37,365 nucleotides of DNA from the NCBI GenBank assembly GCA_023150915.1, contig JAKLKA010000065.1:1-37365 (forward strand), in the 5' to 3' direction. This DNA comes from Polyangiaceae bacterium (GTDB lineage Bacteria; Myxococcota_A; Polyangia; Polyangiales; Polyangiaceae). The stretch's first letter is position 1. The number at the start of each line of letters is the position of its first letter. The position numbers were made by a program, and so were the translations under genes. The notes beneath the pieces are model-generated. The model searched no databases and was not told where the DNA came from. It was given only the letters and a program-made list of their open reading frames with translations. Shown one piece after another: positions 1 to 37,365 of the stretch.

Positions 1-503
1 GTCGGCGGGGCCGGCGGGGTCGGGTCACCTGTCCCGGACCATGTTGATAACTCCGTCTGCGCCGGCACGGGCGCCACCGGGGTGATGGTCGTCGCCACGT
101 CCGGCCGCGGATACCGCCGAGCAATCAGCTCCTCGATCTGTCGCTTGGACTTGCCGCGCGCCTCGGCGAGGACTTGCTCGGCGTTGTCCTCTGTCAGGTG
201 GCCGGAGAGCAGAAACAGGCCGGTCAGGTGGATGGCGCCGCTCGCGAGGTCATCGAGCACCTGCGGAAAGCGCTGGACCAGGCGGGCCACCCGCACGCGC
301 TTGTTGGCACCGTCCTCGGAATACCCGAGGCGCTCCACGCAATACGCGAAGAGCGAGGAGCAGGCCTCTTCGAGGTAGAGCCGGCGGCGGTCGAGCTCGG
401 CCAGGTGGAAGATGACGTCCGCAGAGGCGAGGCGCTCACTGCTGACAGCAGCAGAGAGGCGCTGGCGGAGCTCGCGATCGGAGGCCGAGGAGAGAGCTTG
501 CAT
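1..503 (-). CDS. HNH-endonuclease-type protein, N-terminal part (runs off left edge)
   Basis: The reading frame is open from an ATG at 503 to the window edge (about 167 residues), so only the N-terminal part is present. The translation begins MQALSSASDRELRQRL and contains LAELDRRRLYLE, SSLFAYCVERLGYSEDGA, HLTGLFLLSGHLTEDNA and EARGKSKRQIEELIARR. This helical N-terminal region is one I recognise from the multicopy HNH endonuclease family of myxobacteria, in which a C-terminal HNH nuclease domain follows. That domain would lie outside the window, so nuclease function is inferred from the family. The visible part ends in a Pro/Thr/Ala-rich linker. The roughly 500 bp upstream hold no convincing gene and include the inverted repeat shared with the right edge, so a second, oppositely oriented copy probably lies just beyond 37365. 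The native role of the family is not known to me. Confidence 0.8.
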   Translation of the reverse strand, partial: MQALSSASDRELRQRLSAAVSSERLASADVIFHLAELDRRRLYLEEACSSLFAYCVERLGYSEDGANKRVRVARLVQRFPQVLDDLASGAIHLTGLFLLSGHLTEDNAEQVLAEARGKSKRQIEELIARRYPRPDVATTITPVAPVPAQTELSTWSGTGDPTPPAPP

Positions 504-553
504 GACTCTTCGCATACCACGTGGTTTTTTGCCCTCACCGCTGACACAAGGAG

Positions 554-1000
554 CGCGTTTCGAGCACCCGGACGCATCGAAAGTCGTCGCGCGCGCGAAA
601 CCGAGTGAGCGCTCGACGTCATGCGCGCACAGGCCAACTCCTCGGCGATCGACGCAGTGTGCGCGCGAGTCGCTCTGAAACGCGTCAACAAGATTCTTTG
701 CGTCGATGCTCTTTTTCGTAGAGACGCTGCTGGCGCGCCCCCGATGGAAGGGGCGCGCCGGATTGCCGTCAGTGGTCTGTGGCAGCGGCAGCGTCATGGG
801 CTCGCCGGCTCGCGAGGCGGCGCGACGCTTCGGGGTCGGAGCGGGGGTGAGCAGCACACCCCACGCACGCGGGAGGCGACCGAGTGGTGGTCACGGGCAC
901 GCCCGGGCAGGACCGGCACGACGGGACACGCGCCACGCCTCAACTGATCGAAGACGCGTCCCTTTTCGCAACCGTCCGGCCCGACTTCCGGGCGGGGATG
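554..1000. repeat. Left copy of a long inverted repeat (HNH-gene upstream region)
   Basis: Bases 554-822 match the reverse complement of 37097-37365 with only three mismatches over 269 bp. After a copy-specific segment, bases 948-1000 match the reverse complement of 37041-37093 with one mismatch. The repeat includes a strong hairpin at 732-759: 10-bp arms GGCGCGCCCC and GGGGCGCGCC around an 8-base loop. The near identity outside any clear gene suggests recent duplication, gene conversion or a mobile unit that includes the HNH gene. The right copy is cut by the window edge, so the full length of the repeat cannot be seen. The stretch 504-1015 otherwise holds no gene I can support. Confidence 0.9.
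823..947. other. 125-bp segment present only in the left repeat copy
   Basis: In the left copy, 125 bp separate the two blocks that match the right edge. In the right copy the same junction holds only three bases (37094-37096). The segment has no obvious terminal inverted repeats or target duplication that I can see, and no ORF specific to it looks coding. It is either an insertion here or a deletion in the right copy. Confidence 0.75.
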
Positions 1001-1015
1001 CCCAGTCGGGGGCGC

Positions 1016-1174
1016 TCACGGAAGGGTGTACGGCACCGCGGACATGAGCAGGCCCACGACCGTGGCCACGAGCACCGCGACCGCGAATCCCATCCACATC
1101 CAGGTGGTCCAGGTGGGCCTGAGGCCGGGCGGCTGCACCTCCGGCTCGAGCGCGCGATGCCACGGAACTTTCAC
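1016..1174 (-). CDS. Small one-helix membrane protein, function unknown
   Basis: A 52-residue protein starting at GTG 1174, chosen because a perfect AAGGAGG Shine-Dalgarno sequence (1180-1186) lies five bases upstream. A longer frame begins upstream but has no such site. The protein has a polar, Pro-rich N-terminus (MKVPWHRALEPEVQPP) and one hydrophobic helix (MGFAVAVLVATVVGLLMSAV) near the C-terminus. I do not recognise a family. It lies 120 bp downstream of the lipid kinase on the same strand, so it could be co-transcribed. The helix would anchor it in the inner membrane with a short cytoplasmic or periplasmic tail. The perfect ribosome site and clean hydrophobic profile argue for a real gene despite its size. 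Confidence 0.65.
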   Translation of the reverse strand: MKVPWHRALEPEVQPPGLRPTWTTWMWMGFAVAVLVATVVGLLMSAVPYTLP

Positions 1175-1294
1175 GACGGCCTCCTTGTCCTGAGGCACCC
1201 CGTGCATCGGCCGTACCACCCGGCTTTGGCCCGAGATCCCGCGGGCCGTGATGCGCGCACCGGGAGAAGTGCGACGCTGTCGCGCGCTGCAACC

Positions 1295-2221
1295 TCACGC
1301 GCGGATGCGCAGCGCGCCGGCCAGCACGCGCGCGCGAATCGGAAGCCGCCCGGGCGTCTCGCCGTCCATGTCGATCAAGACGCGCGCCGAGGCGCCAAGC
1401 GGCTCTGCCTCGACCACCTTCCCGCGAGTCACGTGCACCTTGGCGTGCTCGGGGTGCGTCCCGCGGTAGATCTTGGGAGAGAGCAGCAACGTCTCGGCGC
1501 GTCCGACGTCGCCGAGCGCCACCACGTCGAACTGGCCGTCCGAAGGGTCGGCGTCGGGGGCGATCATCATGCCCCCGCCGAAGAACCGACCGTTGGCCAC
1601 CGCCACGTTGAAGATGGGCCCCTCGTGGAAGGGCGTGCCGTCCACCGTCACCCGGACGGGTGCGTTCCGATAGGCGAACATTGCGCGGAGGGTGCCGCTG
1701 AAGAACGCTGCCCGGCCGCCCATCCACTTGGGCGTCGAGTTCACGATCCGATCGGTGAGGCCGCCGATGCCGAAGCTGGCGATGTTGAGGAACGCGCGCA
1801 CCACCCGGGAGCCGTCGTCCGCCACGAGCTCGAGCGCGCCGAGATCCAGCGGGCGCGGGGTGGCGTCCCGCAGGCGCCGCGCGGCCTCGTCGACCCCGTC
1901 GCCGAGGCGGAAGGTCTTCCGGAAGTCGCCGCCGGTGCCGGCCGGGATCAGCCCCAGCTCGGGTCCGGCGATGGGGTTTCCGCGCGGATCGACGTAGGCC
2001 TGGGCGACCTCGTTCAGCGTGCCGTCGCCGCCCACCACCGCCACGCACGTCACCCCGTCGGCGCGCGCCTCGTCCAAGAGCCGTCGAGCGTCACCGGGCG
2101 CCCGGGTCTGGACCACGTCGTGGGTCAGGCCCACCCGCTCGAGCGCGCGGGAAATTGCGGGGATCTTGCGCACGGCGTTGCCGGCGCCCGCCTGGGGATT
2201 GACGAGGACTCGGAGCTTCAA
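1295..2221 (-). CDS. Diacylglycerol-kinase-family lipid kinase (YegS/DgkB-like)
   Basis: A 308-residue protein of the DAG-kinase catalytic-domain family, which phosphorylates lipid hydroxyls (diacylglycerol or related lipids) from ATP at the inner membrane. The N-terminal strand LRVLVNPQAGAG, the nucleotide loop GGDGTLNE (about residues 64-71) and PAGTGGDF (about 93-100) are the family hallmarks. The C-terminal half carries NIASFGIGG and VAVANGRFFGGGM, typical of the two-domain bacterial lipid kinases. The usual Asn of the GTGND-type motif is Gly here. I place the start at TTG 2221, where homology begins and a GAGAGG-like site lies just upstream. An ATG at 2329 is in frame, but its extra 36 residues look non-coding and overlap the leader of the divergent RRM gene. 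The exact lipid substrate cannot be read from sequence. Confidence 0.85.
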   Translation of the reverse strand: MKLRVLVNPQAGAGNAVRKIPAISRALERVGLTHDVVQTRAPGDARRLLDEARADGVTCVAVVGGDGTLNEVAQAYVDPRGNPIAGPELGLIPAGTGGDFRKTFRLGDGVDEAARRLRDATPRPLDLGALELVADDGSRVVRAFLNIASFGIGGLTDRIVNSTPKWMGGRAAFFSGTLRAMFAYRNAPVRVTVDGTPFHEGPIFNVAVANGRFFGGGMMIAPDADPSDGQFDVVALGDVGRAETLLLSPKIYRGTHPEHAKVHVTRGKVVEAEPLGASARVLIDMDGETPGRLPIRARVLAGALRIRA

Positions 2222-2391
2222 CGGCCTCTCGCCCCTATAGCCCGGAACCGTGCCGGGCGTCTCGCGGATCGGGGCCCGGCGGAAGTCGCGACTTGAACCT
2301 GAGAAAAGCGGACGATATCGTTGCTGCACCTCGGAGAGCGGCGTCCGCTCGAAGGGGACTTCTAGAAAGGGCTGAACGAGGATCGCGAAGC

Positions 2392-3234
2392 ATGTCGACC
2401 GAGGATGAGCGCAAGCTCTTCATAGCGGGCTTGCCGGATTCCATGACCGAGGACGTGCTGCGGCAGCTGTTCGAGGCGACCGGTGGAACGGTCGTCAACG
2501 TGACGTTGCCCAAGCACCGTGACACCGGCCGCCCACGCGGTTTCGGATTCGTCACCCTCGCAACATCCGATCAGGCGGCCGCGGCGCGTGACCAACTCGA
2601 CGGGTCGCTGCAAGCGGGCCGCTCGATCTCCGTTCGCCCGTTCCAGTCCGAACCACCGCGTCGTGATGCGCGCAGCGAGGCCCCCGGCGGTCCCGTCAGC
2701 AGCGCGAACACTGGCGATCGCACGCTTTACGTGGGCAATTTGCCTTACGACGCGGCGCAGGCCGATCTCGAAGCGATCTTCGCCGAGCACGGCGTTGCGC
2801 CGGTGGTGCGCATCCACCTGCCGGTGGGCCCCGACGGCCGCATGCGCGGTTTCGGCTTCGTCACCATGGGTAGCGCCGAGGCCGCGAACGAAGCCATCAC
2901 GGCGCTGCGCGGCGTCGAGATGAAGGGCCGCGGGCTGATGGTGAACATCGCGCACCCACGCGGCGATCGCCCGCCCATGAGCGGCGGTGATCGGCCTGGC
3001 TTCGGTGGCGGCGGCTTTGGTGGCGGCGGCGGCTACCCCGACTTTCCGTCGGCTCCGCCCGCGGACGCGAGCCGTGGCGGCGAGCGGCGCGGCCCGCCGG
3101 GCGGCGGCGGCGGCGGTCCGCCGCCGGCTCCGGACTGGGAAAAGAAGAAGAAGAAGCGCGGGAAGCTCGACCAGGGCGGCGCCAAGAAGGGCCGCGAGAA
3201 CCGCAAAGACTGGGAAGACTGGGACGAGGACTGA
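2392..3234 (+). CDS. Tandem-RRM RNA-binding protein with Gly-rich tail
   Basis: A 280-residue cytoplasmic RNA-binding protein. RRM1 (about residues 7-84) has RNP2 LFIAGL (9-14) and RNP1 RGFGFVTL (49-56). RRM2 (about 110-187) has RNP2 LYVGNL (112-117) and RNP1 RGFGFVTM (152-159). Both RNP1 motifs keep the aromatic residues that stack on RNA. A Gly-rich, RGG-like region follows (about 200-245), then a Lys run and an acidic end. Most bacterial RRM proteins have one RRM and about 80-130 residues, so the double RRM with a disordered tail is closer to eukaryotic hnRNP-like designs. The start ATG 2392 is preceded by an AACGAGGA-type site. The leader has a small hairpin at 2336-2350 (GAGCGG/CCGCTC). 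A role in mRNA folding or stability is inferred from the family. Confidence 0.92.
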   Translation: MSTEDERKLFIAGLPDSMTEDVLRQLFEATGGTVVNVTLPKHRDTGRPRGFGFVTLATSDQAAAARDQLDGSLQAGRSISVRPFQSEPPRRDARSEAPGGPVSSANTGDRTLYVGNLPYDAAQADLEAIFAEHGVAPVVRIHLPVGPDGRMRGFGFVTMGSAEAANEAITALRGVEMKGRGLMVNIAHPRGDRPPMSGGDRPGFGGGGFGGGGGYPDFPSAPPADASRGGERRGPPGGGGGGPPPAPDWEKKKKKRGKLDQGGAKKGRENRKDWEDWDED

Positions 3235-3296
3235 GCCTCCGCCACGGAAGGCCCCTGTTTTCTACTGTCCTCGCTGACCGGCCCGCTGGCCGCAGC

Positions 3297-3316
3297 GGCA
3301 ATCTGCGGCGATTGCC
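3297..3316 (+). terminator. Hairpin between the RRM gene and mreB
   Basis: Seven-base arms GGCAATC (3297-3303) and GATTGCC (3310-3316) enclose a six-base loop, 63 bp after the RRM stop codon. There is no T-run, so termination is only possible, not shown. A second short dyad, GGATGG/CCATCC at 3381-3394, lies closer to mreB and could be an operator. Confidence 0.35.
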
Positions 3317-3413
3317 TGGGGCGTCGCCGGCGTGCTACGACGGCGGGCCCGTTTTCCCCAGCGTCGGGGAGGTCCGGGTGGGATGGTCCCATCCGCGTCC
3401 GCCCGAGAAGTGA

Positions 3414-4451
<1,038 letters not shown>

Positions 4452-4488
4452 TCGTCGGCGCTCGCTCGAACGCGCCCAGGAGGTCTTC

Positions 4489-5367
4489 GTGAGCTCGCTC
4501 CGCCGCTACCGCGACATCATCATCGTGGTGCTGCTGCTCGCGGTGCCGTTCTTCTTCCTGCGTGCCAGCATCCGCCGGCCGGAAGAGATGAGCGTGGTCG
4601 ACCGTACCATCATGCGCGTCGCGGCGCCCCTCGAGTACGTGTCGGCGGCGCTGGCACGGGGCATCTCGTCGCTGGTGGGGGACTATGTCTACCTGGTCGA
4701 CGTCAAGAAGGACAACGACAAGCTGGCCTACGAGAACGCTCGGCTGCGCGCCGAGGTGCGCCAGCTCAAGAGCGCCGAGGCCGAGAACGTCCGCTTGCGG
4801 CGGCTCTTGAACCTGCGCGAGACGATCGCCGCCGAGACCGTCAGCGCCGTGGTGATCGGAAAAGACACGACCGAGTACTTCCGAGTGGCGCACGTCACCC
4901 TGGACAACCCCGGGGTGCAGGTGAAGCCCGGCATGCCGGTGCTGTCGTTCGATGGCACGGTGGGCACCGTGCTGCGCGTGGCCGGCGACAAGGTGGACGT
5001 CGAGCTGACGGTGGACAGCGGCTTCGGCGTGGACGTGACCGTCGAGCGCACCGGAGCGCGGGGCTTCGTCCGCGGCGTGGGCGATCGTAGCCGCTACGGC
5101 GTCCGGGTCGAGTACGTGCAGCGCAGCGACGAGGTGAACGTCGGCGACGTGCTGCTCACCAGCGGTGTGGGCTGCCGCTTCCCCAAGGGGGTGCCGGTGG
5201 CCCGGGTGAACAAGGTCGTCAAGCGGGACTTCGGCATGTACCAGTCGGTCGAAGCCGAGCCGACGGTGGACTTCTCTCGTCTCGAGGAGGTCATCATCGT
5301 GCTCTCGGACTCGAAGGACTGCGAGGCCAAGAGCGGCGGGCAACGCCGGCCGAGGGCCAAGCTCTGA
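4489..5367 (+). CDS. mreC: Rod-shape-determining protein MreC
   Basis: A 292-residue inner-membrane protein with a periplasmic domain that links MreB/MreD to PBP2. The start is GTG 4489, with a strong CAGGAGGT ribosome site four bases upstream. A transmembrane segment (about residues 8-25, IIIVVLLLAVPFFFLRA) is followed by a predicted coiled coil (about 70-105, KKDNDKLAYENARLRAEVRQ) and then the paired beta-barrel MreC core with GMPVLSFDGTVGTV and DVLLTSGVG. This is the standard MreC architecture and size. It sits between mreB and mreD, with only 7 bp to mreD. Confidence 0.97.
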   Translation: MSSLRRYRDIIIVVLLLAVPFFFLRASIRRPEEMSVVDRTIMRVAAPLEYVSAALARGISSLVGDYVYLVDVKKDNDKLAYENARLRAEVRQLKSAEAENVRLRRLLNLRETIAAETVSAVVIGKDTTEYFRVAHVTLDNPGVQVKPGMPVLSFDGTVGTVLRVAGDKVDVELTVDSGFGVDVTVERTGARGFVRGVGDRSRYGVRVEYVQRSDEVNVGDVLLTSGVGCRFPKGVPVARVNKVVKRDFGMYQSVEAEPTVDFSRLEEVIIVLSDSKDCEAKSGGQRRPRAKL

Positions 5368-5374
5368 GGCGGCC

Positions 5375-5902
5375 ATGCGCAACGCCGCTTTCGTCGCCAC
5401 GGGCGTGGTCCTGATCCTGATCCAGGCCAACCTGTACCGGGCGCTCGGCTGGCTTCACCTGAACGGCGCCACCCCCAGCCTGGTGTTGCCGCTGGTGATC
5501 TTCCTGGGCGTCCACGAGCACTCGATGGCACGCGGGGCGCTCATCGCGTTCGGGCTCGGGTACTTCCTCGACGTGGTGGCGTCGGCGCCGATGTGGCTGT
5601 TCACCTTCGTGACCGTCGCCAACTGGTGGCTCTCGCGGGTGGCCGGGGTGAGGCTCACCGCGCAGACGTTCATCACGCGCATGTCGCTGGGTTTCGTGTT
5701 CTCGCTGACCGAAGCCGCCATGGTGCTGATATTGCTCGCGGTGTTCGGCTCGGACACACGTCGCCCCCTCGAGATCGGGCACATCGTCTTGCCCCGGGCG
5801 ATTGCCACGGCGCTGTTCGCGCCGATCGTGTTCCACATCGCCCAGCGGATCCACCAGAGCACGCAGCCCGTCCACGGCGGCGCCGAGGGAGCCCAGCGGT
5901 GA
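5375..5902 (+). CDS. mreD: Rod-shape-determining protein MreD
   Basis: A 175-residue multi-pass inner-membrane protein with about five hydrophobic segments, matching MreD in size, profile and position between mreC and mrdA. Sequence conservation in MreD is low, so assignment rests on operon context plus the helix pattern (for example GVVLILIQANLYRALGWL at the N-terminus and GYFLDVVASAPMWLF in the middle). Its stop overlaps the mrdA start by four bases (GTGA at 5899-5902), which suggests translational coupling. Confidence 0.93.
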   Translation: MRNAAFVATGVVLILIQANLYRALGWLHLNGATPSLVLPLVIFLGVHEHSMARGALIAFGLGYFLDVVASAPMWLFTFVTVANWWLSRVAGVRLTAQTFITRMSLGFVFSLTEAAMVLILLAVFGSDTRRPLEIGHIVLPRAIATALFAPIVFHIAQRIHQSTQPVHGGAEGAQR

Positions 5903-7839
5903 GCATTCTCGTCCAGCGCTCGGACGTGGGCGAGTTCCGGCGGCGCTATCGCTGGATGGTGTTGGTCATTCTGGGTGGGTTCGTGCTCTTACTCGGCCGG
6001 CTGGTGCAACTGCAGATCGTGGAGGGGGACCTGCACCGGGCGCAGGCGCGTCGCAACATCATCGGCGAGCTGTCGCTGGCCACCACCCGCGGCGTGATTC
6101 GTGACGGCCAAGGCCAGGTCCTGGCGGCCAATCGGCCCAGCTACAACGTCTACGCCGTGCCCGAGCAGGTCGACATGGAGAAGACCTGGCCGCGCGTGGT
6201 GCAGCTGATGGCGCTGGACGACGGCGAGAAGGAAGAGCTCACCAAGAAGCTGCTCGACGCGCGCGCGGCAGGCGGGACGCGCCCCTCGCAGCAGACGCTC
6301 TTGCGCGTGGACGTGGATCGCGACGTGGTGGCGGCGCTCGAGACCCACGAAGACGACCTGCGAGGCATCGACGTGGTGCCGGTGCCGGTGCGCTACTTCC
6401 CCCACGGTGAGCTCGGCGCGCACCTGATCGGCTACATGCGCGAGATCGATCCCGAGACCTTGGCGAGGTTCGAGGGTCGGGGGTATCGGGCCGGCGACCA
6501 GCTGGGCGCGGTGGGGGTCGAGCGCCGCTGGGAGAGCTATCTGCGTGGGCAGCGCGGCTGGCGCAAGGTGCTGCGGGGCATCAACAAGCGGGCGGCGCGT
6601 GAGGACCTGGAGCCGAAGTACCTGGAAGAGCCGCGGCGGCTCGAGCCCGTGCCCGGCCGTGACGTGTCACTGACCGTGGACATCGAGCTGGAACGCGCGA
6701 TCGAGAAGGCGATGCGCGGGCAGCTGGCCGGCGCGGTGGTGGTGGTGGACGTGCGCACCGGGCGCCTGCTGGCGGCCGTCTCCAAGCCCAGCTTCGACCC
6801 CAACGTGGTTTCGGGCGGTACCGGCATGCGGGCGGTGCGGGACTCGTTCCGCCGGCTGTACGCCGACCCGCTCCGGCCCACGCTGGACAAGACCATCTCG
6901 GCGGCCTATCCGCCAGGCTCCACCTACAAGCCGTTCTCGGCCCTGGCGTCGCTGGCCGACGGGCTGATCACGCCGCAGACCCAGGTGAACTGCCGCGGCG
7001 GCTACGAGTACGGCCGGCGCTTCTTCCGCTGCACCGGCGTGCACGGCACCGTGAACCTGCACGAGGCCATCGTGCGCTCGTGCAACACCTATTTCTACCA
7101 GGTGGGCGAGGGCATCCACATCGACCGCCTGGCCAAGATCGGCCTCGATTTCGGCTTCGGCGTGAAGACCGGCATCGGCGTGAACCCCGAAGCGCGCGGG
7201 CGCATGCCCACCCGTGCCTGGTACACCCGGCGCTACAAGGGCGCGTTCCGAGGCGGCTTCACCTTGCTCGCCGCCATCGGGCAGGGCGCCGCCACGGTCA
7301 CCCCGCTCCAGCTGGCGCTGGCCTACGGCGCCCTGGCAAACGGCGGAACCCTCTACCAGCCGCAGGTGGTTCGCAGCATCGAGACCAGCGACGGCACCGT
7401 GGTCCAGGAGTTTCCGCCGCGCGTGCGCCGGATGGTGACCGTGAACGAGGACCATCTTTCGCGGGTCAAGGCCGGACTCACGGGCGTGGTGGTCGAACGC
7501 GAAGGCACCGCCTTCCACGAGACGCTGACGGGCACCGACATGGCCGGCAAGACCGGAACGGCGCAGGTGAGCCACGTCACGCCCCGCGGCGTCGACCCCG
7601 AGAAGGTCTGGTACTTCAACCGCGACCACGCATGGTTCGCGGGCTATGCGCCGGCGCGCTCGCCAGAAATTGCGTTCGTCGTCCTGGTCGAGCACGGCGG
7701 CGCCGGCGGAAAGAACGCCGTGCCCATCGGCTCACGCTTGGTGCGCGACTGGGAGAAGCTCAAGGAGAAGCGCGCCACCGCCCGGGCCTCGGCGCGCCGC
7801 CCGCCGCCCAAGAAGGAGCCCGACGATGGCTCGCGGTGA
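5899..7839 (+). CDS. mrdA: Penicillin-binding protein 2 (elongasome transpeptidase)
   Basis: A 646-residue class B PBP that cross-links lateral-wall peptidoglycan together with RodA. One transmembrane helix (about residues 15-35) is followed by the PBP dimerisation domain (starting near LATTRGVIRDGQGQVLAANRPSYNV) and the transpeptidase domain. The three active-site motifs are present: SxxK as STYK (Ser 341), SxN as SCN (394) and KTG (551, AGKTGTAQVS). The start is GTG 5899, which overlaps the mreD stop; a GGGAGCC site lies upstream. A longer upstream frame exists, but it lies inside mreD and is not homologous. The rodA start lies inside the 3' end of this gene. Confidence 0.97.
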   Translation: MSILVQRSDVGEFRRRYRWMVLVILGGFVLLLGRLVQLQIVEGDLHRAQARRNIIGELSLATTRGVIRDGQGQVLAANRPSYNVYAVPEQVDMEKTWPRVVQLMALDDGEKEELTKKLLDARAAGGTRPSQQTLLRVDVDRDVVAALETHEDDLRGIDVVPVPVRYFPHGELGAHLIGYMREIDPETLARFEGRGYRAGDQLGAVGVERRWESYLRGQRGWRKVLRGINKRAAREDLEPKYLEEPRRLEPVPGRDVSLTVDIELERAIEKAMRGQLAGAVVVVDVRTGRLLAAVSKPSFDPNVVSGGTGMRAVRDSFRRLYADPLRPTLDKTISAAYPPGSTYKPFSALASLADGLITPQTQVNCRGGYEYGRRFFRCTGVHGTVNLHEAIVRSCNTYFYQVGEGIHIDRLAKIGLDFGFGVKTGIGVNPEARGRMPTRAWYTRRYKGAFRGGFTLLAAIGQGAATVTPLQLALAYGALANGGTLYQPQVVRSIETSDGTVVQEFPPRVRRMVTVNEDHLSRVKAGLTGVVVEREGTAFHETLTGTDMAGKTGTAQVSHVTPRGVDPEKVWYFNRDHAWFAGYAPARSPEIAFVVLVEHGGAGGKNAVPIGSRLVRDWEKLKEKRATARASARRPPPKKEPDDGSR

Positions 7840-8947
7840 TCGCATCTCGTTCCGCGGGGGCGCGCAGGTGGACGCCCCGCTGCTCTTGGCCATCGTCGCG
7901 GTCGCGACCATGGGCGTGGTCAACCTGTACAGCGCGACCAGTGTGTACGTGGAAGCGGGTAAGCGGGCCGCCCTGGCCGACATCTACGTGTCGCAGGTCT
8001 ACTGGTTCGTGGTGGGCGGCCTCTTGGCCATGCTGGTGGCGGCCATCGATTATCGCCACTTCGAGCGCCTGGCGTACTTCTTCTACGCCGGGGGCATCGT
8101 CTCGCTCGGCCTGGTGTTCGTGCTCGGCGCCGACATCCGGGGTTCGTCGCGCTGGATCCAGATCGGGAGCTTCAATTTTCAACCGAGCGAGTTCATCAAG
8201 ATCTTGATCATCTTGGTGGTCGCCAAGTATCTGCACGACGACCCGAAGACCGAGCCGCGAACGCTCTTCGACCTGGCGCCCGCCGCGGGCCTGGTGGGCC
8301 TTCCAGTGATCTTGGTGATGGCGCAGCCGGATCTCGGAACCTCGCTCATCTATCTGCTCACCGCCGCCAGCATGCTGGCCATGACCAAGGTGCGCGCCCA
8401 GAGCGTGGCCACCCTGGTGGTCGCCGGGGTCACTGCCGTGCCGCTGGCGTGGAAGTACGTGCTCAAGGACTATCAGAAGAACCGCATCACCAGCTTCCTC
8501 GACCCCGAGCACGACAAGACCGGCATCGGCTGGCATGCCTTCCAGTCGCGCACCGCCATCGGCAACGGTGGGCTGACCGGAGAGGGCTTCATGCAGGGCA
8601 CGCAGAACCAGTTCGGGTTCGTGCCCGATCAGTACTCGGATTTCCCCTTCGCCGTGTTCGCCGAAGACTGGGGAATGTTCGGCTCCGTGCTCTTGCTCGC
8701 GACCTATTGCTTCGTCTGCATCTGGGCCGTTCACGTGGCGTCGCAGTCGAAGGACCGCTTCGGGGCAGCGCTGGCGGTGGGGGTCGGTGCGATGTTCTTC
8801 TGGCACACGTTCTTCAACGTGGGCATGGCGGTGGGCATCTTGCCGGTGGTCGGCATCACGCTGCCGCTGTTTTCCTACGGCGGCTCGAGCGTGGTGACCA
8901 TGCTGATCGGCCTCGGCCTGCTCATGAGCGTGTCGATGCGGCGCTGA
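7826..8947 (+). CDS. rodA: SEDS peptidoglycan glycosyltransferase RodA
   Basis: A 373-residue polytopic SEDS-family protein that polymerises lipid II glycan strands during elongation, paired with PBP2. It begins ATG 7826, overlapping mrdA by 14 bp, with an AGAAGGAG ribosome site within mrdA. About ten hydrophobic segments are visible. SEDS hallmarks include GSSRWIQIGSFNFQPSEFIK, AQPDLGTSL, the QNQFGFVPDQYSDFPFAVFAED region with the catalytic-loop Asp, and the C-terminal GITLPLFSYGGSS. It is the last gene of the rod operon. The stop lies only nine bases from the convergent stop of the next gene. Confidence 0.97.
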   Translation: MARGDRISFRGGAQVDAPLLLAIVAVATMGVVNLYSATSVYVEAGKRAALADIYVSQVYWFVVGGLLAMLVAAIDYRHFERLAYFFYAGGIVSLGLVFVLGADIRGSSRWIQIGSFNFQPSEFIKILIILVVAKYLHDDPKTEPRTLFDLAPAAGLVGLPVILVMAQPDLGTSLIYLLTAASMLAMTKVRAQSVATLVVAGVTAVPLAWKYVLKDYQKNRITSFLDPEHDKTGIGWHAFQSRTAIGNGGLTGEGFMQGTQNQFGFVPDQYSDFPFAVFAEDWGMFGSVLLLATYCFVCIWAVHVASQSKDRFGAALAVGVGAMFFWHTFFNVGMAVGILPVVGITLPLFSYGGSSVVTMLIGLGLLMSVSMRR

Positions 8948-8956
8948 CGACCGGCG

Positions 8957-10810
8957 TCAGTCCACGCGCACCCAGACCTCGAGCGTGCCGACGCGGTCCC
9001 CGAAACGCGTGGCGTAGCTCGAGTCGCGCCGATAGCGCCGCGGCAGCCAGTCGTCCAAGAACCGATCGACGATGGTGCGCGCCGCGCTGTTGCTGTTCCA
9101 GTGCGCGAACATCAGGGCCCACAGGTCGCGCTCGGCGGGCCGGACCACCACCACCTTGGGCAGGTCGCGTTCGAGCCGAGCCAGGTCTTCTGCCAAGAGG
9201 CGCGGGGCGTACTGGTCGACGAACACCACCGCGCCGCGCAGGGCCGGGCGCGGGCGCTGGATCAGCCCGACGATTTGCAGGTCCTCGGGCAGCACGAGCA
9301 CCGTGTCTCGATCACCGGTCAAGGCATGCACCCGCTCTGCCGCCTGGACGATGGGCAGCGCGCCCTCTTGCACGTACAGGCCGCCCCAGTTGCCGTGGCG
9401 TCCGATGGGGAACTGGGCCGCCAGCGCTCGGTCGAGCCGCGACGAGAACAGCGAGGCCACCGCCAGTGCGAACACGCACAGCTTGGCCCGCGGCAAGGCT
9501 GCCAGGTCGAAGGCGGCGAACAGGAAGGCGAACGCGATGGGGATGATGGGGTTCGGGTCGTAGAACAGCCGGAGCTCGGTCGACGACAGGTTGTGGGCGA
9601 AGCTGATGCACAGGGTGATCAGCGCGAGGGCATTCCACGTCTGGGCGCGCTCTCTCTCTTGGCCCGCGCCCTCACCGGCGCGCGACAGGTGCGCCACCCC
9701 GAGCACGCACACGAACATCACGCCGAACCCGGGGACGAAACGCAGGCGCTCGGTCCAGAACGCCATCCCCTCCGGAAGCCGGGGGACCCGCGCGGCGATC
9801 AGCCACGTGGCCGTGCCGAAGGCGGCGATGGCCAGGGCCGCGATGGTGACCGCCCGGGTGCGCGTCCAGGGCGCGTCGGCGTCGTGGCCCCCCAGGCAGA
9901 GGCCTTGCGGGCGGCGCGCCATCCGCACCAAGACCGCGCCGCACAGGCTGGTGAGGACGAGCGACGCCGGATAGACCGGCGAGGCCAGGAGGAAGAAGCC
10001 GACCAGCGAGCGCATCGAACGGCTGCCGCCCTTGAGCGAAGGGCCGTCGGTGATCGCCGCCTGCAAGAACGCCGGCACGGACGCGCCCATCGCCCACAGG
10101 CCGACGGCCACCAGGCCTGCGCCCAGGGCCGCCCCCAGCGCCCACTGCTGCGCGGCGCGCGCCACCGCGGCCCGGGAGTCGCGCGCCTGGATCGCGAGGT
10201 AGGCGAACACCAGCGGCCAGCCGGCGAGCGCGCCGAACGCGGTGCTCTGCTTGAAGTACAGCGTCGCCACCGCGAGCACGCCAGCCGCCGCCCAAGCGAG
10301 ATCTCGGCGGCGGCCGAGCTTCAACGTCAGCGCTCGGGCGCCGAACGCGACGCTGCTCCAGGCAACGACCGCGGCAGTCTGGTCGTAGGCGCACTCCTTG
10401 ATGCCGCGAAGCAGGATCACCGAGGTGGCGATCGCCACCAGGACCGAGTTCTCGCGGCTGGTCAGCGGGCGCACCATCGCGTAGCCCAGGGCCGCCAGGA
10501 GGATGTGGCAGACGGCGATCAGCCCCAGCTCGTCGAGCAGGCGGGGCGCCCCCGACAGCTGGTGAATGGCGGCGACCAAGAGCAGGCTGCCCGGCGGAAT
10601 GGGCGCGACGGACTCGGAATACGGGGCGCGGCTGCCGAGCACCTGCTTCGCGATGGGCCCGGACCAGCCGGTGAACTCGATGTCGCCGATCGCGCTATTG
10701 ATCAGTCGTGGAGCGGCGTACGCACTGAAGAGCGAGAGCAGCATCACCAAGAGCACGAGCAGCGCCGGGGTGACGAGGTCGCGCCGACGTGGAGAAGCCG
10801 TTCCGCTCAT
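8957..10810 (-). CDS. GT-C-like multi-pass membrane protein
   Basis: A 617-residue protein with many hydrophobic segments through about residue 460 and a soluble C-terminal domain. The first predicted periplasmic loop contains GDIEFTGWSGPIAKQVL and then APIPPGSLLL. An acidic residue at this place is typical of GT-C (PMT/ArnT-like) glycosyltransferases, which transfer sugars from polyprenyl-phosphate donors. I see no decisive family motif, so this remains a fold-level guess. The C-terminal part (VLVLPEDLQIVGLIQRPRPA, then VVFVDQYAPRLLAEDL) is typical of the soluble tail in such proteins. The start is ATG 10810. A much longer frame continues upstream through the Gly-rich lipoprotein region, but it is a low-complexity artefact of GC-rich DNA. 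It is divergent from the lipoprotein gene with a 76-bp gap. Confidence 0.75.
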   Translation of the reverse strand: MSGTASPRRRDLVTPALLVLLVMLLSLFSAYAAPRLINSAIGDIEFTGWSGPIAKQVLGSRAPYSESVAPIPPGSLLLVAAIHQLSGAPRLLDELGLIAVCHILLAALGYAMVRPLTSRENSVLVAIATSVILLRGIKECAYDQTAAVVAWSSVAFGARALTLKLGRRRDLAWAAAGVLAVATLYFKQSTAFGALAGWPLVFAYLAIQARDSRAAVARAAQQWALGAALGAGLVAVGLWAMGASVPAFLQAAITDGPSLKGGSRSMRSLVGFFLLASPVYPASLVLTSLCGAVLVRMARRPQGLCLGGHDADAPWTRTRAVTIAALAIAAFGTATWLIAARVPRLPEGMAFWTERLRFVPGFGVMFVCVLGVAHLSRAGEGAGQERERAQTWNALALITLCISFAHNLSSTELRLFYDPNPIIPIAFAFLFAAFDLAALPRAKLCVFALAVASLFSSRLDRALAAQFPIGRHGNWGGLYVQEGALPIVQAAERVHALTGDRDTVLVLPEDLQIVGLIQRPRPALRGAVVFVDQYAPRLLAEDLARLERDLPKVVVVRPAERDLWALMFAHWNSNSAARTIVDRFLDDWLPRRYRRDSSYATRFGDRVGTLEVWVRVD

Positions 10811-10886
10811 CGAGCTCGAATCCTGCCATGGTCTCGGTGTTGCCACGCCGGCCGAAGTCGGTATCCTGGCGGGCGGGAGGCGAATC

Positions 10887-11540
10887 ATGGGCATGGGTGC
10901 GAGCGCTGTACGAGCCGGCTTTGCGTTGGTCCTGTCGGGCTTGCTGACTGCGACGTGCGTGTCGAGCAGCGACGAGTCGAGCTTGGCCAGCGGCGGCTCG
11001 GGGGGCGCGGACGCATCTCTGGGCGGGGGAGGGGGCACGCCCGGCGGGGGAACTGGCGGAGGCGGCACGGGCGGCTCGGCAGGAAGCGACTCCGGCGCGA
11101 ACGGCGGTGGGGGCGGGGCAGGCGGCGGCTCGGCGGGAGCCGACTCGGCCGCCGGTGGCGCCGGGGCGGGTGGTGCCGGCGGAGCCGGCGGCTCGGGCTC
11201 CAGCGGTGGGGCAGGCGGAAGCGGCGGGGCCGGGACGGGTGGCGCCGGTGGCACCGGGGGAGGAACGGGCGGATCGAGCGGGGGAACCGGTGGCTCGAGC
11301 GGAGGAGCGGGCGGCTCGAGCGGAGGAACCGGTGGATCGAGCGGGGGAACCGGTGGCTCGAGCGGAGGAGCGGGCGGCTCGAGCGGTGGCGGCGGCACCG
11401 GGGGAGGCGCGTGCAACGTCCAAGCGTGCCCGACGCCCGCACCCCCTGCCGTGAAATGCTGCGTCACGGCGAACGGACCCTGCGGGCTGGACTTCGGGCA
11501 GGGCGCGGGCTGCCAGGTGCCGCCCACCGGCGACCTCTGA
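10887..11540 (+). CDS. Gly/Ser-rich lipoprotein with six-Cys C-terminal domain, paralogue 1
   Basis: A 217-residue predicted envelope protein. The start ATG 10887 has GGGAGG six bases upstream. An N-terminal signal (VRAGFALVLSGLLTATC) leads to Cys 24, a lipobox-like site although the -1 Thr is not ideal. About 140 residues of Gly/Ser/Ala/Thr repeats follow, including seven-residue GGSSGGT/A units. A compact C-terminal domain begins CNVQACPTP and contains KCCVTANGPCG and GCQV, six cysteines in all. The next gene has the same signal, spacer and domain, so they are tandem paralogues. The Cys domain could form three disulfides outside the inner membrane. No enzyme function is recognisable; a surface or scaffold role is only a guess. 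Confidence 0.8.
   Translation: MGMGASAVRAGFALVLSGLLTATCVSSSDESSLASGGSGGADASLGGGGGTPGGGTGGGGTGGSAGSDSGANGGGGGAGGGSAGADSAAGGAGAGGAGGAGGSGSSGGAGGSGGAGTGGAGGTGGGTGGSSGGTGGSSGGAGGSSGGTGGSSGGTGGSSGGAGGSSGGGGTGGGACNVQACPTPAPPAVKCCVTANGPCGLDFGQGAGCQVPPTGDL
11271..11396 (+). repeat. 63-bp coding tandem repeat in lipoprotein 1
   Basis: A 63-bp unit starting at 11271 is repeated at 11334. The first 53 bases of the two units are identical (11271-11323 and 11334-11386). Each unit is made of three 21-bp subunits coding for GGSSGGT or GGSSGGA. The identity at silent sites indicates recent slippage or unequal exchange, so the linker length is likely to vary between strains. Confidence 0.85.
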
Positions 11541-11556
11541 CGCGAGACTTCTCGCG
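11541..11556 (+). terminator. Hairpin directly after lipoprotein 1
   Basis: Arms CGCGAGA (11541-11547) and TCTCGCG (11550-11556) with a two-base loop start immediately after the stop codon. There is no long T-run. It may stop or stabilise the first lipoprotein transcript and separate it from paralogue 2, which has its own strong ribosome site. A TATTGT hexamer at 11574-11579 could be a -10 box for the second gene, but no clear -35 is visible. Confidence 0.45.
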
Positions 11557-11644
11557 CCTTCGCGGATCCTGTTGTATTGTTCGCTCGTCCCGCTCGGCAG
11601 GTTGGGCGGAACTGGGTCATGCTTCAGCGTCAAGGAGGCCCCTC

Positions 11645-12079
11645 GTGAGGACCAACGTCGCCCGTGCATTCGGGATTTGCTTCGCAGCTCTCGCAATCGT
11701 TCCGCTCATCGCGACCTCGTCGTGCGCTTCGAGCGATGAAGAGTCGTTCTCCGGCACTGGTGGAAAGGACGGCGGGAGCGGAGGCTCCGGCGGAAGCGCC
11801 ACCGGCGGTGGTGGCGGTTCGGGCGCGACTGGCGGCTCGGGTGCGACGGGTGGCTCGGGTGCCACCGGTGGCTCGGGCGCGACCGGCGGCATGGGTGGCA
11901 GTGGTGCCACTGGCGGCGGCGGCAGCGGTGGCAGCGGTGGCGGCGGCACCTGCAACGTGCAGACGTGTCCGACGCCCGCCTCGCCGGCCGTGAAGTGCTG
12001 CGTGACCGCGAACGGTCCGTGCGGCGTCGACTACGGTCAGGGTTCCGGCTGTCAGGTGGCGCCGACCGGCGACATCTGA
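11645..12079 (+). CDS. Gly-rich lipoprotein with six-Cys C-terminal domain, paralogue 2
   Basis: A 144-residue paralogue of the preceding gene. It starts at GTG 11645 with a perfect AAGGAGG (11632-11638) six bases upstream. A signal segment (AFGICFAALAIVPLIATSSC) ends at a lipobox-like Cys 27, followed by ASSDEESF, which parallels VSSSDESS in paralogue 1. The linker is shorter and built from six-residue GSGATG units. The C-terminal domain (CNVQTCPTP, KCCVTANGPCG, GCQV) keeps all six cysteines and is far more conserved than the linker. That pattern points to selection on the Cys domain and free drift of linker length. The protein is probably anchored in the outer membrane. Function is unknown. 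Confidence 0.8.
   Translation: MRTNVARAFGICFAALAIVPLIATSSCASSDEESFSGTGGKDGGSGGSGGSATGGGGGSGATGGSGATGGSGATGGSGATGGMGGSGATGGGGSGGSGGGGTCNVQTCPTPASPAVKCCVTANGPCGVDYGQGSGCQVAPTGDI
11816..11887 (+). repeat. 18-bp coding tandem repeats in lipoprotein 2
   Basis: Four consecutive 18-bp units encode GSGATG repeats in the linker. The units differ mainly at third codon positions. Unit length and sequence differ from the 21-bp units in paralogue 1, so the two linkers expanded independently after the gene duplicated. Confidence 0.75.
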
Positions 12080-12114
12080 GAGTAGGAAGTCTCACTTTCT
12101 ATTGACGGGGGCCG

Positions 12115-12149
12115 CGGTGCCTTGGGCGTGGAACACGCCCCGGGCACCG
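12115..12149. terminator. Two-tier hairpin between convergent genes
   Basis: An outer stem CGGTGCC (12115-12121) / GGCACCG (12143-12149) and an inner stem GGGCGTG (12124-12130) / CACGCCC (12134-12140) with a GAA loop form a long, nearly perfect hairpin. It lies between the lipoprotein 2 stop and the convergent SNF2 stop, so it would act on transcripts from both sides. There is no T-run. The position and the 14 bp of stem are the evidence. Confidence 0.7.
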
Positions 12150-12156
12150 TGACGCG

Positions 12157-15100
12157 TCAGTCCAGGCGGAACAGGTCGTCCAGATCGTCCTTGGTGAGCT
12201 TCTTGGCGCCGCCGCTGTCTTCGGTGAGCACCGCCGCCACCAGATCCTTCTTCTTCTGCTTCAGCTGGAGGATCTTCTCTTCGATCGTGCCGGCCGCCAC
12301 CAGCCGGTAGATGGTGACCACCTTCTTCTGGCCGATGCGGTGGGCACGGTCCGAGGCCTGGTCCTCCACCGCCGGGTTCCACCACGGGTCGAAGTGGATC
12401 ACGGTGTCGGCGGCGGTCAGATTCAAGCCGGAACCGCCCGCCTTGAGGCTGATCAAGAACACCGGGATGGTGGGGTCGTTCTGGAAGTTGTCGACGCGTT
12501 CCGAGCGGTCGATGGTGCTGCCGTCCAGGTACTCGTAGCGGATCTTGTCTTCGTCCAGCGCGTCGCGCACCAGCTTCAGCATGCTGACGAACTGGCTGAA
12601 GATCAGCACCTTGTGCCCGCCACTGTCGACCTCTTCCACCAGCTCGCGCAGCGCCGCCAGCTTGCCGCTGTCGTCGTGCGAGAACTCGCGCGGCAGCCCC
12701 AAGAGGCGAGGATCGCAAGCAGCCTGCCGTAGCTTGGTGAGCCCCGCCAAGATGTGGAGCTGACTCTTGGCGATGCCCAGCCGTTCCACCTCGCCCAGCA
12801 CCTGCGCGCGGACCTCGCGCAGCACCTGCATGTAGATGGCCTTCTGATCGGGCGCCAGATCCACCACCTTGTCGATCTCGATCTTCGGTGGAAGGTCCTT
12901 CGCGACCTCGTTCTTCGTGCGGCGCAGGATGAAGGGGTGGATCGAGGCACGCAGGCGGGCGGCGGCCTTCGAGTCGCCCTGGTCGATGGGGCGACCGTAG
13001 CGCTCCTCGAACTTGTTGAGGGGGCCGAGCAAGCCCGGGCTCACGAAGTCGAAGATGCTCCAGATCTCGCTCAGCCGGTTTTCGATCGGCGTGCCGGTCA
13101 GCGCCAGGCGGTGCTTCGCGTTCAGATCGCGGGCCGCGGCCGCCGTGGCCGAGAGCGGGTTCTTGATGTTCTGCGCCTCGTCCAAGATGGCATAGTCGAG
13201 GTCGAGCTTCTTGAGCAGGTCGATGTCGCGCCGGAGCAGGGCGTAGCTGGTGATGATCACGTTCGCGCTCTCGAGCTCGTCCATCTGGTCTTTTCTGCCA
13301 GCGCCGTGCCACAGGGCGGTGGTCAGAGCCGGCCCGAAGCGCTCGATCTCGCGCAGCCAGTTGGGGACCACGCTGGTGGGCGCGACGATCAACGCGCGCA
13401 GCGCCTGGTCCTTCTTCTCTTGCTTGAGCGACAAGAGCAGCGCGATGGTCTGCACGGTCTTGCCGAGACCCATGTCGTCGGCGAGGACGCCGCCCGAGCC
13501 GATGTCGTGGATGAAGCGCAGCCACGACAGGCCCTGCTCCTGGTAGGGGCGCAGCACGGCCTTCAGCCCCCGGGGCTTCTTCGCGCTCTTGATCTCGTCG
13601 ATGTTGGCCAGCTTCTCGAACAGCGCCTTGGCGCCCGGAGCGACCGCCACGTCGGAAGCGTGCTCGAGCAGCTCTTGAAGGCGACCGGCCTGCGACAGCG
13701 GCAGCTTGCCGTTCTTGCCGGCAGCAGCCAAGAGCTCGACCTCGCGGTCGATCATCGCCTGGACCTTGTCGGGGTCGATCTCGGCGTACGTGTTGTCGGA
13801 CAGCCGGACGTACTTCTTGCCCTCTCTCAGGCAACGCACCAGCTCGTCGCGCTCGACGCCGACGCCGTCACTCTCGTAGACGATCTTCACTGCCAGCCAG
13901 TCGACGCCGCTCGAGACCCGCGCGTTCATCGTCAGCGGCTTGCCCCGCACGGTGGTGCCCACCAGCTCTTCGGGGACGTAGAGGTCCCACTCTTCGGGCA
14001 GGGCGGCCACGCCGTCGGACCAGAACTGGATCGCCTTCTGGCCCTCGGCGATGAACGCCTCACCGCTCTCGTCGGGCAGAAGCCCCAGGTCGAGCAGTCG
14101 ACGGACCGCGTCTTGCTGGGCGGCGATGTCGGTGCGGATGCAGGTCGCGCGCTTCTGCCCCTCGGCCGGCGGCAGGACGATGACCGGTGGCGAGATGCCG
14201 TCGGCGCGGACCTCGACCTCGAGCTCGCGGTAAGCGGCCTTCAAGAAGACGTGTGCCTCGGTGATGCCGCCGCCGGCGCGCAGCCGGAAGGTCGGGGTCA
14301 GATCGATCACGTCGGCTACCTGCGACAGATCTGGAAGCTCGGCGCCGATCTCGCCAGCCACGCGCGGCAGACCCTGAACGATCAGCCCGATCAGCTCGCT
14401 CGCCGGCTCGGCGATGGTCGGGCTGCGGAGCAGCCGGCGCAGCGCGGCCGGCGACACGCGATGGTCGAGTGGCCGCGCCACGCCTTCGTTGGTGTCGATG
14501 TGCCAGCCCGGAGCGCCTTCGAACCAGCCGCCGCTGGTGAGCGCGAACTTCCGGCCGTCGCCAGAGCGCTCGAAGGTGCACTTGGCGACGATGGTGTCGG
14601 CCCCGACCATCTCCAGATCGAAGCGCGGCTTGAGCGGCTCGTTGCCGAACCGCAGCTGCATCAGCGCCGGCTCGAGCAACACCCGGCGATCCTTGAGCAG
14701 CGGCATCAGCTCCGCGGCGTCCTCGCCGCGGATGTCCACGGCGGGGTGGCGCGGGTTGCCACTCTCGAAACGCGCCAGCACGCGCAGCGCGCCACGGTCG
14801 GCGGTCGGTGACAGCGCCTGCCAGTTGAGGGCAACGCTGGGCAAGAGCGGGACGCGCGCCTCGGTGTCGAGCACCGTCACCGTGAGCCCCCCTTGCCGCA
14901 CGTGCACTCGGAACTCGAGGTTCTGTGGGCGGGTGTTGGCCTCCGGCGCCAGCCACGCGCCGAGACCCGTGGCCCGTGCGCTGGCGTCGGGCGAGGGTGG
15001 GGGAGAGAACCCCGGCGGGACCACGTGTTGTTGCTGCGCGCGTCGGCGCCGGTCGCGGCGCCGGCTGGACTTGCTGTCGCTGGGCGAGCCCGGCTGTTGC

Positions 15101-15480
15101 GGGGCAGCCAGCGCGTGGGTCGAGCCGCCCTGCTGCTGCTGCTGTTGTTGTTGGGGCTCGCGGCGAGGCAAGGCGGCGCGGGCCTGGTTGCGCACCGTGA
15201 TCAGCAGCGCGGCCACGTGCTTGCAGTGCTGGTTCGTCTTCTGGAACGCGGGACAGGTGCACTGCGAGGTGATGCCCTCGCCGCCCAGTCGAATCGTCAC
15301 TTCATAGGGCTCTGGATCCGAGCCCTTCACGCGGCCCGTGGCGTTGGACTCCGTGACGCCGACCTCCTCCACCACCTTGCGCTTCTCGTAGTCCAGGCCA
15401 CGCAAGAAGGTACGGGCGCCCAGCAGGCGCCGGAGACCACGGTCGGAAAGGGTGGAGAGAGCGTCAGCTAGGGACGACAC
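12157..15480 (-). CDS. SWIM zinc-finger / SNF2-family DNA helicase-like ATPase
   Basis: A 1107-residue Swi2/Snf2-type DNA translocase. A SWIM finger near the N-terminus has Cys 74, Cys 76, Cys 86 and His 88 (CTCPAFQ...CKH). A low-complexity linker follows with eight consecutive Gln (110-117) and an Arg-rich stretch. A long middle region (about 170-620) is the accessory region typical of bacterial SNF2 proteins. The ATPase core has Walker A DDMGLGKT (about residue 668), DEAQNIKN (about 768) and, in the C-terminal helicase lobe, DRAHRIGQ (about 1045). Start is GTG 15480, without a clear Shine-Dalgarno site. The gene lies 46 bp downstream of the pyrophosphatase homologue on the same strand. Bacterial members bind DNA or RNA polymerase; the exact role here (transcription recycling, repair or defence) is not evident. 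Confidence 0.92.
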   Translation of the reverse strand: MSSLADALSTLSDRGLRRLLGARTFLRGLDYEKRKVVEEVGVTESNATGRVKGSDPEPYEVTIRLGGEGITSQCTCPAFQKTNQHCKHVAALLITVRNQARAALPRREPQQQQQQQQGGSTHALAAPQQPGSPSDSKSSRRRDRRRRAQQQHVVPPGFSPPPSPDASARATGLGAWLAPEANTRPQNLEFRVHVRQGGLTVTVLDTEARVPLLPSVALNWQALSPTADRGALRVLARFESGNPRHPAVDIRGEDAAELMPLLKDRRVLLEPALMQLRFGNEPLKPRFDLEMVGADTIVAKCTFERSGDGRKFALTSGGWFEGAPGWHIDTNEGVARPLDHRVSPAALRRLLRSPTIAEPASELIGLIVQGLPRVAGEIGAELPDLSQVADVIDLTPTFRLRAGGGITEAHVFLKAAYRELEVEVRADGISPPVIVLPPAEGQKRATCIRTDIAAQQDAVRRLLDLGLLPDESGEAFIAEGQKAIQFWSDGVAALPEEWDLYVPEELVGTTVRGKPLTMNARVSSGVDWLAVKIVYESDGVGVERDELVRCLREGKKYVRLSDNTYAEIDPDKVQAMIDREVELLAAAGKNGKLPLSQAGRLQELLEHASDVAVAPGAKALFEKLANIDEIKSAKKPRGLKAVLRPYQEQGLSWLRFIHDIGSGGVLADDMGLGKTVQTIALLLSLKQEKKDQALRALIVAPTSVVPNWLREIERFGPALTTALWHGAGRKDQMDELESANVIITSYALLRRDIDLLKKLDLDYAILDEAQNIKNPLSATAAAARDLNAKHRLALTGTPIENRLSEIWSIFDFVSPGLLGPLNKFEERYGRPIDQGDSKAAARLRASIHPFILRRTKNEVAKDLPPKIEIDKVVDLAPDQKAIYMQVLREVRAQVLGEVERLGIAKSQLHILAGLTKLRQAACDPRLLGLPREFSHDDSGKLAALRELVEEVDSGGHKVLIFSQFVSMLKLVRDALDEDKIRYEYLDGSTIDRSERVDNFQNDPTIPVFLISLKAGGSGLNLTAADTVIHFDPWWNPAVEDQASDRAHRIGQKKVVTIYRLVAAGTIEEKILQLKQKKKDLVAAVLTEDSGGAKKLTKDDLDDLFRLD

Positions 15481-15526
15481 GTCGGATACTCGGAGGCTCG
15501 GGTTGATGGCAGACGGTGTGAAGGCG

Positions 15527-17683
15527 TCATCGGGAGAGGAATGGGGCGACGACCAGCGCGACGACCGCGATGGCCTTGGTCAGCAGCTGGGCGGCTGGGG
15601 CGGCGGCGTTGCCGAGCACGTCGGCGACGGCATCGCCCGCCAGGGCGGCTTCGAAGTCGCGCGCAGGGCCTGTTCGTCGGGCGCCGCGCCGGGCGGCCGC
15701 CAGAATGGACTTGGTCGAGTGGCCCGTCAGCGCGGTGGCCATGCCGGTGAGCGCAGCGACCACCACGAACGCGGCCAGGGCCTGAGCCGGGAGCGATGCA
15801 TCGCGCGCGCGGAACAGCAGCCAGAGCACCACCGCCAGCCCGAGCGGAGCTGCGAGCCCGAGGGCGACCGGGGGGATCAGGCGGTGGAGCGCGGCGCGTG
15901 CCGTCAGCTCGACGCAGGTGCGGTAACTGGGAGTGTAGTCGGCCGGGATCTGCGGGCGGCCCTTGTCGCGGGGGAAGCCCCGAAGCTGGCGCTCGACTTC
16001 TTGGGCGACCCCGCGGGCGCCGCGTGTTCCGGCGCGGGCTGCGCTGCCGGCGTAGGCCAGCACCGTGGCCAGCCCCAGGGCGCCGCTCATCGCCACCGCG
16101 GGGGAGAGCAAGTCGACGGCGCGGGGGGCCTGGGTCATGGCGGCCGGCAGCGCGCTGGCGGCGAGCGCTGCGGTGACGCCCCCGGTGACGATCAGGTAGG
16201 CCTGCGCCGCCGCGGACGCCGAAAGCCCCGTGTCGTCGAGGCGAGCGGCGCGGCGCTGGGCGTCTTCGGACGGCGAGACCAAGCTCGACACGCCGCGAGC
16301 ACCATCGGCGACCGGATCGAAGGTGGCGAGCGCCAGCAGATAGGGCGCCGACGCGGCCATCATCATCAGCGCCGTCAGCGCTCCGAGCAGGCCGCCCGCG
16401 GGCAGAGCACTCGAGGCGCCGACGAACCACGCGCCGCCGAGCGCCAGCGCGAGCGCGACCAGCGGCCAGGCCGCGGCGCCCAGACCGCTGCCCAGGCCGA
16501 AGCCGACCCCCGCGGACTCGCTGACGCGCTGAGTCTCGATCAGCTCGCGCAGGGGGCCGACGCGGCGATCGATCTGCAGGCGTGCGACGTGGGCGGTGAT
16601 CGAGGCCGCGGCAAGGCCGAAGGCGCCCGCCCAGAACAGACGCACCGAGCCGGCGTCGCCGATGAGCCAGTGCGCCGCGCCGAACAGGCCGGCGAGGGAG
16701 ATCACGGCGGTGGTGACCTGACCGCGCCACAGCGCCGACACGGGGCTCAGCGAGTCGTCGCTGCGAACCACCATCACCCCGAACCCCGTGGCCACCACGC
16801 CGAAGGCACGCGCGATGAGCGGGAAGGCGGCGATGGCCAGGGTAGCGCGTCCGTCGCCGGCGCCGAGCAGCCCGATGCCGATCAAGAGTGCGATCACCGT
16901 GCTGGCCGTCGCGGTCACGTACAGATCGGTGGTGCGGCCCGCGGCCTTCCCGACGTGATCACCCACCAGATCGGCGATCACCGCGGGGTTTCGCGGGTCG
17001 TCGTGCTCCAGCCCCGCGTCGCGCTCACCGGCCTGGTCCGCCGCCAGATCCGAAGCCGCGTGGTAGGTCGCGCCGCCGCGCTGGATCACCAGCGCGGCCG
17101 CCACGGCGCCCAGCGCGTGTGCCGGCAAGAGCAGCGCAATGGCCCGCGCAAGCGCCAGCGCTTCTGCGGGCGCGAGCCGGAAGCCACCCTTCATTGCGAA
17201 CAAGAGACCGAACACGAGTCCGATGGCGACGAAGCTGATGGTCTCGACGAACAGCCCAACGGCCCCGCCGGCGCGCATCGAAACCACCAGCGCGCGATCC
17301 AGACTGTGGCCAGCCGAGGAGAGCGACGACAGGCTGGCGCGCACGGCCAGGCGGGTCCCGACGCGGGCGACCAAGCAGGCGGTGGCCGCGCCGAGGGCAA
17401 GGGCCACGGCGGCCCAGAAGCCCGTCTCCAGCGTGCCGAGCCCGGGGGCCGGACCGAGCAGGGTGGAGTAGAGAGCGAACGCGACCGGGGCGAGCACGCC
17501 CACGACCAAAGCGGTGACACGGAATTCCTGCACCAGAAAGACGTCCGCGGCCCGGCCGATCGCCCCGCCCAGCCGGTGCAGCTCGGCGCCGAGCGGTAAG
17601 CCGCGACCGAGCCAGCTGCCGAGCACGAGCGCAAACACGAGGCCACTCGTGTGCAGAAAGATGAGCAAACCGAGCTCGGTCAC
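15527..17683 (-). CDS. Membrane pyrophosphatase homologue with degenerate active site
   Basis: A 718-residue polytopic protein with about 16 hydrophobic segments, matching the ion-pumping membrane pyrophosphatase (HppA) family in length and in the order of landmarks, including DDPRNPAVIAD (229-238). Key catalytic motifs are altered. Where the family has DVGADLVGKVE, this protein has DLAADQAGERD (212-222). DNVGDNVGDCAG is DLVGDHVGKAAG here (238-249). The C-terminal GDTIGDPLKDT is GDAVADVLGNA (683-693). Several Asp, Asn and Lys residues that bind Mg-pyrophosphate are thus lost. The reading frame is intact and hydrophobic throughout, so it is not a pseudogene. I infer a protein that kept the membrane fold and lost, or changed, pyrophosphate hydrolysis. 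Start is GTG 17683, with no clear ribosome site. It may be co-transcribed with the downstream SNF2 gene. Confidence 0.82.
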   Translation of the reverse strand: MTELGLLIFLHTSGLVFALVLGSWLGRGLPLGAELHRLGGAIGRAADVFLVQEFRVTALVVGVLAPVAFALYSTLLGPAPGLGTLETGFWAAVALALGAATACLVARVGTRLAVRASLSSLSSAGHSLDRALVVSMRAGGAVGLFVETISFVAIGLVFGLLFAMKGGFRLAPAEALALARAIALLLPAHALGAVAAALVIQRGGATYHAASDLAADQAGERDAGLEHDDPRNPAVIADLVGDHVGKAAGRTTDLYVTATASTVIALLIGIGLLGAGDGRATLAIAAFPLIARAFGVVATGFGVMVVRSDDSLSPVSALWRGQVTTAVISLAGLFGAAHWLIGDAGSVRLFWAGAFGLAAASITAHVARLQIDRRVGPLRELIETQRVSESAGVGFGLGSGLGAAAWPLVALALALGGAWFVGASSALPAGGLLGALTALMMMAASAPYLLALATFDPVADGARGVSSLVSPSEDAQRRAARLDDTGLSASAAAQAYLIVTGGVTAALAASALPAAMTQAPRAVDLLSPAVAMSGALGLATVLAYAGSAARAGTRGARGVAQEVERQLRGFPRDKGRPQIPADYTPSYRTCVELTARAALHRLIPPVALGLAAPLGLAVVLWLLFRARDASLPAQALAAFVVVAALTGMATALTGHSTKSILAAARRGARRTGPARDFEAALAGDAVADVLGNAAAPAAQLLTKAIAVVALVVAPFLSR

Positions 17684-17699
17684 GATGCTTGGGGGTCAG

Positions 17700-17820
17700 G
17701 CCGCACGCGGCGTCTCGCCGTCAGCGGGGATCAGGTTCGGGCCGGGAGCCGGCGCCGGGCTTCGCGGTGGTTCGCCTCCGGGGCAGCAGGCTGCTGCCGG
17801 GACGCTCCCCCGCAAGGAGC
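17700..17820 (-). promoter_or_regulatory. Structured leader candidate upstream of the pyrophosphatase homologue
   Basis: The 198-bp gap before this gene is rich in pairing sequence. There is a hairpin with arms GGCAGCA/TGCTGCC (17782-17798) and one with GCTCC/GGAGC (17804-17820). Read leftward, the strand contains GGGGGAGC and then GAACCTGATC (17729-17738), which resemble two conserved pieces of the TPP riboswitch in the right order. The essential CTGAGA element is not visible, so I do not call a riboswitch. Confidence 0.25.
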
Positions 17821-17881
17821 GACTGCTTGGCAGGGTCTAGCACGGGGCCTGGAGGGGGATCAACCCGGCCCGGAAATGCCG

Positions 17882-18499
17882 CTAACCGCCGCTGCCGCTG
17901 CCCTGAACGACCATCAAGTGATACTTGCCGAACTCGCTCTGGCCGAGGGTGAACAGCACCTCGATCAGCATCCGGTAGGGGGTGGTCCGGTCGGCCACGA
18001 TGATCGCCTCGGACGAGGCCGGATCCAGGCCCTTGGCCTGACGGATCTGCTTGTCGGTGCGGCGGGCGCTCTTCAGCGCTTCGCCCAGCGGCACGATGTA
18101 CATGTCGTTCGGGCCGCTGCGCTTGTAGCGCGCGCCGACGCCGGTCTGCGCCATGCTCTCGCGGCTGGGCAGGGTGAGCACGCGGTTGTCGCCGACCAGG
18201 ATCTGCGTCTTCGACACGGTGACCACCACACCTTCTTCCGAGGGCTGGGTCTTCACCGACGAGACCGGCATGCGCAGGTCGTCGCTCTGGGGGATGCTGG
18301 CGCTCGATTCGCCCAGGTTCTTCAACAAGAACACCAGGATGATCGTCATGATGTCGAGCATCGCGGTGATGTTGAGGAAGTTCACCTCGGGCTCGGCGGC
18401 GTTGCGACGGACCGCCTTGCGAAGCTCTGCCTTGTACTTGACGACCGACGCCTTCGGCTTCGGAGGCACGGAGCGATACGGCTCTTTGGGCTGGCTCAT
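17882..18499 (-). CDS. ExbD/TolR-family proton-channel subunit (leftward module, second)
   Basis: A 205-residue inner-membrane protein with a short cytoplasmic N-terminus, one transmembrane helix (about residues 44-61, ITAMLDIMTIILVFLLK) and a periplasmic domain. Asp 49 in the helix is at the place of the essential proton-carrying Asp of TolR/ExbD. The periplasmic part (VVVTVSKTQILVGD, then EAIIVADRTTPYRMLIEVLFTLGQ) fits the family fold. The start ATG 18499 overlaps the stop of the preceding exbD by four bases (ATGA), so the two are probably translationally coupled. The protein ends in GSGSGG, an unusual flexible tail. With the exbB-like gene at 19075 it forms a three-subunit set of one ExbB and two ExbD proteins. 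Confidence 0.9.
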   Translation of the reverse strand: MSQPKEPYRSVPPKPKASVVKYKAELRKAVRRNAAEPEVNFLNITAMLDIMTIILVFLLKNLGESSASIPQSDDLRMPVSSVKTQPSEEGVVVTVSKTQILVGDNRVLTLPSRESMAQTGVGARYKRSGPNDMYIVPLGEALKSARRTDKQIRQAKGLDPASSEAIIVADRTTPYRMLIEVLFTLGQSEFGKYHLMVVQGSGSGG

Positions 18500-19059
18500 C
18501 GCGGCACCTTGAAGTTGGCGTCGGTGAACAGCGACTCGCCCTGCGGTGTGGTGCGCACGGCGTCGAGCACCTGCACGATGGTCTGGTACTCGGTGCCGGG
18601 GTTGGCGGTGATGAACACCTGAGTCTCGTCATCGAACTCGGGTGAGGCCTTCTTCAACCGGGCGGCGCAGGTGTTGAGCAGCTCGAAGTCGTACTGGTTG
18701 CCCTTCTTCGGAATCGTGATGCCCGGGCCCGCGCCTTCGCAACCGGGGGCGATGTTGCCGCCCGACGCCTTGAGCGAGAAGCCCTCGTTCACGATGAAGA
18801 TGGTCAGGTTCAGCGCCGTGCTCTCGACCGAGCTACGCACGCCACCCGACTGCGATGCGGGCGGCGTGGTGTCGATGGTCGCGGTGAACGTGACGGCGAT
18901 CGTCGCGAGCACGAAGATCAGCACGTTCATGATGATGTCGAGGAACGGCACGATGTTGAGCTCGCCACCCTCTTCGTCGGGCGACAGCTCTCGCGGCTGG
19001 CTCAGCCGGCGGATCCTGCCGCGCTGTGCGGCAGTGAGCGGTGCGCTCTGTCCTTCCAT
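18496..19059 (-). CDS. ExbD/TolR-family proton-channel subunit (leftward module, first)
   Basis: A 187-residue ExbD/TolR homologue. The N-terminus is polar (LSQPRELSPDEEGG), then the canonical helix ELNIVPFLDIIMNVLIFVLAT holds Asp 41, the expected proton-accepting residue. The periplasmic domain includes two cysteines (APGCEG, LNTC) that could form a disulfide, and VFITANPGTEYQTIVQVLDAV, typical of the family. It lies 15 bp after the exbB-like gene and overlaps the next exbD by four bases. The sequence differs strongly from its neighbour, so the pair may form a heterodimer in the channel. Confidence 0.9.
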   Translation of the reverse strand: MEGQSAPLTAAQRGRIRRLSQPRELSPDEEGGELNIVPFLDIIMNVLIFVLATIAVTFTATIDTTPPASQSGGVRSSVESTALNLTIFIVNEGFSLKASGGNIAPGCEGAGPGITIPKKGNQYDFELLNTCAARLKKASPEFDDETQVFITANPGTEYQTIVQVLDAVRTTPQGESLFTDANFKVPR

Positions 19060-19074
19060 TCGCGGGGCCTCGAC

Positions 19075-19749
19075 TCAGAATTGGCCGGGGCGCTGCTGAA
19101 TGGTCAGCAGGTTGAAGGTGCGCTCCATCGTCGCCTCGAGGTCGTGCTGAATCGCCTTCGCGCGGGTGTGCAAGATGATGTGCGTGATCATGCAGCACAC
19201 CGCGATGCCGAGGCCGAGCGCGGTGTTGTACATGGCTTCGGCGATGCCGTTCGACAGCATGCGCTGCTTGTCGGACTGCGACAGCCCCGGAGAAGCGATG
19301 GCGGCGAAGGTCGCGATCAGACCGCTCACCGTGCCCAAGAGTCCGATCAGCGTGGCGATGTTCGCCAGTGACCAGAGCGCGCCGATGCGCTTCTCGGCTT
19401 GCGGCTTCAGCTCCGAGAGCTTCTCGCTGAGCGCCGCGTCGATCTCGTCCGGGCTCTTGTTGGCTTGCGTCAGGCCCGACTTGACCAACTGCAAGATCGG
19501 GAAGTCGCTGGCCTCACACAGCTTGATGGCCCGGTCGATGTTCCCGGCCGTCACCAGCTTCTTCACCTGCGCGAAGAACTCTTTGGAGTTCACGCGATAG
19601 CGCGTCATTTGGAAGGCGAACCGCTCGACGACGATCGTGAGCACGATCGCCGACGTGATGAGGTTCAAGACCATGAAGGTCGGGTTGTGCTTGAAAGCCT
19701 CGACCAACTGGCTGGAGCCGCCTGACGCTGCAAGAACGAAGAGTTGCAT
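19075..19749 (-). CDS. ExbB/TolQ/MotA-family proton-channel subunit (leftward module)
   Basis: A 224-residue inner-membrane protein with three hydrophobic segments: about residues 24-46 (PTFMVLNLITSAIVLTIVVE), about 125-150 (LANIATLIGLLGTVSGLIATF) and about 172-192 (NTALGLGIAVCCMITHII). The LGTVSGLI and ALGLGIAV segments are the conserved channel-lining motifs of TolQ/ExbB. It would form the pentameric stator around ExbD/TolR helices and use proton flow to do work in the envelope. It is first in a module with two exbD-like genes. A promoter with TATAGT at 19808-19813 and an AAGAGG ribosome site lie upstream. No TolA, TolB, Pal or TonB gene is nearby, so the effector is unknown. Confidence 0.93.
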   Translation of the reverse strand: MQLFVLAASGGSSQLVEAFKHNPTFMVLNLITSAIVLTIVVERFAFQMTRYRVNSKEFFAQVKKLVTAGNIDRAIKLCEASDFPILQLVKSGLTQANKSPDEIDAALSEKLSELKPQAEKRIGALWSLANIATLIGLLGTVSGLIATFAAIASPGLSQSDKQRMLSNGIAEAMYNTALGLGIAVCCMITHIILHTRAKAIQHDLEATMERTFNLLTIQQRPGQF

Positions 19750-19807
19750 TCCTGACCTCTTGAATCGTCTTCACACGGACGCTCACCGCCCCGCTGAAGC
19801 GGAGGCG

Positions 19808-19837
19808 ACTATAGCCGCCGCGCAGAAGCGAGCGCAA
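19808..19837 (-). promoter_or_regulatory. Predicted sigma-70-type promoter of the leftward ExbB module
   Basis: Read leftward, TTGCGC (19832-19837) and TATAGT (19808-19813) are separated by 18 bases. The -10 matches the consensus in five of six positions; the -35 is weaker. It would give a leader of about 50 bases before ATG 19749. Confidence 0.5.
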
Positions 19838-20032
19838 GCACGCGGTCATTCGGGTTTTTCTTGGCGTTCCGCCGATTTTCGTCGCTGCGCGGCCCCGAGG
19901 GGCCCCGGCCGGGCCGGCCCGACCGGCCACTTCACGAAGCGCTTCCATGAGCCGGGAGCGACGCAGCGCGGTATCCGCGCAGCGTGCAACTTTCTACCGG
20001 TGCGCGAAACGTGCCAAACGACCCAAACTCTC

Positions 20033-20062
20033 TTGACTGTTTCGGGTCAGCTTCAGCAAGAT
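20033..20062 (+). promoter_or_regulatory. Possible promoter of the rightward ExbB module
   Basis: TTGACT (20033-20038), close to the -35 consensus, is followed 18 bases on by CAAGAT (20057-20062), a weak -10. The leader to ATG 20203 would be about 135 bases. The 453-bp gap 19750-20202 holds no supportable gene and serves both divergent modules. Confidence 0.35.
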
Positions 20063-20202
20063 GGCGTGGCCAAAATCGGGCTGGCGCGCGGAGGTTCCCC
20101 AAAGCCGTCGGTCCAGAGGCGTCCTGGCCCCGCTCCTAGCAAGGCGCGGGGTAGCAATCGACCAGCAAAATCCCGACAGTACAGGGGAAGGTAAAACCAG
20201 CA

Positions 20203-20862
20203 ATGTCGAAAATGTGGCACCACTACCAGGCCGGCGGATGGGCGATGTGGATCATCCTGTTCTGGCTGATCTGCAGCATCACCATCATCGCCGAGCGCGC
20301 CGTCTACCTGTACGGAGCCTCCATCAACAAGGAGGTGTTCCTCGCCACCATGCAGAAGTGCATCCTGGCAGGTGACGTCGCCAAAGCAGTGAAGATGGCG
20401 TCGGCGGCCAATGCCCCGCTCGCGCGCATCGTCCAGTCCGGTCTCGTGAAGGTGAACCGGCCCGACGAAGAAGTGCAGGCGGCCATGGACGAGGCAGCGC
20501 TGCGTGAGATGCCCCGCATCAACCGCCGCACCGGGTACCTGGCGCTGTTCGCCAACCTGGCGATGCTCTCGGGCCTGTTCGGCACCATCGTCGGCCTGAT
20601 CAAGGCATTCGGCGCCGTCGGTGGTGAGTCGGTCGATCCGAGCCAGAAGGCCCGCATCCTCGCAGAAGGTATCTCCGAGGCAATGAACTGCACGGCCTTC
20701 GGCCTGATCTCGGCCATCGTGGCGCTGATGGGCTTCGCCTTCTTGAACGGCAAGACCCAGGCGCTCGAAGACGACATCAACGAGGCCTCGGTCCAGGTGC
20801 TCAACCTGGTCGTGGCGAACCGCCAGAAGGTCAGCCTGCAAGGCCTGGAGCAGGCGGCCTGA
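20203..20862 (+). CDS. ExbB/TolQ/MotA-family proton-channel subunit (rightward module)
   Basis: A 219-residue membrane protein with three segments: about 12-36 (GWAMWIILFWLICSITIIAE), about 111-138 (LFANLAMLSGLFGTIVGLIK) and about 161-183 (NCTAFGLISAIVALMGFAF). The GLFGTIVGLI and TAFGLISAI segments correspond to the TolQ/ExbB channel helices. A ribosome site, AGGGGAAGG, lies about 10 bases before ATG 20203. It is only distantly similar to the leftward ExbB, so the two modules are not a recent duplication. It is followed by a terminator-like hairpin and then two exbD-like genes. Confidence 0.93.
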   Translation: MSKMWHHYQAGGWAMWIILFWLICSITIIAERAVYLYGASINKEVFLATMQKCILAGDVAKAVKMASAANAPLARIVQSGLVKVNRPDEEVQAAMDEAALREMPRINRRTGYLALFANLAMLSGLFGTIVGLIKAFGAVGGESVDPSQKARILAEGISEAMNCTAFGLISAIVALMGFAFLNGKTQALEDDINEASVQVLNLVVANRQKVSLQGLEQAA

Positions 20863-20876
20863 GCCGCGCGCGAATC

Positions 20877-20901
20877 GGGGGAAGGGCTCGGGCCTTCCCC
20901 C
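20877..20901 (+). terminator. Attenuator-like hairpin between exbB and exbD
   Basis: Nine-base perfect arms GGGGGAAGG (20877-20885) and CCTTCCCCC (20893-20901) with a seven-base loop lie 15 bp after the exbB-like stop. The following bases (TTCGTGCTCTCG) are only moderately T-rich. Partial termination here would make more ExbB than ExbD, which fits the excess of ExbB in known channels (five to two). That regulatory role is inference. Confidence 0.6.
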
Positions 20902-20941
20902 TTCGTGCTCTCGACTTCTTCCCACAGGACTAGGAGCGGAC

Positions 20942-21508
20942 ATGGCTGGTATCGATACCGGAGGCGGACACGGCAAAGGTCGCGCCACCAATCACGAGAT
21001 CCCTCTGATCCCGTTCATCGACTTCCTCCTCTGCCTCGTTGCGTTCTTGTTGGTGACCGCCGTCTGGTCGCAGATGGCGCGCATCAATGCCGACGCTCGA
21101 GTCCCCGGGCCGCCCAAGCCCGACGAGGAAGTGGAGAAGCAGCAGAAGGAAAAGCAGCTCCACGTCGAGATGCGCGGCGAGCGCAAGTTCCAGCTGGTCT
21201 GGAAAGAGGGCAGCACGGTCGTCAACACCATCGACGTCGAGCGCAAGCCGGTGAAGGTGGGCGAAGAGACGCGCTACCCCGACCTGGCCAAGAAGATCAG
21301 CGAAGAGTGGACTGCCAACGGCAGCCACCGCGCGGGCACGGACCAGAAGCTCGATCAGGCGGTGCTCCACACCGACAACTCGACGCAGTTCCACGACGTG
21401 ATCGCGGTGATCGACGCCATCTACACGCCTCAACGTGACTGGAACCCACCGGGCGGCGGCGCCCCCAAGAAGATCCCGTCCTTCAACGTCACCTTCGCGG
21501 TGAACTGA
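20942..21508 (+). CDS. ExbD/TolR-family proton-channel subunit (rightward module, first)
   Basis: A 188-residue protein beginning at ATG 20942 after an AGGAG site. The helix NHEIPLIPFIDFLLCLVAFLL holds Asp 27, the expected proton carrier. The peptide NHEIPLIPFIDFLLC is shared exactly with the next gene, so the two are paralogues within one operon. After the helix comes a charged stretch rich in Lys/Glu (PPKPDEEVEKQQKEKQ), likely a periplasmic linker, then an ExbD-like domain ending near HDVIAVIDAIYTP. The charged linker is longer than usual. Confidence 0.88.
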   Translation: MAGIDTGGGHGKGRATNHEIPLIPFIDFLLCLVAFLLVTAVWSQMARINADARVPGPPKPDEEVEKQQKEKQLHVEMRGERKFQLVWKEGSTVVNTIDVERKPVKVGEETRYPDLAKKISEEWTANGSHRAGTDQKLDQAVLHTDNSTQFHDVIAVIDAIYTPQRDWNPPGGGAPKKIPSFNVTFAVN

Positions 21509-21516
21509 GCACAGCG

Positions 21517-22104
21517 ATGTCGGAAAAAGCTCTCTCTCGCTTCGAGCAGCCGATCAGCGTCCCGGGGCGGCGCCTGTTGCACCACATTCCGCTGCATTTC
21601 GTGGTCAAGAAGGTGGTCGGCGGTGGGCACCGCGCGTCCAACCACGAGATCCCGCTGATCCCGTTCATCGACTTCCTCCTGTGCATCGTGCTCTTCCTCC
21701 TGGCCAGCTTCTCTGCCAGCGGTGAGCTGCCGATCGACAAGAACGTGCAGCTGCCCAAGGCCGAGAACGTCCTCGACATGACCGAGGCGCCGATGGTGGC
21801 CATCACCGGCACGCAGATCCTGGTCGACGGCGTGCCGGCCGGTAACACCCGAGCCATCGAGGAGGCGAACCGCCTGCAGCGCATCGACGAGCTGTTCAAC
21901 ATCCTGAAGAACAAGCGCGAGCTGTGGAAGCAGATCAACCCGGGCAAGGAATTCCCCGGGGTGGCCATCCTGCAGGTGGACAAGAAGGTGCCCGCGCTCG
22001 TGGTCAAGAGCGTGTTCCAGACCGCTGCGTTCGCCGGCTTCCCGAACATCAGCTTCATGGTGGGTCGCCTGGGTGGTCCGGGCGGCGAGGGCGGCGGGCA
22101 CTGA
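21517..22104 (+). CDS. ExbD/TolR-family proton-channel subunit (rightward module, second)
   Basis: A 195-residue paralogue of the preceding gene, 8 bp downstream. It has a longer basic cytoplasmic N-terminus (about 40 residues, including GRRLLHHIPLHFVVKKV), then the same helix start NHEIPLIPFIDFLLC with Asp 52. The periplasmic domain carries VAITGTQILVDGVPAG and VAILQVDKKVPALVVKSVFQTA, which fit the ExbD/TolR fold, and a Gly-rich end. One ExbB plus two different ExbD proteins is the composition of the AglRQS gliding/sporulation motor of Myxococcus xanthus. I use that as an analogy, not proof of function. The operon is closed by a strong hairpin at 22148. Confidence 0.88.
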   Translation: MSEKALSRFEQPISVPGRRLLHHIPLHFVVKKVVGGGHRASNHEIPLIPFIDFLLCIVLFLLASFSASGELPIDKNVQLPKAENVLDMTEAPMVAITGTQILVDGVPAGNTRAIEEANRLQRIDELFNILKNKRELWKQINPGKEFPGVAILQVDKKVPALVVKSVFQTAAFAGFPNISFMVGRLGGPGGEGGGH

Positions 22105-22147
22105 GCCGCCGCCGGGCCGTGAGCTCGATCGGTCCCGTACGTGAAAG

Positions 22148-22175
22148 GAGCGCCGAGGCCCTCGCCTCGGCGCTC
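22148..22175 (+). terminator. Intrinsic-type terminator after the rightward ExbB/ExbD module
   Basis: Eleven-base perfect arms GAGCGCCGAGG (22148-22158) and CCTCGGCGCTC (22165-22175) with a six-base loop are followed by GTTTCGTT. It lies only 10 bp before the ATG of the next gene, so that gene either depends on readthrough or uses the hairpin for regulation. Confidence 0.75.
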
Positions 22176-22185
22176 GTTTCGTTCC

Positions 22186-23328
22186 ATGGCTGGCAAGAAG
22201 CACGATCGTGATCATGTCCGTGGCCTGCCGTCTCTGACGGAGGCCCGGGCCGAGCGTCGCCGCGCGCTGGTGGGCGGCAAGGTCCGGCTGCGTTCGCTGC
22301 CGCCCCAGTTCTGGCTCTGGGCCGGCGCCGTGATCGCCGCCATCGTGGTCATCTTTTACAAGGTCGAGCAGGGCAAGGTCGAAGGCAAGAAGGGCGCGGT
22401 GATGGCCAAGCAGCGCGCCGTGGCGCAGTCGCTGGGCCCGAAGATCCTGCCGTTCCGCGACAAGGTCGAGGGCTGGGTCACCGAGCTGGGCAAGGCCTTT
22501 GCCGGCGAGTTCGTCGCCGAGTCGATCTCGCTCGGGGCGATCCGCAAGTCGCCGGGGGTGTATCTGCGGCTTCGCGCCGCCGACACGAAAGACGCCAGCA
22601 CCATCCGCAAGGCGTCGCTGCGCTCGTTGCACGACGGATTCACCTCGTGCTTCTTCGAGCGCCAGAACGTTCCCGACCCGACCAAGGGGGATGCCTGTCA
22701 GTCACCGGCCGACTGCAAGACGGGCCTCTTGTGCAACGAGTGGAACGTGTGTGCGCCGCCGCCCGAGCCGTACAACATGCGGCTGGCCTACCGCACGCTG
22801 CGCGTGCTCTCGACGTCGTGGACCGACGAGCTGCACGAGACCTCGAGCGAGCTCGCCATCTCGGCCTACGATCGCGACCTGGAGCGCGTCAGCAAGGAAG
22901 ACGTCCCGGTGGCCGTCGAGATCCTGACGCGCGCGCGCTTCTTCGTCGCCGTGATCGACGAAGATCCGGCCGAGGGCCTGCCCACGTCCGACGCGGGGGA
23001 GTCGGAAGCCGAGCGCGTGCAGCGCCTGCCGCACTTCGCGCGCGTGGGGATCTGGGAGCTTCAGAGCGGTCAGCTCTTGGCTCGGCTGCGCCGGCGCGTG
23101 GACGCCAAGTTCGTTCCGGTGGGCCAGGCCACGGTCACCCGCGAAGAGACGCTGTTCGCCCAGCAGCGCCAGGTCAACAGCTGCGACCTGGCCGAGGCGG
23201 TAAAGCGGGCGGTCACTCCCAAGAAGGCCGAACCGGATGCGGACGCCGGCCCGGGCGATGCGGCCGCGGACGCTGCGGCCGCCGACGCAGGCGCGCCGCC
23301 CGCGGCGACGGACGCGTCCGTCGACTGA
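22186..23328 (+). CDS. One-helix membrane protein with Cys motif, function unknown
   Basis: A 380-residue protein from ATG 22186. A GTG at 22141 is also in frame, but would place the strong terminator hairpin inside the coding region, so I prefer the later start. A basic cytoplasmic N-terminus of about 42 residues precedes one transmembrane helix (FWLWAGAVIAAIVVIFYKV, about 43-61). The rest would be periplasmic, including CQSPADCKTGLLCNEWNVC (about residues 172-190), a four-Cys motif that could form two disulfides. The end is an Asp/Ala/Pro-rich low-complexity tail (from about residue 347). I do not recognise a family. Placement right after the ExbB/ExbD/ExbD genes suggests a partner or effector of that motor, but the intervening terminator weakens the argument. 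Confidence 0.75.
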   Translation: MAGKKHDRDHVRGLPSLTEARAERRRALVGGKVRLRSLPPQFWLWAGAVIAAIVVIFYKVEQGKVEGKKGAVMAKQRAVAQSLGPKILPFRDKVEGWVTELGKAFAGEFVAESISLGAIRKSPGVYLRLRAADTKDASTIRKASLRSLHDGFTSCFFERQNVPDPTKGDACQSPADCKTGLLCNEWNVCAPPPEPYNMRLAYRTLRVLSTSWTDELHETSSELAISAYDRDLERVSKEDVPVAVEILTRARFFVAVIDEDPAEGLPTSDAGESEAERVQRLPHFARVGIWELQSGQLLARLRRRVDAKFVPVGQATVTREETLFAQQRQVNSCDLAEAVKRAVTPKKAEPDADAGPGDAAADAAAADAGAPPAATDASVD

Positions 23329-23375
23329 GTTCCTGTGCCGCCACGGATCGGGAGAGGCCGCCCCTCGAAGACGCG

Positions 23376-23392
23376 AGAGCTCAGCGAGCTCT
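23376..23392. terminator. Hairpin between convergent genes
   Basis: Arms AGAGCTC (23376-23382) and GAGCTCT (23386-23392) with loop AGC lie 48 bp after the stop of the membrane protein gene and before the convergent ABC gene. There is no T-run. It is a plausible bidirectional transcript end. Confidence 0.45.
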
Positions 23393-23407
23393 GACCGGGC
23401 GACCGTG

Positions 23408-23511
23408 GCCGGGCTGAAGGCGCGGCTCAGTCCGCGCGCCGGCCGGAATGGGGCGAACAGCCGGGCTGAAGGCGCGGCTGTGTCCGCGCGCCCGCGCTCC
23501 GGTTGGGGCGT
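23408..23511. repeat. Two tandem 52-bp palindromic units (REP-like)
   Basis: A unit beginning GCCGGGCTGAAGGCGCGGCT starts at 23408 and again at 23460, a period of 52 bp. The first 33 bases differ at only two positions between copies. Each unit contains the hairpin GCGCGG-(6 bases)-CCGCGC. Intergenic location between convergent genes, head-to-tail copies and internal dyad symmetry resemble REP/BIME-type elements. No further copy is visible in this window. Confidence 0.7.
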
Positions 23512-23536
23512 CGCGGCACTTCGCGGTCGAGCGGCG

Positions 23537-24376
23537 TCAGATGTCCCGGCCCAGATCGGGCTCGCCGCGACCGCGGCGCGAGGGCGGCGTCTGGCGCTCG
23601 TCGCTCTCTTCCCGGGCGATCTTCTCGATCTCGGCCTGCAGCGTGCGCTGCACGCGGGTCACGAGCAGGTTCACGTTGCGGTCGAGGGGGTCGCGCGGGC
23701 GGGGCAGATCCTGGTCCACGTCGACCTCGAGCTTCACGCACCCCGGCCGCGTCCCCATCACCACCACACGCGTGGCCAGGCGCACCGCTTCGCGGTTGTC
23801 GTGGGTCACGAACACCACGGTGGCCTTGGTGCGCTGCCAGACCCGCTCGATCTCCACCTGAAGCAGCTCGCGAGTCTGGGCGTCGAGCGCTGCGAAGGGC
23901 TCGTCCATCAACATGATCCGCGGCTCCATCACCAGCGCACGGGCGATGGCGGCTCGGGCCCGCATCCCGCCCGACAGCTCGTGCGGCTGCGCATGCTTGA
24001 ACTTGTAGAGGTGAACCACGCGCAGCGCCTCGTCGACGCGCTCGCCGCGCTCGGCCGGGCTGAGCTTTCGCTTCTGGAGCGGGAAGGCCACGTTTTCGCC
24101 GACACTGAGCCAGGGGAACAACGCGGGATCCTGGAACATGACCACGCGGTCGGGGCCCGGCCCATCGACGCGGTGGCCGTCGACCAGCACTTCGCCCTGG
24201 TCCGGAGTCTCGAAGCCGGCGACCAGGTTCAGCACCGTGGTCTTCCCGCAGCCCGAGGGCCCGAGCAGGCAGACGAACGCCCCGCTCGGGATCTCGAGGG
24301 TCACATTCGCGAGCGCGGTGTGTTTGCCGTCGCGCCCGGTGAAGGACTTCTCCACGTTCTTGAGCGCGATATCCAT
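23537..24376 (-). CDS. ABC transporter ATPase, nitrate/sulfonate/taurine (TauB/SsuB) type
   Basis: A 279-residue ATP-binding subunit of an importer. It shows Walker [11 protein letters not shown]-loop [14 protein letters not shown], signature LSGGM, Walker B IMLMDEPF and the switch His in VFVTHD. The [15 protein letters not shown] region and the post-switch VVVMGTRPG are typical of the TauB/SsuB/NrtD group, which powers uptake of nitrate, sulfonates or related organic anions. The C-terminus has an extra charged tail of about 25 residues. I place the start at ATG 24376, where similarity begins; an in-frame GTG at 24400 would add eight residues. No permease or binding protein is in the window, so the subunit is an orphan here. 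It follows the 5-oxoprolinase by 33 bp on the same strand and is probably co-transcribed. Confidence 0.9.
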
Positions 24377-24409
24377 CCGCCGTGGCCCGCGTTCTACCAC
24401 GCCGCCGGC

Positions 24410-27400
24410 TCAGGGCTCGGGCGAGCCATGGCCACCGCCGCCGGGGGTCTCGATGGTGAGGCGCGCCCCCGCCGCCACGCGCCGGGCGAAGCTGCCGGGG
24501 AGCGGCGCGCCGTCCAGCGTGTTTCGACCGGCCGCGCCGTCGCCCCCGCCGGCCAGCCCGAAGGGCGCGCGGGTGCGCCGCTGGGACACCAGGGCCAGCT
24601 CGGCCGGGGCCAGGAAGGTGAGCTCGCGCACGACGCCGTCGCCGCCGCGCCAGCGGCCCGACCCGCCCGAGCCGGGGCGGAGCGCGAAGCGCTCGAGGCG
24701 CACCGGGTAGCGGCTCTCGAGCACCTCCGCGTCGGTGATGCGGGTGTTGGTCATGTGGGTGTGCACCCCACTCCGCCCGTGGAAGCCCGGGCCGGCGCCG
24801 GCTCCTCCGGCGATGGTCTCGTAGTACGCGCCGGCGGCGGTACCGAAGGTCAGGTTGTTCATCGTGCCCTGGCTTGCCGCCGCGCGGCCCACCGCGCCCA
24901 ACAGCACGTCGACCACGCGCTGGCTGGTCTCGACGTTGCCACCGCACACCGCGCGCCCTGCGCTCGGACAAAGTACGCTGCCGGCCGGGATGACGATCTC
25001 GACCGGGCGCAGGCACCCCGCGTTGAGTGGAATGGTGGCGCCGACCAAGCTTCGCAAGAAGTACAGCACGCAGGCCACGGTGACCGCGCGCGGCGCGTTC
25101 AGGTTGCCGGCGACCTCCGGGCCCGTGCCGGTGAAGTCCACCCGCAAGTGCTTACCCGACACCTGCAGGTTGACCACGATCGGCGTGCCGTCGTCGAGCG
25201 CATCGGCGAAGCGATGGTCGCCGCCATCCAGTTGCTCGATCTGGCGCTCGACGCGCCGGGCGGCGTCGTCTTGCACGTGGCCCATGTACTGGCGCACCAG
25301 CCCCCGGCCGAAGCGCCGCGTGAGCTCGGCCAGCAGCCGCGCACCGGTGGCGTTGGCGGCGAGCTGGGCCTCGAGATCCAGCAGGTTCGTCGCTGGATCG
25401 CGCGCGGGGTGGGGGCCAGACGTCAGGGCCGCGAGCAGGCGCTCGCGCTCGACGCGACCCCCGCGGACCAGCGGCAGCGCCGAGAGCACCACGCCCTCTT
25501 GGTCGAGCGAGGTCGAGTGGGGCGGCATCGAGCCGGGCGTGATCCCGCCGACGTCGGCGTGGTGCCCGCGACAGGCGACGAGGAACGAGAGCGCGCCCTC
25601 GGCGTCGTGCACCGGGCTCACGACCGTGATGTCGGGCAGGTGTGAACCCCCGGCGTCGGGATCGTTGGTCACGTACGCGTCGCCGGGCTGCATCGCCGGG
25701 TGAGCTCGCATCACGGCCCGGACCGACTCGCTCATCGCGCCCAGGTGCACGGGAATGTGCGGAGCATTCGCCACCAGACCGCCCTCGGCGTCGAACACCG
25801 CACAGGAGAAGTCCAGCCGCTCGCGGATGTTGGTGGAGATCGCGGTGCGGCGGAGCGCCTCTCCCATCTGCTCGGCGATCGACATGTAGGAATTGCCCAT
25901 CACCTCGAGCAGCACGGGGTCGACTTCGCCCCGGGGCCGAGCCGCCGGTCGCACCCCGCCGGCGTCGCGCACGTCGAACACGCCGTCGGGCAGCACGGTG
26001 AGCTCGAACCCGGGCGGAACGAACAGCGTCCCGGTTTGCTCGAGCACCAAGAGCGGCCCCACCGCGTGGGCGCCAGGCGAGAATGCTTCGCGCGCCGCGC
26101 GTGGGACGCTGGTCCACCAGCGACCACCGAAATAGACCTGCCCCGACGGTGCGGTGACGGCAGGACGCTGCCCGAGCGAAGGCGGCAGGTGGAAGCCGGC
26201 CCCCGGGGCTCTCGCTTCGACGCGAACGTTCACGACTTCGACCGGGTGCGCGGGCCGGCTGTGCCCGAAGGCCAGGGCGTGCGCCCGGTGAAATGCTTCG
26301 GCCAGCGCCTCGGCGCCGGCGAGCTCGAGCGTCACCCGAGCGTCGCTGCCACGGTAGCGGAGCTCGACCCGGCGCTTGGTTTCCGCCGACGGAGCCCCAG
26401 ACCGCCGGAGCTGGTCGGTGGCCTGCCGCTCGAGCTCGTCGAAGAGCGGAGCCAGCGCCGCGAGCGCGCTCTGGTCCAGCGTCGGGCGGCCCGCGTCGCG
26501 CTCGAGGTGGCAGACGCGATCCGCCAGCCCGATGCCCAGCGCGCTCAGCACGCCCCCGAGTGGATGGAACAAGATGCGACGGATCCCCAGGCGCCGCGCC
26601 ACGCCGCAGGCGTGCTGCCCGGCGGCGCCGCCGAAGGCAACCAGCGTGTCGTCGCGCACGTCGTGCCCGCGCGCCAGGGTCACGCGGCGGATCGCCTCGG
26701 CCATGGCGCTGTCTGCCACCTCGATGAACCCCTCGGCCAGCTCGAAGCGGTCGAGGCCGGCACCTTTCCCCGCGAGATCGGCGTGCAGCGCGGCGAGCCG
26801 ATCGGTGGCGCGCTGGCGCGCCAGCGGAAACGGGAAGCGATCGTCCGGGAGGCGGCCCAAGATCGCGTTCACGTCGGTCAGGGTCAGCTCGTGCGCGTTC
26901 GGGTCGCCGTACACCAAGGGCCCCGGCCGCGCACCGGCGCTCTCGGGCCCGACTGTCAGCCGCGCGCCGTCGATTCGGCACAGCGATCCACCCCCGGCGG
27001 CGATGGTGTGGATGTCCATCATCGGGGCGCGCACCCGCACGCCGCCGAGCTCGGCCTCGTACACGAAGGGGAGCTCGCCGGCCCATCGCGACACGTCGGT
27101 CGAGGTGCCGCCCATGTCGAAGCCGATGGCGGACGGCACGCCCGCGGCGCGGGCGATGGCGCCGACCGCCACGAGCCCGCCGGCGGGCCCCGACAGAATG
27201 GCGTGCGGCCCGGTCAAGAGCTCGGCGGCCACCAGCCCGCCGCTCGACTGCATGGCCTCGAGTCGCGAGCCGGGCAGCTCGGCGGCCAGGGCGGCGAAGT
27301 GACTGCGAAGGAGCGGCGTGAGGTAAGCGTCGAGCAGCGTGGTCTCGGTCCGCGCCAAGAGCCCCAGCTCGGGTGAAACCCGGTGCGAGAGCGAGACTCG

Positions 27401-27934
27401 TGAGAAACCCGCCGCCTCGGCCAGCGCCCCGATCTCGGTCTCGAGCTCGGGGTTCTGGTACGAGTGGATCACGGCGATCGCGATCGATGTGATGCCGCTG
27501 GCGGCCAGCTCGCTCAGCTGGCGGGACAGCGCCGCGGGGTCCGGGCGGGCGAGCACGCAGCCGCTGGGATCGAGCCGGGCGTCGATCTCGAGGACCCGCT
27601 CGGGCAATGGCGGCGGGATCTGGATGTCGAGGGCGAACAAGTCGGGCCGCGCTTGGGTGCCGATCGCGAGCAAGTCGGCGAAGCCGCGCGTGATGCAGAG
27701 CGCCGTCCGGCATCCGTGGCGTTCGAGCAGCGCGTTGGTGGCCAGCGTGGTGCCCAGGCGCAGATCGCAGGCGGGGATGGGCGCCTCGGGCGCAAGCCCC
27801 ATCACCTGGCGGATGGCCGCGAGCGCGGCACGATCACTGGAGAGGACCTTCGCGATCCGCAGCTGCCCCATGGGATCGATGGCCACCAGATCCGTGAAGG
27901 TTCCTCCGCGATCGATGGCGATTTGCCAGCGCAT
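24410..27934 (-). CDS. Single-chain 5-oxoprolinase / hydantoinase HyuA-HyuB fusion
   Basis: A 1174-residue enzyme that joins both subunits of the ATP-dependent hydantoinase/oxoprolinase family in one chain. The N-terminal half (HyuA-like) has [13 protein letters not shown] at residues 6-18, [32 protein letters not shown] and [12 protein letters not shown]. The C-terminal half (HyuB-like) starts near [20 protein letters not shown] and ends with the hallmark [11 protein letters not shown]. The opening [10 protein letters not shown] and the GTQARPDLF region resemble true 5-oxoprolinase (5-oxoproline + ATP to glutamate) more than N-methylhydantoinase. Start ATG 27934 has a GAGGGG site and matches the family start; an upstream extension overlaps the preceding gene. 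It lies 8 bp after the GYF gene. Substrate assignment is from similarity only. Confidence 0.9.
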
Positions 27935-27942
27935 GCGGCCCC

Positions 27943-28788
27943 TCAGCGTCGAATGAGCAGCAAGATGAGCACGATGGCGAGCGCCACGGCCAAGAACACG
28001 ATCAGCCCGACCAGCTTCTTCAGTCCCTGATCGCCGCTCGGGTCGGGCGGGTAGTGGGTGGGCGGCGGGTGCTGGGGGGGGCCGTAGGGCGGCGGCGGTG
28101 CGCCCGGCCACGGCTGGGGCGGGTAGCCGTGGGTCGGGGGGGGCGCCGCCTGCTGAAGGGGCGGCTGCGCTGCCCCCGGCGGAGGAAAGCTGCCGGCGTG
28201 GATGAACGGCACGGTCGGCGGGATCGCGTCGTCGCGCGAGCGCGCGGCCGGCGCGCCGGCCGCGGGGCGTTGCCGGGGCGGATCGGCGCGCGTGGCGGAG
28301 AAGTCCGGCGTCGCCGGCATGGGCAGGGTGGGCAGCACGCCGACGCGAGGTGCCGGCGCCTCGGGCGGGCGGTTGCCGCCCGCCACGCGGGTCATGGTCT
28401 CGTCGTCCACGGGGAAGTCTGCCGCCTCGCTGGGAGGAGGCGCGATCCGGGTCTCGGCTTCGTCGTCGACCTCACCGTAGGCCAGTTGCCCGGCAGCCAG
28501 CGGGCGCGGGCCGGGCGCAGGCAGGCCCAGCCCCTGCGGATAGGCGGGGCGCGGCGCGGCCGAGCTCGGGGCGACCCACGGGGGATTGGTGACGTGGGTG
28601 GCGGCGTCGTCGAAGCCGTAGCCGGCGAACTCTGGCAGCTCCGAGAGCCGCCGCCACTCTTGGGTGCCGCCGCGGCAGGCGAGGGCGCTGGGCAGAAGCT
28701 GTCCGCCTTGCAGCGCGCGCACCACCCAGTCCGTCGGCACGGGACCGATGGGTTTGTCGCCAGGCGGGCGCACCATCCAGTCGGCCAT
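27943..28788 (-). CDS. GYF-domain protein with C-terminal membrane anchor
   Basis: A 281-residue protein. Residues 1-60 (MADWMVRPPGDKPIGPVPTDWVVRALQGG and following) match the bacterial GYF-2/DUF4339 type domain, thought to bind proline-rich peptides. A long Pro/Ala-rich disordered region follows (about 70-255). It ends in one hydrophobic helix and two Arg (VGLIVFLAVALAIVLILLLIRR), so it is probably tail-anchored with the GYF domain in the cytoplasm. Two acidic motifs, DDEAETRIA (Thr 113) and DDETMTRVA (Thr 133), have a TRI/TRV core within acidic residues; I have seen this pattern in myxobacterial signalling proteins and it could be phosphorylated and read by an FHA domain. That last step is inference. 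It lies between mch and the oxoprolinase gene in a same-strand run. Confidence 0.82.
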   Translation of the reverse strand: MADWMVRPPGDKPIGPVPTDWVVRALQGGQLLPSALACRGGTQEWRRLSELPEFAGYGFDDAATHVTNPPWVAPSSAAPRPAYPQGLGLPAPGPRPLAAGQLAYGEVDDEAETRIAPPPSEAADFPVDDETMTRVAGGNRPPEAPAPRVGVLPTLPMPATPDFSATRADPPRQRPAAGAPAARSRDDAIPPTVPFIHAGSFPPPGAAQPPLQQAAPPPTHGYPPQPWPGAPPPPYGPPQHPPPTHYPPDPSGDQGLKKLVGLIVFLAVALAIVLILLLIRR

Positions 28789-28836
28789 CGCGTAGTCTTA
28801 TCGCATTTGTCCCTGGGCGGGGGGAGCCCCGAGGCT

Positions 28837-29922
28837 TCAGGGCCGGCGCCGGAGCAGCAGGCGGCGCGTGATCTCGACCACCTTCTCCGGGATCTTGCCC
28901 TCGGTCTTGTCGAGCTCCACGTCGAACAGCTTGCCGTCGCCGTACACCTCGGCCGGTGGCCGGTTCTTGGTGCCCACGATGCGCAGCGTGATGGCGCCGG
29001 CGTTGGGCCCGAGCTCTTCTTTCGCGACCACGCGCGAGGCCGCGAACAAGGTGTCGCCCGCCAGCGTGCCGTTCGGATGCGCGCCGGCGTCGAGGCCCAG
29101 GTCCCACACGGCATTGCCCGCAAGGTCACGGCTGGTCAGCGAAAGCACCCACGACATCACCAGCCCGCCGTACACCACGCGGGTCTTCGCGAACGAGCTC
29201 TCCTTGCAATAGATCTCGTCGAAGTGGATGGGGTGCGAGTTTCGGCACAGCTGGGTGATCTGCATGTGCTCCGAGTCCCCGACCGTCTTGCCCACGTTGT
29301 GGAAGAACACGTCGCCCACCGAGAAGTCCTCGAAGAAGCCCGCGAAGCCGGCGGGGCGCGTCGCCGGCGAGACGCCACCGCGGAGCGGCGCCGGGAGGAA
29401 ATGATCACCCGGATCACGCTGCGTGGCCGGCGGCCAGGGCCAGGCCGGCCGCTCGCGCACGCTGCCCGCGCGGATCAGCGCCCGCCGGTCGAAGCGGCAC
29501 ACGACCTCGCCGCGCTGATTCTCGAGCACGGTGCGCACCTCGACCACGCCACGGTCGCCCTTGGCGCTCGGCTTCTTGCCGAGCACCTTGCTCGATGCCG
29601 TCAGGGTGTCACCCGGGTAGCACGCCTCGGGGAAGCGCACGTCGATGTATGCCAGGTGCGCGATGGCTTGCTCGCTCACGTCGTGCACGCTGAACGACAG
29701 ACCCAGATTCAGCAGCAAGAGCGGGTGCACCGGCCGCCCGGAGAAGCCCAGCGCCTCGGCGTAGGTGCGGCTGGCAAAGGTCGGGGTAGCGTCCTGGAAT
29801 GCCGCTGCAAACAGCGCGACCATTCCGTCGTCGACCGTGACGTCCCAGGGGTGTGCATACACCTCGCCGACCTCGAAGTCGTCCAGTCGCCGTCCGTACT
29901 CGGGTTTCCGAATGGTGGTCAT
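28837..29922 (-). CDS. mch: Mesaconyl-CoA hydratase (double MaoC hot-dog protein)
   Basis: A 361-residue protein of two MaoC-like hot-dog domains. The second has the hydratase motif NSHPIHFDEIYCKESSFAKT, with the His of the catalytic loop; the first has DATPTFAS at the same place and lacks it, so only the C-terminal half is likely to be catalytic. Length and two-domain form fit Mch of the ethylmalonyl-CoA pathway, which hydrates mesaconyl-C1-CoA to beta-methylmalyl-CoA. The gene starts three bases after the mcd stop (ribosome site GGAGG inside mcd), and ccr lies just beyond mcd. That context makes Mch much more likely than a generic (R)-enoyl-CoA hydratase. Activity on mesaconyl-CoA is inferred. 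Confidence 0.85.
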   Translation of the reverse strand: MTTIRKPEYGRRLDDFEVGEVYAHPWDVTVDDGMVALFAAAFQDATPTFASRTYAEALGFSGRPVHPLLLLNLGLSFSVHDVSEQAIAHLAYIDVRFPEACYPGDTLTASSKVLGKKPSAKGDRGVVEVRTVLENQRGEVVCRFDRRALIRAGSVRERPAWPWPPATQRDPGDHFLPAPLRGGVSPATRPAGFAGFFEDFSVGDVFFHNVGKTVGDSEHMQITQLCRNSHPIHFDEIYCKESSFAKTRVVYGGLVMSWVLSLTSRDLAGNAVWDLGLDAGAHPNGTLAGDTLFAASRVVAKEELGPNAGAITLRIVGTKNRPPAEVYGDGKLFDVELDKTEGKIPEKVVEITRRLLLRRRP

Positions 29923-29925
29923 GGT

Positions 29926-31602
29926 TCAAACCTCCAGCAGCCGGCGCGCGATCACGTGCGCCTGAATCTCGTTGGCCCCCTCGAAGATGCTGAGCACGCG
30001 CGCGTCCACCAGCAGGCGCGATGCGACGTACTCTTCGGCGTAGCCGTTGCCGCCATGGATCTGCACGCAGGCGTCTGCCGACTCCCACGCGGCGCGGGTG
30101 GCCAGCAGCTTGGCCATGCCGGCCTCCAGATCGCAGCGCTTGCCGCTGTCTTTGGACCGAGCCGCGAAGAAGGTCAGCTGTCGAGCCGCCATGATGCGCG
30201 CGATCATCCGACCCAGCTTGCGCTGCACGCGGGGGAAGCCGAAGATCGGGACACCGAACTGCACGCGCTCGCCCGCATAGCGCATGGCCTCGTCGAGCGC
30301 GGCCTGGGCCACGCCCACGCCGCGGGCCGCTGTCTGGATGCGAGCGCTCTCGAAGGTCACCATCAGCTGCTTGAAGCCCTGCCCCTCGATGTCGCCGAGC
30401 AGGCACCCCGCGGGCACGGTGAAGCCGTCGAACGCGATCTCGAACTCTTTCATGCCGCGGTAGCCGAGCACCTTGATCTCGGTGCCGGTGATGCCCGCGT
30501 CGGGGAAGCCCTGTGTCTCGGGGTGCGTCTCGCTGCCGCGGGTCTTGGGCGCCAGGAACATGCTGAGCCCGCCGTAGCCGGTGTCGTCGGGGTTGGTGCG
30601 GACCAGTAGGGTCATCAGATCGGCGCGGGTGGCGTGGGTGATCCAGGTCTTCTGCCCGAAGATCTGGTAGCTGCCGTCGGGCTGCTTCTCGCCGCGCGAC
30701 TTGATGTGGGCGAGGTCCGAGCCGAAATTCGGCTCGGTGAACACCGCCGTGGACAGCACCTCGCCGGCGGCCAGGCGCGGCAGCCAGTCTCGCTTCTGAT
30801 CGTCGGTGCCGCCGCCCAAGATCAGCTCGGCTGCGATCTCGGAGCGGGTGCCCAGCGAACCCACGCCGATGTAGCCGCGGCTCAGCTCTTCGGTGACCAG
30901 GCACATCGCCACCTTGCCCAGCCCCTGGCCGCCATACTCCTCGGGGATGGTGAGGCCGAACACGCCGAGCTCTGCCATCTTGGCGATGAGCGTCATCGGA
31001 ATCAGCTGGTCTTTGCGATGCACGTCTTGTGCGATGGGCAGCACCTCGCGTTCGGCGAAGCGGCGGAACTCGCTCTGGATCGCCGTCAGCGTCTCGTCTT
31101 CGAGGCCGATGTCTCCGAAGGTGCCCCGCTCTTGCGCGAGGCGCGCGAGCTCGCACACACCGTCGCCCGAGCCATGGCGTTCGGCCAGCGCTTGCACGTC
31201 GGGCCGGCCCAGGGTCTCGCGTATGTCGTCCCCCTCGAGCCAGAGCTGACCGAGCGAGACCGACTCGCACGGCCCCAGGTCGATGCCACCGGTGAGCTGC
31301 CGGCAGAGCTCGCCCACGTATACCCCGGCGATGGCGCGCTCGAGGTCGCCGCCGACGCGTGCGGACCACGCCACGAGCTGGCGCGCGGCCTCGACCTCGG
31401 TGGCCAGGTACGCCAGGGCGTGCGCGGCCAGCTGGTGGCGGTCGAGCAAACGCGACGAGATGCGCCCGGCCTCGGTCACGTGTCCGAGCACGCGCGCCTT
31501 CGCTCGCTGGCAGAGGTCGCCGAGGGCATCGACGGCAGGGGTGAGGTCGTCGCCCCGCAGGGTGCGCGGGGCGGCGGACTTGTCGGCGGGGTCCTCGGTC
31601 AT
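29926..31602 (-). CDS. mcd: (2S)-methylsuccinyl-CoA dehydrogenase
   Basis: A 558-residue flavin acyl-CoA dehydrogenase, longer than ordinary family members (about 380-400) because of an N-terminal helical domain of about 165 residues. Such an extension and overall length are characteristic of Mcd, which oxidises methylsuccinyl-CoA to mesaconyl-CoA. The dehydrogenase core starts near LEDETLTAIQSEFRRFAERE and includes GLTIPEEYGGQG, TAVFTEPNFGSDLA, the substrate and FAD motif QKTWITHATRADL, and the C-terminal QIHGGNGYAEEY and LSIFEGANEIQ. Start ATG 31602 has TAGGA upstream. The frame extends further upstream without homology. It is first in a leftward run and divergent from ccr across 112 bp. 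Confidence 0.9.
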   Translation of the reverse strand: MTEDPADKSAAPRTLRGDDLTPAVDALGDLCQRAKARVLGHVTEAGRISSRLLDRHQLAAHALAYLATEVEAARQLVAWSARVGGDLERAIAGVYVGELCRQLTGGIDLGPCESVSLGQLWLEGDDIRETLGRPDVQALAERHGSGDGVCELARLAQERGTFGDIGLEDETLTAIQSEFRRFAEREVLPIAQDVHRKDQLIPMTLIAKMAELGVFGLTIPEEYGGQGLGKVAMCLVTEELSRGYIGVGSLGTRSEIAAELILGGGTDDQKRDWLPRLAAGEVLSTAVFTEPNFGSDLAHIKSRGEKQPDGSYQIFGQKTWITHATRADLMTLLVRTNPDDTGYGGLSMFLAPKTRGSETHPETQGFPDAGITGTEIKVLGYRGMKEFEIAFDGFTVPAGCLLGDIEGQGFKQLMVTFESARIQTAARGVGVAQAALDEAMRYAGERVQFGVPIFGFPRVQRKLGRMIARIMAARQLTFFAARSKDSGKRCDLEAGMAKLLATRAAWESADACVQIHGGNGYAEEYVASRLLVDARVLSIFEGANEIQAHVIARRLLEV

Positions 31603-31714
31603 GGCTGGTCCTACTTGCACCGCGCCTTCGGGGGCAGCAAGCCCCGAAAATGCGGAGCTTTCCCGCGAGATACCTGGTTGATTGGCGCGCCGTGTCATAG
31701 ACTCCACGCGCGCC
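31603..31714. promoter_or_regulatory. Divergent promoter region between mcd and ccr
   Basis: This 112-bp gap separates two oppositely transcribed genes of one pathway and must hold both promoters. I see no strong consensus boxes. The ccr start has no obvious Shine-Dalgarno site, so a leaderless or very short-leader transcript is possible. Shared regulation of the two arms is inferred from the arrangement. Confidence 0.4.
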
Positions 31715-32968
31715 ATGGCCAAGCAGATTTTCGAGCTCGCCGAGATCCCCGAGGTTGGTGTCGTCCCCGAGCGCATGCTCGCGCAGCTGATCCGGCCCGA
31801 GCGGTTCGGCGAGCCGAAGGACGCCTTCCGCATCGAAGAGGTCCCGGTGCCCGAGCTGGGGCCCCGGGACGTCCTGCTCTACGTGATGGCGGCCGGGGTC
31901 AATTACAACAACGTGTGGGCGGCGCTCGGCGTGCCGCTGAACGTGATCAAGGCTCGGCAGAAGGCCGGCGAGAAAGAGGACTTCCACATCGGGGGCTCCG
32001 ACGCGAGCGGCATCGTCTGGAAGGTCGGGGCCGAGGTGACGAACGTGAAGGTCGGCGACGAGGTCGTCGTCCATTGCGGGTACTGGGACCCGAACGATCC
32101 CCACGTGGTCGCCGGAAAAGATCCGATGCTCGCGCCCAGCCAGAAGATCTGGGGCTACGAGACGAACTGGGGCAGCTTCGCGCAGTTCACCAAGGTGCAG
32201 GACCACCAGTGCCTGCCGAAACCCGAGCACCTGTCGTGGGAAGAGGCCGCGGCCTACATGCTGGTGGGCGCGACCGCCTATCGCATGTTGTTTGGCTGGG
32301 CACCGAACGTGGTTCGTGAAGGCGACCCGGTGCTGATCTGGGGCGGCGCAGGCGGCCTGGGCTCGATGGCGATCCAGCTGGTGAAGGCAGCCGGCGGTCG
32401 ACCCGTGGCGGTGGTGAACAGCGAGGACAAGTTCGGCTATTGCAAGCAGCTGGGGGCGGCCGGCGTGATCAACCGCAAGAGCTTCCACCACTGGGGCATG
32501 CTGCCGCACTGGACCGACGACGCCGGCTACGGCGAGTGGCTGACGCAGGCCCGGGCGTTTGGCCGCGCGTTCTGGGACGCGCTGGGCGACAAGCAGAACC
32601 CGACCATCGTGTTCGAGCACCCCGGCGAGGCGACCGTGCCCACCAGCGGCTTCGTGTGCGAGACCGGCGGCATGGTGGTGATCTGCGCCGGAACCAGCGG
32701 GTACAACGCCACGCTCGACCTGCGTTACCACTGGATGCGTCAGAAGCGCTTCCAGGGCTCGCACTTTGCCAACGACGATCAGGCCAAGGGGGTGAACGAT
32801 CTGGTCATCGCCCAGAAGGTCGACCCGTGCCTGTCCCGCACCTTCGACTTCGCGGGGACCGGCGACTGCCACCAGCTGATGCGCGAGAACCGCCACCCGA
32901 ACGGCAACATGGCCATCTTGGTCAACGCCAAGCAGCGCGGGCTGAAGAACCTGGCCGAATCGCGCTAG
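31715..32968 (+). CDS. ccr: Crotonyl-CoA carboxylase/reductase
   Basis: A 417-residue medium-chain dehydrogenase/reductase that reduces and carboxylates crotonyl-CoA to ethylmalonyl-CoA with NADPH and CO2, the committing step of the ethylmalonyl-CoA pathway. The CO2-pocket residues described for the family are visible: Asn in [12 protein letters not shown] (61-72), Glu 149 in [13 protein letters not shown], and His 350 in [10 protein letters not shown]. The nucleotide fold has [11 protein letters not shown] (209-219). The start is ATG 31715; a TTG 33 bases upstream is in frame without similarity. Length matches known Ccr (about 430). mcd and mch are divergent next to it. The stop codon lies inside a palindrome that starts a 147-bp foldback element. 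Confidence 0.96.
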
Positions 32969-33111
32969 GGGTGTCCCTAGTTCTCACTCCGTTGGCGGCG
33001 GCGAACGCCCTGCGACGCTTCCGCGCTGTTGAAACGGCCGCCGCCGGTCCCGGCCGGTTTTCACACTCGGGTCTCAGCTTTTTCGCCCGCCGATCTAGGG
33101 ACACCCCCTAG
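32965..33111. repeat. 147-bp foldback (MITE-like) element at the ccr 3' end
   Basis: The two ends are inverted copies: the reverse complement of 32968-32980 is CTAGGGACACCCC, identical to 33095-33107, and similarity continues for several more bases with one gap. Each end is also a hairpin by itself: CTAGGG-GTGT-CCCTAG (32965-32980) and CTAGGG-ACACC-CCCTAG (33095-33111). Inside, GGCGGCGGC and GCCGCCGCC can also pair. The interior has no ORF I can support. The ccr stop codon TAG (32966-32968) lies within the left end, so an insertion or domestication event may have supplied the stop. No target-site duplication is obvious. Confidence 0.7.
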
Positions 33112-33129
33112 CCGCGGGGAACCCCGCGG
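33112..33129. terminator. Perfect 18-base palindromic hairpin
   Basis: CCGCGGGGAACCCCGCGG has eight-base arms with AA between them and directly abuts the foldback element. There is no T-run. It may end the ccr transcript, or be part of the element. The stretch 33130-33196 holds nothing else I can identify. Confidence 0.5.
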
Positions 33130-33196
33130 CCGTCCCGCAGGTGTAGCCGGCGCACCCACACCGGAGCACCCGCCCCGATTTGCTGACGGGTTGCCG

Positions 33197-33337
33197 TTAC
33201 TGCGCTGACGTCGCCGCGGCCGGCGGCGAGCCGACCAGCGCCCCGGCGCCATAGCTGATTCCCAGCATGGCAATCAGGCCAATACCGAAGCCGATGAGAG
33301 CGTCTCGGAGGATCTTCTTGGGGGCGACGGGGAGCAT
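33197..33337 (-). CDS. Possible 46-residue one-helix membrane peptide
   Basis: A short frame from ATG 33337 to TAA 33197 encodes MLPVAPKKILRDAL, then a hydrophobic helix (IGFGIGLIAMLGISYGAGALV), then a Pro/Ala-rich end. The basic N-terminus followed by one clean helix is typical of real small membrane proteins and unusual for random GC-rich frames. No Shine-Dalgarno site is visible, and a TATTCA-like sequence lies just upstream, so leaderless expression is possible. I recognise no family. It lies alone between ccr and clpA. Confidence 0.45.
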   Translation of the reverse strand: MLPVAPKKILRDALIGFGIGLIAMLGISYGAGALVGSPPAAATSAQ

Positions 33338-33411
33338 GGCGGCGTGAATAGCAAGGCCTGTGCCCGCAACCGAAGGTGGGGCCCGCCGCGCTTTCGCGCG
33401 AGAAAATCAGG

Positions 33412-33479
33412 CTGTGCCAGCCCGTCGGTGTCGTGGCACAGGCAACACTGTCGCAGGAAGTTGACGGGGGATCGTCAAC
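33412..33479 (-). terminator. Paired hairpins at the clpA 3' end
   Basis: Two dyads follow each other: GTTGACG (33460-33466) / CGTCAAC (33473-33479), which includes the clpA stop codon, and CTGTGCCA (33412-33419) / TGGCACAG (33434-33441). Neither is followed by a T-run on the leftward strand. They are the best candidates for the end of the clpS-clpA transcript. The remaining bases of 33338-33474 show no gene. Confidence 0.5.
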
Positions 33480-35754
33480 TCGCGCGGGCAGGGCCCGGCG
33501 GCGGCGTACAGTCGAACGAGATCTTTCCAGCGCGGTAGTCGATCACGACGTGCCCGCCGCCCTCGAGCGCGCCGAACAAGAGCTCGTCACCCAGCGGGCG
33601 CTTCACTTCGTCCTGGATCAGCCGGCTCAAAGGGCGGGCGCCCATCTGGCTGTCGTACCCCTTGTCGGCCAGATACAGCCGGGCCTTCTCGGTGAGCTCG
33701 AGGGTGACGTTGCGATCACCCAGCTGCGCCGCCAGCTCGGCCACGAACTTGTCGACCACGCGGCCCATCACGTCGGGCGAGAGCGGGTCGAAGGCAATGC
33801 GGGCGTCCAGGCGGTTTCGGAACTCGGGGCTGAAGGTGTTCTTGAACGACACGTCGTCCAGGCCCCGGCTGCTGCGATCACCGAACCCCACCGGGCGGCG
33901 CGCCAGATCGGCCGCGCCCACGTTGCTGGTCATGATCAAGACCACGTGGCGAAAGTCGGTCTTCTTGCCGTTGTTGTCGGTCAAGGTGCCGTGGTCCATC
34001 ACCTGCAAGAGCACGTTGAACACGTCGGCGTGCGCCTTCTCGATCTCGTCGAGCAAGAGCACCGCGTGGGGCGTCTTGGCGATGGCCTCGGTCAAGAGGC
34101 CGCCGCGGTCGAACCCGACGTAGCCCGGCGGTGCGCCGATCAGGCGCGAGACGGTGTGCCGCTCTTGGTACTCGCTCATGTCGATGCGCACCAGCTCGAT
34201 GCCCATGGTCTTGGCGAGCTGCTTGGCGGCCTCGGTCTTGCCCACGCCGGTCGGCCCGGTGAACAGGTAGCAGCCGATGGGCTTGTCGGCAGGCCGAAGG
34301 CCCGCGCGCGAGAGCTTGATGGCCGTGGCGAGCTCGGTGAGAGCGCGGTCTTGGCCGAACACCACGAGGCGCAGGTCTTCTTCCAGGTTCTTCAGCGCGC
34401 TCTTGTCGCTGCTCGACACCTGTCGCGGAGGGATCTGCGCCATGCGCGCCACGACCGCCTCCATGCGGGCGACGCCCACGCTGGCGCCGTTGCCGTCTTC
34501 CAGCTTCGCGTCGGCGCCGGCCTCGTCCATCAAGTCGATGGCCTTGTCCGGCATCTTGCGGTCGTGCAAGTACCGCTCCGAGAGCTTCACCGCCGCGTCG
34601 AGCCCGTCGGGCAGGTAGTGCACGGCGTGGAACTCTTCGTAGCGCGGGCGCAGGCCCTCCAGGATCTGACGCGTCTCTTCCGAGCTCGGCTCGAGCACCT
34701 CGATCTTCTGGAAACGGCGCGCCAGGGCGCGGTCGCGCTCCATGTGGCTGCGATACTCCTCGAAGGTGGTCGCGCCGATGCAGCGCAGCTTGCCGCTCGA
34801 CAGCGCCGGCTTCAGCAGGTTCGCTGCGTCCAGCGTGCCGCCGCTGGCCGCGCCGGCGCCGATCACGGTGTGGATCTCGTCCACGAACAAGATCGCGCCC
34901 GGGCGCTTCTCGAGCTGCTTCAGCACGGCCTTCACCCGGTTCTCGAAGTCGCCGCGGAACTTGGTGCCGGCCACCAGCGAGCCCATGTCGAGCGCGAAGA
35001 TCTCTGCGCCCAAGAGCGGCCCGGGCACGTCTTCTGCAACCACCTTGGCCGCCAGGCCCTCGACGATCGCCGTCTTGCCCACGCCGGCATCGCCGACGAA
35101 CAGCGGGTTGTTCTTCTTGCGCCGCGCCAGCACCTGGATGGCCCGGCGAAGCTCGCGCTCGCGTCCCACCAGCGGCTCGATGTCCCCGGCCTTGGCGCGC
35201 TCGTTCAGGTTGATCGCGAACTTCTCCAGGGCGTTGCCCCCGCGTGAGGGCTCGCCCTCTTCGTCGTGCTCGCCGCCCGGGTCGGTGCCCGCCGCGGACA
35301 CCTCGGGGTCGTCGTCGCCGGCCTTGGCCACGCCGTGGGACAGGAAGCTCACCACGTCGTAGCGCGTCACGCCGTGCTCGGTGAGCACGGCCACCGCCGG
35401 TGAGTCGACCTCGGCAAAGATCGCGACCAAGAGGTTCTGCCCGCGCAGCTCTTCTTTGCCGCTCGACTCGACGTGGATGGCCGCGCGCTGCAGCACGCGC
35501 TGGAAGCCCCGCGACGGCGTGGGTGTGGAGTCCGCCCCCTCGGGCAGCTTGGCGATGTCCTCGTCGAGCACGCGCTCGAGCGCCTGCTTGATCGCGGGCA
35601 CGTCGCCCCCGCTCTTGGTCACCACCTTCGCCGTGCCGTCGTCGAAGAGCAGCGCGTACAGCAGGTGCTCCACCGTCATCCACTCGTGGTTTCGTCGCGC
35701 GGCCTCCCGCAGGGCCAGGGTGCAGGCGATCTCCACCTCCGGGCTGACCTTCAC
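33475..35754 (-). CDS. clpA: ATP-dependent Clp protease ATPase subunit ClpA
   Basis: A 759-residue AAA+ unfoldase with two ATPase modules. An N-domain (about 1-145) is followed by an acidic linker, then D1 with Walker A GDAGVGKT (221-228) and Walker B ILFVDEIHT, then D2 with Walker A GPTGVGKT (about 499-506) and Walker B LLLDEIEKAH. The loop RRPVGFGDRS holds a VGF tripeptide at the position of the IGL/IGF loop that docks ClpP. It lacks the long middle coiled coil of ClpB, so it is ClpA and not a disaggregase. The start is GTG 35754, which overlaps the clpS stop (GTGA), with GGAGGAGGAG upstream. ClpP is not in the window. Confidence 0.97.
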   Translation of the reverse strand: MKVSPEVEIACTLALREAARRNHEWMTVEHLLYALLFDDGTAKVVTKSGGDVPAIKQALERVLDEDIAKLPEGADSTPTPSRGFQRVLQRAAIHVESSGKEELRGQNLLVAIFAEVDSPAVAVLTEHGVTRYDVVSFLSHGVAKAGDDDPEVSAAGTDPGGEHDEEGEPSRGGNALEKFAINLNERAKAGDIEPLVGRERELRRAIQVLARRKKNNPLFVGDAGVGKTAIVEGLAAKVVAEDVPGPLLGAEIFALDMGSLVAGTKFRGDFENRVKAVLKQLEKRPGAILFVDEIHTVIGAGAASGGTLDAANLLKPALSSGKLRCIGATTFEEYRSHMERDRALARRFQKIEVLEPSSEETRQILEGLRPRYEEFHAVHYLPDGLDAAVKLSERYLHDRKMPDKAIDLMDEAGADAKLEDGNGASVGVARMEAVVARMAQIPPRQVSSSDKSALKNLEEDLRLVVFGQDRALTELATAIKLSRAGLRPADKPIGCYLFTGPTGVGKTEAAKQLAKTMGIELVRIDMSEYQERHTVSRLIGAPPGYVGFDRGGLLTEAIAKTPHAVLLLDEIEKAHADVFNVLLQVMDHGTLTDNNGKKTDFRHVVLIMTSNVGAADLARRPVGFGDRSSRGLDDVSFKNTFSPEFRNRLDARIAFDPLSPDVMGRVVDKFVAELAAQLGDRNVTLELTEKARLYLADKGYDSQMGARPLSRLIQDEVKRPLGDELLFGALEGGGHVVIDYRAGKISFDCTPPPGPARAS

Positions 35755-36092
35755 AGCTCCTCCTCCGGGGCGTCTGCGGGCTCGGCGGTGACGCGCAGCG
35801 GGTGCCCGCTCTTCTTCGCGTACTCCATCACCTGCTCGGCCTTGGTCTCGGCGATGTCGCGGGTGAAGGCCCCGACCACGCCGTAGCCGCGGTGGTGCAC
35901 CTCGAGCATGATCTGCGTCGCCTCGGTCTCACCCTTGTGGAAGAAGTGCATCAGGACGTGGATCACGAACTCCATCGTGGTGTAGTCGTCGTTGTGGAAG
36001 ACGACGTTGTACGGCCGGGCGCGACGAATGGCGCGCTTCTCTTCTACGGCGAGATCCCCTTCGCGGTCCGGCGTCGGTTTCGAGGTGGTCAT
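35751..36092 (-). CDS. clpS: ClpS adaptor for N-degron substrates
   Basis: A 113-residue adaptor that binds the ClpA N-domain and presents proteins with N-degron residues for degradation by ClpAP. The core PYNVVFHNDDYTTMEFV and EVHHRGYGVVGAFTRDIAETKAEQV are standard ClpS motifs, including the ND acid pair and the His of the binding pocket. An N-terminal acidic/basic tail of about 25 residues precedes the core, as expected for the flexible part that inhibits ClpA. The start is ATG 36092 with a weak ribosome site. It is coupled to clpA by a four-base overlap. Confidence 0.97.
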   Translation of the reverse strand: MTTSKPTPDREGDLAVEEKRAIRRARPYNVVFHNDDYTTMEFVIHVLMHFFHKGETEATQIMLEVHHRGYGVVGAFTRDIAETKAEQVMEYAKKSGHPLRVTAEPADAPEEEL

Positions 36093-36149
36093 GCGACAGA
36101 CCCGCTGATCTTGGACATGCTGGGCCCGGGTGTCGAGTGGGTCTCGGGG

Positions 36150-36935
36150 CTACTTCAGCAAGTCGCCCAAGAAACCCGCGAGGGAGACCGCGGCGTCCGC
36201 GAACTCGGCGTCACGGCGGGTCCGATCGAAAGGATTGGAGCCGGCCGGCGTGCTCAGGCCGGAGAGCGACTCTTCGACCTTTCGCACCCGCGCGGCCCGC
36301 TGGCTCTCGCGCTGTTCGTCCAACTGGCGGCGTCGCGCCAGCTCTAGCCCGCCGGTCTCGACGAACTCGAGCACGCGAGGCAGCTCGCCGCGGTCGAACC
36401 ACATGCCGTGCCGCGAACAGACGTCGACGATCACGCCGCTCGAGCGGCCAAAATTCTTGCGCAGCATGATCTCGCCGCACAGGGGGCAGGGGATGTAGCG
36501 GAGCGGGGTCGCCAGCGGGTTGTGGCGCGGAGGGGGCCGGGGGGCGAACTTGCCGTAGACCTCCCGCTGCTCGAGCAGGTCTTTCAAGAGTGCGTGATCC
36601 ACGAACTGCCCGCCGCAGCGCTCGCAGTCGTGCAGCGCGCCGGGCCCGCCCTGGAAGAGCTGGAACGGCAGCTTGCAGTCGGGGCACGAGAACGTGTCGG
36701 GTTCGCCCACCGGCTCGAGCCCGAGCTCGCGCCCGCAGCCGGTGCAGAGCGCGCTCTCGGCCGCGTTCATCTGGTAGCAGGTCGCGCAGCGCACCGTGGC
36801 GATGGGCGTGCCGCAGGTCGGACACGCCCTGAGCGAGTCCTCGACGCGCTTCGAGCAGCCCGGGCAGTCGACTTTGCCCGAGGCGGGGCGTGCGGCCGCG
36901 TCGGGGGGTCCACTGCGATACGGGCCGGCGTTCAC
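36150..36935 (-). CDS. Multi-zinc-ribbon protein with TFIIB-type zinc-finger domain
   Basis: A 261-residue cytoplasmic protein starting at GTG 36935. It carries a series of CxxC knuckles: CPGC, CPTC, CATC, CTGC, CPDC, CERC and CPLC, enough for several zinc ribbons. The stretch CPLCGEIMLRKNFGRSSG followed by VCSRHGMWFDRGEL matches the zf-TFIIB domain family common in bacteria. The C-terminal 70 residues are charged and helical without motifs. Function is unknown; zinc-ribbon proteins of this kind may act in transcription or as adaptors. It is 57 bp upstream of clpS on the same strand and may share its transcript, so a link to proteolysis control is possible but not shown. Confidence 0.85.
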   Translation of the reverse strand: MNAGPYRSGPPDAAARPASGKVDCPGCSKRVEDSLRACPTCGTPIATVRCATCYQMNAAESALCTGCGRELGLEPVGEPDTFSCPDCKLPFQLFQGGPGALHDCERCGGQFVDHALLKDLLEQREVYGKFAPRPPPRHNPLATPLRYIPCPLCGEIMLRKNFGRSSGVIVDVCSRHGMWFDRGELPRVLEFVETGGLELARRRQLDEQRESQRAARVRKVEESLSGLSTPAGSNPFDRTRRDAEFADAAVSLAGFLGDLLK

Positions 36936-37040
36936 GGCCGTTCAACCTAGCACTCTTGTCGTGGGCTCGCGCCGGCGGCGAAGATTCCCCCGGGCACCCG
37001 CCGGGGGGCCGCTGGCGCGAACCCGGCGAGCGGTGGGCCA

Positions 37041-37365
37041 CATCCCCGCCCGGAAGTCGGGCCGGACGGTTGCGAAAAGGGAAGCGTCTTCGAGCACGCC
37101 GCCTCGCGAGCCGGCGAGCCCATGACGCTGCCGCTGCCACAGACCACGGACGGCAATCCGGCGCGCCCCTTCCATCGGGGGCGCGCCAGCAGCGTCTCTA
37201 CGAAAAAGAGCATCGACGCAAAGATTCTTGTTGACGCGTTTCAGAGCGACTCGCGCGCACACTGCGTCGATCGCCGAGGAGTTGGCCTGTGCGCGCATGA
37301 CGTCGAGCGCTCACTCGGTTTCGCGCGCGCGACGACTTTCGACGCGTCCGGGTGCTCGAAACGCG
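37041..37365. repeat. Right copy of the long inverted repeat (truncated by window edge)
   Basis: Bases 37097-37365 are the reverse complement of 554-822 with three mismatches in 269 bp, and 37041-37093 the reverse complement of 948-1000 with one mismatch. Only three bases (37094-37096) separate the two blocks here, against 125 in the left copy. The 10-bp-arm hairpin is present in both. The match reaches the last base of the window, so it continues outside, probably into a rightward HNH-type gene. The gap 36936-37040 shows no gene. Confidence 0.9.

Follow-up and report, generated by a model that had tools for sequence, protein, structure and literature searches.

Insertion sequences of the ISAs1 family are 1.2-1.5 kb long, carry a transposase alone and usually generate a target duplication of 8-10 bp. 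In IscB systems, which work with an omegaRNA, an HNH domain adjoins a structured element. The nearest analogue met in the literature surveyed, and the sole close one, is KolobokP, an animal DDD/E transposon with a His-Me finger endonuclease, as it is presented in the available part of its description (PMC9587614). Class C group II introns are also relevant, because the portions of the two accounts at hand describe them as inserting at intrinsic terminators (PMC4424553) and as landing at attC sites too (PMC4424553, PMC7923331).

The window, meaning the whole 37,365-nt stretch of DNA analysed here, is an entire contig (C3) of a genome of 8.0 Mb in 295 contigs (G000). The contig begins within one copy of a repeat and finishes within another. 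We read positions 504-1000 as the left ends of two mobile units nested one inside the other, an ISAs1-like transposon and an HNH cassette, and not as a stand-alone RNA leader; for this structural reading as a whole we put the probability at about 0.85.

The outer unit resembles the ISAs1 family in a remnant that matches the DDE transposase profile (NF033564) just under the cut-off, its short inverted ends and its 10-bp target duplication. It differs in having an HNH cassette aboard, in its length (about 2.9 kb in G001, a genome of the same genus, and 5.1 kb with an intron) and in a transposase that is broken or partial where read. In a third genome, also of that genus (G002), the same HNH cassette is hosted by an element with remnants of an IS1182-family transposase (NF033551), and the cassette is again what sets the element apart from that family. 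Like IscB with its omegaRNA, the locus has an HNH domain adjoining a structured element, but there is no IscB-level match here and the motif flanks the gene on both sides. Both this element and KolobokP are DNA transposons of composite-like build that encode an HNH-superfamily nuclease as well. According to the same part of its description, however, KolobokP is eukaryotic and has long terminal direct repeats, whereas the inner repeats here are inverted and hairpin-bearing (PMC9587614). No paper that brings together ISAs1, an HNH endonuclease and a transposon was found in the open-access literature searched. The leader is ordinary as a transposon end; the new part is the nested, hairpin-framed nuclease cassette common to two transposon families, which looks like a new variant among known mobile elements. 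The features of the window are these:

1-503, minus strand: 5' part of an HNH-family gene that runs off the contig start, with an ATG at 503 and an alternative in-frame ATG at 515 (open reading frame, profile, codon bias)
504-716, minus strand: non-coding, between motif and start codon, inside the cassette (no codon bias in 504-700; homology to G001 and G002)
717-801, minus strand: left terminal motif of the HNH cassette, 85 nt, with the hairpin on the gene side (motif searches, fold z)
732-759, no strand: hairpin with 10-bp arms GGCGCGCCCC/GGGGCGCGCC, covarying helix (sequence, covariation, shuffles)
802-1000, minus strand: left end of the ISAs1-like transposon, outside the cassette (end pattern, target duplications)
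823-944, no strand: segment absent from the short form (comparison with copy 2, own-genome matches)
988-1000, minus strand: left terminal inverted repeat CATCCCCGCCCGG, the right end being CCGATCGGGAGTG (end alignments and patterns)
1001-1010, no strand: 10-bp target duplication, CCCGACTGGG on the minus strand, with its partner beside a right end on contig C266 (L105) (flank pairing)
37031-37040, no strand: 10-bp target duplication CGGTGGGCCA of copy 2, with its partner in contig C85 (L173) (flank pairing)
37041-37365, plus strand: left end of the second copy, cut by the contig end (own-genome matches, left-end pattern)
37118-37205, plus strand: hairpin motif, second copy (motif search)

The outer layer: an ISAs1-like transposon

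The second copy lies inverted at the opposite end of the window. BLAST aligns 554-822 with 37097-37365 at 99% identity and 945-1000 with a second block of copy 2, 37041-37096, at 96%. Copy 2 is without 823-944 and hits the contig end at the position equivalent to 554, leaving 325 bases in common. The sequence-only reading, which had about 500 bp kept nearly unchanged between two copies, was therefore correct about the existence of two closely similar copies but too generous about their extent. The loss of 823-944 is common to 17 places among the matches listed, window copy 2 included. The own genome has at least 65 BLAST matches to the repeat (40 of 146 first-look candidates scored). Elsewhere in the window, 20203-22104 holds a MotA/ExbB gene with two adjacent ExbD genes behind it, and 11238-11399 holds tandem 21-bp repeats that resemble Gly/Ser-rich coding sequence.

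The ends of the transposon are sharply marked. Positions 938-1000 match the left end of the G001 elements, and 26 of 29 listed left ends begin exactly with CATCCCCGCCCGG, the other 3 being one base off, and the flanks vary. A 29-base left-end pattern (up to 3 mismatches) occurs at 39 places in the own genome and a 33-base right-end pattern at 37, with 0 in the control for each; the two ends are imperfect inverted repeats of 13-14 bp. When the 10 bases immediately preceding each left end were compared with the 10 that follow each right end (39 x 37), 22 of the 39 left flanks paired one-to-one with 22 of the 37 right flanks by a 10-bp duplication, 21 of them exactly and 1 with a single mismatch. 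Exact widths of 8, 9, 11, 12 and 13 gave 0 pairs, and six shifted registers gave 0-1. Both window copies belong to the 22 paired ends; 17 left and 15 right ends are unpaired. Two pairs fall on single contigs, C177 and C291, where they delimit short but complete elements, about 205 bp and about 304 bp long respectively, and many own-genome copies are internally deleted with the left edge unchanged. At least three contigs (C217, C235, C149) continue into element sequence past the left end while the duplication partner is on another contig, so the assembled copies there may be chimeric or recombined.

Beyond the right end, a TT at +19/+20 is found at 15 of 37 own-genome ends, against at most 3 for any other position from +11 to +50, and at 11 of the 16 right ends read in G001. 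This TT is an orientation-specific target preference. A CTTG version of it, 19-20 bp past the right end, was seen in 9 of the 37 own-genome flanks.

The G001 element (about 2.9 kb) displays the order left end, leader, HNH gene, transposase remnant and right end GAGAACCGATCGAGACTG. The remnant, in the right part, matches the C-terminal half only of the ISAs1 transposase (NF033564, E 5.8e-19, 68.4 bits against a cut-off of 70), and an N-terminal Pfam match (PF13808) scores 21.6 against a cut-off of 32.3. No undamaged transposase was seen among the subset of copies that were read, those read being broken or partial. Under the nested-end reading, the transposon would move as one unit via its ends, with the HNH cassette nested within it. 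Because no undamaged gene was seen, transposition is now probably carried out by a transposase supplied in trans. The 10-bp target duplications point to recent transposition as the reason why the copies are nearly identical.

The inner layer: a motif-framed nuclease cassette

The inner layer occupies 504-801 in the window and is the left edge of the HNH cassette. Upstream of the HNH gene stands the 85-nt motif, which is repeated, inverted, directly after the stop codon, and the inner unit is a cassette of about 1.6 kb consisting of motif, HNH gene and inverted motif. The motif search of G001 listed 42 matches, made up of 17 inward-facing pairs, each enclosing a full or partial HNH match, 1 pair around a tyrosine recombinase and 6 single motifs.

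The borders of the cassette can be read from cross-genome BLAST comparisons. On the left, cassette homology begins -23 to +8 bp from the motif edge: in G000 against G001 or G002 it begins at positions 500-508 (motif 500-583), with a common transposon end further out, beyond the left motif edge, for G000 and G001, and in G001 against G002 it begins 23 bp outside the motif. On the right, homology between G000 and G001 stops exactly at the motif edge (2388 of 2311-2388; 182 of 105-182), and past the edge at 182 transposase homology between these two genomes resumes 42 bp on. Right homology between G001 and two G002 elements runs 13-14 bp beyond the motif edge, and it halts within the motif in most matches of G000 to G002 and in G001 against L086 (the right-border comparison of L036 relies on contig C235, one of the possible chimeras). 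These limits of homology place the two borders of the cassette at the motif pair, give or take a few tens of bases.

The part of the gene in the window, its first 167 or so codons, matches only DUF222, at 17.3 bits and thus below the cut-off of 24.4. An HNH domain is present in the homologous G001 genes (PF01844, 26.0-26.3 bits, cut-off 21.4), and the frame is open in one of them (L254, 26.0 bits). The earlier label of an HNH-type gene is thus borne out by the G001 homologues and not by the window fragment itself. Mismatches of the window gene part to its relatives in G001 and G002 concentrate at the third codon position. Compared with G002 L251, it has mismatches at 29, 16 and 58 of 168, 168 and 167 sites at codon positions 1, 2 and 3; judged by its sequence, the N-terminal part of the predicted HNH protein is under constraint. 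Positions 504-700 compared with their relatives have 19, 19 and 23 mismatches of 64, 65 and 66, without the strong third-position bias of the gene, and this agrees with the proposal that the leader is non-coding, for the 504-700 portion tested. A second HNH subfamily is represented by two loci on G000 contigs C20 and C45 (L215 and L250), an open gene that lies at the end of its contig and a degenerate copy; neither stretch yielded the hairpin motif. An HNH gene with a degenerate left motif at L249 (G002 C7), where the right motif was not found, is perhaps a free-standing or decayed cassette.

In G002 the cassette travels in different company. The elements L088 and L087 (= L251) carry IS1182 transposase remnants, with NF033551 fragment matches (E 1.8e-33 and 2.2e-12, respectively) that are both below the 270-bit full-length cut-off. 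L088 ends near TCAGAGGCTGTGAAA / TTTCTCAGCCTCTCA. A third G002 element, L086, shares these ends, and the stretch it interrupts runs unbroken in G001. BLAST found no match between the four cassette stretches of G002 and the left end of ISAs1 type; G002 carries such ends elsewhere. The motif pair also encloses a tyrosine recombinase, in G001 at L253 (C1:1040000-1047500; PF00589, 43.8 bits, cut-off 27.1) and in G000 at C259:17139-27049, where the copy has 90% DNA identity. HNH cassettes and the L253 island alike have their hairpins inward and a conserved flank outward, and tRNA-Leu is present at 6 of the 10 motif-framed recombinase-type loci scanned. L253 also has a perfect 24-bp palindrome, GTTTCGGGGAAGCTTCCCCGAAAC, immediately beyond its right motif.

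The motif pair could also mark the true ends of an independently mobile HNH cassette, a portable nuclease module whose inverted, covarying hairpin repeats move as a unit between ISAs1-type and IS1182-type transposons. The exchange or copying between these unrelated transposons would then be driven by the HNH endonuclease itself or by the folded ends and a factor that acts on hairpins. Borders at or near the inverted motifs, residence in both types of element, a tyrosine recombinase framed by the same motif pair and the constraint on the HNH protein would all fit. We nevertheless regard this alternative as unlikely, although a serious contender, since ordinary recombination between insertion sequences could yield the same picture and, in a survey short of a systematic search, no solitary cassette with a target duplication of its own was noticed.

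The hairpin: fold, covariation and candidate roles

The hairpin with 10-bp arms that had been proposed at 732-759 is exact in sequence, the arms occupying 732-741 and 750-759. Relative to 200 shuffles, folding of 36 nt gives a z of -4.55 and that of the 85-nt motif (717-801) a z of -5.77, with 0/200 shuffles in each case; the whole 497-nt leader, at -0.61, is no better than shuffles. Three copies from elsewhere fold less strikingly (z of -2.21, -2.76 and -1.79), and an Rfam scan of the window at gathering score returned 0 matches.

Two alignments bear on whether the helix is maintained. The first (A1) has 22 rows from 48 distinct motif sequences, leaving out near-duplicates, truncated copies and G002 copies with a long loop insert; in the helix 95.4% of its cells are paired and 20 are double-change cells, against 6.4 in shuffles (0/500). 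The second (A2) also has 22 rows, 16 of them from A1 and 6 of island type (L280 and L271 diverge in the 5' half), with 97.4% of helix cells paired and 24 double-change cells against 6.0 in shuffles (0/500). Slid controls of A2 reach at most 4 double-change cells, a comparison in which the hairpin has an advantage because its columns were fixed on the window sequence. Three pairs covary, one with all four Watson-Crick types, another with three and another with two. The numbers of covarying pairs and of pair types are no better than in shuffles (377 and 318 of 500 for A2, 452 and 498 of 500 for A1), and the covariation is built on few events, at least six double changes if each pair type arose once. 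Because these counts do not exceed shuffles and the sequences are related, the case that the helix has been kept with compensatory change, across three genomes, both gene sides and two element types, is good but not overwhelming. Palindromes can also be preserved by templated repair.

The outer stem of the motif has no double change and is not above shuffles, so the hairpin alone is claimed; a three-way junction in the fold of 717-801 was dropped on the same ground. The check for compensatory change suggested by the sequence-only reading supports the hairpin helix and fails for the outer stem. That reading had also taken conservation of the leader as a possible sign that the region encodes a structured RNA, serves as a recombination site or acts as a regulatory leader. 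A covarying hairpin (helix only) and mobile-element ends are indeed present, but the identity between copies is explained by recent transposition.

A group II intron provides a further clue to what the hairpin resembles. At L254 and L255 in G001 the intron (RF02001, 115.3 bits; RF01998, 50.3 bits; RVT_1 and GIIM) begins 8 nt after the left hairpin and in the same orientation; these loci are near-identical copies of one element, so the insertion counts as one event. At L254 it spans 2704-4541, and its reverse transcriptase is split over two reading frames. The intron is probably of class C, judged by its position and by the lack of a match to an endonuclease domain rather than by a tree. Group IIC target sites, as covered in the available portions of two papers (PMC4424553, PMC7923331), likewise have a stem-loop directly upstream of the insertion point, but the hairpin here is without a T-run.

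The stable, GC-rich stem-loop of an intrinsic terminator is present (z -4.55, covariation). A T-run was sought in the sequence on either side of the hairpin and is absent, so the hairpin is not a canonical intrinsic terminator, which speaks against a classical terminator. Inward-facing hairpins with a conserved flank outside nonetheless have the appearance expected of an insulator that blocks incoming transcription. We tentatively propose, at rather less than even odds, that the hairpins are putative inward-facing, terminator-like transcription insulators, which would keep outside transcripts (for example from a tRNA-Leu promoter) out of the cassette on either strand. A generic host terminator or REP-like repeat was considered and rejected: across 10 genomes, with 150 candidates scored per genome, the R2 search produced matches at E <= 0.01 in the 3 genomes of the own genus alone and in 0 of 7 others, where the best had E 0.138. 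Weaker R2 matches in the own genus include G000 C271 and G001 C2:2330198.

Distribution, remaining alternatives and meaning

HNH homologues (E <= 1e-20) are found in 9 of 60 family genomes. The motif (E <= 0.001; Infernal with stricter filters, 72 candidates scored per genome) is found only in the 3 genomes of the own genus, and the six other-genus genomes with HNH homologues have no motif match at these thresholds. At E <= 1e-4, a stitched ISAs1 query detected no neighbour in 11 HNH stretches from other genera (five in G073, two each in G055 and G042, one each in G008 and G067). A scan of the contigs of named relatives yielded one true relative (Myxococcota bacterium MAG.78, L311) and a weak HNH-domain match (L312).

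The tyrosine-recombinase islands raise the question of an attachment-type site, in which the folded hairpin would be a recombinase substrate as attC is for IntI. The motif is near tRNA-Leu in these islands, and class C introns also land at attC in the portions of the accounts cited above (PMC4424553, PMC7923331). However, location of the islands beside tRNA-Leu suggests that the exchange point would be in the tRNA and not in the motif, and the HNH transposons move with 10-bp duplications; such a site is improbable. Slightly more improbable still is plain recent duplication, with the leader conserved only through young copies and the hairpin incidental. Most of the own-genome matches listed are 95-100% identical and many are flanked by target duplications, as this explanation would have it, but compensatory hairpin changes occur across three genomes, on either side of the gene and in two types of element, and they count against it unless templated palindrome repair explains every double change.

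The pairing of an HNH nuclease with a structured RNA, in which a leader-encoded guide or cofactor would work with the nuclease as in IscB/omegaRNA, would fit a covarying hairpin near an HNH gene and might draw on the weak IscB profile match of the HNH core (27.6 bits, model positions 181-254 of 314 only), but it is very hard to sustain with that score against a cut-off of 175 bits, a motif that frames a tyrosine recombinase too, that stands inverted on both sides of the gene (17 such pairs in G001) and that has no match at E <= 0.001 in the six other-genus genomes with HNH homologues.

The locus carries a caution: a conserved, structured leader next to an HNH gene does not have to mean an RNA-guided system. 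If the portable-module alternative were true, it would amount to a bacterial "transposon within transposons" whose hairpin ends are common to tyrosine-recombinase islands. One hairpin-framed nuclease cassette occurs across two unrelated transposon families, with its end motif also in integrase islands, and this gives a concrete way to test how mobile elements protect their accessory genes and swap them with one another.
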